From positions 62,001 through 126,000 of the forward strand of contig NZ_PDWS01000011.1 of the NCBI RefSeq assembly GCF_010093305.1: 64,000 bases of DNA, read 5' to 3'. Positions 1 through 64,000 of this stretch are shown here, in pieces. The position numbers and the translations under genes were made by a program. A model generated the notes under the pieces. That model ran no database searches. It worked only from the letters and a program-made list of their open reading frames with translations, and was not told the DNA's origin. The stretch comes from Pseudoxanthomonas sacheonensis. Lineage in GTDB: Bacteria; Pseudomonadota; Gammaproteobacteria; Xanthomonadales; Xanthomonadaceae. Position 1 is the first letter of the stretch. Each line of letters begins with the position of its first letter.

Positions 1-1203
1 CAATGTGACGACACCCGCGGTCGGCTCGTAGAAACGCGGCACCAACCGCACCAGGCTGGTCTTTCCGCTGCCGGAGCGGCCGACGATGGCGGTGATCGTG
101 CCGGGCCGCGCGGTGAAACTGATATCGCGGAGCACCAATCCGTCGTTGCCCCGGTAGCTCAGGCTCACGCGGTCGAACACCAGCTCGCCCCGCGCGCGGG
201 TAATAGGGACTTGTCCGCGGTCCTGTTCCTCGGGTGCATCCAGCACTCCGAAAAGACGCTCGGCCGCGGCTACTCCGCGCGATATCTGGGTCTGGATGCT
301 GGTGATGCGGCGCAAGGAGGGAATGATCGCCATCATCGAAGTCATCAAGGTCACGAACTGACCTGCGTTCAATCTGCCGCCCAGGGCTTCGCGCGTTGCG
401 ACCCAAACGATGGCCGCCAACGCGAAAGCGGCCAGGAATTGGACTGTGCCCGAAGCGAGCGCACGGGTCGTTTCGACCTTCATGTTCAGGCCGAGGATCC
501 GGTTGGCAAGCTTGGCGTAACGGGAAGTCTCGATCGCCTGGGCGCCATGCACCTTCACATCCTGTTGCGCCGACAACGACTGCTCGGCGCTATGCGCCAT
601 CTTGCCCATACCGTCCTGGATGCCGCCGCTGATCTTCCGGTAACGCTTGCCCACGAAGGAAACGATCACGCCTATCAACGGAGCAATGATGATCAGGGCC
701 AGGGTGACCTTGACGCTCATCTGCAGCATCAGTACGAACATGGCGACGATGGTCAGGCTGTCGGCCACTATGGTCTTCAAGGCGTCGGCGCTGGCCTGGG
801 TGACCTGTTCGGTATCGAAATTGAGCCGGCTCACCATTATCGGAGTGGCTTCGACATCGAAATGGGAAGAAGGCAACCGGAGGTACTTCGAGAGCACCTG
901 CTCCCGCAGATCGCGCACCACGCTGCGCCCGGTGCGGGCCATGCCGTAATCCGACACGAAAGTGGCCAGGCTGCGCATCACGAACAGCCCGATGATCGCC
1001 AGCGGCAGGAACGTCGCCATGTACGGTTCGGGTTTCACGAAGCCACGGTTCACCAGCGGGTCCATCAAACGCACGAAACCGTAGCCGGCCGATGCTTCCA
1101 CGGTCATGCCGAGCAGCGCTGCGGCAAGGAACCATTTGTAGCGTCCGGTGTAGCCGAGCAGGCGTTTATAGATAGGCCAGACCGGCGGCAGCGCCTTGTT
1201 CAT
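1..1203 (-). CDS. msbA: Lipid A export ABC transporter MsbA, partial (3' end outside window)
   Basis: An ABC half-transporter that in this family flips lipid A-core across the inner membrane. The first 401 codons are present and the reading frame runs off the left edge. Visible are the N-terminal transmembrane domain and, near the edge, a Walker A motif (GRSGSGKTS) followed by LVRLVPRFYEPTAG; the ABC signature and Walker B lie outside. The ATG overlaps the exbD stop by 3 nt (ATGA), so it is translationally coupled to exbD. The assignment as MsbA rather than another exporter rests on sequence character and the exbB-exbD-msbA order usual in xanthomonads. Confidence 0.9.
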   Translation of the reverse strand, partial: MNKALPPVWPIYKRLLGYTGRYKWFLAAALLGMTVEASAGYGFVRLMDPLVNRGFVKPEPYMATFLPLAIIGLFVMRSLATFVSDYGMARTGRSVVRDLREQVLSKYLRLPSSHFDVEATPIMVSRLNFDTEQVTQASADALKTIVADSLTIVAMFVLMLQMSVKVTLALIIIAPLIGVIVSFVGKRYRKISGGIQDGMGKMAHSAEQSLSAQQDVKVHGAQAIETSRYAKLANRILGLNMKVETTRALASGTVQFLAAFALAAIVWVATREALGGRLNAGQFVTLMTSMMAIIPSLRRITSIQTQISRGVAAAERLFGVLDAPEEQDRGQVPITRARGELVFDRVSLSYRGNDGLVLRDISFTARPGTITAIVGRSGSGKTSLVRLVPRFYEPTAGVVTL

Positions 1204-1622
1204 CGCTTCTGCTCCGGCGCGGTGGCGATGGAGATCGTGCGGAAGCCGAGCTGCCCCAGCGCATCGAGCGCGGTCACCACCGCCTGGTGCGGCGTGCGCG
1301 CATCGGCGCGCAGCAGCACCGGGCGGGCGCGGTCGCTGCCTCCGACCGTGGCCAAGGCCTGTTTCAACGCATCGATGTCGGTGCGCAGCACTTCCTGGTC
1401 GCCCACGAAGTAGCGGCCCTCGGCATTGATCAGCACGCTCAACGACCTGGTCTGCTCGGCCGTCGGTTCGCCTTTTGCGTTGGGCAACTGCAGTTGCAGA
1501 GTGGAACGCGCGTCGAAGGTGGTGGTGATCACGAAAAAGATGATCAGCACCAGGATCACGTCGATCAACGGGATCAGGTTGATTTCCGGTTCGTCGTGGG
1601 CGCGGTCGTCGCGGATGCGCAT
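1200..1622 (-). CDS. exbD: Biopolymer transport protein ExbD
   Basis: A 140-residue inner-membrane protein of the ExbD/TolR family, which works with ExbB to convert proton motive force into movement of TonB- or TolA-like partners. It has a short cytoplasmic N-terminus (MRIRDDRAHDEPEINLIPLI), one transmembrane helix (DVILVLIIFFVITTTF) with the conserved membrane Asp, and a periplasmic domain. The ATG at 1622 was chosen because it gives the standard ExbD N-terminus; the open frame further upstream runs through exbB. It sits between exbB (8 nt away) and msbA (overlapping). Whether it serves TonB or another partner cannot be told, as no tonB is seen here. Confidence 0.92.
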   Translation of the reverse strand: MRIRDDRAHDEPEINLIPLIDVILVLIIFFVITTTFDARSTLQLQLPNAKGEPTAEQTRSLSVLINAEGRYFVGDQEVLRTDIDALKQALATVGGSDRARPVLLRADARTPHQAVVTALDALGQLGFRTISIATAPEQKR

Positions 1623-1630
1623 CGGCTGGC

Positions 1631-2296
1631 TCAGCCCAGTGCCGTCGCGGCGGCGGAATCGGCCGAAGCCGCCCGGGTACGCGCGGCGACCACCGCCCTG
1701 GCGTCCAGTGCGTCCAGCAAGGCGGTGGCCTGCTGTTCCATGTCGATCACATAACCGGCCACGCGGCCGCGGAAGTAGCGGTGGAACATCAATGCCGGGA
1801 TCGCCACGATCATGCCGGTGGCCGTGCACACCAGCGCCTTGCCGATGCCGCCGGCCAGCTGGTTCACATCGCCCACGCCATGGTCCAGGATGCCCAGGAA
1901 CATCTGGATCATGCCGACCACGGTGCCCAGCAGACCCAGCAACGGACCTGCGGCGGCGATGGTGCCCAGGGTATTCAGGAACTTCTCCATCCGGTGCACC
2001 AGATGCCTGCCGGTATCTTCGATGCGTTCGCGGATCTGGTCGCGCGGGCGGTTGCGCATGTCCAGCGCCGCGGCCAGCAAGGCGCCCAGCGGCGAGTTGT
2101 GGCGCAGGGATTCGATGTGGGCCGGATCCAGCTGGCCGCGCGCGGCCCAGCTGCGTACTTCCTCGCCCAGATTGGGGGGCAGCACTTCCTTGCGCCGCAG
2201 GGTCCAGAACCGCTCGATCACTATCGCCAGCGCCAACACCGCCAGCAGCAACAAGGGAATCATGGGCCAGCCGCCGGCCTTGACCAATTCCAGCAC
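1631..2296 (-). CDS. exbB: MotA/TolQ/ExbB proton channel family protein ExbB
   Basis: A 221-residue proton-channel protein of the MotA/TolQ/ExbB family, partner of the ExbD encoded next. The first helix (GGWPMIPLLLLAVLALAIVI) and a later glycine-rich channel segment (GTIAAAGPLLGLLGTVVGMI) are clear. The likely start is GTG at 2296, preceded by GGAGGA; an upstream in-frame ATG at 2380 would overlap comEC by more than 80 nt and has no family-like sequence. Only 2 nt separate it from the comEC stop, so exbB probably belongs to a comEC-exbB-exbD-msbA transcription unit. Confidence 0.93.
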   Translation of the reverse strand: MLELVKAGGWPMIPLLLLAVLALAIVIERFWTLRRKEVLPPNLGEEVRSWAARGQLDPAHIESLRHNSPLGALLAAALDMRNRPRDQIRERIEDTGRHLVHRMEKFLNTLGTIAAAGPLLGLLGTVVGMIQMFLGILDHGVGDVNQLAGGIGKALVCTATGMIVAIPALMFHRYFRGRVAGYVIDMEQQATALLDALDARAVVAARTRAASADSAAATALG

Positions 2297-2298
2297 TT

Positions 2299-4683
2299 TC
2301 AGTCCTCCGGCACTCGGGGCCGTTCGTTCGCAGGCCGATAGGATAGCGTAGCCGCCCGCCGCAGCCTCACCGCATCCCAAAGCCGGGCCTGGTCGCTGCG
2401 CCTTTCACGCAGCTGAAGCCCCTGCCCGCCCAGCCAAAGCCGGATCGCGCCGCTGTCGGCGGTGTTCAGCACTTCGGCGCCGTGGCTTTGCCAGCGGTCC
2501 ACGACCTCCCGCCTGGGATGGCCGAAACGGTTGGCGAAGCCTGCCGACACCAATACCAGACGCGCGCCCGTGGCCGCAACGAAGCCCGGATCGGAAGAAC
2601 CGCCGCTGCCATGGTGCGCTGCCAGCACCACCTCGGCGCGGAGGCTGGCCGGGTCGCGGCGCACCAGTTCGCGTTCGATCACATCGCCTATGTCGCCGGT
2701 TAGCAACACTGCGCCGTGCCGGGTTTCTATCCGCAGCACGCAACTGGCTTCGTTGCCGAGATAGGGAAAGTGCCGGGTCGGATGCAGGAAGCGGAAATCC
2801 ACGCCTTCCCATCGCCACGACTGTTCCGCCACGCACGGCGAGTTGGCGGGCACCGGCGAGCCTTCCGGAGTCAGCGAGTCGCCTATTGGAAGCAAGGCGC
2901 TCACCGAGGCGAAACCACCCGCATGATCGTTGTCCCCATGACTGAGGACGACCCGGTCCAGCCGCGCGACGCCCAGCGCGCGCAATGCCGGCACGACCGC
3001 ACGCTCGCCGGCGTCGAAACCATCGCGTACCGCCGGACCCGTGTCGTACAGCAGCGCGTGGTCCGCGGTGCGGACCAGCACCGACAGGCCCTGGCCAACA
3101 TCGATCACCAGCAGTTCCACTTCGCCTTGCGCCGGCGATTCCAGGTCAGGCCACAGCAGCGGCAACCACAGCAGTACGCCCAGCCACTTGCCCGGCACGC
3201 CGCGCGGCAACAGCAGCCAGAACGCGCCCAACAAGGCCAACGGCAAGGCGTACCAGGCCGCTTCGGGCAGCCACCACAGAGCAAAGCGGCTTTCCGCGAG
3301 CGCCGTGAACAGCGGCCAGGTCAGATCGAAGCACCAGGCCGCCGCACGCCAAGCCCAGCCGCCCGCGCCTGCATGCATGGCCTCCAGCGCAGTGCCGATC
3401 AGCGACAGGGGAACAACGATCAGACTCCACCAGGGAATCGCAACCAGATTGATTAAAGGTCCCACAGCCGAGGCCTGGCCGAATAACGCCACCGTCAGCG
3501 GCAGCAGCCCCAGCGTGGCCGCTCCCTGTGCGGACAGAAATCCTTTCGCCCAGTGCTGCGATTGCGGCAGGCACCACGCCAACCAGGCCACGCCCGCGAA
3601 ACTGAGCCAGAAGCCCGCGGCCAGCATCGACAATGGATCGAAAAGCAGGATCGCGATCATCGCCAGCGCCAGCGAGTCGGCCACTCTTACCGGACGCCGC
3701 CAAAGCCGGGCCAACACCACCACCGCGATCATCAGGACCGTGCGCGTAGTAGGCAACGCGAACCCGGCGAGCGTGGCGTAGCCCACTGCCCCTAGTAGCC
3801 CCGCAAGCCCCGCGACCTGCGGGCGCGGTATGCGTCGCGCCCAGCCGGGGACCCATCGCCACAACCCCGCGCCGATCAAGGCGAAGAACCCGGCCACCAG
3901 GCCGACATGGAAGCCGGAAATCGCGATCAGGTGGGTCACTCCGGCGGCGCGCAGGATTTCCCAATCGCGATCCTCCAGGCCGCGCGTATCGCCCAACGCC
4001 AGCGCGCGGACATAGCGCGAGGAAGCGGAAGGCACGACTGTCCCTATGCGCGCGGACATATCCTCACGCCAGGCGTCGATTCCTTCCGGCTTCGACCGTT
4101 GGCGTGCCAATCCGGCTTCGCGTACATATCCCGTGGCAGCGATGCGTTGGGAAAGCGCATGGCGTTCGCTGTCGAACCCGCCCGGATTGCTCAGCCCTCG
4201 CGGCGCACGCACTTGCACCACCATTTTCCAGCGCGCGCCGGCACGCAGGCGCATTCGCGGCCCGGGCTCCTTCGCATCGAAATCGTCGTACCAGGACAAC
4301 TGCAGCAATTTCCCGCGCAAAGGTTCCGGTTGGGCGTTCCCGTCATCGACCCGGAACCGGAAGCGTGTGCGCCGCAATTCGGCATGAGGAAGGTCGTCAA
4401 TACGGCCTTCGATGACCAGATCGCGTTTTTCCCACGATGGCGGAAGCTGTGCGGAAAGCACCAGCGCCGCCTGCAAGCCTGCCCAGCCGAATCCGACCAG
4501 ACAGGGACCTAGCCAGCGCCAGCGCGGTACGCGCCACCACCACACCGTTCCCGTGGCGATGAAGGTGGCCAGAATCGGCCAAGGAAGCAGAATCGGCGAC
4601 AGCAGGCAGGCACCGGCGCCCACAAGCAATGCGATGGCGCTGGCGACGCTTAAGACAGAGGCAATTCCGTTGCCCGTGGACAT
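2299..4683 (-). CDS. comEC: DNA internalization competence protein ComEC/Rec2
   Basis: A 794-residue polytopic membrane protein forming the inner-membrane channel for single-stranded DNA during natural transformation. It has an N-terminal membrane/OB-like part, a central competence domain with many helices (for example GVTHLIAISGFHVGLVAG near residue 235), and a C-terminal metallo-beta-lactamase-like domain containing LSHGDNDHAGG around residue 578 and a later AAHHGSGGSSD motif. Length and domain order match full-length ComEC, so the gene looks intact. Other competence genes are not in the window. Confidence 0.93.
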   Translation of the reverse strand: MSTGNGIASVLSVASAIALLVGAGACLLSPILLPWPILATFIATGTVWWWRVPRWRWLGPCLVGFGWAGLQAALVLSAQLPPSWEKRDLVIEGRIDDLPHAELRRTRFRFRVDDGNAQPEPLRGKLLQLSWYDDFDAKEPGPRMRLRAGARWKMVVQVRAPRGLSNPGGFDSERHALSQRIAATGYVREAGLARQRSKPEGIDAWREDMSARIGTVVPSASSRYVRALALGDTRGLEDRDWEILRAAGVTHLIAISGFHVGLVAGFFALIGAGLWRWVPGWARRIPRPQVAGLAGLLGAVGYATLAGFALPTTRTVLMIAVVVLARLWRRPVRVADSLALAMIAILLFDPLSMLAAGFWLSFAGVAWLAWCLPQSQHWAKGFLSAQGAATLGLLPLTVALFGQASAVGPLINLVAIPWWSLIVVPLSLIGTALEAMHAGAGGWAWRAAAWCFDLTWPLFTALAESRFALWWLPEAAWYALPLALLGAFWLLLPRGVPGKWLGVLLWLPLLWPDLESPAQGEVELLVIDVGQGLSVLVRTADHALLYDTGPAVRDGFDAGERAVVPALRALGVARLDRVVLSHGDNDHAGGFASVSALLPIGDSLTPEGSPVPANSPCVAEQSWRWEGVDFRFLHPTRHFPYLGNEASCVLRIETRHGAVLLTGDIGDVIERELVRRDPASLRAEVVLAAHHGSGGSSDPGFVAATGARLVLVSAGFANRFGHPRREVVDRWQSHGAEVLNTADSGAIRLWLGGQGLQLRERRSDQARLWDAVRLRRAATLSYRPANERPRVPED

Positions 4684-4795
4684 GAAGGGATCCGTTGCAG
4701 ATCGGTCTGGATGATCGAAGATGACCGCTTCGGCCAGCCAACGTCATCAGCGCATGCCCTCGGCTCAGGTAGGAAAGAGCCGACCCTCGATCTTT

Positions 4796-4862
4796 GTAGA
4801 GCCGAGCTTGCCCGGCTGCTTTTGATTCCACGCCCAGAGCAGCCGAGCAAGCTCGGCTCTAC
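4796..4862. repeat. REP-like palindrome, family A (copy 1)
   Basis: Inverted repeat whose arms read GTAGAGCCGAGCTTGCCCG and the complement, separated by a short AT-richer loop, with GTAG at one foot and CTAC at the other. It lies between the comEC start and the lolD end. Three more copies occur at 28297, 42825 and 63182. The GTAG tetranucleotide foot is the hallmark of REP elements described in Stenotrophomonas and relatives. Confidence 0.85.
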
Positions 4863-4874
4863 AAAGCGACAGCC

Positions 4875-5609
4875 TCAGACGTCGGAGGCCGGCAATTCCC
4901 GCAGACGCCCCTCATGCAATTCCAGCACGCGGTCCAGCTTGCGCGCCAGGCGTCGGTCGTGGGTCACCAGCACCAGGCTGGTTTTCTGCGCGCGGTTGAG
5001 TTCCAGCATCAGCTCGAACACGGTCGCGGCGGTCTTCTCGTCCAGATTGCCGGTAGGCTCGTCGCCGAGCACGCAGGCGGGCTGGTTGACCAGGGCGCGG
5101 GCGACAGCGGCGCGTTGGCGCTCGCCGCCGGAAAGTTCGCCCGGCTTGTGTTCGACGCGGTGGCCCAGTCCCACTTGCTGCAGCAATTCCCTGGCGCGCT
5201 GCGCGGCGGCGCTGGCATCGGCGCCGCCCAGCATCACCGGCATCATCACGTTCTCCAGCGCCGTGAATTCGGGCAACAGATGGTGGAACTGGTAGACGAA
5301 ACCGAGCGCGCCGTTGCGCAGTTGTCCGCGCGCGGCATTGGAAAGCGCCGACATCTTCTGCCCCGCCACGTAAACTTCGCCCGCGGTCGGCGTATCCAGG
5401 CCGCCCAGCAAATGCAGCAGCGTGCTCTTGCCCGCGCCCGACGCGCCGACGATGGCCACGGTTTCGCCCGCCTGCACCGACAGGTCCAAGCCGTCGAATA
5501 CCGGCGTCCTCATCTTTCCCTCGGCGTAGGTCTTGGCCAGCTTCTCGGCGCGCATGACCTCGCCGGCGGCGCTTTTGCTCCCGCTTTCCAATGCCCAGGA
5601 CTTACTCAT
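4875..5609 (-). CDS. lolD: Lipoprotein-releasing system ATP-binding protein LolD
   Basis: A 244-residue ATPase of the LolCDE-type complex that extracts outer-membrane lipoproteins from the inner membrane. Walker A is GASGAGKST (residues 55-63), the signature is LSGGERQR, Walker B reads [13 protein letters not shown], and the H-loop is VLVTHD. It overlaps the end of lolC by 8 nt, so the two are translationally linked. The N-terminal 18 residues before [11 protein letters not shown] are extra to the core domain, so a downstream start at the Met of MRAEKLAK is possible. Confidence 0.93.
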
Positions 5610-6846
5610 AACGCAGCGCCTCCGCCGGGTCGGTACGCGCCGCGCGCCAGGCCGGATACAGGGTGGCCAGGAAACTCATGGCCAGGGCGATCATCGCGAT
5701 CACGGCCACATCGCCGCCTTGCAGGTCGTAGGGCAAACCGGTGATGTAGTAGACATCGGCCGGCAGCAGAGTGACGTTGAAGGTGGACTCGATCAGGCCC
5801 AGGATCGATTCCAGATTGATGGTCAGCAATACGCCGCCCACCACGCCCAGCACGGTGCCGATGATGCCGATCAATGAGCCCTGCACCATGAACACCTGCA
5901 TCACTCCGCGCGGAGTCAGGCCCAGCGTGCGCAGGATGGCGATATCGGCCTGCTTGTCGGTGACCAGCATCACCTGCGAGGAAACCAGGTTGAATGCGCC
6001 CATGGCGATGATCAGCGACAGCAGAATGCCCATCACCGTCTTCTCCATCTTCAGCGAGCTGTACAAGTTGGCGTTTTCGCTGGTCCAGTCGCTGATGCGG
6101 TACGGACCGCGCAGGTTCTCGGCCAGGTCGCGCGCCACGTTCCAGGACTGGTCCATGTCGTAAAGCTTCAGCCGCACGCCGGTGACACCATCGTCCATCT
6201 TCAGCACACGCTGCAGGTCGGACATGTTGACCACAGCCAGACCCTTGTCGATTTCGTTGTAGCCGGCCTCGAACACACCGCTGACCTTGAAACGCTTCAT
6301 CTTCGCCACCGCGCCCATAGGCGTGGACTGCGCATCGGCCAGCATCACCACCACGCTGTCGCCTGTGCCGACGCCCAGCCACACTGCAAGCTCCTGGCCC
6401 AGCACGATGTTGAACGAGCCGGGCGTGAGCGAATCCACGCTGCCGCGCTTCATTTTCTCGGCCAGCACCGACACTTTCTTTTCTTCAGCGGGAATAACGC
6501 CGCGGATCATCGCCGGCTGATTGCGCACGCCTTCGATCAGCGCCTGGATATCCACGTAGGGCGCCGCGCCTTCCACACGCGGATCCTGCTTGGCCACCGC
6601 CACCGCATGCGGCCAGTCCTGCATCGCATCGCCGGCGGCGCTGACCGTGGCGTGGGCGGTCATCTGCAGCATGCGGTCGCGGATCTCGCGCTGGAAGCCG
6701 CTCATCACCGACAGCGTGGTGATCAGCACGGTCACGCCCAGGGCGATGCCGAGGATCGAGGCCAGCGAGATGAAGGAGATAAAGCCATTGCGGCGTTTGG
6801 CGCGCAGGTAGCGCAGGCCGATGGCGACAGGGATGGGTTTGAACAT
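5602..6846 (-). CDS. lolC: Lipoprotein-releasing ABC transporter permease LolC (or LolF-type)
   Basis: A 414-residue permease with the typical start [20 protein letters not shown], a first helix near residue 25, a large periplasmic domain, and three C-terminal helices (from about [16 protein letters not shown]). It works with LolD. Only one permease gene is present and no lolE follows, so it may act as a homodimer in the LolF manner known from other Gammaproteobacteria; that is inference. It is the first gene of the lolC-lolD pair on the minus strand. Confidence 0.92.
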
Positions 6847-6852
6847 AGACCG

Positions 6853-7305
6853 CTATGGTGCCACTTGGCGGTGGTGCCGCGAAGCATTCAGGCTGCCGGC
6901 GGCCAGACGCAGTTCACGTCGGCGTGCCGGGGGAAGCGTATCCGGCCACCAGGACAGGCGCTGCGGCCTGCCCAGCCGGTCCTGCCATAGCAGGAATGCC
7001 AGGGGGCCGCGCCACTGCACCCGCGCCTGCTCGATGGGCAGGCCATCCAACGTCGCCGGCGACTCGTTGCCCGGCAGAAACAACGCATGGCTCGGCAATC
7101 TTGATTCGCGCCGCGCCCGCCAGCATGCGTAAGCCAGCGCAGACACCGCCAACGGCCAAGCCGCCGAGCGCGGCATGCCACAGGTCAATACCGCCAATGC
7201 CGCGAGCAGGCCCAAGGCGAGCAGCGCGCCGATCAGCCAGCGCGAAGGACGCCATTCAAGGCGGCAGCTGGCGGATGCGCTGGATAAGCGATGCGAGTGC
7301 GTCAT
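6853..7305 (-). CDS. YgfX (CptA-like) family membrane protein
   Basis: A small membrane protein of about 150 residues: a short N-terminus, two closely spaced helices ([20 protein letters not shown] and [16 protein letters not shown]), then a soluble tail ([17 protein letters not shown]). This architecture and its position directly after sdhE match YgfX, known in enterobacteria as the CptA toxin-like partner of SdhE/CptB. The ATG at 7305 overlaps sdhE by 50 nt, longer than usual; the true start may lie a little downstream. The identification is by context and topology. Confidence 0.65.
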
Positions 7306-7510
7306 CGTGACATTGCTCGTAACCCATGAACCATCGCCAGAGCTTATCGTCTTCACAATCGAGCAACCGTAGGAAAACTCCCCGCTCGGCATCGGAAGCG
7401 CGCGCCCATTCGCGGTCCAGGTAGCGCCCGAACAGCTGGTCCAGTTCGCGCATGCCGCGCCGGCAGCGCCAGCGCAGGCGCTTCAGTTCAACCTCGTCCG
7501 CCTCGCTCAT
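7256..7510 (-). CDS. sdhE: FAD assembly factor SdhE
   Basis: An 84-residue protein of the SdhE/YgfY family, which promotes covalent attachment of FAD to succinate dehydrogenase SdhA. The hallmark RGxxELD motif is seen as RRGMRELD near the N-terminus, followed by the helical stretch ending [20 protein letters not shown]. The ATG at 7510 fits the family length; its start codon overlaps the preceding MAPEG gene stop by 4 nt (ATGA). It lies about 0.5 kb downstream of sdhB, a context that supports the function. Confidence 0.92.
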
Positions 7511-7929
7511 CCGCGCAACAGACCCACCGCAAGCACCGCCCACAGCACCCACACCACGCAAGTGGAAAGCACATACACAGTGAAGCGATGCATGACCTTG
7601 TTGTAGCTGCACTGGATCAGACTATGCAGCACGCGGCCGGCCACGAAGCCCCAGGCAAGCCCGAGCACGAGCGGTGTCGCTTGTTGGGTCAGGTAGGCCA
7701 CGATCAGCGCCAGATAGAACAATACCGGCACTTCGAACAGGTTGCTGAAATTGTCGGCGGCACGGGTATCGACCAGGCGCGCGGACTTCTGCGCGGAGGT
7801 GGCCACCGCCTGGGGATGGATGCGCAGGCGCCGCATCTCGGGGATGCGCACGGCGTAGAGGCGCACCCAGACGATCATGGTCAATGCAACCATGGCCAGC
7901 ACGGGGAAGAAAAGCTCTTTTCCGTTCAT
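7507..7929 (-). CDS. MAPEG family membrane protein
   Basis: A 140-residue protein with four predicted helices, typical of MAPEG proteins (membrane-associated proteins in eicosanoid and glutathione metabolism). Visible are an N-terminal helix ([22 protein letters not shown]), the central [21 protein letters not shown] helix with its conserved N-F-E pattern, and a C-terminal [19 protein letters not shown] helix. Bacterial members are poorly characterised. It lies between sdhB and sdhE and overlaps sdhE, so it is probably cotranscribed with it. Confidence 0.85.
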
Positions 7930-8009
7930 AAGCGACTCCCGGATTGCTCAAGACCCGCCATTCGGCTATCGGATGCCGCGTTAATCGCGGCACCGACGAA
8001 CGAAAAGCA

Positions 8010-8792
8010 TCAAGCCCGCCGCGCCAACATCAGCTTCTTGATCTCGGCGATGGCCAGCGCCGGGTTCAATCCCTTCGGGCAGGTCCGCGCGCAGTTCATG
8101 ATGGTGTGGCAGCGGTACAGGCGGAAAGGATCTTCCAGGTCGTCCAGGCGCGCGCCGGTATCTTCGTCACGCGAATCGACGATCCAGCGGTAGGCCTGCA
8201 GCAGGATCGCCGGACCCAGGTAGCGCTCGCCGTTCCACCAGTAGCTGGGGCAGGAGGTGGAGCAGCACGCGCACAGAATGCATTCGTACAGACCATCGAG
8301 CTGCTTGCGGTCTTCCGGCGACTGCAGGCGCTCGCGATCCGGCGGCGCCGCGGTCTGGGTGCGGATCCACGGCTTGATCGAAGCGTATTGCGCGTAGAAA
8401 TGGGTCAGGTCAGGAACCAGGTCCTTGACCACCTCCATATGCGGCAGCGGATAGATCGGCACTTCGGCCTTGCCGCAGTCCTCGATGGCCTTGGTGCACG
8501 CCAGCGTGTTGGTGCCGTCGATGTTCATCGCGCAGGAACCGCAGATGCCCTCGCGGCAGGAACGGCGGAAGGTCAGCGTGGGGTCGATCTCGTTCTTGAT
8601 CTTGATCAGCGCGTCCAACACCATCGGCCCGCACGCGGCCAGATCCACCTCGTAGGTGTCGGTTCGCGGGTTCGCATCGTCGTCCGGGTTCCAGCGGTAC
8701 ACCTTGAAGGTGCGCGGCTGCTTTGCGCCCTTGGCCGGGAAGTGCTTGCCCTTCTGGACCTTGGAGTTCTTCGGGAGTGTGAATTCGGCCAT
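8010..8792 (-). CDS. sdhB: Succinate dehydrogenase iron-sulfur subunit
   Basis: A 260-residue SdhB carrying the three Fe-S centres that pass electrons from SdhA to the quinone site. The 2Fe-2S region shows [15 protein letters not shown], and the C-terminal ferredoxin-like part shows [16 protein letters not shown] and [11 protein letters not shown], which supply the 4Fe-4S and 3Fe-4S ligands. Its N-terminus has about 25 residues ([18 protein letters not shown]) before the core, longer than in E. coli. It is last of the four structural genes in the order C-D-A-B. Confidence 0.97.
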
Positions 8793-8805
8793 TGCTTAGA
8801 TCCGG

Positions 8806-8898
8806 GAATGGGGATTGGGGAATCGGGAATGGGGGAAGCGGAAGGCGAAAAGCGGCGGAACTGCGCTTTCACGATTCCCGATTCCCGACTCCCTATTC
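8806..8898. repeat. Inverted repeat of GATTCCCG units between sdhA and sdhB
   Basis: The left arm contains GGGAATGGGG and GGGGAATCGGGAATGGGG. The right arm contains the complement CGATTCCCGATTCCCGACTC. About 40 nt separate the arms. The element occupies almost the whole 115-nt gap between sdhA and sdhB and could fold in the sdh transcript. Similar GATTCCCG runs are common in xanthomonad genomes. Confidence 0.7.
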
Positions 8899-8907
8899 AC
8901 GGCTTCA

Positions 8908-10701
8908 TCAGTAAACGCGCGGCTTCGGCGGCACCACGTCCACGTCCTTGCTCAACGTGTACATGTGCACCGGGCGGAAATCGAAACTGCACTTGCCCTT
9001 CTCGTCCACATTGACCAGGGTGTGCTTCTGCCAGTTGACATCGTCGCGGTCGGGGAAGTCTTCGTGCGCGTGCGCGCCGCGGCTTTCGTGGCGCTGTTCG
9101 GCGGAATTGATGGTGGCCACCGCGTTCAGCAGCAGGTTGTGCAGCTCGTAGGTTTCCAGCAGATCCGAGTTCCAGACCAGCGAACGGTCCGACACCTTCA
9201 CGTCTTCGAACGAGGCGAAGATCCCGGCCATCTTGTCGCAGCCTTCCTTCAGCGTCTTGGAGGTGCGGAACACCGCCGCGTCGTTCTGCATGGTGCGCTG
9301 CATGTTGTCGCGGATCACCGAAGTGGGCGTACCGCCATTGGCGTTGCGCAGCTTGTCCAGGTGCGACAGCGCCTTGTCGCAGGCGTCGCCGGCCAGCTTG
9401 CTGTGCGGACCGCCGGTCTTGATGGTCTCGGCGCAGCGGTTGGCCACCGCGCGGCCGAACACCACCAGGTCCAGCAGCGAGTTGGAACCCAGGCGGTTGG
9501 CGCCATGCACCGACACGCAGGCCGCCTCGCCGATGGCGTACAGGCCCGGCACCACGGAATCGGGGTTGTCGCCGACCTTGCGCACCACTTCGCCGTGGTA
9601 GTTGGTCGGGATGCCGCCCATGTTGTAGTGCACGGTCGGCAGCACCGGAATCGGCTGGGTAGCCACGTCGACGCCGGCGAAGATGCGCGCGCTCTCGGCG
9701 ATGCCCGGCAGTTTCTCGTGGATCACTTCCGGGCCCAGATGGGTCAGGTCGAGCAGGATATGGTCCTTGTGCTCGCCCACGCCCCTGCCTTCGCGGATTT
9801 CGATGGTCATCGAGCGCGACACCACGTCGCGCGAGGCCAGGTCCTTGTAGTGCGGTGCGTAGCGCTCCATGAAGCGTTCGCCGTTGCTGTTGCGCAGGAT
9901 GCCGCCTTCGCCGCGCACGCCCTCGGTGATCAGGCAGCCTGCTCCGTAGATGCCGGTGGGATGGAACTGCACGAATTCCATGTCCTGCATCGGCAGGCCC
10001 GCGCGCAGCGCCAGTCCGCCGCCGTCGCCGGTGCAGGTATGGGCGGAAGTCGCGCTGAAGTACGCACGGCCATAGCCGCCGGTCGCCAACACCACACCCT
10101 GGGCGCGGAACAGGTGCAGCGTGCCTTCGGCCATGTCCAGCGCCAGCACGCCCTTGCAGGCGCCTTCTTCGTCGAAGATCAGGTCCAGCGCGAAGTACTC
10201 GATCATGAAGCGCGCATCGTGCTTCAGCGACTGCTGGTACAGCGTGTGCAGCATGGCGTGGCCGGTGCGGTCGGCCGCCGCGCAGGTGCGCTGGGCCGGC
10301 GGACCTTCGCCGTAGCGGGTGGTCATGCCGCCGAACGGGCGCTGGTAGATCTTGCCTTCCTCGGTACGGCTGAAGGGAACTCCGTAGTGTTCCAGCTCGA
10401 CGATCGCGGGGATGGCCTCGCGGCACATGTATTCGATCGCGTCCTGGTCGCCCAGCCAGTCCGAACCCTTGATGGTGTCGTAGAAGTGGTAGCGCCAGTC
10501 GTCCTCGCCCATGTTGCCCAGCGCGGCGGAAATGCCGCCTTGCGCGGCCACGGTGTGCGAACGGGTCGGGAACACCTTGGTCAGGCAGACGGTCTGCAGC
10601 CCTTTGGCCGCCAGGCCGAAGGTGGCGCGCAAACCAGCGCCGCCGGCGCCGACCACGACCATGTCGTATTTGTGTTCGGTGATTTTGTAGGCCGAAGTCA
10701 T
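8908..10701 (-). CDS. sdhA: Succinate dehydrogenase flavoprotein subunit
   Basis: A 597-residue SdhA that oxidises succinate to fumarate in the TCA cycle and Complex II. The dinucleotide-binding motif [17 protein letters not shown] is near the N-terminus, the FAD-linking histidine lies in [12 protein letters not shown], and the catalytic/substrate region [21 protein letters not shown] is intact. The C-terminal half includes the conserved [18 protein letters not shown] motif. It lies 1 nt from the sdhD stop, so sdhC-sdhD-sdhA are tightly coupled. Confidence 0.98.
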
Positions 10702-10702
10702 G

Positions 10703-11089
10703 TCAGCTTCCCAATGCTATGCGGACCACGGCGAAAACGCTGGCCAGCGCGCCAAGGATGCAGATGAAGCGCACCGCGATCTGCGCGGCCAGTGCCAGAC
10801 CATGGCTGTGCACGTAGTCTTCGATGACCACCTGCATACCGAGTTGGGCATGCCAGAACATCGCCGCCAGGAAGGCCACCAGCAACGTCGCATTCCACGG
10901 CTTGGCCACCGCGTCGGCAGCGGTCAGGTAGTCTGCATGCATCAGCCCTATCGCGAAGTACAGGAACCAGCAGGCCAGGAAGATCAGCGCGATGGCGGTC
11001 AGGCGTTGCACGATGAAATGGTGCGTGCCCTCCTTCGCCGAACCCAGGCCGCGCACGTCCTTCAACGGGGTGCGGTAACGATGGTTCAT
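10703..11089 (-). CDS. sdhD: Succinate dehydrogenase membrane anchor subunit SdhD
   Basis: A 128-residue membrane anchor of Complex II. Three helices are apparent, beginning with [20 protein letters not shown]. The motif [16 protein letters not shown] contains the candidate haem-ligand histidine and the quinone-site Asp-Tyr pair typical of SdhD. The ATG at 11089 was chosen because it overlaps the sdhC stop by 4 nt and gives the family N-terminus ([18 protein letters not shown]). Confidence 0.94.
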
Positions 11090-11481
11090 AGCCAGCCCGC
11101 CTTCGACGCGGCCGCGCCCCAGACGATGACGGTCAACACCAGGCTGCCGATCACCGACAGCCAGCCGTTGCGCACGAAGGCCGGAATGCTGAAGCCAAAA
11201 CCCGCGTCCTGCACTAGATGGCGGATGCCGTTGAGCAGGTGATAGGCGAAAGACCAGGTCCAGCCGAACAGGACGGCCAATCCGAACCACGAGCCGGCCA
11301 GCCGGCGTACGCAGTCCCAGGCTTCGGGGCCGCTGGCCAGGGCCAGCAGGGCGGCGGCGATGAGCAGCGCGCCAACGGCGAGGATGATTCCGGTAGCCCG
11401 ATGGACGATGGAAGTCGCCATCTGGATCTGCCAGCGGTACACCTGCAGGTGCGGTGAAAGCGGACGTTGTCGGGTCGCCAT
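11086..11481 (-). CDS. sdhC: Succinate dehydrogenase cytochrome b556 subunit SdhC
   Basis: A 131-residue membrane subunit. The N-terminal RPLSPHLQVYRW and the helix ATSIVHRATGIILAVGALL match the SdhC signature, with the Ser/Arg of the quinone site. HLLNGIRHLVQDAG carries the haem-ligand His region. Three helices follow the family topology. It is the first structural sdh gene on the minus strand, 79 nt after a small SDHAF4-like ORF. Confidence 0.95.
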   Translation of the reverse strand: MATRQRPLSPHLQVYRWQIQMATSIVHRATGIILAVGALLIAAALLALASGPEAWDCVRRLAGSWFGLAVLFGWTWSFAYHLLNGIRHLVQDAGFGFSIPAFVRNGWLSVIGSLVLTVIVWGAAASKAGWL

Positions 11482-11560
11482 TCGCTGGGCTCGTTGTCTC
11501 GGCTGGGCGGTCTCCGTAGGACCGCGTTGGCTGGGCAGGCGTTATTCGATGACCGGTGGA

Positions 11561-11749
11561 TCAGAAATCGATGCAACGTCCGTTTTTCTCCCAATCCCCG
11601 TAACGCGTCGGTTCGGGACCGTCGCGACCACCGATTTCCTTCGGTGTTGCCGCTTCCTGTTCCACAGGGCCCCTTTCGGGCTGCTGTGTTCCGGGTACGG
11701 GATCGGGAGTGGAAGGGGTTTGGCCTATCATGTTGTTCTCGCAACGCAC
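11561..11749 (-). CDS. Small SDHAF4/DUF1674-like protein, probable succinate dehydrogenase assembly factor
   Basis: A 62-residue protein with a disordered, Pro/Glu-rich N-terminal half and the conserved C-terminal block GGRDGPEPTRYGDWEKNGRC-IDF, the hallmark of DUF1674. The eukaryotic member (SDHAF4/Sdh8) binds flavinylated Sdh1/SDHA and helps assembly. Here it lies immediately upstream of sdhC on the same strand, strongly supporting a role in SDH assembly. A second start (MIGQTPST) lies 6 codons in. Its own promoter must share the narrow gap to the divergent ygfZ. Confidence 0.85.
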   Translation of the reverse strand: MRCENNMIGQTPSTPDPVPGTQQPERGPVEQEAATPKEIGGRDGPEPTRYGDWEKNGRCIDF

Positions 11750-11770
11750 AAAATTTTAATCCTCCCCCCC

Positions 11771-12637
11771 TTGCCTGACAACCTGCCCGTCTCCGCCGCG
11801 CCTTTCTTCGCCCTGCCCGACCATGCCGTGGTCGCGCTCGACGGGCCGGATGCTGCTGCCTTCGCGCAGGCCCAGTTCGCCAACGACGTAGCCGCGCTGC
11901 CCTCCGGAAACTGGCAGTGGAACGCCTGGCTGACCCCCAAGGGCCGCGTTATTGCGGTGTTTGCGCTGCTCAAGCCGGCCCAGGACCGGGTCCTGCTGTT
12001 GCTGTCCGACACCGACGCCGGCGAGTTCGCTACGCAGTTGCAACGCTTCGTATTCAGACGAAAGTTGAAGATCGCCGTGGCGGACGACTTGCGGGTCAGC
12101 GGCGCCTTCCAAAAGCCGGATTCGGCCGAAAGTGCGCGGATTGGTATTGTCGGCGAGGAGCTCGAGCTCGATTACGGCAGCGACCAACAGCCTCGCACCG
12201 TGCGCCTGTCGCCGACTGCCGCCCCGGCCCTCGAATCCGACCTGCAGGCGCGTTGGTTCGCGCAGGATCTGCGCGCCGGGTTTCCGCGCTTGCCTACGAC
12301 GCAACGCGAGCAATGGACGCCGCAACAACTGTCGCTGGAACGTCTGCATGCCTTCAGCGTGAAAAAAGGCTGCTATCCGGGCCAGGAAATCGTGGCGCGC
12401 ACGCATTTCCTGGGCAAGGCCAAACGCGGGTTGGCACTATTCGAAACCGATGCTACGCCGGCAACCGGCGACGCCGTCAGCGACGGCAGCAAGCCTTTAG
12501 GCCAGATCGTATCCGTGCTGCCCGCTTCTCCCTCATTGGCGCTGGCCGTGTTGCCGCTGGAGCGCGAGCCCGGATCGCTGAGTGCGGACGGGGCCCAATT
12601 GCGGGAAATCACCTTGCTGGACGGATTGGCGCGGTAG
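11771..12637 (+). CDS. ygfZ: tRNA-modifying/Fe-S cluster repair folate-binding protein YgfZ
   Basis: A 288-residue protein of the YgfZ/GcvT-like family, a folate-dependent helper for Fe-S enzymes such as MiaB. The signature K-G-C-Y-x-G-Q-E appears as KKGCYPGQEIVARTHFLGKA, and an N-terminal GcvT-like segment (FFALPDHAVVALDGPDAAAF) is clear. No ATG fits; the TTG at 11771 is the best start, although no good Shine-Dalgarno precedes it. The frame stays open upstream but that part overlaps the divergent sdhC region and is not family-like. It is divergent from the SDH genes, whose Fe-S subunit is a plausible client. Confidence 0.88.
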   Translation: MPDNLPVSAAPFFALPDHAVVALDGPDAAAFAQAQFANDVAALPSGNWQWNAWLTPKGRVIAVFALLKPAQDRVLLLLSDTDAGEFATQLQRFVFRRKLKIAVADDLRVSGAFQKPDSAESARIGIVGEELELDYGSDQQPRTVRLSPTAAPALESDLQARWFAQDLRAGFPRLPTTQREQWTPQQLSLERLHAFSVKKGCYPGQEIVARTHFLGKAKRGLALFETDATPATGDAVSDGSKPLGQIVSVLPASPSLALAVLPLEREPGSLSADGAQLREITLLDGLAR

Positions 12638-12667
12638 CCGTCCGCGCGCCCACGCCGACAGCGTGCC

Positions 12668-13210
12668 CTATCGCAGCCACGCTTCGAAGCGATCCAGGAA
12701 CGACAGCAGACGTTTGCGCACGCGCTCGTCGACGATATCCCCGGCCTCATCCAACAGACCTTCCTTGAACTGGATGGCGATCTCGGGCTGCGGCAGCACG
12801 GCCACGTCGACCGCCGCCAGCACATTGCGCAGATGCTGCTGCGAGGACACCGTGCCGTGCGCGCCGGGCGAGGTGCCGATGATCGCCGCGCGTTTGCCGA
12901 CAAAAGTCTTGCTGCCTGCGGGCCGGCTGGCGACATCGATCGCGTTCTTCAGCACGCCCGGCATCGACCTGTTGTATTCGGGCGTGACGAACAACAACGC
13001 ATCTGCCTGCTCGATTTCCGCTTTGAAGCGCAGGCCGGCCGCCGGAAAGTCGGCATCGTGGTCCTGGTTGTAAAGCGGCAGATCGTCTATCCGCAGGATG
13101 CGGAACGCGAACCGGTCCGCCGCCAGCCGTTCGACGGCGCCGGCGAGTTGGCGATTGAACGACGCCGAGCGCAAGCTGCCGATGATGATCGCGATGTTGG
13201 GTGCTGTCAT
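12668..13210 (-). CDS. NADPH-dependent FMN reductase family protein (ChrR/YieF-like)
   Basis: A 180-residue flavodoxin-like reductase. The N-terminal strand-loop IAIIIGSLRSASFNRQLA binds the FMN phosphate, and the family motif TPEYNRSMPGVLKNAIDVASRP is intact, as is GTSPGAHGT. Members reduce quinones, chromate and other acceptors using NAD(P)H. It lies 12 nt after the fused 2-oxoacid dehydrogenase on the same strand, so it may be cotranscribed. The physiological substrate is unknown. Confidence 0.9.
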   Translation of the reverse strand: MTAPNIAIIIGSLRSASFNRQLAGAVERLAADRFAFRILRIDDLPLYNQDHDADFPAAGLRFKAEIEQADALLFVTPEYNRSMPGVLKNAIDVASRPAGSKTFVGKRAAIIGTSPGAHGTVSSQQHLRNVLAAVDVAVLPQPEIAIQFKEGLLDEAGDIVDERVRKRLLSFLDRFEAWLR

Positions 13211-13222
13211 GGATATCCTCGC

Positions 13223-15484
13223 TCAGGCGAGCCGATCTGCGGCTGCCACGATATCCTCGTCGCCCGGCAACACCAACAAAGCGGCGCCCGCCAATGGCGT
13301 GTAGGTATCCACGCCCACCACGCGCTGGAACGGGCGACCGGCAAAACCGGCCTCGGCGATGGCGGTGATCACCCCCTCGCCCACGCCGGCCGAGTGACGG
13401 CCTTCGTCGACGATCAGGATGCGTTTGGCGGTCCTGGCCTGTTCGGCGATGAAACCCTCGTTGAGCGGCACCAGCCAGCGCAGATCGACCACGCGTACCT
13501 TCCAGCCGTGCTTCTTGCCGATTTCCCGCGCCGCGCGCAGGCTCATCGGCACGCCGTTGCCGTAGGTGAAGATCACCAGATCATCGGCGTCTTCCTGATA
13601 GACGCGGCCTTCCCCCAGCACCATCGCTTCGTCCGGCGCCGGATAAGCCGTGAGCCATTGACCGTCGCCGGCTTCGTACAGATCCTTGGTCATGTACAGC
13701 GCGATCGGTTCCAGGAAGATGCTTACGCGTCCGTCCACCTTCGCCAACGCGGCCAGGGTGCGCAGCATGGTCGCGGCATCGTCGCCGCGCGAAGGACAAC
13801 CGACCACCAGCCCCGGAATGTCGCGCAAGGCGGCAATGGAATTGTCGTTGTGGAAATGGCCGCCGAAACCGCGCTGGTAACCCAACCCGGCCATGCGCAC
13901 CACCATCGGATTGCGGTACTGGTTGTTGGAGAAGAACTGCAGCGACGCCGCCTCGCCGCGGATCTGGTCGCAGGCGTTGTGGAAATACGCCAGGTACTGG
14001 ATCTCCGGCACCGGCAGCATGCCCAGGTTGGCGTAGCCCTGGGCAAGGCCCAGAATCATGGTTTCGTCCAGCAGCGTATTGAACACGCGGCTGTTCTTGA
14101 AAGCCTTGTGCAAGCCCTTGGTGACGGTGTAGACGCCGCCCTTCTGCGCCACGTCTTCGCCGAACAGCAGCGCTTCGGGATACTTGCAGAACAGATCGTG
14201 CAGCGCGTTGTTGATCAGAAGCGCCAGATGCCGCGGCGGTTGCGCTTCGGGCAGCTTCTGTGCGTTTCCGAAAACCTGCAGGCGCTTTTCCGCGTAGTCC
14301 GCACGCTTGGCCTCGGCCATGACTTTGTCCGGCGTGTACGGCGCCAGCGGCGCAACCACGTCTTCCAGGCGGGTGAGCTTGGGCGTCCTGTCGGCCGCGT
14401 CGGCGGCAGCGAAACAGCGCTTGCGGATGTCTTCGTACAGGGCCAGCAGCTGCTGTTTGGTATACAGACCGGATTCCAGCGCGATGGCCGCCGAGCGCAG
14501 TAGCGGATCGCCCGCCTCCACCGCGACCAGCTCTTCGATGGGGCGCCATTCGATTTCGAAGTCGGTGCCGGCGTGGCCCATGATCCGGGTGGTGCGCAGA
14601 TGCAGGAAGGTGGGGCGACGGGTGCGGCGGCAATGTTCCACCGCCGCCTGCACCTGGCCGTAGCCTTCGGCCAGGTCCAGGCCATCGGCGTAGAAATAGT
14701 CCAGGTCGTCGCGCTTGGAGAAATTGCGTTCGATCCAGCCGCCCGGCGTCTTCACCGATATGCCGATGCCGTTGTCCTCGCACACGAACAGCACCGGCGC
14801 GGGCAGCTTCTGGTAAGACGTCCACGCCGCGGCGTTGAACGCGGTCTGCGCAGCGGCATGATTGCTGGAGGCGTCGCCGAAGGAACAGATAGCGATGCTG
14901 TCGTCGGGAATCGGCGAAGCATGACCGATGCGCTTGGCCTGTTCGATGGCCACCGCCGTACCCAGCGCCTTGGGCAGGTGCGAGGCGATGGTGGAAGTCT
15001 GCGGCAACACCCACAGTGGCTTTGAGCCCCATACTTTGTGACGGCCGCCCGAGGCCGGATCTTCGGAACTGGCCGCGAAGGACAGCGCCGAATCCATGAT
15101 CGGATCCATGCCGGGCAGCTTGCGGAAACGCTCGGCCATGAACGCGCCGGAACGGTAATGCAGGAATGCTGGATCGGTATGCCGGGTCAGACGCGCGACC
15201 ATCGCATTGCCTTCGTGGCCGGAACTGCCGATGGTGTAGAAGACCTTGTTCTGCACTCGCAGCACACGCGCCATCAGGTCCAGATGGCGCGATACCAGCT
15301 GCGATTCCAGCAGTTCGGCGAAGGCGCCGGCATCCAACGCGCTGCCGTCGAGGATCGCTTCGTGCGACGCGGGCCGGGCTTGCGCCTGCCCGCTCCAATC
15401 GTTCACGAACTCGGTGAAGTTCTGATCGCAGATTTCGGCGCGGTTGAGGCCCTTCATGCGAGCGGGAATGGGTGTGGCGGTCAT
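13223..15484 (-). CDS. Fused alpha/beta E1 component of a 2-oxoacid dehydrogenase (thiamine diphosphate enzyme)
   Basis: A 753-residue fusion of the two E1 subunits that are normally separate. The alpha half (about 1-400) has the phosphorylation-loop-like YTIGSSGHEGNAMVARL and a ThDP motif read as GDASSNHAAAQTAFNAAAW (from about residue 202). The beta half (about 415-753) has LLFGEDVAQKGGVYTVTKGL, NTLLDETMILGLAQGYA and RILIVDEGRHSAGVGEGV. It would decarboxylate pyruvate, a branched-chain oxoacid or a related substrate and pass the acyl group to an E2, but no E2 or E3 gene is nearby. The substrate cannot be read from sequence. Confidence 0.88.
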   Translation of the reverse strand: MTATPIPARMKGLNRAEICDQNFTEFVNDWSGQAQARPASHEAILDGSALDAGAFAELLESQLVSRHLDLMARVLRVQNKVFYTIGSSGHEGNAMVARLTRHTDPAFLHYRSGAFMAERFRKLPGMDPIMDSALSFAASSEDPASGGRHKVWGSKPLWVLPQTSTIASHLPKALGTAVAIEQAKRIGHASPIPDDSIAICSFGDASSNHAAAQTAFNAAAWTSYQKLPAPVLFVCEDNGIGISVKTPGGWIERNFSKRDDLDYFYADGLDLAEGYGQVQAAVEHCRRTRRPTFLHLRTTRIMGHAGTDFEIEWRPIEELVAVEAGDPLLRSAAIALESGLYTKQQLLALYEDIRKRCFAAADAADRTPKLTRLEDVVAPLAPYTPDKVMAEAKRADYAEKRLQVFGNAQKLPEAQPPRHLALLINNALHDLFCKYPEALLFGEDVAQKGGVYTVTKGLHKAFKNSRVFNTLLDETMILGLAQGYANLGMLPVPEIQYLAYFHNACDQIRGEAASLQFFSNNQYRNPMVVRMAGLGYQRGFGGHFHNDNSIAALRDIPGLVVGCPSRGDDAATMLRTLAALAKVDGRVSIFLEPIALYMTKDLYEAGDGQWLTAYPAPDEAMVLGEGRVYQEDADDLVIFTYGNGVPMSLRAAREIGKKHGWKVRVVDLRWLVPLNEGFIAEQARTAKRILIVDEGRHSAGVGEGVITAIAEAGFAGRPFQRVVGVDTYTPLAGAALLVLPGDEDIVAAADRLA

Positions 15485-15494
15485 TGGTATTTCC

Positions 15495-15573
15495 GTAGGC
15501 CGGGCCTACGCGCCCGACTGCAATTTGCGGCGTCCCCGGAAAACCGGGCGTCGGGGGCGTAGCCCCGATCTAC
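15495..15573. repeat. REP-like palindrome, family E (copy 1)
   Basis: GTAG-footed element: GTAGGCCGGGCCTACGCGCC on the left, and GGGGGCGTAGCCCCGATCTAC on the right with CTAC at the end. It fills the gap between the fused E1 gene and the GST gene. A related copy is at 34013. Confidence 0.8.
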
Positions 15574-15575
15574 GC

Positions 15576-16217
15576 TCAATCGATGTGGGCCAACAATGCG
15601 GCGTTCTCTGCCCGCGGTTCCGGCATCGCCACGAATCCGGGCTGGCTACGCACGCGTGCAAGCCAGTCGCGCAGCGCCGGGAAAGGAGCCAGATCGAAGC
15701 CGCCATGGTGCGCGACATCGGTATAGGCAAACAGTGCGATGTCGGCGATACCGTACTCGGCACCCGTGAACCAGGGCGCGGAATCAAGGTGTTTCTCCAT
15801 CACTTCCAATGCCTGCACGCCACGCTCCCGCAAGCGCGGCAGGTCGGCGCGACGCGGCGAATCGAGTGGCGTCCAGCCGCGAATGAAGCGCGCCACGGCG
15901 ATGTAGGGCTCATGGCTGTACTGTTCGAAGAACATCCAGCTCAACGCCTGCGCGCGCAGCCATGCGTCGGAAGGCAGGTACGGGGTACCTTCGGCCAGAT
16001 AACAGAGGATGGCATTCGATTCGACCAGGATGCGGCCGTCTTCCAGCTCCAGCATCGGCACCTTGCCGTTGGCGTTCTTGGCCAGGTATTCCGGCGTGCG
16101 CGTCCCGCCCTGGGAGCTGTCGATCTCCACCCACCGGTACTCGTGTCCGATTTGTTCCAGCAACAGGCGCAACTTGTGGCAATTGCCGGAAACCGAATAG
16201 CCGTAAACGGTGATCAT
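15576..16217 (-). CDS. Glutathione S-transferase family protein
   Basis: A 213-residue soluble GST with an N-terminal thioredoxin-like domain (MITVYGYSVSGNCHKLRLLL, with Ser/Cys near residues 8-13 as candidate catalytic positions), the cis-Pro loop NGKVPMLELEDGRILVESNA, and an all-alpha C-terminal domain (GAEYGIADIALFAYTDVAH). The ATG at 16217 overlaps the upstream GNAT stop by 3 nt, so the pair is translationally coupled. Subclass and substrate are not determinable by eye. Confidence 0.92.
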   Translation of the reverse strand: MITVYGYSVSGNCHKLRLLLEQIGHEYRWVEIDSSQGGTRTPEYLAKNANGKVPMLELEDGRILVESNAILCYLAEGTPYLPSDAWLRAQALSWMFFEQYSHEPYIAVARFIRGWTPLDSPRRADLPRLRERGVQALEVMEKHLDSAPWFTGAEYGIADIALFAYTDVAHHGGFDLAPFPALRDWLARVRSQPGFVAMPEPRAENAALLAHID

Positions 16218-16771
16218 GCCCTGCTCTCCTTCTTGCGATTGGCCATCCACTCTTCGCGCGATTGTCCCCAGATCTCGACCGGCTTGGCGTCGTGCGGCGC
16301 GGGCAACCAGCCCATGCGCAGAAAGCTCGACCCCAGTTTCGCGGCCACCGTCTTCGAATTGGCGTTGTCCTCGGCGATGGTGTGGATCACCTCGTCCCAG
16401 TCCAGGTTGTCGAATGCCCAATCGGTGGCGGCGCGCGCGCCTTCCGGCGCGAAACCCTTGCCCCAGTGTTCGCGGGCGATGCTCCAGCCCACCTCGGTAC
16501 CGGGCCAGCCTTCCGGCTGCCAGGGGCCCAGGCGACCGACCCATTGGCCAGTCGCTTTCTCGATCACCGAGAAGAACCCGAAACCCTGCAGATGCCACCC
16601 GCCGACCACCGCCGCGAATGCGCGCCATGCGATCGGCCGTGGTTGCACGCCGCCGATGTGCCGCGCGGATTCCTCGTCGGCGATGAAGGCCGCCCATGGC
16701 TCGAAGTCCTGCGCCTGCGGTGGGCGAAGAATTAGCCGTTCGGTTTCGAGCTGAAGGTCAAAGATGCTCAT
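16214..16771 (-). CDS. GNAT family N-acetyltransferase (RimJ/RimL-like)
   Basis: A 185-residue protein with the RimJ/RimL-type start TERLILRPPQAQDFEPWAAF and the acetyl-CoA binding region GWSIAREHWGKGFAPEGARA, followed by HTIAEDNANSKTVAAKLG. Members acetylate amino groups of proteins, antibiotics or small molecules. It is the first gene of a two-gene unit with the GST (ATGA overlap). The substrate is unknown. Confidence 0.9.
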   Translation of the reverse strand: MSIFDLQLETERLILRPPQAQDFEPWAAFIADEESARHIGGVQPRPIAWRAFAAVVGGWHLQGFGFFSVIEKATGQWVGRLGPWQPEGWPGTEVGWSIAREHWGKGFAPEGARAATDWAFDNLDWDEVIHTIAEDNANSKTVAAKLGSSFLRMGWLPAPHDAKPVEIWGQSREEWMANRKKESRA

Positions 16772-16784
16772 GAACTCTCGCTGT

Positions 16785-16942
16785 TCCCTTCTCCCATCGG
16801 CGCCCGCAGGGTGTGCAAGGCTGAGAAGGTGGCGCGAAGCGACGGATGAGGGAGTGGGAATGACTCGCCAGCGACGGATCTGTAGAGCTGACAGTCCATT
16901 CCTTCATCCGCCCTACGGGCACCTTCTCCCAGCGGGAGAAGG
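16785..16942. repeat. Composite inverted repeat, family F (copy 1)
   Basis: Contains CTTCTCCCATCGGCGCCC, a GAGAAGGTGGCGCGAAGCG block, GGATGAGGGAGTGGG, and in the opposite sense CTTCATCCG and CACCTTCTCCCAGCGGGAGAAGG. It occupies the gap between the GNAT and gcdH genes. Similar blocks occur at 29031, 44376 and 54951. Confidence 0.75.
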
Positions 16943-16953
16943 AAAATAAAAAA

Positions 16954-18117
16954 TCAGAACGCGTTGATGCCCGTCAGCTCCCGCCCGATCACCAACTGAT
17001 GCACCGTCTCCGTGCCTTCATAGGTGATCACCGATTCCAGGTTCAAGGCATGACGGATCGCGGCATGTTCGGTGGTGATGCCGGCGCCGCCCAGCAGGTC
17101 GCGGCATTCGCGGGCGATGTCGATGGCCATGCGGCAATTGTTCCACTTGGCCAGCGACACTTGCGCCGGCTGCATGTTGCCGGCGTCCTTCAACCGGCCC
17201 AGTTGCAGCGACAGCAATTGCGCCAGGGTGATGCGGCGGGCCATCTCGGCCATCTTGATCTGCGCGCTCTGGGTGGCCGCCACCGGGCGCTCGAACAGGA
17301 TGCGTTCCTTGGTATAGCCCAGCACTTCGTCCAGGCAGGCGATGGCCGCGCCTATCGGCCCCCAGGTGATGCCGTAGCGGGCCTGGGTCAGGCAGCCCAG
17401 CGGACCCTTGAGGCCCTTCACGTTGGGCAGGCGGTTGGCTTCGGGTACGCGCACGTTGTCGAAGAACAGCGCCGAGGTGACCGAAGCGCGCAGGCTCATC
17501 TTCTTGTGGATTTCCTGGGCCTTGAAACCGGCGAAATCCTTCTCCACCACGAAGCCCTGGATGCCGTCCTCGGTCTGCGCCCAGACGATGGCGATATCGG
17601 CCAAATTGCCGTTGGTGATCCACATCTTGGAACCGTTGAGGATCCAGTCGCTGCCGTCGCGCTTGGCATTGGTCTTCATGGCGCCGGGATCCGAGCCGCC
17701 CTGCGGTTCGGTCAGGCCGAAGCAACCGATGACCTTGCCCGCGGCCATGTCCGGCAGCCAGCGCATGCGCTGTTCTTCGCTGCCGTAGGCGTAGATGGGG
17801 TACATGCACAGCGAGGACTGCACGCTGACGAAGCTGCGTATGCCCGAATCGCCCCGCTCCAGCTCCTGGCAGATCAACCCGTAGCTGACCGCATTCAGAC
17901 CGCCGCCGCCGTACTGTTCCGGCAGGGACGAGCCCAACAGGCCCAGGTCGGCGATCTCTGACACCAATTCCTTGGGAAACCAGCCCTGGTCGAAGGCATC
18001 GCCGATGATCGGGCGCACGCGCTCGTCGGTGAACCGGGCCACGGTGTCCTGCACCGCGCGCTCCTCTTCGCTGAGCAGGGAACGGATGTCAAACAGGTCG
18101 TAGGGGTTCAGAGCCAT
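16954..18117 (-). CDS. gcdH: Glutaryl-CoA dehydrogenase
   Basis: A 387-residue acyl-CoA dehydrogenase that oxidatively decarboxylates glutaryl-CoA to crotonyl-CoA in lysine/tryptophan degradation. Family-specific features are IRSFVSVQSSLCMYPIYAYG, with the glutarate-binding Arg near residue 90, CFGLTEPQGGSDPGAM, and the C-terminal catalytic Glu in VITYEGTETVHQLVIGRELT. The ATG at 18117 gives the expected MALNPYDLFDIRSLL start; the longer open frame upstream is not family-like. No other lysine-catabolism gene is adjacent. Confidence 0.92.
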   Translation of the reverse strand: MALNPYDLFDIRSLLSEEERAVQDTVARFTDERVRPIIGDAFDQGWFPKELVSEIADLGLLGSSLPEQYGGGGLNAVSYGLICQELERGDSGIRSFVSVQSSLCMYPIYAYGSEEQRMRWLPDMAAGKVIGCFGLTEPQGGSDPGAMKTNAKRDGSDWILNGSKMWITNGNLADIAIVWAQTEDGIQGFVVEKDFAGFKAQEIHKKMSLRASVTSALFFDNVRVPEANRLPNVKGLKGPLGCLTQARYGITWGPIGAAIACLDEVLGYTKERILFERPVAATQSAQIKMAEMARRITLAQLLSLQLGRLKDAGNMQPAQVSLAKWNNCRMAIDIARECRDLLGGAGITTEHAAIRHALNLESVITYEGTETVHQLVIGRELTGINAF

Positions 18118-18202
18118 TCGCGGAAGCCGGTTCGGGACAGTCCGCCATTGTATTCGGCCCCCCTGCGGCGCCGTAACCCCTAAGTTTGCCGACCAGAAAC
18201 GG

Positions 18203-18224
18203 AAAAGCCGGCGAAATCGCCGGC
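18203..18224 (-). terminator. Rho-independent terminator after the glycine-zipper gene
   Basis: On the minus strand the perfect hairpin GCCGGCGATTTCGCCGGC is followed directly by TTTT. It lies about 30 nt past the stop of the gene ending at 18254 and upstream of gcdH. Confidence 0.8.
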
Positions 18225-18253
18225 CTTCCTGGTTGATACGACGAAGCAGCGGC

Positions 18254-19072
18254 TCAACCCTTGCCGTCGTCCGCCACGGATGCGGTCTGGATAACGACCT
18301 GGCCATCGATGACCGGCAGGCGGTCGCCCGGCTTCTCATCCATGCGGATGGTCTTTTCCTGGCCATCGAAGCGGTAGGTCACGTCGTAGCCCACCACCTT
18401 GTCGGTATCGCCCATGGCGATGCGGGTGCCGGGCTTGCTGCCCATGCGCATGGTGCCGGTAGTGCCGTCGGCATTGCGGTAGGTCACGTTGTAGCCGGTC
18501 ACGCGCGAGGACTCGGAGCTGGTGTTTTCGGTATGGCACTGGCGCTCGGTCCGGCTGACTACCCGGCCACCCACATGGTTCCTGTCTACCTTGTTGCCGA
18601 TTACGCCGCCAACGACAGCGCCCGCCGCGGTCGCGGCCTTCTTGCCGTTGCCGCCGCCCACCTGGTTGCCCAGCAGGCCGCCGATCACCGCGCCCGCGAC
18701 CGTGCCGCCGGCGTTGCCGTCGCGTTCGGGCAGGCGTTCCTGCACCACCACGTCTTCGCATACTTCGCGCGGGGTATTGGTGGTGGTGGTTTCCCGCACC
18801 GGTTCGCTGCCGATCACGGTGGCGTAGATCTTGTTCTTGTTGGTGATCGGGTCGACTTTCACCACTTCCGCATATTGCAAGGTGTTGGGCTCGATCTGGT
18901 TATCGAGCGGCGCCTGGTCCAATGCGGTATCGGCGGCGGCCACCGGCTCGCCGGTAGTGGCGTTGACGAACTCGTCGGGCTTTTCCCGATTGTTCATGTA
19001 AGCCGCCGTGGCGATGCCTCCGAAAAGCAGAGCGCCCGTGGCGATCAGGATCGTGGTGGTATTGCTCTTCAT
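18254..19072 (-). CDS. Glycine-zipper 2TM domain envelope protein
   Basis: A 272-residue protein with an N-terminal membrane segment (TTTILIATGALLFGGIATAAY), a linker, and a glycine-zipper pair (AGGTVAGAVIGGLLGNQVGG and AAGAVVGGVIGNKVDRN, about residues 120-165). The C-terminal half carries two related YxVTYR repeats (GYNVTYRNADGTTGTMRMGS and GYDVTYRFDGQEKTIRMDEK). Proteins with this zipper are related to SlyB/17-kDa antigens of the cell envelope. No function is assigned. It is a single gene with its own terminator. Confidence 0.85.
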   Translation of the reverse strand: MKSNTTTILIATGALLFGGIATAAYMNNREKPDEFVNATTGEPVAAADTALDQAPLDNQIEPNTLQYAEVVKVDPITNKNKIYATVIGSEPVRETTTTNTPREVCEDVVVQERLPERDGNAGGTVAGAVIGGLLGNQVGGGNGKKAATAAGAVVGGVIGNKVDRNHVGGRVVSRTERQCHTENTSSESSRVTGYNVTYRNADGTTGTMRMGSKPGTRIAMGDTDKVVGYDVTYRFDGQEKTIRMDEKPGDRLPVIDGQVVIQTASVADDGKG

Positions 19073-19241
19073 GCCAACCTCCGTGCGGGCGGCTCCCGCG
19101 TTATCGATAAGTCAATTGCAGCACGACATAGCTGAACAACAACCGGTTTCGCCCCCTCCAAACCGCCCGCAATATGAACCGGCGCGCGGACCATGGCTCG
19201 TGGTAGCGTGTCCTCCGTCACATCACTTGCGAATCAGGCAA

Positions 19242-19463
19242 ATGGCCACTCCCCTCTTGTTGCCCCTGCTGAACTGGGCCAGAAAACTGCGTTACCCGAC
19301 CCTGTTCAAGATTACCGCTGCGCTGTTCGCGATCACGCTGTTCATCCCCGATCCGATACCGTTGGTCGACGAGATCCTGCTGGGCCTGGGCACCCTGTTG
19401 CTGGCCAACTGGAAAAACCGGAAAAATCCCACGGTCATAGATTCGGACGGCGCGCAAAGATAG
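19242..19463 (+). CDS. Small membrane protein, DUF6116-like
   Basis: A 73-residue protein with one clear hydrophobic stretch pair (LFKITAALFAITLFIP and VDEILLGLGTLLLANW) and a basic tail (KNRKNPTVI). The sequence resembles a family of small xanthomonad membrane proteins that I recall as DUF6116. The ATG at 19242 is preceded by a weak Shine-Dalgarno. It ends 9 nt before the TatD gene and is probably cotranscribed with it. Function unknown. Confidence 0.75.
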   Translation: MATPLLLPLLNWARKLRYPTLFKITAALFAITLFIPDPIPLVDEILLGLGTLLLANWKNRKNPTVIDSDGAQR

Positions 19464-19472
19464 GCGTCAAGC

Positions 19473-20243
19473 ATGCTGGTAGACAGCCATTGCCACCTGG
19501 ACGCGCCGGAGTTCGATGCCGACCGTGAAGCGGTAATCCATCGCGCCCGCGCCGCCGGCGTGATGCAACAGGTGATTCCGGCGGTCGATGCCGAGCATTG
19601 GCCGCAGCTGCGCGATATCTGCCGAATGCATCCCGGATTGTTTCCTGCCTACGGCCTCCATCCGATGTTCCTGGATTCGCACAGGCCCGAACACTTGCAG
19701 CAACTGGGGGACTGGATCGCACGCGAGCGGCCGGTCGCGGTGGGCGAATGCGGGTTGGATTTCTTCGTCGAGAACCTGGATGCGAGCGGACAGCAATTGT
19801 ATTTCGACGGGCAACTGGCGCTGGCCCGCGAATTCGACTTGCCCGTGATCGTGCATGCGCGGCGCGCGGTGGATGCGGTCATCGCATCGTTCAAACGCAT
19901 CGGCAAGTTGCGAGGCGTTGTGCACAGCTTCTCCGGCAGCCCGGAGCAGGCGAGGCAGCTATGGCAGCTGGGTTTCATGGTCGGCATCGGCGGCCCGGCA
20001 ACCTATGCGCGCGCTAATCGCCTGCGCGGACTGGTGGCGGAAATGCCGCTGGAGCATCTGCTGCTGGAGACCGATGCGCCGGACCAACCCGATGCGGAAA
20101 TCCGCGGACAGCGCAATGAACCGGCGCGGCTTTCCTTCGTCTGCGAAACCATTGCGCAACTGCGCGGCGAGGATGCCGCAACAATCGCCGCGGCTACCGC
20201 AGCAAATGCCCGCCGCCTCTTCAATCTGCCCAGCGCGCCGTAA
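19473..20243 (+). CDS. TatD family metal-dependent hydrolase (DNase)
   Basis: A 256-residue TIM-barrel amidohydrolase-like enzyme. Metal ligands are visible in the N-terminal DSHCHLD, the central GECGLDFF, VIVHARRA, GVVHSFSGSPEQA, and the C-terminal LETDAPDQP. TatD proteins are Mg-dependent 3'-5' exonucleases involved in DNA repair and D-aminoacyl-tRNA or general nucleic acid processing. Which paralogue this is (TatD, YcfH or YjjV type) cannot be decided here. Confidence 0.93.
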   Translation: MLVDSHCHLDAPEFDADREAVIHRARAAGVMQQVIPAVDAEHWPQLRDICRMHPGLFPAYGLHPMFLDSHRPEHLQQLGDWIARERPVAVGECGLDFFVENLDASGQQLYFDGQLALAREFDLPVIVHARRAVDAVIASFKRIGKLRGVVHSFSGSPEQARQLWQLGFMVGIGGPATYARANRLRGLVAEMPLEHLLLETDAPDQPDAEIRGQRNEPARLSFVCETIAQLRGEDAATIAAATAANARRLFNLPSAP

Positions 20244-20276
20244 GACATCATGGATACCGCGGGAGCGGCAGGAGCC

Positions 20277-20341
20277 GTAGGAGCGACGTGAGTCGCGATA
20301 GAGCCTCGGTAACCATCCATCGCGACTCACGTCGCTCCTAC
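20277..20341. repeat. REP-like palindrome, family B (copy 1), overlapping the tcdA stop
   Basis: Arms GTAGGAGCGACGTGAGTCGC and its complement enclose a loop of about 25 nt. The right foot CTAC (20338-20341) overlaps the tcdA stop: read on the minus strand, GTAG provides TAG. Other copies are at 35513 and 52315, with a half copy at 59699. Confidence 0.88.
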
Positions 20342-21129
20342 GGCCCCGGTTTTTTCAGCAGCTCCAACGCCTTGGCGACCATGGCGAACGCGAACGCGCC
20401 GGTGATGTGCGTGGCGGCGCCCAGGCCAGCGCCGCAATCCAGCTTGAGCGCCGCATCGGGACCGAGTTGCGGACGCACGCCGCAGACGCTGCCGTCGGCC
20501 TGCGGGTACTTCACGTTTTCCAGCGAATAAACGGCCTGCACGCCGAAGTATCGATCGGGGTTCTTCGGAAAATTGAATTCGCTGCGCAGTTTCTTGCGGA
20601 TAAGCGCCAGCAATGCGTCGTGTTCGGTACGGGACAGATCGCGCAGGCGTATCTGGGTGGGGTCGGTCCGTCCGCCGGCGGAGCCCGAAACAACGATGGG
20701 CAACTTGCGGCGGCGGCACCAGGCGATCATTTCGACCTTGGTGCGGAAGCTGTCGCAGGCATCCAGCACCAGGTCGAAATTGCGGTCCAGGAGTTCTTCC
20801 AGATTGGAGGCGGTCAGGAACGATGGCACCACTTCCACTTCGATCAGCGGATTGATCGCCCGGCAGCGCTCGGCCATGGCTTCGGATTTGTTGCGTCCGT
20901 ACTGGCCCTCCAGCGCGGGCAACTGCCGGTTGGTGTTGGACACGCAGATATCGTCGGCATCGATCAGTGTGAGATGACCCACGCCGCTGCGGGCCAGCGC
21001 CTCCACCACCCAGGAACCCACACCTCCCATGCCGACCACGGCCACGCGGCTGCCGGCGTATTTTTCCACCGTGCCCTGGCCGTACAGCCGATCGATGCCG
21101 GCGAAGCGTTCGCGCAATTCGTTCTTCAT
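20338..21129 (-). CDS. tcdA: tRNA threonylcarbamoyladenosine dehydratase TcdA
   Basis: A 263-residue E1-like ATP-dependent enzyme that cyclises t6A to ct6A at tRNA position 37. The nucleotide-binding motif VVGMGGVGSWVVEALARSG and the following LTLIDADDICVSNTNRQLPA match the family, as do DACDSFRTKVEMIAWCRR and GSAGGRTDPTQIRLRDLSRT. The stop codon TAG (20338-20340) is contributed by the foot of a REP element, after ...LKKPGP, so the C-terminus may have been changed by the repeat. Confidence 0.94.
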   Translation of the reverse strand: MKNELRERFAGIDRLYGQGTVEKYAGSRVAVVGMGGVGSWVVEALARSGVGHLTLIDADDICVSNTNRQLPALEGQYGRNKSEAMAERCRAINPLIEVEVVPSFLTASNLEELLDRNFDLVLDACDSFRTKVEMIAWCRRRKLPIVVSGSAGGRTDPTQIRLRDLSRTEHDALLALIRKKLRSEFNFPKNPDRYFGVQAVYSLENVKYPQADGSVCGVRPQLGPDAALKLDCGAGLGAATHITGAFAFAMVAKALELLKKPGP

Positions 21130-21206
21130 CTCACTATTGTAGACGTGGCGGAATGCGTGACGCGCGTCGTACTATTCCGGGCATCATCACTCAAGGAGCC
21201 CGCCGC

Positions 21207-21641
21207 ATGGCCAGCCAACCCGCAAAAGCCTCCAACGCATCGCGTTACTTCTTCCTGTTCCTGATCGGCCTGGTGATGGGAGCGGTGCTGACGGTGATGG
21301 CTTTGCGCGCGATCCAGGCCCGGCAGGATCCGTTTCCGGATAGCGTCATGCACGTAATGGACAAGCAGGCCAGCCTGCTGAAGCAGAACGGCGAACAGAG
21401 CCGCTGCGCAGTAACCGATACCCTCCCGCGGCTGCAGTCGCTGCGCGCGATCAGCAACGACCTGGAACTGGCGTTCCCCGACGAAGCCCAGGACCAGCGC
21501 TTCGTCGGCCATGCCAGCCGGCTGCGCGCCACGTTGAATGCGGCCATCGCTGCACCGCCTGCCGATTGTGCGGCGCAAGGCATCGTCACCCAGAAGATCG
21601 GCGAGGACTGCAAGGCCTGCCATCAGGATTTCCGCGGCTGA
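21207..21641 (+). CDS. Membrane-anchored protein with C-terminal CxxCH haem motif
   Basis: A 144-residue protein: a cytoplasmic start (MASQPAKASNAS), one helix (RYFFLFLIGLVMGAVLTVMA), then a periplasmic helical domain ending in CKACHQDFRG. A CxxCH motif at the extreme C-terminus is the arrangement of cytochrome c' type four-helix proteins, so this is probably a membrane-anchored c-type cytochrome that would need the Ccm system. Two further Cys (SRCAVT and ADCAAQ) are present. The start at 21207 follows AAGGAG. Redox role unknown. Confidence 0.75.
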   Translation: MASQPAKASNASRYFFLFLIGLVMGAVLTVMALRAIQARQDPFPDSVMHVMDKQASLLKQNGEQSRCAVTDTLPRLQSLRAISNDLELAFPDEAQDQRFVGHASRLRATLNAAIAAPPADCAAQGIVTQKIGEDCKACHQDFRG

Positions 21642-21785
21642 ACGAAGGCTGGCGGGAATTCGCGGCCCGCTGGCCTACGGGACCGGATTGACGTGCGGTT
21701 CATGCGCCGCGCAACACGATGGCTTCCACAGGCGCCGGGACCGGCGCCGTGTCCCGAAACCTTTGGATGCCTTAAGGAGAACCGC

Positions 21786-22250
21786 ATGAAGATTCGATTG
21801 CTCGCCATGGGTGCGCTGGCCGCCGCGACGCTGGCCGGCTGCGCCACTACTTCCCCCAACTATGGTTACGGCAGCCCCGCTCCGGTTTCCTCGCAGGCGC
21901 GCTGCTACGACTGCGGCATCGTCACCCGTATCGACACGGTGCCTTCGGGCCGCACCGCACCGTCCAAGACCGGCGCCGTGCTCGGCGGCATCGTCGGCGC
22001 GATCGCCGGCCATGAAATCTCCGACAAGACCGGCGGCAGCAAGGGCAACCAGAACATCGCCACCGTGGCGGGCGCCGTCGGCGGCGCCGTCGCCGGCAAC
22101 GCCATCCAGAACCGCGCCACCGGCGACACCTACGATGTGCACGTGCGCATGGACGACGGCCGCACGGTCGTCATCAACCAGCGCGATCTGGGCGGCGTTC
22201 GTGAAAACACCTACGTGCGCGTAGTCAATGGCCGCGTGGTGATCCGCTAA
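21786..22250 (+). CDS. Glycine-zipper 2TM outer-membrane lipoprotein (SlyB/17-kDa antigen-like)
   Basis: A 154-residue lipoprotein: signal peptide ending in the lipobox LAGC (MKIRLLAMGALAAATLAGCA), a CYDCG motif after it, then a glycine-zipper region (GAVLGGIVGAIAGHEISDKT and GAVGGAVAGNAIQNRATG), and a C-terminal domain (YDVHVRMDDGRTVVINQRDL). Members help maintain envelope integrity. It is preceded by AAGGAGAACCGC and followed by a hairpin terminator. A second glycine-zipper gene lies 3 kb away at 18254. Confidence 0.9.
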   Translation: MKIRLLAMGALAAATLAGCATTSPNYGYGSPAPVSSQARCYDCGIVTRIDTVPSGRTAPSKTGAVLGGIVGAIAGHEISDKTGGSKGNQNIATVAGAVGGAVAGNAIQNRATGDTYDVHVRMDDGRTVVINQRDLGGVRENTYVRVVNGRVVIR

Positions 22251-22280
22251 CCCGGGATTCCAAACCTGCATCGTTGTCGA

Positions 22281-22305
22281 AGAAGGCCCGCCATGCGGGC
22301 CTTCT
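22281..22305. terminator. Hairpin terminator between convergent genes
   Basis: The stem AGAAGGCCCG...CGGGCCTTCT with loop CCATG lies 30 nt after the SlyB-like gene and 4 nt before the stop of the convergent lipoprotein gene, so it may act for both. The poly-U tract is short. Confidence 0.65.
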
Positions 22306-22308
22306 CCG

Positions 22309-22986
22309 TCATGGCAGCGGCAGTTCGCCGCGATGCGCGCAACCGGTAAGCCGCACATCGCCCAACTCGATCCTGGCCTGCCACGCCGACGCGGCATCGG
22401 CCATGCCGTCCGCGCAGTAACCCGGCGTCAATTCCACTCGCGCCTTGGGGGAGGCGGACGCCCACGCGTAGCCGCTGCCGGTCTTTTCCGCCGCAGCCAC
22501 CGCCTGCAACGGCGCGCTGTCTGGACGCTCGAGCAGCCAGCCGGTCGGCGAGAGTCGCAGGGACCAGAACGGCTCGGTTCCGCTGGCGACGAATTGCGCC
22601 GCTTCCGGCGCGGAATCGCAACGCGGACCTTCGGTGTACGCACGTTCGATCGCAACGACTTCCAGCTTGCCTTCTTTCTCTCTGACCCAGGCATCCAGAA
22701 AGAATTCCAGCTTGCCTCCCGATTCCAGAAAGCGGTCCAGGAAAATCCGGGACTGCGAAGAAAGCGTGAGAATGCGCTGTTGGCCACTGCCGCACGGCGT
22801 GAATCCATAACCATCCTTGCCGACCAAGGCTTCTCCGCGGATACGCTGCGTTTCCGGAGCGGCAGGTTCGCCGGACCGATCTGTATTCTCCGTCGCGGAA
22901 CCTGCTTCACGCGCCGCGCAACCGGTCAGAGCCAACGCCAGCAAGACCAGGACCATCCGGGTTTTCCGATGCTTGCGCGAAATCAT
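22309..22986 (-). CDS. Putative lipoprotein, COG3650-like
   Basis: A 225-residue lipoprotein: MISRKHRKTRMVLVLLALAL followed by the lipobox LTGC, a low-complexity linker, then a domain with ASGTEPFWSLRLSPTGWLLE. The GxEPFWS pattern is typical of an uncharacterised periplasmic/lipoprotein family (COG3650). The start at 22986 was chosen for the signal peptide; an upstream in-frame ATG would add non-signal residues. Function unknown. Confidence 0.7.
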   Translation of the reverse strand: MISRKHRKTRMVLVLLALALTGCAAREAGSATENTDRSGEPAAPETQRIRGEALVGKDGYGFTPCGSGQQRILTLSSQSRIFLDRFLESGGKLEFFLDAWVREKEGKLEVVAIERAYTEGPRCDSAPEAAQFVASGTEPFWSLRLSPTGWLLERPDSAPLQAVAAAEKTGSGYAWASASPKARVELTPGYCADGMADAASAWQARIELGDVRLTGCAHRGELPLP

Positions 22987-23138
22987 ATGAATTCCCTCCA
23001 CTGGACCGGGCTTGTCCGGCAGATCATATCCCGGGCGATCCGTGTTGCACGGCATCACTACAACGATCATTTTTCGCAGTATCTTCCTTTGTCCGCAGCA
23101 CGGACGGTGTTATTCCCATTACATAAAAGGACTGACAG

Positions 23139-24245
23139 ATGAACAAGGCACTTGGTCGTACGCTCGCCACCAGCACGGTGCTCGCCACCGCGATCGCAAT
23201 CGCTGTAGCCGTAGCCGCTCCACGAAATGCTCCGTTCAATCCATTGCAGGTCCGCATTGCGGCCGTGAACGCTCAAGCCGGCGACCTGCTTGGCGCTGTG
23301 GAAATCGTGATCACCAACACCAGCAACAAGGTGGTCCGCGTGCCCAAGTGGCAGCTACCGTCCGATTTCCCGGAAACCAGCCTCTTCCGCATTACCCAGG
23401 ACGGAAAGCCCGTCGCTTACGAAGGCGCCCAGGTCAAGCGCGGCCTGCCGAAGGCCGAAGATTTCGCGATCCTGCGCCCGCAGCAAAGCCTGCGCACCGT
23501 GGTGGATCTTTCGTCCTCCTACGATCTTTCCAAGAGCGGAAACTACGAAGTCACTCTGGCATCGCCTTTGCAATACGCGTCGCTTTCCGACGGCAGCATG
23601 CTGCGCAGCGAACGCGGCACACCGATGGTGATGCGCAGCCAGCCGCTGAAGCTGTGGGTGGATGGCAGCGACGTGCTGGGGGCGGAAAAGGCAGCCAAGG
23701 GCAAACCTGGCAGCGGCGGCACCGTGGTGAACGGGGTGAGCTATGTGGGCTGCTCAACCACGCAGATCAGCACCGCGGGCAACGCGATCATCGCCGCGCG
23801 CAACTATTCCGAGAACGCCAAGAACTATCTGGCATCCGGCGCCACCGGCCCGCGATATGGCACCTGGTTCGGTGCCTACACCAGCAGCCGCTACAGTACG
23901 GTCCGCGGCAATTTCACCGCCATCGATACCGCGCTCGACCAGAATGCGGGCCAGATCAAGATCAACTGCGGATGCAACCAGAGCTATTACGCCTACGTGT
24001 ACCCAACCCGCCCCTACGAAATCTTCGTCTGCCGCGCTTTCTGGAACGCGCCGTTGACCGGCACCGATTCCAAGGCCGGCACCCTGATCCATGAAACCAG
24101 CCACTTCAATGCCGTGGCCGGCACGGACGATATCGTTTACGGTCAGAGCGGCGCCAAGAGCCTGGCATTGAGCGATCCGGCCAGCGCTATCCAGAATGCG
24201 GACAGCCACGAATACTTCGCGGAAAACACGCCACAGCAGAACTGA
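23139..24245 (+). CDS. Secreted M35-type metalloendopeptidase (deuterolysin/peptidyl-Lys protease-like)
   Basis: A 368-residue secreted protease. A signal peptide (MNKALGRTLATSTVLATAIA...AVA) is followed by a roughly 175-residue prodomain-like region and a C-terminal catalytic domain from about GVSYVGCSTTQ. The zinc motif is HETSH at residues 318-322, followed by GTDDIVYG, whose Asp at 330 is the third ligand expected of aspzincins. The active region also holds CGCN and CRAF cysteines that could form disulfides. M35 enzymes include lysine-specific endopeptidases. The Shine-Dalgarno AAAGGA is well placed. It probably degrades external protein for nutrition or predation. Confidence 0.85.
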   Translation: MNKALGRTLATSTVLATAIAIAVAVAAPRNAPFNPLQVRIAAVNAQAGDLLGAVEIVITNTSNKVVRVPKWQLPSDFPETSLFRITQDGKPVAYEGAQVKRGLPKAEDFAILRPQQSLRTVVDLSSSYDLSKSGNYEVTLASPLQYASLSDGSMLRSERGTPMVMRSQPLKLWVDGSDVLGAEKAAKGKPGSGGTVVNGVSYVGCSTTQISTAGNAIIAARNYSENAKNYLASGATGPRYGTWFGAYTSSRYSTVRGNFTAIDTALDQNAGQIKINCGCNQSYYAYVYPTRPYEIFVCRAFWNAPLTGTDSKAGTLIHETSHFNAVAGTDDIVYGQSGAKSLALSDPASAIQNADSHEYFAENTPQQN

Positions 24246-24254
24246 TCCGACCAA

Positions 24255-24288
24255 GAAAAAAGCCCGGCGCAATGCCGGGCTTTTTTTG
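24255..24288. terminator. Bidirectional rho-independent terminator
   Basis: The hairpin AGCCCGGCGCAATGCCGGGCT is flanked by a run of A on the left and TTTTTTT on the right, so it can end the M35 transcript on the plus strand and the cold-shock gene transcript on the minus strand. Confidence 0.9.
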
Positions 24289-24322
24289 TTTCGCTTCTAT
24301 GTCGAAGACGCGGCTCGTGCGC

Positions 24323-24532
24323 TCAGAGCGCTTCGACTGCATCGGCTTGCAGGCCTTTCTGCCCCTGGACGACGGTGAAGCTGACCTTCTGTCCTTCCTT
24401 GAGGCTCTTGAAGCCCTGGCTCTGGATGGCGCGGAAGTGCACGAACACATCCTCGCCATTTTCGCGGCTGATGAAGCCGAAGCCCTTGGCGTCGTTGAAC
24501 CATTTGACGGTACCGTTTTCGCGATCTGCCAT
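24323..24532 (-). CDS. Cold-shock protein (CspA family)
   Basis: A 69-residue OB-fold protein that binds single-stranded RNA/DNA. The RNP1 motif is KGFGFI and RNP2 is DVFVHF, both intact; the start [20 protein letters not shown] is typical. The start at 24532 follows AGGGAG at suitable distance; the open frame continues upstream through the 5' leader. The AT-rich 230-nt gap to the divergent gene at 24763 probably carries both promoters and a long csp leader, as known for csp genes. Whether it is cold-inducible cannot be told. Confidence 0.95.
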
Positions 24533-24762
24533 TTCTGCTAACTCCCTGGAACGGTTGGTGGATACGCCGTTGCTCCGGCGGCTGGTTGCAAGGAGGAAGC
24601 GTGTAACGTTGTAGCGGAACATGGTTCGACCGCATCAGGCCACAATGCACGGTGACCTTGGCAAGCGCAGCGGCTGAACAGTAACCCGCTATTTCTGAAA
24701 ATGCAATAATTCTGACTGTTATCACAATCAATATAAGTTACTGATTTAATTAGGGGAAATTC

Positions 24763-25248
24763 TTGGAGTTACAGTCGTTGTACTACGCGTTGGCGGTGAT
24801 CCTGGTTTTGGTGGGCATCGCCGGGGTCATCCTGCCGGCCCTGCCCGGCCTGCCGCTGGTGTTCGCGGGCATGCTGCTGGCGGCCTGGGCGGGCGGCTTC
24901 CAGCAGATCGGCTGGGTCACTCTGGTGATACTGGGGCTGTTGACGCTGCTATCCATAGGCGTGGATTTTTTCGCCACCATGGTTGGCGCCAAACGCGTGG
25001 GCGCCAGCAGGAAAGCGTTGCTTGGTGCAGTGCTGGGCACATTCGCCGGCCTCTTTTTCGGCCCCATTGGCCTGTTCGTCGGCCCCTTCGTGGGTGCGTT
25101 GCTGGGCGAACTGTGGCACGGACGGGAAATCGGCCAGGCCGCCAAAGTCGGCCTGGGGACCTGGCTGGGCATCCTGCTGGGTACAGTGCTGAAGCTGGGT
25201 CTGGCGTTCGCGATGCTGGGCCTGTTCGCATTCGCCTGGTTCGTTTGA
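24763..25248 (+). CDS. DUF456 family membrane protein
   Basis: A 161-residue, almost wholly hydrophobic protein with about five helices and several glycine-rich GxxxG segments (GAVLGTFAGLFFGPIGLFVG). The start motif GIAGVILPALPGLPLVFAGM is diagnostic for DUF456. The start codon is TTG at 24763, preceded by AGGGGA; no ATG fits. Function is unknown. It lies divergently from the cold-shock gene across an AT-rich region. Confidence 0.9.
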   Translation: MELQSLYYALAVILVLVGIAGVILPALPGLPLVFAGMLLAAWAGGFQQIGWVTLVILGLLTLLSIGVDFFATMVGAKRVGASRKALLGAVLGTFAGLFFGPIGLFVGPFVGALLGELWHGREIGQAAKVGLGTWLGILLGTVLKLGLAFAMLGLFAFAWFV

Positions 25249-25356
25249 GCGGGCAGAACCCGTGCACGCGGCATGCCCATGGGTGGCGGCAGCGGCTGCT
25301 ACGAGAGAAACTGATGGAGAAGTGGCTTCCCCCATGGCCGCAAATGTGAGTTCAGG

Positions 25357-26517
25357 ATGACGCACGAAATTTTTCGCCGAACGTTTCTGGTATCGGCCAT
25401 GGCCGTCCCGTTCACCGCAATGGCGCAAGACGAGCCCGAATCCACCGCCGCCACACCGGAAGCCTGCGTGGCGATAGAAGCGGATGCGACCCGGCTGGCC
25501 TGCTACGACCGCGTGCTCGGTCGCCGCGCCGGGGATACGCAGGCCGCCGATGCGGCGGCCGAACTGGCTGCCGAACTGGCCAAGCAGGAGCGCAATGCCA
25601 GCGCACCGGAATCCGACGCGTCGCTGCGCGAACGCGCACGCCACCGCCTGGGTTCGGTGTTCGGCCACGACGACCAGTACGCCGAGGCGCTGGCCAACGC
25701 CGGCAAGGGTTCGCTATTGGACAGCCGCTGGGAATTGGCCAAGGACTCCAAGCTGGGCGTGTTCCAGATGCGCGCCTACAAGCCGGTCTATCTGTTCCCC
25801 GCGTTCTGGACCAGCGACACCAACAAGACGCCCACCTCGCCGAATCCCGACAACACCGTCGCCGAGCCGCAGAACCTGACCAGCGTGGAGGCCAAGTTCC
25901 AGCTCAGCTTCAAGACCAAGTTCGCCGAGAATCTTTTCGGCGACAACGGCGACCTGTGGGGCGCCTATACCCAGAGTTCGCGCTGGCAGGTCTACAACGC
26001 CGAGGAATCGCGGCCGTTCCGCGAGACCAACTACGAACCGGAAGTGATGCTGGTGTTCCGCAACAACTACAGCCTGGGCGGCTGGAAAGGACGCATGACC
26101 GCGATCGGCGTCAATCATCAGTCCAACGGCCGCAGCGATCCGCTGTCGCGCAGCTGGAACCGGGTGATGCTGAACGTGGGGCTGGACCGTGAGAACTGGG
26201 CTTTCGTGGTGCGTCCCTGGTGGCGCATTCCGGACGGCAGCGACGACGACAACCCCGACATCCAGAACTATATCGGCCGCGGCGACGCGATGCTGGTGTA
26301 CAGCAAGAACGGCCATGAGTTTTCGCTGCTGGGCAGGCATTCGCTGCGCGGTGGCGACGACTCGCACGGATCGGTGCAGATGGACTGGGGCTTCCCCATC
26401 GACCGCACCCTGCGCGGACACCTGCAGCTGTTCCATGGCTATGGCGAAAGTCTGATCGACTACAACCACAAGGCTACTTATGTGGGCCTGGGCATTTCGT
26501 TGCTGGAGTGGTTCTGA
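25357..26517 (+). CDS. pldA: Outer-membrane phospholipase A1 (OMPLA)
   Basis: A 386-residue outer-membrane enzyme that hydrolyses misplaced phospholipids. A signal peptide (MTHEIFRRTFLVSAMAVPFT AMA) precedes a roughly 90-residue N-terminal extension with two Cys (EACVAIE and LACYDRVLG). Then comes the beta-barrel, with the catalytic HQSN motif at residues 254-257 (His and Ser, with Asn nearby) in GVNHQSNGRSDPLSRSWNR. The C-terminal strand ends in LGISLLEWF, an aromatic terminus suited to BAM recognition. The extension is longer than in E. coli. Confidence 0.93.
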   Translation: MTHEIFRRTFLVSAMAVPFTAMAQDEPESTAATPEACVAIEADATRLACYDRVLGRRAGDTQAADAAAELAAELAKQERNASAPESDASLRERARHRLGSVFGHDDQYAEALANAGKGSLLDSRWELAKDSKLGVFQMRAYKPVYLFPAFWTSDTNKTPTSPNPDNTVAEPQNLTSVEAKFQLSFKTKFAENLFGDNGDLWGAYTQSSRWQVYNAEESRPFRETNYEPEVMLVFRNNYSLGGWKGRMTAIGVNHQSNGRSDPLSRSWNRVMLNVGLDRENWAFVVRPWWRIPDGSDDDNPDIQNYIGRGDAMLVYSKNGHEFSLLGRHSLRGGDDSHGSVQMDWGFPIDRTLRGHLQLFHGYGESLIDYNHKATYVGLGISLLEWF

Positions 26518-26578
26518 ACCGCTTTGCCGGCGCGCCGATGCAGTACGCGCCGATGTAGTAACAGGCGCCGGCGCCGGA

Positions 26579-27019
26579 TCATTGCGAGCTGCGCCAGCGC
26601 CGGTGCTCCACCATCAGGCACTGGTCCTGCACCACGTCGATGCCGCTGCGCAGCAGCGACTCGGCGAAGCCGTCGTCGCGGATGCCGCTCTGCAGCCAGA
26701 CCGTACGCGGACGCGCTTTCAGGATGTCCGGCAGATGCGGCGGCAAGTCGCCGGGTTTGCGGAATACGTTCAGCACGTCCACGCGCCCCTTGATGTCGGC
26801 GACGGCGCGCAGCACCGGCTTGCCCAGGATATGGGTGACTTCCGGGTAATAGACCGGGACCGGAATCACCTCGTAACCCACGCGATGCAGATAAGCGGGG
26901 ATCATGTGCGCCGGTTGCGCGGCGTGGGTTTCCGGCTTGATGCCCAATACCGCGATACGGCGAATGCCGGAAAGAAGCCGGTCGATCTCGCGATGGTCCT
27001 GGATGAGTGCGCCGCGCAT
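26579..27019 (-). CDS. CoA-binding domain protein (YccU family)
   Basis: A 146-residue Rossmann-type protein with the start MRGALIQDHREIDRLLSGIR, the nucleotide-binding turn RIAVLGIKPETHAAQPAHMI, PAYLHRVGYEVIPVPVYYPE and DVLNVFRKPGDLPPHLPDIL. It resembles the small CoA-binding proteins related to the N-terminus of succinyl-CoA ligase alpha. The ATG at 27019 is preferred because sequence before it is not family-like. The role is unknown. Confidence 0.85.
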   Translation of the reverse strand: MRGALIQDHREIDRLLSGIRRIAVLGIKPETHAAQPAHMIPAYLHRVGYEVIPVPVYYPEVTHILGKPVLRAVADIKGRVDVLNVFRKPGDLPPHLPDILKARPRTVWLQSGIRDDGFAESLLRSGIDVVQDQCLMVEHRRWRSSQ

Positions 27020-27143
27020 GTAGACCTTCGGAATGTGTAGGTAGCTGGTAGATGCGGACGCCCGCGCCAGAATCCAATGGCGCTTGAATGATGCGCGCGG
27101 GCGGTGGACTATTCGCGGACTCCGTCGAACTCGCCCCGCCTGC

Positions 27144-28262
27144 ATGTCCAGCTTACCGCGCCCCAAACGCTCCTACACCGCCTATACCTCCGCCCTGCTG
27201 GGACTGCTCAGCCTGTTCGGCGTGCTGTGTTTCCATTTCCCCGAGCTGCTGACCAGCAAGGAATTCCGCGCGGTCTACAGCGAAACCTTCGCCCGCAACC
27301 TTCTACTGGTCGGCCTGGTCGCGGCCTTCCTGCTGGGTACGCTCGCCATCCTGCGCGGCCGCAACCGGCGCGTCGCATTGCTCGGGGTGGGCAGCGCGAC
27401 CTTGGCCGTGCTGGTGGGCGGAACCAATGTCCAGTTCGATTCGATAGGCAAGACCTCCTATTCGCTGGGGCTGGACTGGTTCGTGATCTCGCTGTTCTTC
27501 TCGGCGCTGGTGTTCGTGCCGATGGAGCGCTTCCTGGGCAAGCGCGACATCTCTCCGCTGCGGCCCGGCTGGCGCACCGATCTGGCCTACTTCTTCATGA
27601 GCCATGTGCTGGTGCAGTTCATCCTGATCCTGATCACCGCCTCGACCTCGACCATCGCCGGGTTGGCGATGTTCCCCGCGCTCAAGGCCGCGATCCAGTC
27701 CTTGCCGGTATGGGCGCAATTCCTGATCGCCGTGTTCGTGGCCGATCTGGCCCAGGCGCTGCTGCATCGGGCCTATCACAACATTCCCTGGCTCTGGCGT
27801 TTCCATGCCGTGCACCACTCCAGCCGCGAGATGGACTGGCTGGCGGGTTCGCGCATCCACTTCGTGGAAATCGTGATGACCCGCAGCGCGGTGCTGCTGC
27901 CGTTGCTGATCCTGGGCTTCTCGGCTTCGGCAGTGAACGCATACGTGGTACTGGTGGGCCTGCAGGCCGTGCTTGCGCACGCCAACCTTGGCATCCGCTT
28001 CGGGCCGCTGGAGTATCTGCTGGTGTTGCCGCGCTACCACCACTGGCACCATGCGCGCCAGCAGGAATACATCGACGTCAACTACGCCATCCATCTGCCG
28101 CTGGTCGACATGCTGATGGGCACCTTCAAGCTGCCGCGCAAGCAGGAGGAATGGCCGCAGGAATACGGCGTGATGAAGCTGGAAACCGTGCCGCGCGGCA
28201 TCGTGGAACAGCATCTGATGCCGTTCCGCGGAAAGAAGGCCTACGACGATTTCGTCGATTGA
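27144..28262 (+). CDS. Sterol desaturase/fatty acid hydroxylase family membrane protein
   Basis: A 372-residue integral membrane di-iron oxidase-like protein. An N-terminal region with several helices is followed by the histidine clusters HRAYHN, HAVHHSSREMDW and HHWHHARQQEYIDVNY, matching the HxxxH/HxxHH/HxxHH pattern of the family. Members hydroxylate or desaturate sterols, carotenoids or fatty acids, or cleave ether lipids. The start at 27144 (MSSLPRPKRSYTAYTSALLG) is used because an upstream ATG at 27084 adds unsupported residues. The substrate is not determinable. Confidence 0.9.
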   Translation: MSSLPRPKRSYTAYTSALLGLLSLFGVLCFHFPELLTSKEFRAVYSETFARNLLLVGLVAAFLLGTLAILRGRNRRVALLGVGSATLAVLVGGTNVQFDSIGKTSYSLGLDWFVISLFFSALVFVPMERFLGKRDISPLRPGWRTDLAYFFMSHVLVQFILILITASTSTIAGLAMFPALKAAIQSLPVWAQFLIAVFVADLAQALLHRAYHNIPWLWRFHAVHHSSREMDWLAGSRIHFVEIVMTRSAVLLPLLILGFSASAVNAYVVLVGLQAVLAHANLGIRFGPLEYLLVLPRYHHWHHARQQEYIDVNYAIHLPLVDMLMGTFKLPRKQEEWPQEYGVMKLETVPRGIVEQHLMPFRGKKAYDDFVD

Positions 28263-28296
28263 CTAAGGGCGCACCGGTCGCCCTGAGCCTTTCCTT

Positions 28297-28364
28297 GTAG
28301 AGCCGAGCTTGCTCGGCTGCCTTTCGCAAGAAGAGCAAAAGCAGCCGAGCAAGCTCGGCTCTAC
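28297..28364. repeat. REP-like palindrome, family A (copy 2)
   Basis: Arms GTAGAGCCGAGCTTGCTCGG and complement, loop CTTTCGCAAGAAGAGC-like, feet GTAG and CTAC. It sits between the convergent sterol desaturase-like and GST genes, where it could also act as a transcript-end hairpin. Confidence 0.88.
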
Positions 28365-28374
28365 AAAGCGGTGC

Positions 28375-29010
28375 TCAAGTCCAGTCGGTCAGACCTTCGC
28401 GCGCGTAGACTTCCTTGAACGCCGGCCTGGCTTTCATGGATTGCGCATAATTCTTCAAGATCGGCCACGTATCCGACGGCTTGGGCATGTTGCGCGACCA
28501 GCGCATCAGCATGGTCAGCAGGAAATCGGCGGCGGACAGTTTTTCGCCGAGCATGTACGGGCCGTTGGCTTCAAGATGATCGGCAACGCGCTGCCAGGCG
28601 CCTTCGATCTTCTGCCTTGCGTGCTGCTTGACTGCCTCCACATTGTCCGCACCGGCGATCTCGGGCGGATAGAACCACGCCCGGTAAGCAGGTTGCAGCG
28701 TATTGGCCATGAACAGCATCCAGCGGTAGTACTGGGCGCGTTCGGGCGAACCCGTCTGCGGCGCCAAGCTGGCCTGTGGATGGCTGTCGGCCAGATGCAT
28801 GACGATCGCCGGTGCCTCGGTGATTACCTGTCCATCCTGCACCAGCGTGGGCACTACACCTGCTGGATTGAGTTTCAGGTATTCGGCCGATTTCTGTTCC
28901 TGCTTGTCGAAATCGAGCAGGTGCAGCGTGTGCGGAACCTCGAGTTCGATCAGCAGCCAATGCACAACCAGGCTGGCGGTGCTACGCGAACCATAAAGCG
29001 TCGTCGACAT
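28375..29010 (-). CDS. Glutathione S-transferase family protein
   Basis: A 211-residue GST: N-terminal MSTTLYGSRSTASLVVHWLL (Ser in SRSTAS as candidate catalytic residue), the cis-Pro/GSH-binding region NPAGVVPTLVQDGQVITEAP, and the helical C-terminal domain with GEKLSAADFLLTMLMRWSRN. The start at 29010 leaves a normal family length. It is unrelated in sequence to the first GST at 15576. Substrate unknown. Confidence 0.92.
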   Translation of the reverse strand: MSTTLYGSRSTASLVVHWLLIELEVPHTLHLLDFDKQEQKSAEYLKLNPAGVVPTLVQDGQVITEAPAIVMHLADSHPQASLAPQTGSPERAQYYRWMLFMANTLQPAYRAWFYPPEIAGADNVEAVKQHARQKIEGAWQRVADHLEANGPYMLGEKLSAADFLLTMLMRWSRNMPKPSDTWPILKNYAQSMKARPAFKEVYAREGLTDWT

Positions 29011-29030
29011 CCAAGCTCCTGAGCATTTGA

Positions 29031-29178
29031 GCCCCTCTCCAGCGGGAGAGGGGTTGGGGTGAGGGTACGGCGAAATCATGAGAGGTGAACAATCTGGACT
29101 TTGCCGCACCCTCACACCCCAAGAGTGCTTGCTGCGCGGCGTCTGCCCTTCGGGCATCTTCTCCCGAGGGGAGAAGAA
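29031..29178. repeat. Composite inverted repeat, family F (copy 2)
   Basis: Contains CCCCTCTCCAGCGGGAGAGGGG, GGGGTGAGGGTACGG, the complementary CCCTCACACCCCAAGAGTG, and CTGCCCTTCGGGCATCTTCT before CCCGAGGGGAGAAG. It fills the gap between the GST start and the fumarase end. Confidence 0.75.
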
Positions 29179-29185
29179 GACAAAA

Positions 29186-30730
29186 TCACTCCACCACCAC
29201 CGGAATCTTCCCGATCCGCGCCTGCCACTCCCGCGGCCCGGTCTTGTGCACCGATTCGCCGATACTGTCCACGGCGACGGTCACCGGCATGTCCTGCACT
29301 TCGAACTCATAGATCGCCTCCATGCCCAGGTCGGCGAAGCCGACGACCTTGGCCGCCTTGATCGCCTTGGAGACGAGATAAGCCGCGCCGCCGACCGCCA
29401 TGAGGTAGGCGGACTTGTGCTTCCTGATCGCTTCTATCGCGGCCGGACCACGTTCGGCCTTGCCGACCATGCCCATCAGCCCGGTCTGCGCCAGCACCTG
29501 TTCGGTGAACTTGTCCATGCGCGTGGCGGTAGTCGGACCGGCCGGACCTACCACCTCATCGCGCACCGGATCGACCGGACCCACGTAGTAGATGAAGCGG
29601 CCCTTCAGGTCCACCGGCAGCGGCTCGCCCTTGTTGAGCATGTCGACCATGCGCTTGTGCGCGGCGTCGCGGCCGGTCAGCAGTTTGCCATTGAGCAGCA
29701 GCACCTCGCCCGGCTTCCAGCTGGCGACGTCTTCCTTGGTCAGCGTATCGAGATTGACGCGGCGACCCTTGCTGGCGTCGTAGGTCAGCTTCGGCCAATC
29801 TTCCAGCGACGGCGGGTCCAGCATCACCGGCCCGCTGCCGTCCAGCGTGAAATGCGCATGGCGGGTGGCGGCACAGTTCGGAATCATCGCCACCGGCAGG
29901 TTCGCCGCATGGGTCGGGTAGTCCTTCACCTTGATATCCAGCACCGTGGTCAGCCCGCCCAGACCCTGCGCACCGATACCGAGCGCGTTGACCTTTTCGT
30001 ACAGCTCGAGCCGCAATTCCTCGGCGCGATTGGAGGCGCCGCGCGCCTGCAGATCGGTGATGTCGATGGGTTCCATCAACGCTTCCTTGGCCAGCAGCAT
30101 CGCCTTTTCGGCGGTGCCACCGATGCCGATGCCCAGCATGCCCGGCGGGCACCAGCCGGCGCCCATGGTCGGGACGGTCTTCAATACCCAGTCGACGATG
30201 GAGTCGGAAGGATTGAGCATGGCGAATTTGGATTTGGCTTCCGAACCGCCTCCCTTGGCCGCGACGATGACATCCACGGTGTTGCCCGGAACCACCTTCA
30301 CGTTGACCACCGCCGGAGTGTTGTCCTTGGTGTTGGCGCGCTTGCCGGCCGGATCGGCCAGCACACTGGCACGCAGTTTGTTGTCCGGGTGGTTGTAGGC
30401 CCGGCGCACGCCCTCGTTGGCCATGTCCTCCACGCCCATGGTGGCGTCGTCCCAACGCACGTTCATGCCGATCTCCAGGAACACGGTGACGATACCGGTA
30501 TCCTGGCAAATCGGCCGATGGCCTTCTGCGCACATACGCGAATTGATCAGGATCTGGGCGATGGCGTCCTTGGCCGCTTCCGATTCCTCGCGCTCGTAGG
30601 CGGCGGCGAGATTGCGGATGTAATCGACCGGATGGTAATAACTGATGTACTGCAGGGCGTCGGCGACGCTCTGGATGAAGTCTTCCTGTTTGATCGAAAT
30701 GTCGATCGCAGCTGGGGAATCTGGACTCAC
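29186..30730 (-). CDS. Class I fumarate hydratase (4Fe-4S, FumA/FumB type)
   Basis: A class I fumarase interconverting fumarate and malate in the TCA cycle. Conserved blocks include NSRMCAEGHRPICQDTGIVT and GAGWCPPGMLGIGIGGTAEK (cluster-ligand Cys), AMIPNCAATRHAHFTLDGSG, and the C-terminal VGPVDPVRDEVVGPAGPTTA. The GTG at 30730 gives a 514-residue protein beginning MSPDSPAAIDISIKQEDFIQ and leaves 112 nt to the divergent gene. An ATG at 30790 would add 20 residues (TARHSGKIRYATQ) not expected in the family; neither start has a strong Shine-Dalgarno. Confidence 0.93.
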   Translation of the reverse strand: MSPDSPAAIDISIKQEDFIQSVADALQYISYYHPVDYIRNLAAAYEREESEAAKDAIAQILINSRMCAEGHRPICQDTGIVTVFLEIGMNVRWDDATMGVEDMANEGVRRAYNHPDNKLRASVLADPAGKRANTKDNTPAVVNVKVVPGNTVDVIVAAKGGGSEAKSKFAMLNPSDSIVDWVLKTVPTMGAGWCPPGMLGIGIGGTAEKAMLLAKEALMEPIDITDLQARGASNRAEELRLELYEKVNALGIGAQGLGGLTTVLDIKVKDYPTHAANLPVAMIPNCAATRHAHFTLDGSGPVMLDPPSLEDWPKLTYDASKGRRVNLDTLTKEDVASWKPGEVLLLNGKLLTGRDAAHKRMVDMLNKGEPLPVDLKGRFIYYVGPVDPVRDEVVGPAGPTTATRMDKFTEQVLAQTGLMGMVGKAERGPAAIEAIRKHKSAYLMAVGGAAYLVSKAIKAAKVVGFADLGMEAIYEFEVQDMPVTVAVDSIGESVHKTGPREWQARIGKIPVVVE

Positions 30731-30842
30731 GACTGGCTCTGTGGCTGGCTGGGTTGCGTAGCGGATTTTACCCGAGTGGCGGGCCGTCATTTCGCCGGAA
30801 GCCGTATTGCCGCAACGTCCCCATGAACCGCTGGAATCGCCT

Positions 30843-31661
30843 ATGCCCTCCAACCCCCGCCTCCTGATGTGTCCGCCCACCCATTTCGCGGTGGATTACG
30901 TGATCAACCCCTGGATGGAAGGAAATCTGCACTCCGCCGATCCCGCCCGTGCGCAGTCGCAATGGGCGGCGCTGCACGAAACGCTGTCCGATCTGGCGCG
31001 GATAGACCTGGTCGCACCCGGCGAGGGCCTGCCCGACATGCCTTTCACCGCCAATGCCGGGCTGGTGCTGGACGATGTATTCGTACCCAGCCGCTTCCAT
31101 CACGCGCAGCGGCGGGGCGAGGAGGCCTTGTTCACCGATTGGTTCGCGCAGCAGGGGTTCACCATTCGCCATCTACCGGTGGGAATGGATTTCGAAGGGG
31201 CCGGCGATGCGTTGCTGGACCGTGGCGCGCCCAGGCTGTGGCTGGGCCATGGCCATCGCAGCGATGCGGGCGTCGCGCAGGAAGTCGCGGCCATGTTCGA
31301 TCTGGAAGCGATCCCGTTGCGCCTGTCCGATCCCCGCTTCTATCACCTGGATACCTGTTTCTGCCCGCTGACCGGCGGCTGGCTTCTGTACTACCCGCCC
31401 GCCTTCGATGCCGAAGCCATCGGCGCCATCGCAGCGCGCATACCCGAGTCCCGCCGCATCGCCGTTTCCGAACAGGATGCTCTGGCCTTCGCCTGCAATG
31501 CCGTCAATATCGGCACGACCGTGGTGGTCAACCGCGCCAGCAGCGCGTTGAAAACCGCTCTGGGGGATGCGGGATTCGAAGTGATCGAGACGCCGCTCGG
31601 CGAATTCCTGAAGACGGGAGGCTCGGCCAAGTGCCTCACTCTGCGTCTGGACGAGCCCTAG
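30843..31661 (+). CDS. Dimethylarginine dimethylaminohydrolase/arginine deiminase-like protein
   Basis: A 272-residue protein of the amidinotransferase superfamily with a pentein fold. The catalytic set is visible: MPFTANAGLVLDD, the Glu/Asp region DFEGAGDALLD, the His in YHLDTCFCPL, and the Cys in KTGGSAKCLTLRL near the C-terminus. Such enzymes hydrolyse methylated arginines, or transfer amidino groups. The start at 30843 (MPSNPRLLMCPPTHFAVDYV) matches the family N-terminus. It is divergent from fumarase and 48 nt before an ABC transporter gene. Substrate undetermined. Confidence 0.88.
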   Translation: MPSNPRLLMCPPTHFAVDYVINPWMEGNLHSADPARAQSQWAALHETLSDLARIDLVAPGEGLPDMPFTANAGLVLDDVFVPSRFHHAQRRGEEALFTDWFAQQGFTIRHLPVGMDFEGAGDALLDRGAPRLWLGHGHRSDAGVAQEVAAMFDLEAIPLRLSDPRFYHLDTCFCPLTGGWLLYYPPAFDAEAIGAIAARIPESRRIAVSEQDALAFACNAVNIGTTVVVNRASSALKTALGDAGFEVIETPLGEFLKTGGSAKCLTLRLDEP

Positions 31662-31709
31662 GCCGCCCTTCGATTTCGTAATTCACCTCGCCCACGGCAC
31701 AATGCCGGC

Positions 31710-33605
31710 ATGGCCGAACCGACCCCTGCCCCAGCCGCACCGGCCGCCGCCTCTTCCAGGCAGGGAAAATCCGGTCCCAGCTTGCGCGAGCGCTTCAATG
31801 CGATGCGCAATCTGCCGCCGTTCCTCAAGCAGATCTGGGCCACCAGCCCCTGGCTGACCATCAGCAGCCTGGGCTTGCGTCTGGTGCGCTCGCTGCTGCC
31901 CATCGTCACCCTGTACATCGGCAAGCTGATCATCGACGAGGCCGTGCGTCTGGTCGGCCTGGGCCTGGGCTTCGAGGCCTTGGGCGACGCCTACCGCAGC
32001 GGACAACTCAACCCTCTGCTATGGCTGCTGGTGCTGGAGTTCGCGCTGGCCATTCTTTCGGACCTGCTGGGGCGCATGGTCAGCTACGCCGACTCGCTGC
32101 TGTCGGAGCTGTTCACCAACGCCACCAGCATTCGCCTGATGGAGCACGCGGCCACGCTGGACCTGGAGGACTTCGAGGACCCCGACCTGCAGGACAAGCT
32201 GGACCGCGCGCGCCGCCAGACCATGGGCCGCATGAACCTGATGAGCATGCTGTTCGGCCAGGTGCAGGACGCGATCACCGTGATCAGCTTCGCCGCCGGC
32301 CTGCTGGTCTACGCGCCGTGGCTGATCGCACTGCTGGCGGTGGCGCTCATTCCGGCCTTCGTCGGCGAGGCGCATTTCAACGCGATGGGCTATTCGCTCA
32401 ACTTCGCCTGGACGCCGGAACGCCGGCAACTGGAATACGTGCGCCAGACCGGCGCCAGCGTGGAAAGCGCCAAGGAGGTGAAGATCTTCAACCTCCACCA
32501 CTTCCTGATCGCGCGCTACCGCACGCTGGCCGACAAGTTCTACAAGGCCAACCGCTCGCTGGCCAAGCGGCGCGCGGTGTGGGGCGCGCTGTTCGCCGCG
32601 CTGGGAACATTGGGTTACTACATCGCCTACGCCTACATCGCCTGGCGCACGGTGCGCGGCGATTTCACCATCGGCGATCTGACCTTCCTGGCCGGCAGCT
32701 TCAGGCGCCTGCGGCAATTGCTGGAAGGATTGCTGGTCGGGTTTTCGCAAGTGGCCAGCCAGGCGCTGTATCTGGACGACTTGTTCTCTTTCTTCGAGAT
32801 CGAGCCTGAAATCACTTCGCCGGAAAATCCGGTCGCCGTGCCGAAACCGATCGCGCGCGGCTTCGTGTTCGAGAACGTGGGCTTCCGTTACCCCGACGCC
32901 GAACGCTGGGCGGTGCGGAACCTCAGTTTCGAATTGCGGGCCGGCGAAGTGCTGGCCCTGGTCGGCGAGAACGGTGCGGGCAAGACCACGCTGGTGAAAC
33001 TGCTGGCGCGCCTGTACGACCCGGACCAAGGCCGCATCCTGCTGGACGGCGTGGATCTGCGCGAGTACGACATCGAGGATCTGCGCGCGAACATCGGGGT
33101 GATCTTCCAGGATTTCGTGCGCTACAACCTGACCGCTGGCGAGAACATCGGCGTAGGCCAGGTCGATGCGATGGACGATGGCGCGCGCATCCGCGACGCC
33201 GCGCGGCGGGCGATGGCCGACGAGGTCATCGCCACCCTGCCCAACGGCTACGACCAGTTGATCGGGCGCCGCTTCAAGACCGGCGTGGACCTGTCCGGCG
33301 GCCAATGGCAGAAGATCGCCATCGCCCGTGCCTACATGCGCGATGCGCAGGTGATGATCCTGGACGAACCCACCGCGGCGTTGGACGCGCGGTCGGAGTT
33401 CGAAGTGTTCCAGCGCTTCAAGGAACTGTCGGACGACCGCACCGCCGTGCTGATCTCGCACCGCTTCTCCAGCGTGCGCATGGCCGACCGCATACTGGTA
33501 CTGGAACAGGGCCAACTGGAAGCCAGCGGCACCCACGAACAACTGCTGGCCCAGGGCGGGCGTTATGCGGAACTGTTCGAGCTGCAGGCTTCGGGCTATC
33601 GTTGA
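31710..33605 (+). CDS. ABC transporter half-exporter (transmembrane plus ATPase)
   Basis: A 631-residue fused exporter: a Pro/Ala-rich cytoplasmic start, a six-helix transmembrane region (about 30-330), then an ATPase with Walker [11 protein letters not shown] (about residue 418), the signature LSGGQWQKIAIARAY (about 529) and Walker B VMILDEPTAALD. The loop EFEPDL-like DLEDFEDPDLQDKLDRARRQ resembles MsbA/lipid and peptide exporters. The substrate is unknown. The gene stands alone with a small exported-protein gene 30 nt downstream. Confidence 0.88.
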   Translation: MAEPTPAPAAPAAASSRQGKSGPSLRERFNAMRNLPPFLKQIWATSPWLTISSLGLRLVRSLLPIVTLYIGKLIIDEAVRLVGLGLGFEALGDAYRSGQLNPLLWLLVLEFALAILSDLLGRMVSYADSLLSELFTNATSIRLMEHAATLDLEDFEDPDLQDKLDRARRQTMGRMNLMSMLFGQVQDAITVISFAAGLLVYAPWLIALLAVALIPAFVGEAHFNAMGYSLNFAWTPERRQLEYVRQTGASVESAKEVKIFNLHHFLIARYRTLADKFYKANRSLAKRRAVWGALFAALGTLGYYIAYAYIAWRTVRGDFTIGDLTFLAGSFRRLRQLLEGLLVGFSQVASQALYLDDLFSFFEIEPEITSPENPVAVPKPIARGFVFENVGFRYPDAERWAVRNLSFELRAGEVLALVGENGAGKTTLVKLLARLYDPDQGRILLDGVDLREYDIEDLRANIGVIFQDFVRYNLTAGENIGVGQVDAMDDGARIRDAARRAMADEVIATLPNGYDQLIGRRFKTGVDLSGGQWQKIAIARAYMRDAQVMILDEPTAALDARSEFEVFQRFKELSDDRTAVLISHRFSSVRMADRILVLEQGQLEASGTHEQLLAQGGRYAELFELQASGYR

Positions 33606-33635
33606 AAGCGTTGCAAGGACTTGAAGGAAAAACGA

Positions 33636-34013
33636 ATGAAATCCATCGTATTGGTCGCGCTGGCGATGCTCAGCGGACAGCTCTCCGCGACGCGCGTAAT
33701 GGAATACGCCGAAGCCAAGGCACTGGCGGACAAGGACGAAGCATCGCTTGCGCCGGAAGCATCGACGAGCTTGCTGAAATCGCAGGGCGAGCTGCTCGAC
33801 GCGGGCACCGCCGCCTGTGCCACGCCCACTCCCGATCTGTCGCCGTTCGTGGTGGTGATGGAACTCGACGCGCAGGGCAAGGTGGTGCGCACCTGGCTGC
33901 AGGGTTCCTCGCCGATCGGCATATGCCTGCGCAAATACGTTTCCGGCAAGACCTTGATCGTGCCGCCGCGGGCACCCTTCTATACCTCCCTCGAACTCTC
34001 CTTCAGCAAATAG
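33636..34013 (+). CDS. Small exported protein of unknown function
   Basis: A 125-residue protein with a plausible signal peptide (MKSIVLVALAMLSGQLSA) and a mature part containing AACATPTPDLSPFVVVMELD and GICLRKYVSGKTLIVP, with two Cys that could form a disulfide. I do not recognise the family. The start at 33636 was preferred over one 15 nt upstream because it gives the cleaner signal peptide. It follows the ABC transporter closely and may be cotranscribed. It ends exactly where a REP element begins. Confidence 0.6.
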   Translation: MKSIVLVALAMLSGQLSATRVMEYAEAKALADKDEASLAPEASTSLLKSQGELLDAGTAACATPTPDLSPFVVVMELDAQGKVVRTWLQGSSPIGICLRKYVSGKTLIVPPRAPFYTSLELSFSK

Positions 34014-34085
34014 CAGGTCGGGGCTACGCCCCCGACAGCATGTACTTTCGGCATGCCTAGCGTCGGGGGCGTAGCCCCGACCTAC
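34013..34085. repeat. REP-like palindrome, family E (copy 2)
   Basis: Arms GGTCGGGGCTACGCCCCCGA and GTCGGGGGCGTAGCCCCGAC with a loop of about 30 nt. The left foot is GCAG rather than GTAG; the right foot is CTAC. It separates the small exported-protein gene from the convergent DUF488 gene. Confidence 0.8.
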
Positions 34086-34087
34086 CT

Positions 34088-34645
34088 TCAGAACAGCGAT
34101 GCCTGCGGGTCGGCGGGGAATGTGTAGTCCAGCCGGCCATCGACGATCCGCGCGGCAGAGGTATAGGGATGTTCCTGTTCTCGTCCTGGCGACAACAGGT
34201 GGATCACTTCCCAACCGCCGGCCTTGAAATCATCGGAAATCAGGCTGCGGTGGCACTGCCACCACATGGCCTCGGCGCACATCACCGCCGTACGCCTGCT
34301 TCGCGCGAGCTCCGCCAGCCGCTCATGCGCCACCCGGTACGGCGGGGTGGCCATGTAATCGGCATAGCCACGGAAGGCCGCATTGCGCCAGGCGAGGTTC
34401 GGGGAATCAGCGCGCGCTTCGCGACGTCCGCCCAGCTCAGGCATCGGTGCATACTCCATACCTTCCTTCGCCAGCGCCTCGCCCATCGCCTCGCCGCTGA
34501 ACTGGGGATTGCGTCGCGACCCTGCGAACCGGCGTACGTCCACCAGCATTTCGATGCGCGCCGCAGCCAGCATCGCGACGAACTCCTCCCATTGTCGAAC
34601 CGAATGGCCGATGGTCCACAGGGTCGCAGGAAGAGACCGGTTCAT
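34088..34645 (-). CDS. DUF488 family protein
   Basis: A 185-residue protein with the DUF488 signature: TLWTIGHSVRQWEEFVAML, EMLVDVRRFAGSRRNPQFSG, and a C-terminal CAEAMWWQCHRSLISDDF block with Cys and His that look like metal or catalytic residues. The ATG at 34645 avoids overlap with the upstream amidase gene; an ATG at 34693 would overlap it by 26 nt. It is downstream of the omega-amidase gene on the same strand. Function is unknown. Confidence 0.88.
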   Translation of the reverse strand: MNRSLPATLWTIGHSVRQWEEFVAMLAAARIEMLVDVRRFAGSRRNPQFSGEAMGEALAKEGMEYAPMPELGGRREARADSPNLAWRNAAFRGYADYMATPPYRVAHERLAELARSRRTAVMCAEAMWWQCHRSLISDDFKAGGWEVIHLLSPGREQEHPYTSAARIVDGRLDYTFPADPQASLF

Positions 34646-34667
34646 CGCCGGATCGACAGGCGGCCGA

Positions 34668-35465
34668 TCAGGAAAGCGAGAAGGCGTCGCCATCCAGCAT
34701 CGCGGGGAATCGCTCGCGGTGCGCGGCCAGCTCTGCGCTGGAGATAACGCTGTTGACGACGCCTTCCTCGCCGGTCGTTTCGATCAGCGGCTGGCCCAGA
34801 AAATCGATCACCGCGCTGTCGCCCGAATATTCCAGTCCGTTGCCGTCCACGCCGACACGGTTCACCGCGGCCACATAGCAGAGATTCTCGATGGCACGCG
34901 CGCGCAGCAACGTCTTCCACGCGTACGCCCGCGCCGCGGGCCAGTTGGCGACGAAAATCTGCAGATCGAAATCCAGTTGGCCCTCGCGCTCCACGTTGTA
35001 GCGGTTGCGCGAATACACCGGAAAACGCAGGTCGTAGCAGACCAGCGGATTGATGCGCCAGCCCTTCCACTCCACCGTCAGGCGTTTTTCGCCGGCGGCG
35101 TAGCGCTTGTGCTCGCCGGCGTAGCGGAACAGATGCCGCTTGTCGTAGTACTGCAGTTCGCCATCGGGCGTAGCCCATAGCAGGCGGTTGAATACGCCCT
35201 CTTCGGTACGCAGCTGCACGCTGCCGGTCACCGCGGCATCCAATGCGATGGCCTGCTCGCGTATCCACCGCACCGTCGGCCCGTCCATGCCTTCGGCCTT
35301 GTCGATGGCTTCGTTGCTGAACCCGCTGGTGAAGGTTTCCGGCAGGATCACCAGATCGGTCACGTTGGCCAGCGGATTGATGAGGTCGCCGTAGTACTCG
35401 CGATTGGCGTCCGGGTCGTGCCAGCGGGTGGCGCCTTGTACGAGTGAGATTCTCAGGTCCTGCAT
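34668..35465 (-). CDS. Omega-amidase (YafV-like carbon-nitrogen hydrolase)
   Basis: A 265-residue nitrilase-superfamily enzyme with the Glu-Lys-Cys triad: Glu in VILPETFTSGF, Lys in QYYDKRHLFRYAGE, Cys in NPLVCYDLRFPVYSRN. YafV-type enzymes hydrolyse alpha-ketoglutaramate and alpha-ketosuccinamate. An aminotransferase resembling YbdL is encoded just upstream on the same strand, which fits the glutamine transaminase-omega-amidase pathway. The two are separated by a REP element of 67 bp. Confidence 0.9.
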   Translation of the reverse strand: MQDLRISLVQGATRWHDPDANREYYGDLINPLANVTDLVILPETFTSGFSNEAIDKAEGMDGPTVRWIREQAIALDAAVTGSVQLRTEEGVFNRLLWATPDGELQYYDKRHLFRYAGEHKRYAAGEKRLTVEWKGWRINPLVCYDLRFPVYSRNRYNVEREGQLDFDLQIFVANWPAARAYAWKTLLRARAIENLCYVAAVNRVGVDGNGLEYSGDSAVIDFLGQPLIETTGEEGVVNSVISSAELAAHRERFPAMLDGDAFSLS

Positions 35466-35512
35466 GCCGTTACCTTGGTTGTGTGGCGCCGTAGGATGTT
35501 ACGCAGCAACGC

Positions 35513-35579
35513 GTAGGAGCGACGTGAGTCGCGACTGAAAGGCCCGCACGGTATCAGTCGCGACTCGCGTCGCTCCTAC
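35513..35579. repeat. REP-like palindrome, family B (copy 2)
   Basis: GTAGGAGCGACGTGAGTCGC and the complement with CTAC at the far end, and a loop of about 25 nt. It lies between the aminotransferase and omega-amidase genes and could shape the transcript there. Confidence 0.88.
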
Positions 35580-35590
35580 GCCCTCTTCGT

Positions 35591-36739
35591 TCAGAGCTTC
35601 AGCAAGCGCTCCACCGCCGCATCCATCGTCGCATCGTTCTTGGCGAAACACAGCCGCGCCAGACGTTGTCCGGCGGGCGGGGTTTCATAGAACGGCGACA
35701 ACGGGATCGCAGTGACTCCGTGCTCCACGGTCAGCCACTTGACGAATTCCGCGTCCGGCAGATCGCTCACCGCCGAATAGTCCACCAGCTGGAAATAACC
35801 GCCCGGCACCGGCAGCGGCTTCAGCCTGGTCTCCAGCAACTGTTCGCGGAAACGGTCGCGCTTGGCCTGGTAGAACGCGCCCAATTGCTCGTAATGTTCC
35901 GGCTCGTCGCGGATCATCGCCGCGAACGCGTACTGCGCGGGCGAAAAACTCGTGAAAGTATTGTACTGATGCACCTTGCGGAACTCGGCGCTCAAGGCAG
36001 GCGGCGCGATCGCATAACCGATCTTCCAGCCGGTGCAGTGGTAAGTCTTGCCGAAGCTGGAGACGACGAAGGCGCGCGCGGCCAGTTCCGGGTAGCGCAG
36101 CACCGATTCGTGGCGGCGGCCGTCGAAGACGATGTGCTCGTAGACCTCGTCCGAGACCAGGAAGATATCGGTGCCGTTCAATATCCCGGCCAGCTGGCGA
36201 AGGTCGTCTTCCCCGAGCATCGCACCGGACGGGTTGTGCGGGCTGTTGATCATCAGCAGGCGCGTACGCGGAGTGATGGCGTCCTGGACTTTTTGCCAGT
36301 CCACCGCGAAAGTCTGCGGATCCAGGGCCACATGCACCGCCTTGGCTCCGGCCAGGTCGATGGCCGGTTCATAGCAGTCGTAGGCCGGATCCAGCACGAT
36401 CACTTCCTCGCCCGGCCGCACCACCGCGTGGATGGCGTTGAAGATCGCCTCGGTGGCGCCGCTGGTCACGGTGATCTCGGTATCGGCGTTCACTTGCGCG
36501 CCGTAGCAGCGCAATACCTTGGCGGCGATGGCCTGACGCAGCGCCGGCACGCCGGTCATGGGCGCGTATTGATTGTGGCCGGCACGCATGGCGTCGGTCA
36601 GTTCGTCCACCAGCCGTTGCGGCACGGCGAAATCGGGGAAGCCCTGCCCCAGGTTGACCGCGCCGTGTTCGACGGCCAGTTGGGACATGACGGTGAATAT
36701 GGTGGTGCCCACTTTGGGCAGCTTGGTTTCGAAGGGCAT
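35591..36739 (-). CDS. Methionine/aromatic aminotransferase, YbdL-like (class I PLP enzyme)
   Basis: A 382-residue PLP-dependent aminotransferase. N-terminal HGAVNLGQGFPDF, the PLP-binding VTSGATEAIFNAIHA, NPHNPSG-like SPHNPSGAMLGEDDL, and the Schiff-base Lys in SSFGKTYHCTGWKIGYAIAP are present. YbdL prefers methionine, glutamine, histidine and aromatic amino acids. The start at 36739 follows GGAACG; upstream ATG codons lack a Shine-Dalgarno. Placed next to an omega-amidase gene, it likely uses glutamine as amino donor, for example in methionine salvage. Confidence 0.9.
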   Translation of the reverse strand: MPFETKLPKVGTTIFTVMSQLAVEHGAVNLGQGFPDFAVPQRLVDELTDAMRAGHNQYAPMTGVPALRQAIAAKVLRCYGAQVNADTEITVTSGATEAIFNAIHAVVRPGEEVIVLDPAYDCYEPAIDLAGAKAVHVALDPQTFAVDWQKVQDAITPRTRLLMINSPHNPSGAMLGEDDLRQLAGILNGTDIFLVSDEVYEHIVFDGRRHESVLRYPELAARAFVVSSFGKTYHCTGWKIGYAIAPPALSAEFRKVHQYNTFTSFSPAQYAFAAMIRDEPEHYEQLGAFYQAKRDRFREQLLETRLKPLPVPGGYFQLVDYSAVSDLPDAEFVKWLTVEHGVTAIPLSPFYETPPAGQRLARLCFAKNDATMDAAVERLLKL

Positions 36740-36804
36740 CGGCCGTTCCATGGATCGTGGGGATGGGTCGGGGGAGTGAGTCTTGCGGAACGGGAGTGTA
36801 CGCA

Positions 36805-37308
36805 ATGACGGAGAACAGGGATGATGACGCCATGGACGGAACCACGCTTCATGACGAACAGACGGCACAGTTGGCCACGGCCTATGCCGCGGCCCATTAT
36901 TTCGTGACCATCGGGCACAGGGAGTGGCTGTTCGGCGTGGGCCAGCTGGCCGACGATATCGAACGCGAGCTCGGCGCCGAACACTATCTGTTCATCACCG
37001 CCTGGAATCCCGCCCCCGGGGCCGCGACCGTGGCCCAGAACATGGCAGCCGACGAGCATCTGCAGGCGCGCATCCGGGATGGCGGTTTCCGGCACTGCTC
37101 CTCGCTGGGAAGCAACGCACAGGGCGGCGCGGTGGAATACGGCTGGGTGGTCCTGGATGTGCCGGTGGAAACCGGCGACGCCTGGGCGCGGGAATTCGGC
37201 CAGGCCGCCACGCTTTACTGGAAACGCGGCGAACCGGTGCGCCTGCGCATGTTGTGGCCGCGTCCGCCTGGCGTGGCCGACCAGCCCTACACCGATTGGG
37301 CCGGATGA
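36805..37308 (+). CDS. DUF3293 family protein
   Basis: A 167-residue soluble protein with an acidic start ([12 protein letters not shown]), [40 protein letters not shown] and [20 protein letters not shown], matching DUF3293. The start at 36805 follows GGGAG at 8 nt; a second start (MDGTTLHDE) lies 9 codons in. It is divergent from the aminotransferase gene. Function unknown. Confidence 0.82.
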
Positions 37309-37384
37309 GCGGACCTGTCGGGCTGACCCGCTGAGCCAGCCGGGCAAGGCAGTTGAAGCGGGCGCGCCGTTACAATGGACGCAG

Positions 37385-38035
37385 ATGACCCCTTCCCCGC
37401 ACGCCACCCTACCGCTGCTCGCCGCACGCGGACTCGCTTTCACGCGCAACGACGAGCCGGTGTTCGGGCCGCTGGACTTCGCGGTCGGCGCGGGCGAGGC
37501 CTTGCTGGTGCAGGGCGACAACGGCGCGGGCAAGACCACTTTGCTGCGGGTCCTGGCCGGACTGTTGCGCGCGGATTCGGGCGAAATCGACATCGACGGC
37601 CGCACCGCCCAGGCCAGCCTGCGCTCGCACGCCATCGCCTATCTGGGCCACCTGCCGGCGCTGAAGGCCGACCTGAACGCAATGGAGAACCTGGATTTCC
37701 TGTGCGGCCTGCATGGGCGCCGGGCGCGCCAGTTGCCGGCCGATGCGCTGGGCATGGTCGGATTGGCCGGTTATGAAGACACGCTGGCGCGCCAGCTTTC
37801 CGCCGGGCAGAAAAAGCGCCTGTCCCTGGCCCGCCTGTGGCTGTCGCCGGCGCCGCTGTGGCTGCTGGACGAGCCCTACGCCAACCTGGACCTGGACGGC
37901 ATCAACTTGGTCAACCGCATGATTTCCGCGCATTTGCGCGACGGCGGCGCCGCGCTGGTGACCACCCATGGCGCCTATGCCGCGCCGCCGGTGCGGACGC
38001 GGATGCTGGTGCTGGGGGCGGCTGCAAATGCTTGA
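37385..38035 (+). CDS. ccmA: Haem exporter ATPase CcmA
   Basis: A 216-residue ATPase of the CcmAB complex, which drives release of holo-CcmE. Walker A is [16 protein letters not shown], the signature [14 protein letters not shown], Walker [15 protein letters not shown]. The ATG at 37385 is the in-frame start that gives the standard N-terminus ([20 protein letters not shown]). It is the first of the ccm genes, but 189 nt, filled with repeats, separate it from ccmB, unlike the overlapping genes further on. Confidence 0.95.
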
Positions 38036-38063
38036 AGTCCTGCATTGCACTCAACTCGCTTTT

Positions 38064-38207
38064 GCCCCCTTTGAAAAAGGGGGCTGGCGCCGGCTCCACC
38101 GACGACTGGGGGATTTGCTTTTGACTTTCCTCGGCGGCTGCCATCAAGAGCAAGAGCAAATCCCCCCTGCCCCCCTTTTCCAAAGGGGGGGAATGCAATT
38201 TCCCCCC
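38064..38207. repeat. Composite palindromic repeat, family G, between ccmA and ccmB
   Basis: Contains the small palindrome GCCCCCTTTGAAAAAGGGGG, a long hairpin with arms GGGGGATTTGCTTTTGAC and GAGCAAATCCCCCC, and a second GC-rich palindrome CCCCCCTTTTCCAAAGGGGG. It fills the ccmA-ccmB gap and could attenuate or process the operon mRNA. Confidence 0.78.
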
Positions 38208-38224
38208 GCGGCTGGAGACCGGCC

Positions 38225-38908
38225 GTGAACGGGCCTTCCCTGCTACAGGCAGGCAAGGCGCTGCTGCTGCGCGATCTGCGCCTGCTCTGGCGCCGCCGCG
38301 GCGATGCCTTCCAGCCGGCCCTGTTCGCCCTGCTGGTGGTGGTGCTGTTCGCACTGGCGCTGGGCGGCGAACCGCAAGCACTGGGGAAAGTGGCCTCGGC
38401 CGTGCTGTGGATGGCCGTGTTGCTGGCTGGCCTGCTGTCGCTGGATACGCTGTTCCGCGGCGATGCCGAGGACGGTTCGCTGGAGCAATGGATCCTGGCT
38501 CCCGTGCCCCTGGCCTGGCTGGTGGCCATGCGCGTGCTCAGCCACTGGCTGACGAGCGCGCTGCCGCTGATCCTGGCCACGCCGCTGCTGGGGGAACTGC
38601 TGCATCTTCCCCACGATCAACTTCCGGTACTGCTGGCTTCGCTGGCGCTGGGCACACCGCTGCTGAGCCTGCTGGGCGCGGTGGTGGCGGCGCTGACGGT
38701 CGGCATGAGGCGCTCTGGTATTCTTGTCGCTCTGCTGGCGTTGCCGCTGTACGTCCCCGTGCTGATCTTCGGCGCCGGCAGCGTCGCCCGCAGCGCGCAA
38801 GGCCTGGACGCCATCGGCGCACTGCTTTTCCTAGGCGCAGGACTGGTGCTGGCACTGGTACTGGCGCCCCTGGCCGCTGCGGCGGCGATCCGCATCGCAC
38901 TGCATTGA
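38225..38908 (+). CDS. ccmB: Haem exporter permease CcmB
   Basis: A 227-residue inner-membrane protein with about six helices; typical blocks are LFRGDAEDGSLEQWILAPVP and LGAVVAALTVGMRRSGILVA. It forms the ABC module with CcmA. The start codon is GTG at 38225, preceded by GGAG. The region before it belongs to the family G repeat, so the operon was probably opened up at this point by repeat insertion. Confidence 0.95.
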   Translation: MNGPSLLQAGKALLLRDLRLLWRRRGDAFQPALFALLVVVLFALALGGEPQALGKVASAVLWMAVLLAGLLSLDTLFRGDAEDGSLEQWILAPVPLAWLVAMRVLSHWLTSALPLILATPLLGELLHLPHDQLPVLLASLALGTPLLSLLGAVVAALTVGMRRSGILVALLALPLYVPVLIFGAGSVARSAQGLDAIGALLFLGAGLVLALVLAPLAAAAAIRIALH

Positions 38909-38921
38909 AGTTTCCGTACGC

Positions 38922-39665
38922 ATGAATCCCGTCCTGCTCTGGTTCCACCAACTCGGCTCGCCGCCGATCTTCGACCGCTTCGCGGCCCGCTGGGCGCCGT
39001 GGTGCCATGCCGTCGCTTTCATACTGATGGGCGTCGGCCTGTGGCAGGCGTTCCAAGTGCCGGCCGATTATCAGCAGGGCGACAGCTTCCGCATTTTCTA
39101 CATCCACGTGCCCAGCGCGATGATGAGCATGCTGGTGTTCGGATTGATGGCGGTCTATTCGGCCATCGCGCTGATCTGGCGGATCAAACTGTGCGAAATC
39201 CTGGCCATGGCCTGCGCGCCGGTCGGCGCCGCCTTCACCCTCATCACCCTGGTCACCGGTTCGATCTGGGGCAAGCCGATGTGGGGCACCTGGTGGGACT
39301 GGGACCCGCGCCTGACTACCGAACTGATCCTGCTGTTCCTGTACCTGGGCGTGACCGGCCTGTACCACGCCATCGACGACCGCCGCGCCGCCGCGCGCGC
39401 CGCAGGACTGCTGGCCATCGTGGGCGTGGCGCTGCTGCCGGTGATCAGGTATTCGGTGGTGTGGTGGAACTCGCTGCACCAGGGCCAGACCATCAGCCTG
39501 TTCGGCGACTCCAAGATCGACCCCAGCATGCAGCTGCCGTTCTGGCTGATGTTCGTGGCCGTGCAGTTCTGGTTCGCGGGTTCGCTGCTGTCGCGCGCGC
39601 GCGCCGACAATCTGCGGCGCGAGGCCGGCAAGGACTGGGTCGCGAAACTGGCGGCGCAACCATGA
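38922..39665 (+). CDS. ccmC: Haem exporter protein CcmC
   Basis: A 247-residue polytopic protein that delivers haem to CcmE. The tryptophan-rich motif [17 protein letters not shown] on the periplasmic side is intact, as are the candidate haem-ligand histidines in HVPSAMMS and SLHQGQT. About six helices. It overlaps ccmD by 4 nt. The 13-nt gap to ccmB indicates cotranscription. Confidence 0.96.
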
Positions 39666-39826
39666 CCTATCTGAACTATGTGATCGGCGCCTATGCGGTA
39701 TTCGCCGTGGTGATGCTCTGGGACCTGCTGGTCCCGCATCTGCAGATCCGCCGCGAACTGCGTGCCGCCCGCATGCGCAAAGCACGCGAAGCCAAGCGCG
39801 CCGAACCCGTGGAGCTGAGCCGATGA
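39662..39826 (+). CDS. ccmD: Haem exporter protein CcmD
   Basis: A 54-residue single-helix protein ([20 protein letters not shown]) with a highly basic, helical C-terminal tail ([20 protein letters not shown]). CcmD assists release of holo-CcmE from CcmAB/CcmC. Both ends overlap neighbours by 4 nt (ATGA). The gene is small and easily missed but is supported by context and composition. Confidence 0.95.
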
Positions 39827-40290
39827 ATCCGGTCCGTCGCCGCCGCCTGTTGTGGGTGCTGTTGCTTGTCGTTGCGGCGGGCGTCGCCACCACCCTGGTG
39901 GTGTTCGCCTTGCAGCGCAATGTCGCCTATCTCTACACGCCTGCCGAAGTGCTGCGCGGCGAAACCGGCGAGCGTGCGCGCTTCCGTCTGGGCGGCATGG
40001 TGGAAAAAGGCTCCTTCCAACGCACTCCCGGCTCGCTCGAAGTCCACTTCAAGGTCACCGACGGCGATGCGCTGCTGCCGGTGGTCTACAACCGCATCCT
40101 TCCCGACCTGTTCCGCGAAGGGCAGGCGGTAGTGGCCACGGGGACCATGAAGGACGGCGTATTCGTGGCCGAGGACGTGCTGGCCAAGCACGATGAGAAC
40201 TACATGCCCAAGGAAGTCGCCGACAAGATGGGCATGGCGCACAAGAAGCACGACGTGCAGGCGCCCGCCGCCGCGACGGAACAGCGCTAG
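39823..40290 (+). CDS. ccmE: Periplasmic haem chaperone CcmE
   Basis: A 155-residue chaperone anchored by an N-terminal helix ([20 protein letters not shown]). The haem-binding histidine is H123 in [10 protein letters not shown], with Y127 also conserved. The OB-like domain includes [12 protein letters not shown] and [14 protein letters not shown]. It receives haem from CcmC and hands it to CcmF. Translationally coupled to ccmD, and 0 nt from ccmF. Confidence 0.97.
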
Positions 40291-42210
40291 ATGCTGCCCG
40301 AACTCGGCCAGGTAGCGCTGATCCTGGCGCTGCTCGTCGCGGGCCTGCAGGCCGTGCTGCCGCTGGCCGGCGCGCAACGCGGCAAGGCCGGCTGGATGGC
40401 GGTCGCCCGCCCTGCCGCCTACGCGCAACTGTTCCTGGTGCTCGGCGCGTTCGTGGTCCTGACCGTGGCCTTCGTCACCCAGGATTTTTCGGTCAAGTAC
40501 GTGGCCGACAATTCCAATTCGCTGCTGCCCATGGTGTACCGCTACACTGCGGTCTGGGGCGCGCACGAAGGTTCGCTGCTGCTGTGGACGCTGGTGCTGG
40601 CGGTGTGGAACGCGGCCGTGGCCGAATTCTCGCGCGGGCTTCCCGAACGCGTGATCGCGCGCGTGCTGGGCGTGATCGGGCTCATCAGCCTGGGCTTCCT
40701 GGCCTTCCTGATCTTCACCTCCAATCCCTTCATCCGCCTGCTGCCAGCGCCGCTGGAAGGCCGCGACCTCAACCCGTTGCTGCAGGACGTGGGAATGATC
40801 ATCCACCCGCCGATGCTGTACGTCGGCTACGTGGGTTTCGTGGTGCCGTTCGCATTCTCCATCGCCGCCTTGATCGACGGCAGCGTGGATGCCCGATGGC
40901 TGCGGTGGACGCGGCCATGGACCAATATCGCCTGGGGCTTTCTGACCATCGGCATCGCCCTGGGCAGCTGGTGGGCGTACTACGAACTGGGCTGGGGCGG
41001 CTGGTGGTTCTGGGATCCGGTAGAGAACGCCAGCTTCATGCCCTGGCTGGCTGGTGCAGCGCTGCTTCACTCGCAGGCGGTGACCGAGAAACGCGGCAGT
41101 TTCCGCGGCTGGACTTTGCTGCTGGCCATCGCCGCTTTCTCGCTGTCGCTGTTGGGCGCCTTCCTGGTGCGCTCCGGCGTGCTGACCAGCGTGCATGCCT
41201 TCGCCGCCGACCCTTCGCGCGGACTGTTCGTCCTGATCTTCCTTGGGCTGGTGATCGGCGGATCGCTGGTGCTGTACGCGCTGCGCGTGCCGCGGCTGGA
41301 GCAGGGCTCGCCCTTCACCGCCGGTTCCCGCGAAACCCTGCTGCTGGCCAACAACGTGCTGCTGACCAGCGCTTGCGCGATGGTGCTGCTGGGCACGCTG
41401 TATCCGATGCTCGCCGATGCGCTGGGGCTGGGCAAGATCTCGGTCGGGCCGCCCTACTTCGGCCTGCTGTTCCTGTTGTTGATGACGCCGCTGGTGCTGC
41501 TGCTGCCGTTCGGGCCGCTGACCCGCTGGCAGCGCGAGGAAATGTCCCGGCCGCTGCGCATGCTGGCGCCCTGGGCGGTTCTGGCGCTGGCGCTGGGAGC
41601 GATCGCCTACTTCACCGCGCCGCAGGGCAAGTGGAAAACCGCCGCTGGCATCGCTACCGCCACCTGGGTCGCTTTCGGCACCTTGCGCTTCCTGTGGTCG
41701 CGCTTCAAATCCAAGGGCAACCGTTTCACCGCCGAGATGCTGGGCATGACTCTGGCGCATGGCGGTATTGCCGTGTTCCTGATCGGCGCGTTGCTGGTGG
41801 AAGGCCTGAACGTGCAGCGCGAGCTGGCGATGACGCCGGGCCAGTCGGAGCGGATCGGACGCTACTCGTTCCGTTACGAAGGCGTGGACGAACTGCAAGG
41901 CCCCAACTATCTGGCCACGCGTGGGCACGTGCAGGTGCTTCGCGGCGACCAGCCGCTGGTGCTGCTCAATCCCGAGAAGCGCGCCTACGCCAGCGGTGGA
42001 CAGGTGATGAGTGAAGTCGGTATCCACCCCGGCGTGTTCGGCGACGTCTACGTAGCGCTAGGCGAATCGCTGGGCGGCCAGGCGCGCGCGGTGCGCATCC
42101 ATATCAAGCCGTTCGTGCGCTGGATCTGGCTGGGTGCCGGACTGATGGCGCTGGGCGGTTTCGTCACCGCCACCGACCGGCGTTTCCGCAAACCCGAGGA
42201 CAAGCGATGA
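40291..42210 (+). CDS. ccmF: Cytochrome c haem lyase subunit CcmF
   Basis: A 639-residue, multi-helix protein that, with CcmH/CcmI, ligates haem to apocytochrome. The WWD signature reads GWGGWWFWDPVENASFMPWL, and conserved histidines lie in GAHEGSLLLW, IIHPPMLYVGY and LLHSQAVTEKRGSF. The C-terminal part (from about 470) is periplasmic in part. ccmG starts 4 nt before its end. Confidence 0.97.
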   Translation: MLPELGQVALILALLVAGLQAVLPLAGAQRGKAGWMAVARPAAYAQLFLVLGAFVVLTVAFVTQDFSVKYVADNSNSLLPMVYRYTAVWGAHEGSLLLWTLVLAVWNAAVAEFSRGLPERVIARVLGVIGLISLGFLAFLIFTSNPFIRLLPAPLEGRDLNPLLQDVGMIIHPPMLYVGYVGFVVPFAFSIAALIDGSVDARWLRWTRPWTNIAWGFLTIGIALGSWWAYYELGWGGWWFWDPVENASFMPWLAGAALLHSQAVTEKRGSFRGWTLLLAIAAFSLSLLGAFLVRSGVLTSVHAFAADPSRGLFVLIFLGLVIGGSLVLYALRVPRLEQGSPFTAGSRETLLLANNVLLTSACAMVLLGTLYPMLADALGLGKISVGPPYFGLLFLLLMTPLVLLLPFGPLTRWQREEMSRPLRMLAPWAVLALALGAIAYFTAPQGKWKTAAGIATATWVAFGTLRFLWSRFKSKGNRFTAEMLGMTLAHGGIAVFLIGALLVEGLNVQRELAMTPGQSERIGRYSFRYEGVDELQGPNYLATRGHVQVLRGDQPLVLLNPEKRAYASGGQVMSEVGIHPGVFGDVYVALGESLGGQARAVRIHIKPFVRWIWLGAGLMALGGFVTATDRRFRKPEDKR

Positions 42211-42797
42211 ACCAGGCTGCACCCACCCCCAAAAAGCCGCACACCGGTGCGTTCGTCTTCGCCGGCGTGATCATCGCGCTGTTCTTCATCGGCCTGATGG
42301 GGCTGCTTTACTACGGCGTGAAGCAATCGGACCGCGCCGGCCGCGACGCCCTGCCCTCGCCGCTGATCGGCAAACCGGCGCCGGCCTTCGACCTGCCGCT
42401 GCTGCACGAGCCGGGCAAGCGTTTCACCCTGGCCGAATTGCGCGGCCAGCCGTTCGTGATGAACGTGTGGGGCAGCTGGTGCCCGGAATGCCGTGTGGAG
42501 CATCCGGTGATCAGCAAGTTCGCGCTGACCAAGCGGGTGCGCTTCATCGGCTACAACCTGAAGGATCCGCGCGAGGACGCGTTGCGCTGGCTGGAGCAGT
42601 ACGGCAATCCCTACCTGATGGTGGTGGCCGACGAGGAAGGCCGCAACGCTATCGATTGGGGCATCTACGGCGCTCCGGAAACCTTCCTGGTGGACGCCAA
42701 TGGCATCGTTCGCTGGAAGCACGTGGGCGCTATCACCGACGAGATCATCGCCGAAGAACTGATTCCCGCGCTGGAGAAGGCGGAAGCCGGCAAGTGA
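42207..42797 (+). CDS. ccmG: Thiol:disulfide interchange protein CcmG/DsbE
   Basis: A 196-residue membrane-anchored thioredoxin-like protein that reduces CcmH or the apocytochrome Cys pair. An N-terminal helix (FVFAGVIIALFFIGLMGLLY) is followed by the active site WCPEC (C92, C95) in NVWGSWCPECRVEHPV and the cis-Pro motif YGAPETFLVD. The stop TGA overlaps a GTG that is the likely start of ccmH, and ATGA couples it to ccmF. Confidence 0.97.
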   Translation: MNQAAPTPKKPHTGAFVFAGVIIALFFIGLMGLLYYGVKQSDRAGRDALPSPLIGKPAPAFDLPLLHEPGKRFTLAELRGQPFVMNVWGSWCPECRVEHPVISKFALTKRVRFIGYNLKDPREDALRWLEQYGNPYLMVVADEEGRNAIDWGIYGAPETFLVDANGIVRWKHVGAITDEIIAEELIPALEKAEAGK

Positions 42798-43327
42798 ACA
42801 CGATCCTAGCCGCCTTGGATCGTTGTAGAGCCGAGCTTGCTCGGCTGCTTCTGTCTTTTGCTCCGATCAGGAGCAGCCGGGCAAGCTCGGCTCTACAAAG
42901 CATTGCGATGCTGGCGCTGCTGCTGTTCTCGACTCTCTGTTTCGCCCAGGTCAGCGACCCGACCCCGCTGCAGTTCCGCGACGCCGCCCAGGAAACGCGT
43001 TTCCACCAGCTCACCGCCGAATTGCGCTGCGTGATGTGCCAGAACCAATCACTGGCCGATTCCAATGCCCAGATCGCCCATGACCTGCGCCGCGAGGTTC
43101 TGGACCTGATGAACCAGGGCAAGTCCGACGCGGAGGTCAAGCGCTTCCTGGTCGACCGCTACGGCGAATTCGTGCTGTACAAACCCGATGTCGCCGGCAA
43201 CACCTGGCTGCTGTGGTTCGGCCCGGCGCTGCTGCTGATGGCAGGCGCCGCCATCGTCTTCCGCATCGTGCGCAAGCGCAGCGCCGCCGCCGGCACGATG
43301 GCCGACGACGACAATCAGGAGTGGTGA
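42794..43327 (+). CDS. ccmH: Cytochrome c maturation protein CcmH, with REP insertion in its N-terminal region
   Basis: CcmH (CycL type) holds the redox motif LRCVMCQNQSLADSNA, a helical domain, and a C-terminal membrane helix (TWLLWFGPALLLMAGAAIVF). The start was set at GTG 42794 because it overlaps the ccmG stop (GTGA), has GGAAG at 7 nt, and is in frame. The frame then crosses a 72-bp REP element (42825-42896, exactly 24 codons) before the hydrophobic MLALLLFSTLCFAQ. An ATG at 42908 would give 139 residues and a signal peptide without a basic start, but has no Shine-Dalgarno. The GTG form has 177 residues, longer than usual. I judge the GTG start likelier but not certain. Confidence 0.8.
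   Translation: MNTILAALDRCRAELARLLLSFAPIRSSRASSALQSIAMLALLLFSTLCFAQVSDPTPLQFRDAAQETRFHQLTAELRCVMCQNQSLADSNAQIAHDLRREVLDLMNQGKSDAEVKRFLVDRYGEFVLYKPDVAGNTWLLWFGPALLLMAGAAIVFRIVRKRSAAAGTMADDDNQEW
42825..42896. repeat. REP-like palindrome, family A (copy 3), inside the ccmH reading frame
   Basis: Same arms as the copies at 4796, 28297 and 63182: GTAGAGCCGAGCTTGCTCGG on the left, and the complement ending CTCTAC on the right. The length of 72 bp preserves the reading frame and no stop codon occurs in that frame. It encodes RAELARLLLSFAPIRSSRAS-type peptide. Confidence 0.9.
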
Positions 43328-44346
43328 TGGCAACTTTCATCGCACTGGCCGTGTTGCTGAGCGTGGCGGTGCTGGGCGGCGTGCTGTGGCCGCTGTGGCG
43401 CGATTCGCGCACGCTGGTGCTGGGCGGCATTGCGGCGCTGGGCCTGGCGGCCTTCGCCCTGTACCGCGCGACCGGTACGCCCGCTTCCATCGGGCAAGCC
43501 GCCAGCGAAGCACCTATGTCCCTGGATGCGGCCATCGCCGAATTGCGGACCGTACTCGAACGCAATCCCAACCAGCCCGAAGGCTGGCAGCTGTTGGGAA
43601 AAACGCTTGCCTCGCAAGGCAAGATGGCCGAATCGAGCGAAGCTTTCGCGCAGGCCGTGAAGCTGCTGCCGGACGATCCGAATCTGCTGGTCGAAGCCGC
43701 GCAGGCACGCCTGTACGCGTCGTCCGAGCGCAAGCTCGACAGCCAGGCCATCGCCTGGGTAAAGCATGCCCTGACCCAGCAGCCCGGCCACCAGCGCGCG
43801 ACCTGGCTGCTGGGTATTTCCCAGCGCCAGAACGGACAACCAGCCGCAGCCGCCAAGACCTGGGAACCGCTGCTTTCCCAGGTGGATCCGTCCACGGCCG
43901 CCACTTTGCGCAAGCAGATCGACGCCGCCCGTGCCGAAGCCGGCCTGTCGCCGTTGCCGGCCGCTACCGAACCCGCTGCCCAGACCGCCGCCGCCAACGC
44001 GCTGACGGTGAAGGTCGCGCTCGATCCGGACTTCGCCTCGCGCGTACGCCTGCGCGGCGACACCACCGTGTTCGTGATCGCGCGCATCCCAGGCGGTCCG
44101 CCGATGCCGGTCGCGGTGGAAAAACACAGCCTGCAGGATCTTCCTCTCAGCCTGACGCTGGACGATGGCGACAGCCCTATGCCCACGCAGAAACTTTCCG
44201 CGTTGAAGGAAGTGGAACTGATCGCGCGCCTGTCGGCCAGCGGCGATCCGATGCGCCAGGAAGGAGATCTGGAATCCAAGCCGGTGCGCGTGAGCCTGCC
44301 GGCCACTGCGCCTGTCGAACTGGTGCTGGGCGGCGCGAACCCGTAA
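43327..44346 (+). CDS. ccmI: Cytochrome c maturation protein CcmI (TPR domain)
   Basis: A 339-residue protein: two N-terminal helices (TFIALAVLLSVAVLGGVLWPLW and TLVLGGIAALGLAAFALY), then a periplasmic TPR region (MSLDAAIAELRTVLERNPNQ, GWQLLGKTLASQGKMAESSE), and a C-terminal domain with VFVIARIPGGPPMPVAV. CcmI chaperones apocytochromes to the CcmF/H lyase. Its start overlaps the ccmH stop by 1 nt (TGATG). It is the last ccm gene, followed by a family F repeat. Confidence 0.92.
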   Translation: MATFIALAVLLSVAVLGGVLWPLWRDSRTLVLGGIAALGLAAFALYRATGTPASIGQAASEAPMSLDAAIAELRTVLERNPNQPEGWQLLGKTLASQGKMAESSEAFAQAVKLLPDDPNLLVEAAQARLYASSERKLDSQAIAWVKHALTQQPGHQRATWLLGISQRQNGQPAAAAKTWEPLLSQVDPSTAATLRKQIDAARAEAGLSPLPAATEPAAQTAAANALTVKVALDPDFASRVRLRGDTTVFVIARIPGGPPMPVAVEKHSLQDLPLSLTLDDGDSPMPTQKLSALKEVELIARLSASGDPMRQEGDLESKPVRVSLPATAPVELVLGGANP

Positions 44347-44375
44347 CTCCGCCGGAGCAGCGCGAAATTGCTTTT

Positions 44376-44510
44376 CCTTCTCCCATCGGGAGAAGGTGCC
44401 CGAAGGGCAGATGAGGGAGTGGGCTTTCAGGTTGAGGGACAGTTTCCGTGGGCCGGACTTCTGCTTCTCTCATCCGTCGCTTCGCGCCACCTTCTCCCGG
44501 TGGGAGAAGG
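44376..44510. repeat. Composite inverted repeat, family F (copy 3)
   Basis: Left block CTTCTCCCATCGGGAGAAGG followed by GCAGATGAGGGAGTGGG; right block CTCTCATCCGTCGCTTCGCG then CACCTTCTCCCGGTGGGAGA. It occupies most of the ccmI-ohrR gap. Confidence 0.75.
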
Positions 44511-44571
44511 GAAAAACGCACCGCCTCCACTGCCGTTCGTCGGTGCGATGTAATAAGTAGCTTGCAATTAC

Positions 44572-44583
44572 ATAGCGCGCTAT
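44572..44583. promoter_or_regulatory. Putative OhrR operator upstream of ohrR
   Basis: The perfect palindrome ATAGCGCGCTAT, followed by TTATATT, lies 13 nt upstream of the ohrR start. The same 15-nt word ATAGCGCGCTATTTA recurs upstream of ohr. The AT-rich flanks around it suggest a promoter, so OhrR may repress itself here. Confidence 0.7.
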
Positions 44584-44596
44584 TTATATTGGCGAC

Positions 44597-45079
44597 ATGG
44601 CAACCAAGACCCCCACCCGCTCCCCAAAAGCCAGCGCCGACGCGCTGCTGAAGCTGGACAACCAGTTGTGCTTCACCCTGTATTCGGCCTCGCTGGCCAT
44701 GAACAAGGTGTACCGCAAGCTGCTGGCCCCGCTGGGCCTGACCTATCCGCAGTACCTGGTCATGCTGGTGCTGTGGGAACGCGATGAGTTGACGGTGTCG
44801 GAGATCGGCGAGCGCCTGTTCCTGGACTCGGCCACGTTGACCCCTTTGCTCAAGCGTCTGGAAGTCTCCGGCCTGCTCACCCGTACCCGCTCCGCCGACG
44901 ACGAACGCCAGGTGGTGATCGCACTCAGCCGCAGCGGCAAAGCGCTCAAGACCCGGGCGGCAGAGGTTCCGGAAGGCGTGTTCTGCGCAGCCGCGCTTGG
45001 CGTCGACCAGCTTGGACAGATCAAGTCGCGCCTCGAATCGCTGCGCGGCAACCTGATCGCGAACACGCAGACCGACTGA
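44597..45079 (+). CDS. ohrR: Organic hydroperoxide resistance transcriptional regulator OhrR (MarR family)
   Basis: A 160-residue MarR-family repressor. The redox-sensing Cys is C25 in [17 protein letters not shown], followed by [20 protein letters not shown] and the winged helix [20 protein letters not shown]. Oxidation of this Cys by organic peroxides releases the DNA and turns on ohr. A second Cys ([10 protein letters not shown]) could be the resolving residue, as in the two-Cys OhrR of Xanthomonas. The start ATG has no clear Shine-Dalgarno. The target ohr lies downstream. Confidence 0.93.
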
Positions 45080-45115
45080 TACGGACAACCCAATGAAACC
45101 TCTTCCGATAAATAT

Positions 45116-45127
45116 ATAGCGCGCTAT
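45116..45127. promoter_or_regulatory. Putative OhrR operator upstream of ohr
   Basis: The second copy of ATAGCGCGCTAT, within TATATAGCGCGCTATTTAAT, lies 75 nt before the ohr start in the 123-nt ohrR-ohr gap. It implies a separate ohr promoter regulated by OhrR. Confidence 0.7.
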
Positions 45128-45202
45128 TTAATAGTGCAAAATACAAACCAGTAGCGGCCGCCGGTCCTTTCCAAGCCGCCCCTCACCACTCAGGAGTTAT
45201 CC

Positions 45203-45628
45203 ATGTCCATCGAAAAAGTCCTCTACCGCGCCACCGCTACCGCCACCGGCGGCCGTGACGGCCGTGCCGTCTCCTCCGACAACGTGCTGGACGTCAAACT
45301 GACCACCCCGCGCGAACTGGGCGGCGCTGGCGGCGACGGTACCAACCCCGAGCAACTGTTCGCCGCCGGTTATTCGGCCTGCTTCATCGGCGCGCTCAAA
45401 TTCGTCGCCGGCCGCGAGAAAATCGCCCTGCCCGCCGATACTTCCATCGAAGGCAATGTCGGCATCGGCCAGATTCCCAATGGCTTCGGCATCGAAGTCG
45501 AGCTGAAGATCTCGCTGCCCGGCCTGCCGCGCGAACAGGCCGAATCCCTGGTGCAGATGGCCCACGCAGTGTGCCCGTACTCGAACGCCACCCGCGGCAA
45601 CATAGATGTGACGCTGACGCTGGTGTGA
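45203..45628 (+). CDS. ohr: Organic hydroperoxide resistance protein Ohr
   Basis: A 141-residue thiol peroxidase of the OsmC/Ohr family that reduces organic hydroperoxides using lipoylated proteins as electron source. The reactive Cys is C60 in [14 protein letters not shown] and the resolving Cys is C124 in [15 protein letters not shown]; the catalytic Arg is near position 20 in TGGRDGRAV. The Shine-Dalgarno CAGGAG is well placed. It follows ohrR, with its own operator-like site. Confidence 0.96.
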
Positions 45629-45652
45629 TCCCGCACAGCGCCGTTGCGCACG

Positions 45653-45684
45653 GCGCGCCACCCGGCTCGAACCGGGTGGCGCGC
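45653..45684. other. Strong GC hairpin between ohr and metX
   Basis: A 13-bp perfect stem (GCGCGCCACCCGG and its complement) with the loop CTCGAA, 24 nt after ohr and 15 nt before metX. It lacks a U-run, so it may not be a terminator in the classical sense, but it could stabilise the ohr mRNA end or influence metX initiation. Confidence 0.6.
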
Positions 45685-45699
45685 TGCTAAACTGATTCG

Positions 45700-46812
45700 A
45701 TGACCGAATTCATTCCGCCGGGCACCCGCTTCCACCCCCTGCCCTCGCCTTTCCCCATGAAGCGCGGCGGCGAACTGCGCGGCGCACGCGTTGCCTACGA
45801 AACCTGGGGCGTACTGAACGCAGCACGCGACAACGCCGTGCTGATCGTCACCGGCTTGTCGCCCGATGCCCACGCCGCCAGCAATGCGGGCAATCCCGAA
45901 GCCGGCTGGTGGGAACCGATGGTCGGACCAGGCAAACCCATCGATACCGGCTGCTGGTTCGTGGTGTGCGTGAATTCGCTGGGCAGCTGCAAGGGTTCCA
46001 CCGGTCCGGCTTCGGTCGATCCGGCCACCGGCCGCCTGTACCGTCTGGATTTTCCCGAATTATCGATAGAAGACGGCGCCGATGCCGCGCGCGAAGTGGT
46101 GCAAGGCCTGGGCATCGAACGACTGGCCTGCGTGATCGGCAATTCCATGGGCGGCATGACCGCACTGGCGTTCCTGTTGCGCCATCCCGGCCTGGCGCGC
46201 ACCCACATCAATATTTCCGGCAGCGCGCAGGCGCTCCCGTTCTCCATCGCCATCCGTTCGCTGCAGCGCGAGGCGATCCGTCTGGACCCCAAGTGGAACA
46301 ACGGCAACTACGACGACGCCTCCTATCCCGAATCTGGCATGCGCATGGCGCGCAAACTGGGCGTCATCACCTACCGTTCGGCGCTGGAATGGGATGGCCG
46401 CTTCGGCCGGGTACGGCTGGAATCCGACCGTCCCGACGAAGAGCCCTTCGGCCTGGAATTCCAGGTGGAGAGCTACCTGGAAGGCCATGCGCGCCGCTTC
46501 GTGCGCCGCTTCGATCCCAACTGCTATCTCTACCTCAGCCGTTCGATGGACTGGTTCGATCTGGCCGAAGTCGCCGGTGGCGACGTGCTGCAGGGACTGG
46601 CGCGGATCAAGGTGGAAAAAGCGCTGGCCATCGGCGCGACCACGGACATCCTGTTCCCCCTGCAACAACAGCAGCAGATCGCAGAAGGCTTGCGCCTGGG
46701 CGGGGCCGATACGCAGTTCCAGCCGCTGGAATCGCCGCAGGGGCATGACGCGTTCCTGGTGGATATCGAGCGCTTCGGGCCGGCCGTACAAGGGTTTCTG
46801 GACTCCCTGTAG
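45700..46812 (+). CDS. metX: MetX-type acyltransferase (serine/homoserine O-succinyl- or acetyltransferase)
   Basis: A 370-residue alpha/beta-hydrolase-fold acyltransferase. The nucleophile is the Ser in [19 protein letters not shown], the Asp is in [14 protein letters not shown] and the His in [11 protein letters not shown]. Many xanthomonad MetX homologues have been reassigned in the literature to serine O-succinyltransferase for cysteine synthesis, so acyl donor and acceptor are left open. It is followed 76 nt later by a cysteine dioxygenase-like gene. Confidence 0.9.
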
Positions 46813-46888
46813 CCCAAAACAAGTGGGAGCGGCCTCCGGCGGACTGTAACGGCTAAAATGGCCGCACACCTTCCGCCGGATCCGCGCC

Positions 46889-47476
46889 ATGACCCTCGAC
46901 TTCCCCGGCCACGACAAACTGATCGCCTCGCTGGACGCGGCCGTCGTTCTGGGCGACGACCGCGCCATCACCGACGCCCTGCGCAAGACCCTGTGCGAAA
47001 TGATCTGCGACCAGGACGTGGCCCTACCCGAATGCGTGCTGGAGCCCATCGCCGACCACTACGCGCGCCGCGAGCTCTACACCAGCCCCGAACACGGCTA
47101 CAGCGTGGTGGCGATGACCTGGGGGCCCGGCCAGGGCACCAAGATCCACGACCATTCCGGCATGTGGTGCGTGGAAGGCGTCTGGAAGGGCCGGCTGGAA
47201 ATCACCCAGTACGAACTGGCCGAGCGCGACGACGACCGCTACCGCTTCGTCGCAGCCGGCACCATCGAGGCCGGCACCGGCTCGGCCGGCAGCCTGATTC
47301 CGCCGCACGAGTACCACACCATCCGCAACCCCAGCGACAAGGCCATCGCCGTGTCGCTGCATGTCTACCAGCGCACCATGGTCCGCTGCGGGGTGTTCAC
47401 GCCGACCGGCGACGACGCCGAATGGCAGAGCCGTGGCGAGCGCCTGCTGGGCACCGACCAGATCGTGCCGAGCTGA
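46889..47476 (+). CDS. Cysteine dioxygenase-like cupin
   Basis: A 195-residue cupin with three candidate iron ligands: the two His of IHDHSGMWCVEGVWKG and the His of PPHEYHTIRNPS, plus HVYQRTMVRCGVF further on. It resembles bacterial cysteine dioxygenases, which oxidise cysteine to cysteine sulfinate, or related thiol dioxygenases. It follows metX on the same strand; a palindromic half (GTGGGAGCGGCCTCCGG) lies between. Substrate specificity not confirmed. Confidence 0.88.
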   Translation: MTLDFPGHDKLIASLDAAVVLGDDRAITDALRKTLCEMICDQDVALPECVLEPIADHYARRELYTSPEHGYSVVAMTWGPGQGTKIHDHSGMWCVEGVWKGRLEITQYELAERDDDRYRFVAAGTIEAGTGSAGSLIPPHEYHTIRNPSDKAIAVSLHVYQRTMVRCGVFTPTGDDAEWQSRGERLLGTDQIVPS

Positions 47477-47610
47477 TCGCCGGGCTGCATTGCAGCGGCT
47501 CTCGCTGAAATAGATCGTCGTCATCCCAGCAATTACGCTTTTGCCGCTCGGCGCCAATCCAATCTATCCAAACAGGCTACGGGCTCGCCGATCCGGCAAA
47601 CCCGCAAGTC

Positions 47611-49059
47611 TCAGTGCCCTCCATCCGCGCTTATCTTGTCCAGGTCGATGCCCTGCGAGCGCAGGATGCCCACCGTGCGCAGCGCATAGAAAGCCAGGTA
47701 GGCGAAGCAGACCACGCCGACGATATAGCTCATCTGCATGCCGATCTTGTCCGCTGCCAGGCCCTGGAGCACGCTGATGACGCCGCCGCCCATGATCATC
47801 ATGATCAGCAGGCTGCTGCCCTGGTTGGTGTGCTTGCCCAGTCCGGTGATCGACAGCGCGAAGATGCAGGGCCACATGGTGCTGCAGAACAGGCCGACGC
47901 TGATGAAGGCCACCGCGCTGGTCTTGCCGGTGGTGAACATGCCGATCAGCAACGCGGCGATGCCGCAGACCGCGAAATACAGCAGCATGCGCGCCGGGCT
48001 TCCACGGCTGGCCAGCGTGGCCAGGATCATCAAGGCGATGACGAATACATAGCCCAGGAACTGCGACACTTCGTGCCTGGCTATCGCATTGACCGCCAGG
48101 AACACGCCGAAGGCCAGGAACGGCAGGATCAGGGTCAGCAGGCGCTTGGCGCCAGCGCCGACATTGAAGGCTCCGGCGGCGCCGGTCCAGCGGCCGATCA
48201 TCAGGCTGGCCCAGTACAGCGACACATAAGGCGCCACCGAGGAAGTGGAGATGCCCAGGCTTTCCTGCAGGTAGGCCGGCAGGTTGGCCACGGTGGAAAC
48301 CTCCACGCCCACGTACACGAAGATCGCCAGCATGCCCAGCACCAGCTGCGGGTAGCCGAATGCCGAGGATTTATGCAGCAGCTTGCTGTTGTCCTGGGCT
48401 TCGGACTCGGTGACCTGGTCCAGGTCGATGCGGTCCGGCACCGAGGAGAACTTCAGGAACACGGCGACCAGGATGAACGCGATACCCAGCACCAGGTAAG
48501 GCGTCTTCACGCTTTCGATGCTGGCTTCGGTACCGCCGGCGGCGACGCTGCCGAAGATCGCCACACTGACCAGCAGCGGCCCGATGGTGGTGCCGAAGTT
48601 GTTGACGCCACCGGCCATGGTCAGCCGCTGCGAACCGGTGTGCGGGTCGCCCATGACGATCGCCAACGGATTGGCCGCGATCTGCTGCAGCGAGAAACCC
48701 AATCCCACGATGAACAGGCCAGACAACATCAGGTTGAACGAACCCAGATTGGCGGCAGGGTAGAAGAGCAAAGTGCCGATGGCGGAGATCACCAGTCCAA
48801 GCGCAATGCCGTTCTTGTAGCCGATGCGGTTCAGCACATCCATACCGATGAGCTTGGACACGAAGAAATAGATCAGAGAACCGACGGTATAGGCAACATA
48901 GAAAGCGAAGGAAACGTACTGGCTTTGGGCATGACTGAGATGGAATGCTGTCTTGAATACCGGGATCAGGATGTCGTTGCTGGCTGCAACGAATCCCCAG
49001 AAGAAAAATACCGTGATGAGTACGCCGAACTGCGACCAGCGGGTCTGTTGTGTGGCCAT
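47611..49059 (-). CDS. Sugar MFS transporter (FucP/GluP family)
   Basis: A 482-residue transporter with 12 predicted helices. The family start WSQFGVLITVFFFWGFVAAS and NDILIPVFK, the block GLGFSLQQIAANPLAIVMGD, and QRLTMAGGVNNFGTTIGPLL match fucose/glucose/galactose:H+ symporters. It is somewhat longer than typical FucP. The start at 49059 follows upstream codons without family character. It is separated from the convergent cysteine dioxygenase-like gene by 134 nt. The sugar is unknown. Confidence 0.88.
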   Translation of the reverse strand: MATQQTRWSQFGVLITVFFFWGFVAASNDILIPVFKTAFHLSHAQSQYVSFAFYVAYTVGSLIYFFVSKLIGMDVLNRIGYKNGIALGLVISAIGTLLFYPAANLGSFNLMLSGLFIVGLGFSLQQIAANPLAIVMGDPHTGSQRLTMAGGVNNFGTTIGPLLVSVAIFGSVAAGGTEASIESVKTPYLVLGIAFILVAVFLKFSSVPDRIDLDQVTESEAQDNSKLLHKSSAFGYPQLVLGMLAIFVYVGVEVSTVANLPAYLQESLGISTSSVAPYVSLYWASLMIGRWTGAAGAFNVGAGAKRLLTLILPFLAFGVFLAVNAIARHEVSQFLGYVFVIALMILATLASRGSPARMLLYFAVCGIAALLIGMFTTGKTSAVAFISVGLFCSTMWPCIFALSITGLGKHTNQGSSLLIMMIMGGGVISVLQGLAADKIGMQMSYIVGVVCFAYLAFYALRTVGILRSQGIDLDKISADGGH

Positions 49060-49309
49060 ATTGTTGTTGTCTTCCCGGAAGGTTTGTAATGTCGGTCGGA
49101 GACGGCGTGAGAAACCCAGCGCAATGCAGCGCACCCGGCCGTGGCCCGACGCGCAATACTAGGCGATGTTGGAGTTCCGTTGCCGGCCGCCATGCAAGGC
49201 GCTGGCTGACAGCGCTGTCAAGATACCCAATACTCCCTGGAATGCATCCCGCGGTGCAGCATCCCGGCCTATCCGGACCCGCCCTTCCCACCCGACAACG
49301 CCGCCGCCA

Positions 49310-49339
49310 TTGGGCAATCGCCGCGCACTCCGCTATACT
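49310..49339 (+). promoter_or_regulatory. Probable sigma70-type promoter for tRNA-Leu
   Basis: TTGGGC (49310-49315) and TATACT (49334-49339) are 18 nt apart and lie 10 nt before the mature tRNA start. Confidence 0.6.
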
Positions 49340-49349
49340 TCGCGGCCGC

Positions 49350-49435
49350 GCCGAAGTGGCGGAATGGTAGACGCAGCGGACTCAAAATCCGCCGCCCTTA
49401 AAAGCGTGTGGGTTCGAGTCCCACCTTCGGCACCA
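49350..49435 (+). tRNA. tRNA-Leu (anticodon CAA)
   Basis: An 86-nt tRNA with encoded CCA. The acceptor stem GCCGAAG pairs with CTTCGGC, the anticodon loop is CTCAAAA (CAA, reading UUG), the long variable arm GCCCTTAAAAGCGTG marks a class II tRNA, and the T loop is GGTTCGAGTCC. The D arm (GGCGGAATGGTAGACGC) is normal. It carries its own promoter and terminator. Confidence 0.97.
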
Positions 49436-49436
49436 A

Positions 49437-49469
49437 AAAAGGCTTAGCCGCGAGGCTGGGCCTTTTGTT
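49437..49469 (+). terminator. Terminator of the tRNA-Leu transcript
   Basis: AAAAGGCTTAGCCGCGAGGC with the complementary GGCCTTTTG forms a hairpin with an A-run at its left and TTTTGTTTG at its right, directly after the CCA end. Confidence 0.75.
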
Positions 49470-49710
49470 TGAAGAGCCCGGCCGGATTTTTTTGCAACAC
49501 GTAGGGGCGGAGCCTGTTTCCCTCTCAGCCTATTCAGAGATCCCCGATGTCGAAGGGGCGTTATTCGCGATAGCGGGCGATGCTGGCCCCTTTGTTTTTC
49601 GGGCTTCTGACCTGGCGTATAGATGTCTCTTTGACCGGCCCACTTCTGCAGGCATTCCTGGAATGGGGGTTTCCCCGCATCGCCTGTCTAGCCCTTTGCT
49701 GAAGACCTGC

Positions 49711-49778
49711 CATCCCGAGTGCAGCGAGGGATCCGCTTTGCTGATGGTAGAAACAGCTCCCTCGCTGCGCTCGGGATG
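49711..49778. repeat. Inverted repeat, family H
   Basis: Arms CATCCCGAGTGCAGCGAGGG and CCCTCGCTGCGCTCGGGATG with a loop of about 25 nt. The arms resemble the other dispersed palindromes but lack GTAG feet. Confidence 0.75.
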
Positions 49779-49804
49779 ACAACGACGAGGGGACCGACTC
49801 ATTC

Positions 49805-49831
49805 AAAAAAAGCGTCGAAAAAAAACGACGC
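49805..49831 (-). terminator. Terminator-like hairpin on the minus strand
   Basis: On the minus strand the stem GCGTCG...CGACGC has a T-rich loop (TTTTTTTT) and is followed by seven T. No annotated minus-strand gene lies upstream, which suggests an unannotated transcript in the 49.83-50.3 kb region. Confidence 0.5.
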
Positions 49832-50304
49832 CAGAGTCACTTAGTCGGCAAGCGACTCGGACAGAGTTTTCTGCAATGACGATGAAATTTTCAGCCCTGA
49901 ACAATTACGTCCGCACTGTTGAAGGCGAGGCGGCAACCGCATAGCGGCATGCGAAAATAAATTCGGCTCTCGCCTGCGCCTCATGGCTTCGAAAAATTCA
50001 TCTTCTACGTCGTCTCGCATGAGCGAACAGCATCAAAGACCAGCCTCGCGCGAAAAAGAGAATCGACTGTAATTCGCGCTTTCAAAACAGGGAAACGAGC
50101 GCTGTCGAATCACAGTATCCGCTCCTTCTTTTCAGGCCTGCCTCACCGACAACAGAAAACGTTTTCAGTGCCGGATGGCGTTAGCGCTATCCAGAAAAAC
50201 GCCAATTCCGTTCATTCTGTAAGTGATGGCACGTATGCGCCACCCTCCTTTATCTTTGCTAGATTGAGCTCGCGGCAACCAGCCACGACGAAAACGCATA
50301 GCCA

Positions 50305-50988
50305 TTGAACGCATCCTCCGACAGCTCCAACCAAGGCAAAGCCGACAGCATCGGCTCGTTCCGTACCCGCTTACCCGTGGATCTCTGCAAGCGCGGCGAA
50401 TTGCGCGTGGAGCGATTCCTGGACGCAGCCACCGAGGTGTTCACTGAAAACGGTTACCAGCATGCGCGCCTCAGCGAAATAGTCGCTCGGGCGGGCGGTT
50501 CGCTAGCCACCCTGTACCGAGTGTTCGGCGACAAGGAAGGGCTGGCGCACGCCATCATCCAGCGCAGGCTGGAGGATTTGAGCGCACGCTTGGAGGATCT
50601 GAACCTGTCCGGCCTACCCCCCGAGCAAGCTTTGCGTCAGGCGGCCGAACGTATCGCCGAGGGCATGGCCACCGCCGAATCGGTAGTGATACACCGTATC
50701 GTCATCGGCGAAGGCCAGTCCTTCCCGGACATGCGCGACTGGTTCTTCGATCACGCCGTGGCCGCGGTACGGAGCAGCCTGAGTGAATACTTCGAGCAGG
50801 AAGTCGCCGCCGGACGCCTGCAACTGGCATCGCCCACCATGGCCTCCAGCCAGTTCTTCATGATGCTGTTCGGCGACCTGGTGATCCGCGTTTCCAGCGG
50901 CAACCTGAAGCAGCCGGATCCCCAGGAACTGCGGGCCTACGCGCAGGCGGCGGTCGATCTGTTCCTGCATGGCGCCCTGCCTCGCTGA
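50305..50988 (+). CDS. TetR family transcriptional regulator
   Basis: A 227-residue regulator. The DNA-binding helix-turn-helix lies in the N-terminal part: VERFLDAATEVFTENGYQHA, RLSEIVARAGGSLATLYRVF and GDKEGLAHAIIQRRL. The C-terminal ligand domain is helical. The start codon is TTG at 50305; no ATG lies nearby, so the N-terminus is uncertain. Its targets are not obvious: neighbouring genes are a terminator-like region on the left and small membrane proteins on the opposite strand. Confidence 0.88.
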   Translation: MNASSDSSNQGKADSIGSFRTRLPVDLCKRGELRVERFLDAATEVFTENGYQHARLSEIVARAGGSLATLYRVFGDKEGLAHAIIQRRLEDLSARLEDLNLSGLPPEQALRQAAERIAEGMATAESVVIHRIVIGEGQSFPDMRDWFFDHAVAAVRSSLSEYFEQEVAAGRLQLASPTMASSQFFMMLFGDLVIRVSSGNLKQPDPQELRAYAQAAVDLFLHGALPR

Positions 50989-51235
50989 CCGGTCCTTTGC
51001 GCCACGGCGCCACTCGCGCGACCCGAATCCGGATCACCTGCAGCGCACCCGCAACACCCATACGACGAAGGCCCAGTCTTTCCGGGTTTTATCCCGGATC
51101 GGCTGAGCCTTCTAGTCGGAGTTCGGCTTGATCTTGTCGATTTTCGCCTTTCTCCAACGGTTGCGACTGTATTCCCGCCGACGTTACCAGCGCGTCAAGA
51201 ACAACCGCCGTTCGTCGGTACATTCTTCGGCGCAT

Positions 51236-51670
51236 TCAAGGCCACCAACCGCGTCCGGTCATGGCATAGCGATCGGCGGCACGCTCGAAGGGATTGCGCA
51301 CGCTGACGCCACCGCACGCCAAGTAAACAGGCAGGAACAAAGGCCCCATAACCATGTACTGGTAGACATGCGCACGTTCATGGTCGCCGATCTTGATACG
51401 CGGGTGGTCGCAGCGGCCGGCGCGATGCTCGTAGGTCAGGCATTCGGAATCCAGCGTGTCGCCGGTATGCAGGATGGTATTGCCGAAGGTGATCGCTCCG
51501 CCCGGCCCCCATGGCCAACGGTGGAAGACCAGCGCGGAATCCCGGCGGCTGAATTGAACGCTGGCGCCGAAAAGCAGGCCCACGCCTCCGCCGATCAGTC
51601 CGATCAGGGTGTTGGGCAGCGTCCACAGTATCCCGAGTACGCGCAACGCGGCCGAAGCGACCTTCCGCAC
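51236..51670 (-). CDS. Uncharacterised membrane-associated protein with HExxH-like motif
   Basis: A 144-residue protein with an N-terminal hydrophobic region (VLGILWTLPNTLIGLIGGGV) and the motif DHERAHVYQYMVMGPLFLPV, an HExxH, followed about 20 residues later by NPFERAADRYA, which offers a third Glu/Asp ligand. It resembles an uncharacterised bacterial family with HERxHVRQY-type motifs and may be a small zinc peptidase or a decayed one. It ends 6 nt before a PspC gene on the same strand. Function unknown. Confidence 0.6.
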   Translation of the reverse strand: MRKVASAALRVLGILWTLPNTLIGLIGGGVGLLFGASVQFSRRDSALVFHRWPWGPGGAITFGNTILHTGDTLDSECLTYEHRAGRCDHPRIKIGDHERAHVYQYMVMGPLFLPVYLACGGVSVRNPFERAADRYAMTGRGWWP

Positions 51671-51676
51671 CAGGCT

Positions 51677-51880
51677 TCAGTCCGCTTCCTGCGGCATCAG
51701 CAACCACAGGATCAGGTACACCAGGATGCCGGGAAACGCGGCCGAAGCGATCGACACGATCACGAACAGCGCACGCAGCAAGGTGGAGTTCCAACCGAAA
51801 CGGTGTGCGATGCCGCCCATCACTCCGGCCAGCATGCGGTCGTTGAGCGAGCGGGCGAAAGGTTTTGCCTGGTCAGCCAT
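51677..51880 (-). CDS. PspC domain membrane protein
   Basis: A 67-residue PspC-domain protein: ARSLNDRMLAGVMGGIAHRF is the typical first half, followed by a transmembrane helix pair (ALFVIVSIASAAFPGILVYL). PspC proteins respond to envelope stress in the phage shock system. No pspA or pspB is nearby. The start at 51880 was chosen because it gives the standard N-terminus (MADQAKPF). Confidence 0.88.
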   Translation of the reverse strand: MADQAKPFARSLNDRMLAGVMGGIAHRFGWNSTLLRALFVIVSIASAAFPGILVYLILWLLMPQEAD

Positions 51881-51911
51881 TGCGATCTCCCGGAGTCGGT
51901 ATTGCAAAAGT

Positions 51912-52295
51912 CTAACGCGTCGGCGCGGGTGCGGCCGCGCGGCGCAGTTTCTGCAGCTGGCCGCCGAACCAGGCCGAAGCATCCTGCTCCCTGCCCTGGC
52001 ATTTCACCCGGTAGGCGCGCCCGCTCACGCTGCTTTCGCTGGCGGCGCGCTGGATGAACTGTTCGGCCGTATCGACTCTGTCCTTCTTCAGCAGGTAATC
52101 GTATTTGCGCTGCAGGTGAGCGCGCGCCTCGGCCGCGCCGTACCAGCTGCCGTTGCGCTGGAACTGGCAACCGGAATGCGACAGCGCATCCATCAGCTGT
52201 CCGATTTCCTTTTTTGCGGCCGGCGATGGTGCGGCCAAGGTCAAAGTGGAGGCCAGTAAGAGCGCGCAGAACAATAGTGCTTTCTGAAACATCAT
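51912..52295 (-). CDS. Exported DUF5329 family protein
   Basis: A 127-residue protein with a signal peptide (MMFQKALLFCALLLASTLTL A) and a mature part containing LMDALSHSGCQFQRNGSWYG, AEARAHLQRKYDYLLKKDRV and FIQRAASESSVSGRAYRVKC, a pattern I associate with DUF5329. Two conserved Cys may form a disulfide. It is the first gene of a group with PspC and the HExxH protein. Function unknown. Confidence 0.8.
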   Translation of the reverse strand: MMFQKALLFCALLLASTLTLAAPSPAAKKEIGQLMDALSHSGCQFQRNGSWYGAAEARAHLQRKYDYLLKKDRVDTAEQFIQRAASESSVSGRAYRVKCQGREQDASAWFGGQLQKLRRAAAPAPTR

Positions 52296-52314
52296 TTTCG
52301 TCCGTGTGAGAACC

Positions 52315-52352
52315 GTAGGAGCGACGTAAGTCGCGACTTACGTCGCTCCTAC
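52315..52352. repeat. REP-like palindrome, family B (copy 3), perfect 38-bp palindrome
   Basis: GTAGGAGCGACGTAAGTCG is followed without spacer by its exact complement, ending in CTAC. This is the minimal form of the family B element. It lies between the DUF5329 and phaC genes. Confidence 0.9.
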
Positions 52353-52362
52353 AAGTGTCCCC

Positions 52363-53433
52363 TCAGCGTGCGCGCTTGGCCAGCCATTCGTGGATGGCGG
52401 CAGGGACTTCGCGTTGGGCGCGGCTGGAAACATAGATACCTATATGGCCACCTTTGAAACTCAACTCGGTGTAGTCGTTCGTGCCCGCAAGCTTCTGCAG
52501 CGCACGCGACGCATCGGGCGGCACCAGATGATCCTGCTCGGCGAAAATATTGAGGATGGGCATGTCCACATAGCCCAGGTCCACCGGCTCGCCGTCGATT
52601 TCGATGCCACCGTTGACGAAGCCGTTGCCCTGGTAGAACTGCTTGATGAACTGGCGGAAGGCCTCGCCCGCCAGATCGGGCGAATCGAAGATCCATTTTT
52701 CCATGCGCAGAAAATCCTCGACCGCGTGCTTGTCGTCCAGGATGTCGATGAGGCCCACGTATTTCTGCAGGTGCAGGCGGAACGGCTTCAACATCAGGTA
52801 GCTGGAGTTCATCAGGTCCGCAGGCACGTTGCCTAGCGTGTCGACGAACAGGTCCACGTCCATGTTCTGCGTCCAGTTGGACAGCATGTTGTCCGGCGTA
52901 TGGAAATCCACCGGCGTGACCATGGTGATCAGGTTCTTGACCTTCTCCGGGTGCAGCGAGGCGTAGCACAGCGAAAACGCCCCGCCCTGGCAGATGCCGA
53001 GCAGGTTGACTGCGTCCAGCCCGAAGCTACGGCGCAGATGGTCGACCGCACCGTCGATGAAACGGTTGATGTAGTCGTCCAGCATCAGGAAGCGGTCGGA
53101 GCGGTCCGGGTAGCCCCAGTCGATGATGTAGACGTCCTCTCCGCGCGCCAGCAGCCCCTTCACAAGCGAACGGTCGGACTGCAGGTCGACCATGTAGGGG
53201 CGGTTGACCAGCGCGTAGGCGATCAGCAACGGCACCCTGGCGGTAGGCGCCTGCTCGCCGACGAAGCGGTACAGCACCACCTTGCCGTCGCGCCATACTT
53301 CCTGTTTTTGGGTCGCCCCGTACTGGACATCGTCGACTTCCGGCAGGGTACGCAATCCCGCGGCAAGCTTCTGCTGCAGGATCATGGCTTCCAGCGCCAG
53401 CGCATCGGGCGTCAGGTTCAACGGTCCGTTCAT
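52363..53433 (-). CDS. phaC: Class III polyhydroxyalkanoate synthase subunit PhaC
   Basis: A 356-residue PHA synthase catalytic subunit. The lipase-like box GICQGGAFSL holds the catalytic Cys (C148), the Asp lies in AEQDHLVPPDASRALQ and the His in FKGGHIGIYVSSRAQ. The size and the neighbouring phaE mark it as class III, which makes short-chain-length polymers. It overlaps phaE by 4 nt, so the two are translated together. Confidence 0.96.
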   Translation of the reverse strand: MNGPLNLTPDALALEAMILQQKLAAGLRTLPEVDDVQYGATQKQEVWRDGKVVLYRFVGEQAPTARVPLLIAYALVNRPYMVDLQSDRSLVKGLLARGEDVYIIDWGYPDRSDRFLMLDDYINRFIDGAVDHLRRSFGLDAVNLLGICQGGAFSLCYASLHPEKVKNLITMVTPVDFHTPDNMLSNWTQNMDVDLFVDTLGNVPADLMNSSYLMLKPFRLHLQKYVGLIDILDDKHAVEDFLRMEKWIFDSPDLAGEAFRQFIKQFYQGNGFVNGGIEIDGEPVDLGYVDMPILNIFAEQDHLVPPDASRALQKLAGTNDYTELSFKGGHIGIYVSSRAQREVPAAIHEWLAKRAR

Positions 53434-54824
53434 TTACGTACCTTTTTGCCGGCATTCTTCTGCTTGCCGAGCGCGGGGCCGTCAGGAGTGTTGGCGGCGG
53501 CATAGCGCGCCACCCAATCCTTCATCGATACCACCCGGCCGTTCCCGGAGGGAGCCGAAGCGGCTTTGACGGCCGTCTTGGTCGAAACTGGCTGTTTGGC
53601 GGGCGCGTGCCTGGTCGCGGCAGCCTTGCGGCTGGGAGCGACCGCCTTCTTCGCGGCGGCTTTTTTGGGAATCTTCTTTCCGGGTACCTGCTGCTCGACG
53701 GTGGCGGGCTTTGCCGCCAGCTTGCGCGCGGCCGTTTTGCGCGGCGCGGTCCGTTTGCTCGCCGGCTTGCGCACCGGTTGCGGCTGGCGCGCGACCTTCT
53801 TGGGCAGCTTGCGGCGCGACTTGGCTTTGGCGGAAGCGGCGACGGGCTCGGGTGCGGGCACCCGGGGCGCCGGCGCTGCCCTGCGCTCGGCGGCAGGGCG
53901 CGCGCCAGCCGCGCCGGCGCGGCGCAAGGCGCGTTCCAGATCGGCGATCTTGCGGTGCGCCGAATCGATCTCGGTCCGGGTCGGCATGCCGAACAGGCCG
54001 GTCAAGTGCTCCACTTCAAGCTGGATGGCCGCGCGCAGGCGCATCTGCGCATTGGTCAGCGCGCCATAGACTTCGCGGAATTCGGCCGACAAGGCGATTT
54101 CGGCATACGCCTGCTCGGCCGAATCGATCCACAGGTCGAACAGCGCGCGCGCGCTGGTGAGCTGGCGGCCCGGCTCTTCGTGGGCGGTGAGCTTGTCCTC
54201 GAACACGTCGAAGGCGCGCTGCGCGCACTTCATCATCAGCGCATTGAATGCTTCGGTCTGGTGTTGGTAGTCCTGCTGCGCCAGCTGCAGCGCCTGCCAG
54301 CGCTCCTGGTGCTCGCGGTACTGTCCGAAAGCGGGCAAATGCTGCCAGTGCTGGGCCTGCTGCCGGAACCCCTCGAGATAGGGTTTGACCTGGTCCAGCC
54401 ACTCGTCCAGCCCATGGGCGCCCTGCCCGCGCATGGCCTTGAACAGGTTTGGGAAAAGCATGTCCGGGAAAGGATTGTCCGCGTTGGCGCCCATCGCGCG
54501 GCGCCAGGCTTGGCCGATTTCGGAAGCGCTGTTGTCCTGGCCGGCGAATTGCGCCGCCACCTGCTGCATCTGCCCGAACCACTGGCTGGCCTGCTGGTTG
54601 AAGCGCGCGACCGCATCGTTGGCCTGGCTGGGCCCGCCGGGCATCAGTTGCGTCCACCAGTCCACCGCCTGCTGCCATTGGCTGGCCGGCTGTGCAGGAG
54701 CCGCAGCGCCCAGGCCGCCCTGCCGCATCGCCTGGCCCCAGGCGCTCCAGTACTGCCGCGCCATCGCTTCGAAATCGCCCGCGTTGCCGGGCCCGCCATT
54801 GAAACCGTTGCCGAACATTTCCAA
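53430..54824 (-). CDS. phaE: Class III PHA synthase subunit PhaE with a basic C-terminal tail
   Basis: A 464-residue PhaE. The first ~310 residues are a typical PhaE body: Gln-rich helices (QWQQAVDWWTQLMPGGPSQA), RALFDLWIDSAEQAYAEIAL and FGMPTRTEIDSAHRKIADLE. From about residue 320 follows a tail of about 145 residues, rich in Lys, Arg, Ala and Pro (KSRRKLPKK, KRTAPRKTAARKLAAKP, KKIPKKAAAKKA), ending in RVVSMKDWVARYAAANTP. About a third of its central 90 residues are Lys/Arg and only one is acidic. This resembles the histone-H1-like tail of PhaF/AlgP. The start follows a normal spacing. Confidence 0.92.
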   Translation of the reverse strand: MEMFGNGFNGGPGNAGDFEAMARQYWSAWGQAMRQGGLGAAAPAQPASQWQQAVDWWTQLMPGGPSQANDAVARFNQQASQWFGQMQQVAAQFAGQDNSASEIGQAWRRAMGANADNPFPDMLFPNLFKAMRGQGAHGLDEWLDQVKPYLEGFRQQAQHWQHLPAFGQYREHQERWQALQLAQQDYQHQTEAFNALMMKCAQRAFDVFEDKLTAHEEPGRQLTSARALFDLWIDSAEQAYAEIALSAEFREVYGALTNAQMRLRAAIQLEVEHLTGLFGMPTRTEIDSAHRKIADLERALRRAGAAGARPAAERRAAPAPRVPAPEPVAASAKAKSRRKLPKKVARQPQPVRKPASKRTAPRKTAARKLAAKPATVEQQVPGKKIPKKAAAKKAVAPSRKAAATRHAPAKQPVSTKTAVKAASAPSGNGRVVSMKDWVARYAAANTPDGPALGKQKNAGKKVRK

Positions 54825-54950
54825 CCCTCCCAGGCTACTTTCCGATCATAGCAATCGGCGGTTTCCTACCGGTTATTTCTGAACGTTGCCGTCCTCAAAA
54901 CGAACTCACTCGGCATGAATCCATGCGCTGACCCAGACCGGCTCCGACCT

Positions 54951-54994
54951 TCCCTCACCCGCCTTCGGCACCCTCTCCCGTAAACGGGAGAGGG
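54951..54994. repeat. Single hairpin, family F (copy 4)
   Basis: CCCTCTCCCGTAAACGGGAGAGG preceded by CCCTCACCCGCCTTCGGCAC. It lies in the gap between pssA and phaE and is a shortened form of the family F repeat. Confidence 0.7.
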
Positions 54995-55043
54995 GTTCGA
55001 CCCCAAACTTTTCTGCCTGAATCGCGAGTATTCCCGGCTTGGT

Positions 55044-55658
55044 TCAAGGCTTGGGAATGCGTAGCGTCTTGCTGATCATCAGCGACCCGGATAGCGCGAA
55101 CACCAGCACCAGCGGATGCAACAGCCACGGGCCAAGCCGAACCGAACCGAACCACACCGAATCCCCCAGGTTGCCGCTGGTCGCGGCAGCGGCAAGCAGG
55201 ATCACCAGCAGCAGGCTGGTCGGAATGGGCGTGCCCTCGAAGTACTTCACCTTGTCGTCTTCCCCGGACAGCTGTTCGGCGGTGACGTTGTAGCGCGCCA
55301 GACGGCTGACCCCGCAGCACACGAAGTAGCTCAGCACCAGCCAGTCCCAACCGCCCTGCAACCCGCAGGCGTAGGCCAGCGCCGCCGGGGCGACGCCGAA
55401 GGAAATCACATCGGCCAGCGAGTCCAGTTCGCGGCCCAGCGTGGACGAGGACTTGCGCCAGCGCGCGATGCGTCCGTCCAGCGCATCGAATATGAAGGCC
55501 AGCGGGATCAGCGCCATGCCGGCCAGCAGGTCGCGCACCTGGCCTTCGTGCAGGTAGCGCATCGATGCGAACACCGCACCGGTGCCGCAGAAGGCATTGG
55601 CCAGGGTGAACCAGTCGGCCAGGTGGAAGTCGCGCAGCATGGAAAAATGGCGGGGCAT
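55044..55658 (-). CDS. pssA: CDP-diacylglycerol-serine O-phosphatidyltransferase
   Basis: A 204-residue integral membrane enzyme of phosphatidylserine synthesis. The CDP-alcohol phosphatidyltransferase motif DG...AR...G...D...D is seen in DALDGRIARWRKSSSTLGRE followed by LDSLADVISFG. The start at 55658 follows AAGGAACGAG and gives MPRHFSMLRDFHLADWFTLA; sequence upstream is not family-like. It sits between the PHA synthase genes and the oligomer hydrolase gene without obvious functional link. Confidence 0.92.
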   Translation of the reverse strand: MPRHFSMLRDFHLADWFTLANAFCGTGAVFASMRYLHEGQVRDLLAGMALIPLAFIFDALDGRIARWRKSSSTLGRELDSLADVISFGVAPAALAYACGLQGGWDWLVLSYFVCCGVSRLARYNVTAEQLSGEDDKVKYFEGTPIPTSLLLVILLAAAATSGNLGDSVWFGSVRLGPWLLHPLVLVFALSGSLMISKTLRIPKP

Positions 55659-55744
55659 CTCGTTCCTTCGTCCGTCGATGACGACAAGACTGCCAAAACC
55701 GGTGTTAAGACCGCAAGGCGGCAGCAAAGACCTGAGAGCGGCAT

Positions 55745-55871
55745 CGCGGGAGCGGCGTCCCGCCGCGAGCTGTTAAGCCGCCAGGAAACCTCCGAACAAT
55801 TCGTATGACAGATTGAAATGGCGCTCCACTGGCGCAAATTCAAAAGCTCGCGGCGGGACGCCGCTCCCACG
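55745..55871. repeat. Long inverted repeat, family I
   Basis: Arms of about 26 nt (GGGAGCGGCGTCCCGCCGCG and complement, ending in CGCTCCC) separated by about 75 nt. It lies between pssA and the oligomer hydrolase gene. A half copy (GTGGGAGCGGCCTCCGG) is near 46824. Confidence 0.75.
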
Positions 55872-55882
55872 TTCTGTGGCGA

Positions 55883-57736
55883 TCAGGGCTGCGCTGGAAT
55901 CGCGAATTGCCCCGCTTCCACCGCGCCAGCACCACGCGGCTTCGCTTCAATCACCGCATCCGAGGGGCGCCCGCCCTTGCCATCCAGCTGCGCGGACACC
56001 TGGTCCAGCGCGGCGTACACGTACGGGAGCACCGGCACATATCGCGCTCCGTAGGCAGGCAAGGCGAGGAAACCGTCGAAATGCTGCGCATGCCTGACCT
56101 GCCAGTAGCTGACCTCGCGCCCGGCGGCCTTGGATGCGGCCACATAAGGCGCGCTACTGAAAGCGGGCGGCACCAGCCCGTCGTCCAGGCCATGCACCAC
56201 GACCACCGGCACGCCTTTGCGCGGTACCGTAGCCTGCGTTTGCGCCACGCCCTTGGCCAAGGCAGTGCCTGCGCCGGCATCCAGCAGTCCGCGCAGGCAC
56301 TGCAATCCGGGCAGAGTGAAATCCGGCGCCGCCAGTTTGCCGTCGACGATGCCCACGCCGGCCCCGGGAGGAATGCCGCTGCCGTCGGCGAACCAGGCGT
56401 TGCGTTCGGCTTCGGTGGAGGCGCGTGCCGAGAAATCGGCATTCTGCGCGGCGAACGAATACCCGCAGGGATGTCCGCCGATGCCGGTGCGTGCATAGGC
56501 CGAGGCATAAGTCACGGCCACTGCGCGCCACAGGTCAAAGCCGACGCTCAACGCGCCGGCGGTCAACGCCTCATCGGTCCAGCCATGGCCACGCAGTTTT
56601 TCGTAAGCGTTTTTGGCCTGCGCCTGCGTATCGGCGCCGTCGATCAGTCCGGCGCTTTTCAATGCGGTGCAACGTGCGGTCCACAGCGGTTCGGCCTGCG
56701 CGCGCAACGGCGGCTGCGGCAGCGAATCGGCGGGCAGCCGCAACAGCGCGCAGGGCATCAGCAGGGCTGCTTCGGTGGTGTAGTCGTACAACGTGCGGCT
56801 GCCGGAACCGGGCATGTACACGTTCGGTTCGCCGGCGACCACCGCATCCAGCCAGTTCTCATCGGCGCCGTCGCCTGCCAGTTCGGCCGCACGCAGCACT
56901 GCGCCGCCGCCATTGGAAATACCGACCGCGATGACGCGCGTGTTGCCGAAGGTGAAAGGGCCTGCCTGCGGGAAGGCGCGGTCCAGCGATGCGAGCGCGA
57001 ATTCGGCGGCCTGCTTCACGTGCCGGCCCCAATCGGCTTCCGGATTGTCGCCGGAATGCGCATGCTTGAAGGCCACCCCGGAGGCCCCGACCGGAACCTC
57101 CGGCTGAAACGCCAAGGCATCGCCATCGCCGCCGCGCGTTCCATCCAGACGCACACCGGTGCGCGTTTCCAGGTCGTAGTAGTCGGTGCCGGCGCCCTTG
57201 TCGGTGTAGGCAACCGCACAACCCTTCGGCAATGCCCACGCACCGGCCACGGCAATGGCCCCGTAAATGCCGCGCGAGCCGGACGAAGCGGTCACCACCA
57301 CGCAGCGCTTGTCCAGGTCGAAGGCATCGGGCACCTGCGTCAGCACGCGGTGCGGCTGGCGTGCGCCAGGCACGGTGGCGAAAGCGGAGAATTCGCGCCC
57401 CGGCACGCTGGCCACGCTGCCGTAGACCTCGCCATAGCCGCCGGTCGGCGAAAGGTCGGCGATGCCGCGCCAGTTGTTCCAGATGGCGCGGCGGCGCAGC
57501 TCTTCGGCGGTCGGGTGGGCGGCGTCTGCGAACGCCGGCGGCGTCATCGCGCGCAACCCGGCTATTCCCAGCCCGGCGGTCAGCAGATCGTCGTTGTCGC
57601 GATGCGCGGTTTCCCGCTGAGGTTGGATCATCGCCGACGCCTCCTTGGCGCCACGGGCATGGGTGGTGCTGCAAGACGCGCCGATCAGGCAGGCCAGCAG
57701 CGCAGCAGCTGCGCGCAAAGACGGATTCCGGTTCAT
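55883..57736 (-). CDS. D-(-)-3-hydroxybutyrate oligomer hydrolase-like protein
   Basis: A 617-residue hydrolase with a probable lipoprotein or secretion signal (MNRNPSLRAAAALLACLIGA then SCSTT). The catalytic Ser is S274 in GISNGGGAVLRAAEL; HGLDDGLVPPAFSS and VRHAQHFDGFLAL supply the likely Asp and His. The length and pattern match 3-hydroxybutyrate-oligomer hydrolases, which split oligomers released from polyhydroxybutyrate. A PHA synthase operon lies 1 kb away. The lipobox is imperfect, so its location is uncertain. Confidence 0.85.
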   Translation of the reverse strand: MNRNPSLRAAAALLACLIGASCSTTHARGAKEASAMIQPQRETAHRDNDDLLTAGLGIAGLRAMTPPAFADAAHPTAEELRRRAIWNNWRGIADLSPTGGYGEVYGSVASVPGREFSAFATVPGARQPHRVLTQVPDAFDLDKRCVVVTASSGSRGIYGAIAVAGAWALPKGCAVAYTDKGAGTDYYDLETRTGVRLDGTRGGDGDALAFQPEVPVGASGVAFKHAHSGDNPEADWGRHVKQAAEFALASLDRAFPQAGPFTFGNTRVIAVGISNGGGAVLRAAELAGDGADENWLDAVVAGEPNVYMPGSGSRTLYDYTTEAALLMPCALLRLPADSLPQPPLRAQAEPLWTARCTALKSAGLIDGADTQAQAKNAYEKLRGHGWTDEALTAGALSVGFDLWRAVAVTYASAYARTGIGGHPCGYSFAAQNADFSARASTEAERNAWFADGSGIPPGAGVGIVDGKLAAPDFTLPGLQCLRGLLDAGAGTALAKGVAQTQATVPRKGVPVVVVHGLDDGLVPPAFSSAPYVAASKAAGREVSYWQVRHAQHFDGFLALPAYGARYVPVLPYVYAALDQVSAQLDGKGGRPSDAVIEAKPRGAGAVEAGQFAIPAQP

Positions 57737-57865
57737 GCGCCCAAGCTACCCCGCCCTGCCACCGGCGTCATCGTACTTTGGTACCACGCTTCGGGTACCT
57801 CTATGCTGGTAGGGTCTGACCACCCCACCCGCGCCGTGCGCGTCGCCCCGGAACATCCCGCCCAC

Positions 57866-58531
57866 ATGCCCAAGCTGCTGATCGCCGACGACCACCCGCT
57901 GTTCCGCGCGGCGCTGCGCGGCGCCGCCGCCGATGCGGTGGCGCAGCTCTCGGTACTGGAGGCCGAGACGCTGGACGGGGTGCTGGTTGCGCTGGAGGCC
58001 AATCCCGACATCGACCTGGTGCTGCTCGACCTGCATATGCCCGGCAACCACGGGCTGGCCGGGTTGGCGGCGATCCGCGCGCAATACCCGGAAGTGGCGG
58101 TAGTGGTGGTCTCCGCCAACGACGATCCGCGCGTGGTCCGGCGCGCGCTGGACCATGGCGCCGCCGGCTATCTGCCGAAAAGCTCGGGACTGGACGAACT
58201 GCGCGATGCGATCCGCAGCGTGCTGGCCTGCGAGCAATGGTTGCCGTCCTCGCTGCGCGCGACCGTCGCGCGTTCGCAATCCTCGCAACACGACACCGAA
58301 CTGGCCGCGCGCCTGGCCAGTCTTTCGCCGCAGCAGTTCCGCGTACTGACCCTGGTGGCCGAAGGCCTGTTGAACAAACAGATCGCCGACCGCCTGGACG
58401 TGCAGGAACGCACGGTGAAGGCGCACCTGACCGCGATCTTCGACCGCATGGGCGTACGCAACCGCACCCAGGCCGGCGTAGTGCTGCGGGAGCTGGAGCT
58501 CAGCGATCCGGCGCGGCAGATGGAAGGCTGA
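57866..58531 (+). CDS. LuxR-family response regulator (CrbR/ErdR-like)
   Basis: A 221-residue response regulator: REC domain with the phospho-acceptor D55 in LVLLDLHMPG and the DD pair in LIADDHPLF, and a C-terminal LuxR helix-turn-helix (LSPQQFRVLTLVAEGLLNKQ, IADRLDVQERTVKAHLTAIF). A hybrid kinase of CrbS type is encoded 1.2 kb away, making it the probable partner. In other Gammaproteobacteria such pairs control acetate uptake and acs. The start at 57866 is the first Met that gives the family start MPKLLIADDHP. Confidence 0.88.
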   Translation: MPKLLIADDHPLFRAALRGAAADAVAQLSVLEAETLDGVLVALEANPDIDLVLLDLHMPGNHGLAGLAAIRAQYPEVAVVVVSANDDPRVVRRALDHGAAGYLPKSSGLDELRDAIRSVLACEQWLPSSLRATVARSQSSQHDTELAARLASLSPQQFRVLTLVAEGLLNKQIADRLDVQERTVKAHLTAIFDRMGVRNRTQAGVVLRELELSDPARQMEG

Positions 58532-58983
58532 TGGTGTCCGCCTCCAATTCCCGACCCACCCTGCGCCCCGCCTGCATGGCGGATGCGGCGGAAGTCACCC
58601 GCCTTTGCGTGGAATTGGGCTACCCGGCTTCGGTGGAAGACATGACCGCACGGCTGGGGGTGGTGCTTTCCGCGGGAGACCGCCAGGTGTTCGTCGTCGA
58701 AGACGGCACCAAGCTGTTGGGCTGGATCGGCGTCGAACTGCGCACCAGCCTGGAAACCGGACGCAAGGCGGAAATAGTCGGCCTGGTGGTGGATGCCCAC
58801 GCACGGCGTTCGGGTACCGGCAGAAGGCTGGTGTCGGCGGCCGAGGACTGGGTGAGGCAACACGGTCTGGATGCGGTGATGGTGCGCTCCAATACCGTGC
58901 GCCTGGAATCGCACCCGTTCTATGAAGGCATCGGCTTCACGCGCAGGAAAAGCCAGCACGTTTATTTCAAGTTGCTGGAATAG
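58531..58983 (+). CDS. GNAT family N-acetyltransferase
   Basis: A 150-residue GNAT. The start TLRPACMADAAEVTRLCVEL and the acetyl-CoA site IVGLVVDAHARRSGTGRRLV are clear, with SHPFYEGIGFTRRKSQHVY at the end. It overlaps the regulator stop by 1 nt (TGATG), so it is translationally coupled to the response regulator. The substrate is unknown; a link to acetylation of Acs or similar enzymes is inference only. Confidence 0.92.
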   Translation: MVSASNSRPTLRPACMADAAEVTRLCVELGYPASVEDMTARLGVVLSAGDRQVFVVEDGTKLLGWIGVELRTSLETGRKAEIVGLVVDAHARRSGTGRRLVSAAEDWVRQHGLDAVMVRSNTVRLESHPFYEGIGFTRRKSQHVYFKLLE

Positions 58984-59033
58984 ATAACCCTGCAGCAAGC
59001 TTCGGGGTATTTTTCAGAGCAGAACCCCGCACG

Positions 59034-59102
59034 GTAGGGCGGGCACTGCCCGCCTGCTCTTTGGTCGCGATCCGGGAAAGCGGCGGGCAATGCCCGCCCT
59101 AC
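59034..59102. repeat. REP-like palindrome, family D (copy 1)
   Basis: GTAGGGCGGGCACTGCCCGC on the left; GGCGGGCAATGCCCGCCCTA with CTAC on the right. It lies between the GNAT and NUDIX genes. Confidence 0.85.
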
Positions 59103-59129
59103 CTTTTACGTCGCAAGCGGCCGGCGGGC

Positions 59130-59618
59130 TCAGACTCGCGAAAAGTTCCAGGAAACCATGCGTCCGTCGCGGTAAGGCATCACCCCATGGAACGCACGCG
59201 GGTCGTCGTCGAAGACCAGTGGCAGGAAATGCCGGTCCCCGTCCCACAGCGGCAATTGCATGATGTCCGCCACCGGTACCCATTCCAGCGTGCCCTCCGC
59301 GTTGCTGGCATGGGGCGTGCCGGAATACTGGGTGATTACGAACAGGAACCCCAACCAGTCCTCGCCGTTCTTGCCGAAGCCGGGCCAGCTGATTGTGCCG
59401 CGCAACGACAGCGCATCGCAGTCGATGCCGGCTTCCTCGTGGATCTCGCGGCGCATGCCGGCCACCACGTCTTCATCGCGCTCGATCTTGCCGCCCAGGC
59501 CGTTGTACTTGCCCAGGTGCTGGTCGTCGGGACGTGCGTTGCGGTGGATCAGCAGCACCTTGGAGCGATCGGGCGACAGCACATAGCCCAGAGTGGCGAC
59601 GATGGGGGTATAGGGCAT
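59130..59618 (-). CDS. NUDIX hydrolase (8-oxo-dGTP diphosphatase-like)
   Basis: A 162-residue NUDIX enzyme. The NUDIX box is GLGGKIERDEDVVAGMRREI followed by HEEAG. The first part GYVLSPDRSKVLLIHRN and YNGLGGKI point to a MutT-like sanitising diphosphatase or a related one. The start at 59618 (MPYTPIVATLGYVLSPD) is used; an upstream ATG at 59648 is possible. It lies downstream of the kinase gene on the same strand, separated by a REP cluster. Confidence 0.9.
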   Translation of the reverse strand: MPYTPIVATLGYVLSPDRSKVLLIHRNARPDDQHLGKYNGLGGKIERDEDVVAGMRREIHEEAGIDCDALSLRGTISWPGFGKNGEDWLGFLFVITQYSGTPHASNAEGTLEWVPVADIMQLPLWDGDRHFLPLVFDDDPRAFHGVMPYRDGRMVSWNFSRV

Positions 59619-59662
59619 GGAGGATGGCGCATTGCGAAAGATGCGCATTGTAAAGCGATGTC

Positions 59663-59773
59663 GTAGGGCGGGCATTGCCCGCCGGCGCACCGCCGCACGT
59701 AGGAGCGACGTGAGTCGCGAAACAGCATCTCCTCTACCGCGATGCAAGAGCCGGCGGGCAGTGCCCGCCCTAC
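59663..59773. repeat. REP-like palindrome, family D (copy 2), enclosing a family B half element
   Basis: A family D pair (GTAGGGCGGGCATTGCCCGC at the left, GGCGGGCAGTGCCCGCCCTA with CTAC at the right) flanks a single family B half (GTAGGAGCGACGTGAGTCGC at 59699). The right foot overlaps the kinase gene stop: its CTA is the TAG stop on the minus strand. Confidence 0.85.
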
Positions 59774-62700
59774 GCGACGCCGCTGCTGGCGATCATGCGG
59801 TCCAGGACGGACTTCAGCGCCAAGGGGCGCACCGGTTTGGCCAGCAGCAGCAGGCCAGCTTCGTGCACGGCCGCGCGTACGGTTTCGGTCAGGTCCGCAC
59901 TCAGAATCAAGCACGGCCGCACCCCGAAACGCTGCGCCAGACGCTGCGTCACCGCCACGCCGGTATCGCCCTGATCCAGATGGAAGTCGAACAGCCACAG
60001 ATCCACTTCCGCTTCGGCCGAACGCTGCATCGCTTCGTCGCCATCCCTCGCCAGCAGCACCTGGCAACCCCAGCCCGCCAACACCCGTCGCAATGCTTCG
60101 AGGGATGCGGCATCGTTGTCCAGCGCCAGCACACGGCGGCCCACCAGTCCTTGCTTTGCGAAAGCCGGGGAAGCTTCGGCGTGCGAAGGCTGCGCCCGGG
60201 CCAGGGTCACGGCGAACACCGCCCCGTGCCCGGAACGGCTGCGCAGCGAAAGCGGAGCCTTCAACAGGTGCGCGATCCGGTCGGCGATGGAAAGCCCCAG
60301 CCCCAATCCCTGCCCGCTGGCGCTTTCGCCACGGCGGAACTCTTCGAAGATCGTCTTCTGATCGGCCAGCTCGATGCCCGGGCCGGTGTCGTGCACTTCG
60401 ATGCGCGCGCCTCCTCCCGTGCGACGCACGCCCAACAGAATGCCGCCCGCCTGCGTGTACCGCACCGCATTGGCCAGGAAATTCTGCAGGATGCGGCGCA
60501 ACAACTGCGGGTCGGTATGGACCCACATGCGCGTGGGCACGTGCGAGAAAGACAATCCGCGCTCGCCAGCCAGCGCACGGAACTCCGAAACCAGCGGCTC
60601 CAGCACTTCGGCCAAGGGAAAATCGCGCGGTTCCGGCACCAGCCCGCCGGCTTCCAGCCGCGACATGTCCAACAATCCGGTCAGCAGATCGGTGGTGGAA
60701 TCCAGCGCGCCGCGGATCTGCTGCACCGATTCGCGCTGGCTGCTCTCGGGCAGCTGTTGCGAAAGCGCATCGGTGAACAGGTGCGCGGCGTGCAAGGGCT
60801 GCAGCAGATCGTGGCCGATGGCGGTAAGGAAGCGGCTTTTCGCATCGTTGGCGTGCTCGGCCTCGCGCTTGGCGGTTTCCAGCAAGGCGGTGCGGTCGAT
60901 GACGCGCTGTTCCAGGGTTTCGTTGGCCTGCTTCAAGCTGCGCTCGGCCTGGCGCGAGGCGGTGACATCGGTATAGGTGGCGACGAAACCGCCGCCGGGC
61001 ATCGGATTGCCGCGGATCTCGACGATGCTTCCGTCCGGGAACACGCGTTCGGTCAGATGCGCCGTGCCGGCACGCATGAAAGCGATGCGCCGTTGCAATG
61101 CGCCCTCGTCCGAGCCGCGATGCGGCATGCGCTGCAAGGCCCAGCGGGTCAGATCGGCGATGGGCCGGCCCACCTGCAGCAGTTCCTCCGGGAAACCGAA
61201 CAATTCCACGTAGCGGCGATTCCACGCTACCAACCGCTGCTCGCGGTCGACCACGCTGATCCCCTGGCTCATGTTCTGCAACGCGGCCTCCAGCACCTGC
61301 TGGTTGAAGCGCAGATCCTGGGAAACCTCGCCGACGATGGCGGCCACCGCATCCAGCTCCCCGCTTTCGCGCCGCGCCGCATTCAGCAGCAGGCGCGCCG
61401 ACGCCGAGCCGAGCACCGCGGAGAGTTCGCGTTCCATCCGCGATTCGGTCGATGCGGGCACCGGGCCCTGCGCAGGCGCGTCTTGCAGCAGTTGCTCGAC
61501 CCGCTCGCGCGCCAGGAATCGCAAGCCCGCATCGCGCAGCGCCTGCCGGTCCAGATTGCGGCCGTAGTGATGCGGCGTTTCCCGCCGCCAGGCGGTCGCA
61601 AGCAACGTGGCGGCGATGCCCGCGAACAAGCTGACGCCGACCGCGCGGCCCAGCGGACTCCATCCGGTCAGCCCGAACAATCCTTGCGGCGAAAGCCAGG
61701 CCTGCCCGAACGGCCCGGACCGCATCCATGCCGGTTCATCGCCCAACGATGCCGCTACCATCGGCATCAACATCACCCACGCCCATACCGAGAAACCGGC
61801 GACGATGCCGATGATGGCCGCGCGCGGCGGCGTTTGCGGCCGCCACACCGCGAATCCCAGTGCCGGCGCCAGCGTGCCCAGCGCCGAGAACGAAACCGCG
61901 CCGATGTCGGCCAACGCATCGTTGCCGCTGTTGAAACGGCTGTAGGCCCAGGCCAGCAGCATGATCACCAGGATGCCGCCGCGGCGCAGCAGCAACAGAT
62001 CGCCGCGGCGGTCGCCGCCTTTGTCGCGCGACCACGCGCCACGCAGCAGGCCAGGCGCGAACCAGTGGTTGCCGATCATCAGACTGAGCGTCAGCGTGCT
62101 GACCACCACCATACCGGTGGCCGCGCTCAATCCGCCCAGGAACGCGAACAGCGCTACTCCTTCGTGCCCCTGCGAAAACGGCAACGCCAGCGCATACATG
62201 TCCGAAGGCACGCTGTCGCCCAACAAGGCGGTGCCGGCGCGCGCCAGCGGCAATGCCGGCAACGCGATCAGGATCAGATACAGGGGGAATTGCCAGCGCG
62301 CGGTGCGCACATCGCGATCGTCGCGGCACTCCACCACCCCCACGTGGAACTGATGCGGAAGGATGAACATCGCCAGTGCGCCCAACAGCACCAGCGGCGC
62401 GAAACCGCCGACAGGTTCCGACGGGACAATCTGCGACGCGGCGGCCGGCATCGCCTTCAACCCGAACCACACGAAGGCGCCCAGCGCCAGCATCGCCACC
62501 AGCTTGAACAGCGACTCGAACGCCATCGCCAGCACCAGGCCGCGGTTGTGTTCGGCGGCGCTGGCGCGGCGCGTACCGAACAGCATCGCGAACAGGGCCA
62601 TGGCCAACGCGACGTACAGCGCGCTGTCGCGCCATACCGGCGCCACCGCTGCGGCGTCGCCCGCATCCACGGTCAAGGTGGCGAAACTCATGGCGATGGC

Positions 62701-63105
62701 CTTGAGCTGCAACGCTATGTAGGGAATTAGGCCCAGCGCCGCGACCAGGGTCACCGTGGCCGCCAGCCATGCGTCCTTGCCCAGGCGCGTGGCGATGAGA
62801 TCGGCCAGCGAAGTGGCGTTGGACTCGCGCGCCAGCTTCACCAGACGGATCATGAAGGCCACGGCCAGTGCGTAGAACAGGATCGCGCCCAGGAACGTCG
62901 GCGGCAGCGGCCAGCCATAGCGCGCCGCTTGCGTCACCGTGCCGTAGAACGTCCATGAAGTGCAATGCACCGCCAGCGACAGCGAGTACACGTGCCGCCA
63001 GTGGCGCGCGAACAGCGCAGGGTGCCGTTCGCCATACAGCGCCGTGCCGAACATCAGACCAAGCCAGGCCAGGCTGGCCAGCGCCACCACCCAGAAACTC
63101 AGCAT
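59770..63105 (-). CDS. Sodium:solute symporter-domain hybrid histidine kinase (CrbS/MxtR-like)
   Basis: A 1111-residue hybrid kinase. The N-terminal ~480 residues form a sodium:solute symporter-like domain (SLSLAVHCTSWTFYGTVTQA). Then follow a PAS domain (about 590-715), HisKA with the H-box IGHDLLQPLHAAHLF (about residue 762), HATPase (ILQNFLANAVRYT, about 872; GPGIELADQKTIFEEF), and a C-terminal REC domain with the phospho-acceptor in LWLFDFHLDQGDTG (about 1039). CrbS-type kinases sense a small carbon source and act with a LuxR-type regulator, probably the one at 57866. The TAG stop is provided by a REP foot. Confidence 0.9.
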   Translation of the reverse strand: MLSFWVVALASLAWLGLMFGTALYGERHPALFARHWRHVYSLSLAVHCTSWTFYGTVTQAARYGWPLPPTFLGAILFYALAVAFMIRLVKLARESNATSLADLIATRLGKDAWLAATVTLVAALGLIPYIALQLKAIAMSFATLTVDAGDAAAVAPVWRDSALYVALAMALFAMLFGTRRASAAEHNRGLVLAMAFESLFKLVAMLALGAFVWFGLKAMPAAASQIVPSEPVGGFAPLVLLGALAMFILPHQFHVGVVECRDDRDVRTARWQFPLYLILIALPALPLARAGTALLGDSVPSDMYALALPFSQGHEGVALFAFLGGLSAATGMVVVSTLTLSLMIGNHWFAPGLLRGAWSRDKGGDRRGDLLLLRRGGILVIMLLAWAYSRFNSGNDALADIGAVSFSALGTLAPALGFAVWRPQTPPRAAIIGIVAGFSVWAWVMLMPMVAASLGDEPAWMRSGPFGQAWLSPQGLFGLTGWSPLGRAVGVSLFAGIAATLLATAWRRETPHHYGRNLDRQALRDAGLRFLARERVEQLLQDAPAQGPVPASTESRMERELSAVLGSASARLLLNAARRESGELDAVAAIVGEVSQDLRFNQQVLEAALQNMSQGISVVDREQRLVAWNRRYVELFGFPEELLQVGRPIADLTRWALQRMPHRGSDEGALQRRIAFMRAGTAHLTERVFPDGSIVEIRGNPMPGGGFVATYTDVTASRQAERSLKQANETLEQRVIDRTALLETAKREAEHANDAKSRFLTAIGHDLLQPLHAAHLFTDALSQQLPESSQRESVQQIRGALDSTTDLLTGLLDMSRLEAGGLVPEPRDFPLAEVLEPLVSEFRALAGERGLSFSHVPTRMWVHTDPQLLRRILQNFLANAVRYTQAGGILLGVRRTGGGARIEVHDTGPGIELADQKTIFEEFRRGESASGQGLGLGLSIADRIAHLLKAPLSLRSRSGHGAVFAVTLARAQPSHAEASPAFAKQGLVGRRVLALDNDAASLEALRRVLAGWGCQVLLARDGDEAMQRSAEAEVDLWLFDFHLDQGDTGVAVTQRLAQRFGVRPCLILSADLTETVRAAVHEAGLLLLAKPVRPLALKSVLDRMIASSGVA

Positions 63106-63181
63106 GCGGCGAAACGATCAGTTGGCATGGACATTCCCTCTTGGCGAACCACATGCAAGCCGGCGATCCGCTTGCCGCCTT

Positions 63182-63245
63182 GTAGAGCCGAGCTTGCTCG
63201 GCTGCCCCTGATCGCCCCAGGTCAGCCGAGCAATCTCGGCTCTAC
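63182..63245. repeat. REP-like palindrome, family A (copy 4)
   Basis: GTAGAGCCGAGCTTGCTCGG and a slightly diverged complement (CCGAGCAATCTCGGCTCTAC), loop of about 20 nt. It lies between the kinase start and the TonB-dependent receptor end. Confidence 0.88.
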
Positions 63246-63267
63246 GAAGTCCATGCAGCATAACGCA

Positions 63268-63295
63268 GCAACGGCGGGCTTTCGCCCGCCGTTGC
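63268..63295 (-). terminator. Strong hairpin after the TonB-dependent receptor gene
   Basis: A 12-bp perfect stem GCAACGGCGGGC with loop TTTC and its complement. It lies about 30 nt past the receptor stop. No U-run follows, so its strength as a terminator is uncertain. Confidence 0.65.
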
Positions 63296-63322
63296 GTTCC
63301 CTTCCCCAAACCGGAGCGTCGA

Positions 63323-64000
63323 TCAGAAATCGTAGCGAGCGGTCAGCGAATACTGGCGCGGCGCACCATAGAAACCGGTCAACACGCCCAGTGCCGTATT
63401 CAGGTTATAGCCGGTGGTGCGGTATTCCTCGTCGGCCAGATTGCTTCCCTGCAATGAGAAGGACCACGTATCGTTGACCTTCCAGATCACGCCAGCGCTC
63501 ACCAGACCATAACCGTCCTGCTTGATCACCGGACTCAGGTCGGTGGTCGGCCATACTTCGGACTGGTAGGAATAACCCACGCGCGCGGATAGATTGCCGC
63601 CATTGGCCAGATCGGTACGGTATTCGACATTGATCGCTCCCGAAAACTCGGGCGCATTGGTGAAACGCTGGCTATCGGCTACGTTGACGCCGCCAGTGAT
63701 GAACTCGTCGTACTTGGCGTCCAGCCAGGCCAGATTGCCGCTGATCAGCCAATGCTGGCTGGGCAGCCATTGGTATTCGACCTCCGCGCCGTTGACCGTG
63801 CCCTTGCCCGCATTGGTGAAGTCGCCGAAGAATTGCGGATTGCCGTTCTGGTCGATGAACTGGGTGAACACCGACAGCTGGATGTCCTTGTAGACATTGT
63901 GGAACGCGGCCAGATTCAGGAACAGGCGCTGGTCGAAGAAGCTCATCTTGCTGCCCACTTCGAAGCTGTCGACGCTCTCGTCGTCGAACGGCTCGCCCGA
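63323..64000 (-). CDS. TonB-dependent receptor, C-terminal part (5' end outside window)
   Basis: The last ~225 residues of an outer-membrane TonB-dependent receptor, read to the right edge of the window without stop. The visible part is beta-barrel: SVDSFEVGSKMSFFDQRLFL, the segment GAEVEYQWLPSQHWLISGNL, and the last strand FYGAPRQYSLTARYDF ending in the aromatic residue expected for outer-membrane proteins. The substrate cannot be told from this part. An internal Met at 63958 is not the start. Confidence 0.93.
   Translation of the reverse strand, partial: SGEPFDDESVDSFEVGSKMSFFDQRLFLNLAAFHNVYKDIQLSVFTQFIDQNGNPQFFGDFTNAGKGTVNGAEVEYQWLPSQHWLISGNLAWLDAKYDEFITGGVNVADSQRFTNAPEFSGAINVEYRTDLANGGNLSARVGYSYQSEVWPTTDLSPVIKQDGYGLVSAGVIWKVNDTWSFSLQGSNLADEEYRTTGYNLNTALGVLTGFYGAPRQYSLTARYDF

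Follow-up and report, generated by a model that had tools for sequence, protein, structure and literature searches.

The window, a stretch of 64,000 nt from Pseudoxanthomonas sacheonensis, carries on its plus strand a ccm operon with the gene order ccmC-D-E-F-G-H-I, as assigned by profile matches. The features of the junction between ccmG and ccmH are collected in Table 1. At this junction, the GTG start codon of ccmH and the stop codon of ccmG share a GTGA (42794-42797), i.e. they have the stop/start overlap of a coupled gene pair, and this GTGA is preceded by GGAAG (42782-42786), both as given in the preliminary description of this DNA. From the GTG at 42794, the reading frame is open through a REP element to an in-frame ATG at 42908, which lies 38 codons downstream, and on to the ccmH stop codon at 43325-43327. 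The protein starting at the GTG matches the Pfam CcmH profile (PF03918) at residues 42-170 with an E-value of 8.7e-49 and has the LRCxxCQN motif of the CcmH domain in the form LRCVMCQN.

Table 1. Features at the ccmG-ccmH junction and at neighboring junctions of the ccm operon (positions in the window)
Feature	Position	Strand	Basis and remarks
ccmE stop TAG followed by ccmF ATG, spacer 0, without coupler ORF	40288..40293	+	sequence; relatives with short spacers show this state
ccmG (DsbE-family thioredoxin-like)	42207..42797	+	TIGR00385, E 1.3e-49; TGA stop at 42795-42797
GGAAG, Shine-Dalgarno-like	42782..42786	+	7 nt 5' of the GTG; motif match alone
GTGA overlap of ccmH GTG start and ccmG stop	42794..42797	+	sequence
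ccmH from GTG, 177 aa	42794..43327	+	PF03918, residues 42-170
CcmH n-region codons 5' of the repeat	42798..42822	+	sequence
GTAG-type REP dimer, head to head	42823..42898	.	probably read within the n-region of the CcmH signal peptide
ATG in the ccmH frame, improbable as the start	42908..42910	+	motif scan and Lys/Arg count
Putative signal-peptide core MLALLLFSTLCFAQ	42908..42949	+	read from the sequence
ccmI/cycH-type gene	43327..44346	+	PF23892, PF23914; TGATG overlap with the ccmH stop

The repeat within this frame is a REP dimer of 76 bp (TTGTAG...CTACAA, 42823-42898). Thus, the complete in-frame REP that had been described is present, but with a length of 76 bp and not 72 bp. The GTAG motif is at the outer ends (TTGTAGAGCC...GGCTCTACAA), and folding together with inspection of the sequence gave the short stem-loops and the head-to-head dimer arrangement of GTAG REPs (SMAG-like). 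As RNA, the element folds with -64.1 kcal/mol (z -11). It is a dispersed multicopy sequence with 79 two-strand matches in its own genome, which were grouped by hand into about 40 places (40 of 129 first-look candidates scored). In the same genome, seven of eight matches to Y1_Tnp (PF01797, RAYT-like) are above the cut-off, and one such RAYT-like gene (G000, C33:194261-194545) is flanked by REP dimers at C33:194020-194095 and C33:194710-194787; this gene is a candidate for the mover of the REP in the window.

To place this junction among its relatives, 231 ccmG-ccmH loci (designated by L numbers) were gathered. The CcmH motif was found in 230 of them, L106 being dropped because it lacks the motif, and they contain 171 distinct junctions. 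The sample leans toward closer relatives, one search having contributed the best 80 of 384 matches; in a further search with 388 matching genomes, 119 stretches were taken from the matches listed. The distance from the ccmG stop codon to the LRC motif of CcmH is below 180 nt in 126 of the 171 junctions and at least 180 nt in 45, where this cut-off, as well as those of 210 nt and 30 nt used below, was picked once the distributions had been seen. An NTGA overlap is in frame and open in 115 of the 126 short junctions, and an NTG overlapping the ccmG stop is open and in frame in 42 of the 45 long ones. In P. yeongjuensis (L041), the GTGA is out of frame, and an open frame begins with an ATG located 7 nt past the ccmG stop. 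L102 and L108, with ccmG stops assigned 796 and 835 nt away, were left out of the tree and of the long-insert counts; in these two MAGs, ccmG is probably broken or misread.

All 33 junctions of 210-353 nt (33/171 distinct junctions) contain a palindromic repeat as judged by eye, while no such repeat was seen by eye in the ten junctions of 185-209 nt. The case in the window, which had been treated as singular, is accordingly a recurrent one. By eye, the repeats were assigned to four families: family A, GTAG-type, in 12 of the 33 junctions (L145 being a GTGG variant and L050 and L232 degenerate); family B, CGTCATTCCC-type, in seven; family C, AAATCCCCCC-type, in 13 (L107, L156 and L210 degenerate); and family D, another type, in one. 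Families B and C are high-copy elements, with 95-124 two-strand matches in each of four genomes searched and 91-144 in each of five genomes searched, respectively. On a tree of CcmG and mature CcmH (169 junctions, quick search), parsimony requires at least 22 changes of repeat state, and 10, 6 and 6 changes for families A, B and C taken singly; these counts do not separate gain from loss. The REP is missing in the sister species sp. CF125 (L039) and in P. gei (L040), and P. yeongjuensis carries a different repeat at this junction. Two Pseudoxanthomonas appear to differ in whether the REP site of ccmH is filled (L031) or near-empty (P. japonensis, L044/L027); the near-empty site of P. japonensis keeps the GTAG and may, therefore, represent a loss.

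The inserts keep the reading frame. Among the 33 repeat junctions, 32 are open from the overlapping start, and in the remaining one the open frame begins at an ATG 7 nt further on; the same openness was obtained in 30.8% of cases with dinucleotide-shuffled inserts and in 10.9% if the length was also random modulo 3. Rough parsimony counts on the tree gave 99 length changes versus three changes modulo 3 over all junctions (binomial p 7e-42 against two thirds) and 33 length changes versus one change modulo 3 over the long junctions (binomial p 1e-14 against two thirds). As seen by eye, the family B inserts use different frames, with a VIPAKAG-type reading in five of seven and an SFPRRRES-type reading in two of seven, and the TAG-containing frame of the GTAG inserts is unused.

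The junction between ccmE and ccmF was considered as a neutral control for the frame but failed as such, because its spacers are also multiples of three (75/84) and are crossed by an ORF. About 155 loci extended far enough upstream; both genes were resolved in 125 of them, and in 84 of these 125 the spacer is at least 30 nt long. The ccmE stop codon is TGA in all 84 long-spacer loci versus 14 of the 41 others. In 74 of the 84 loci, an ORF that is read from an NTG overlapping this stop, and which we refer to as a coupler ORF, ends at position +11 in ccmF; in 82, its end is at most 12 nt away from the ccmF start, the exceptions being L135 (-173) and L156 (+31); shuffled spacers of random length pass this criterion in 22% of cases. 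The coupler stop sits within the sequence ATG CTG CCT GAR at the ccmF start. Codon 3 of ccmF is CCT, which creates the TGA, in 78 of the 84 long-spacer loci (plus one GGT) versus 4 of the 41 short-spacer loci (Fisher 6e-21, uncorrected for kinship). In a comparison of supported independent pairs, 7.1 of 9 have CCT on the side of the long spacer and 0.1 show the opposite (median p 0.016); for the TGA, 8.4 pairs agree with the long spacer and 0 oppose it (p 0.004). Of 60 spacers of at least 80 nt, 58 are open in the coupler frame, versus 28 and 19 in the other forward frames and 32-35 in the reverse frames. Over all long spacers, four stops are present in the coupler frame if counted from ccmF (nine if counted from ccmE) versus 56-74 in the other frames.

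Coupler ORFs reach up to 112 codons. Examples in relatives are those of L192, L227, L149, L220 and L272:1995-2183. In a Xanthomonas sacchari record, a spacer of 174 nt has a coupler ORF ending at +11, and the gene table of this one record, which is incomplete, has no annotated gene in the spacer. An N-terminal extension of CcmF was ruled out by stops in the ccmF frame in 42 of 77 long spacers. A conserved small protein was likewise rejected: in 29 aligned pairs, many of them distant and poorly aligned and with gaps that are multiples of three in 61 of 234 cases (no better than chance), differences are spread over the three codon positions as 229/217/214 (p 0.75), and in seven gapless pairs as 44/39/49 (summed by hand). 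Motifs of repeat families, scored crudely for four types, are present in only 15 of the 84 long spacers and, therefore, the coupler rule applies to any kind of spacer DNA and not mainly to mobile repeats. By eye, Xanthomonas spacers contain GGGACCC-type arrays. The spacers of L220, L217 and L198 consist mostly of GGGACCCGGGACCC/GGGTCCCGGGTCCC arrays, another palindromic repeat type.

Based on these patterns, we suggest a model in which the REP in the n-region of CcmH is translated from the GTG by reinitiation, and in which selection acts on the frame and the overlap and not on the peptide; we assign this reading a probability of roughly 0.78. In this model, a REP dimer would have entered the n-region of CcmH, or would have survived there. 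Ribosomes finishing ccmG would re-initiate at the GTG at 42794 and would translate the repeat into about 25 additional residues before entering the hydrophobic core, and the long n-region would be expected to leave with the signal peptide. The n-region could be a permissive landing place because length and composition are tolerated there, while termination-reinitiation depends on a stop codon and a start codon lying almost side by side. For three gene pairs of E. coli, separating the two codons by 38 nt is reported to lower reinitiation by 80-90% or to abolish it (PMC10666635). Because reinitiation is distance-limited in this way, an operon relying on it would keep inserts at a junction only if they are translated, with selection on lengths in multiples of three without a stop and on the stop/start overlap. 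Such a need for coupling would account for the kept frame, for the unrelated insert sequences and for the start staying on the stop. Stable structures just past stop codons govern reinitiation according to PMC7518266. The very stable hairpin 26 nt past the ccmG stop could be a hindrance to reinitiation. CcmF presumably tolerates no N-terminal extension, and a free-standing, unconserved coupler ORF would serve the ccmE-ccmF pair.

A common rule seems to apply to both junctions, namely that translation, and hence coupling, would be kept unbroken where spacer DNA collects. Extending this, we lean toward the view that continuity of translation across junctions is a selected trait of Lysobacteraceae ccm operons that is indifferent to sequence. 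Any entering DNA, be it unrelated REPs, other repeats or unrecognised spacer, would then be kept readable, as an N-terminal extension of CcmH, as a coupler ORF or, rarely, as a C-terminal extension. The last form is represented by L211 (= L084), in which a CGTC-type repeat is in frame at the C-terminus of CcmF and the ATGA overlap with ccmG is kept.

If the REP were instead an untranslated leader, CcmH would be made from the ATG at 42908, coupling to ccmG would be lost or replaced and the hairpin would be a post-transcriptional element between the two genes. The in-frame ATG, the ATG at the corresponding place in P. gei and the strong RNA hairpin fit this explanation, as does the published opinion of Di Nocera et al. 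(2013; main text of PMC3733652) that most N-terminal REPs are probably not coding and may be extragenic. With an untranslated leader, the frame would be free, yet 32 of the 33 inserts keep it, and 33 length changes on the tree include one change modulo 3. Moreover, no Shine-Dalgarno-like motif among those scanned is present at the ATG at 42908, whereas the GTG has GGAAG 7 nt upstream, and a start at 42908 leaves no Lys or Arg ahead of the core, while each of the 115 short in-frame junctions has at least one such residue in the n-region if this is counted from the overlapping start. Within a range that begins 14 codons ahead of the most hydrophobic stretch and extends 2 codons into it, 13 of the 33 repeat junctions have no ATG, GTG or TTG, and in eight, including the one in the window, a start near the core leaves no Lys or Arg; among the larger group of 43 long junctions, 19 lack all three codons near the core and 35 lack an ATG. 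A start near the core with Lys or Arg is present in 12 of the 33 and, therefore, a later start is possible in these. With a start near the core missing or without Lys or Arg in 21 of the 33 junctions and the frame kept, the REP in the window is very probably translated from the GTG at 42794, and we regard the untranslated leader as improbable. Of the two alternatives in the preliminary description, the REP coding for about 24 residues via the GTG is thus strongly favored by the frame being kept across junctions with and without repeats, and the start at 42908, with loss of coupling and a replaced ribosome-binding site, is disfavored. REP-free relatives with a ccmH start at that position had been proposed as a contrary case; P. 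gei is not a clear instance of this, because it has an internal ATG aligned to 42908 while the frame that begins at its GTGA overlap is open as well. The expectation that expression or secretion of CcmH differs from that in relatives is not supported by the pattern, which points rather to coupling being preserved.

Translation of the inserts could also shield the mRNA of the operon from Rho-dependent polarity or from decay, in which case any open frame suffices and reinitiation is not what is being served. This would explain the open frames as well as the even spread of differences over codon positions in the ccmE-ccmF couplers (229/217/214), i.e. the lack of peptide conservation. Alone, however, it leaves unexplained that the coupler starts on the ccmE stop, that its end is no more than 12 nt from the ccmF start in 82 of 84 loci, and the CCT codon. 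We consider mRNA protection unlikely as the sole explanation; protection and coupling can act together. Even less probable than an untranslated leader, in our view, is that the residues encoded by the repeat have acquired a function, for instance with the longer n-region tuning SRP/Sec targeting or the level of CcmH. The repeat ends next to the core contain Arg (SALR, SALQ) and the insertion recurs in many lineages, as a recruited function might predict, but unrelated families and different frames serve equally, relatives manage without an insert (126/171 junctions are short) and a conserved peptide was not seen. Domestication of the REP, in the sense of a selected peptide function as proposed earlier, accordingly finds no support, and translation with a neutral peptide, started by reinitiation, remains the reading that we prefer.

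In-frame palindromic elements and coupling by MIRUs are already known. The REP in the window resembles the GTAG REPs/SMAG of Stenotrophomonas and other gamma-proteobacteria, as portrayed in the main text of PMC3733652, in its GTAG ends, stem-loops, head-to-head dimers, about 40 scored places and RAYT-like genes. Intragenic copies are described there, but most N-terminal copies are held to be probably extragenic; neither "ccmH" nor "cytochrome" was found in that main text. Rickettsia palindromic elements are similar in being palindromic mobile elements kept in frame inside ORFs (PMC10969869, in excerpt). However, those elements sit in many unrelated genes, while at ccmG-ccmH several unrelated families have entered a single junction again and again, and it is the n-region of a signal peptide, beside a stop/start overlap, that tolerates them. 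In mycobacteria, interspersed repetitive units (MIRUs) with an ORF couple to a gene at a spacing of -4, thereby limiting the harm of insertion (PMC12548453, in excerpt). MIRUs bring their own ORF, whereas the ccm inserts are bridged across different families, frames and non-repeat spacers; in the window, the repeat does not supply an ORF ending at the host start but has a frame that is continuous with CcmH, and this frame differs between elements. Termination-reinitiation coupling, as treated by Huber et al. (2023; PMC10666635, in excerpt), shares the overlapping stop and start at operon junctions and the steep fall with distance, but provides the constraint and not the evolutionary response seen at the ccm junctions. 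None of the open-licence papers among the matches listed deals with repeats in ccmH or with a ccmE-ccmF coupler.

If the model is correct, these bridges for ribosomes would be genuine ORFs that are translated but encode no functional protein, and other operons may commonly have them as well. The data suggest a coupler class of small ORFs that are conserved only in their beginning, their end and the absence of stops and, therefore, would be missed by conservation-based searches and by annotation. Whether N-terminal repeats are coding or mis-annotated was left open in the main text of PMC3733652; comparative frame statistics strongly favor the coding reading at one site, and they predict that a periplasmic maturation factor, CcmH, contains residues that are translated and without function. 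Together, the two junctions give a simple testable statement on how operons survive insertions.

Copies of the repeats are also present elsewhere. A BLAST of the inserts against 1.01 Mb of loci revealed further copies upstream of and around ccmE/ccmF and after ccmI. Across the 125 loci compared at the ccmF-ccmG junction, the thioredoxin motif is 203-283 nt away, L232 with 378 nt being the one exception; the scan of the ccmH-ccmI junction was too crude to exclude in-frame inserts. In the genome of the window, 39 other REP places were collected and the frames through them tabulated. Ten ORFs running through these REPs were compared with Pfam; three (L259, L263 and L002) have a domain, in each case downstream of the REP, seven have none, and a second coding REP was not demonstrated among the ten. 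At L259, on the minus strand, a REP situated immediately 5' of the gene for an EF-hand protein is in an open frame, and the start of this protein is signal-like. Finally, 3' of ccmI in the window, at about 44388-44418, there is a short repeat-like stretch that resembles the GGGAGAAGGTGCCCGAAGGGC repeat of other loci.
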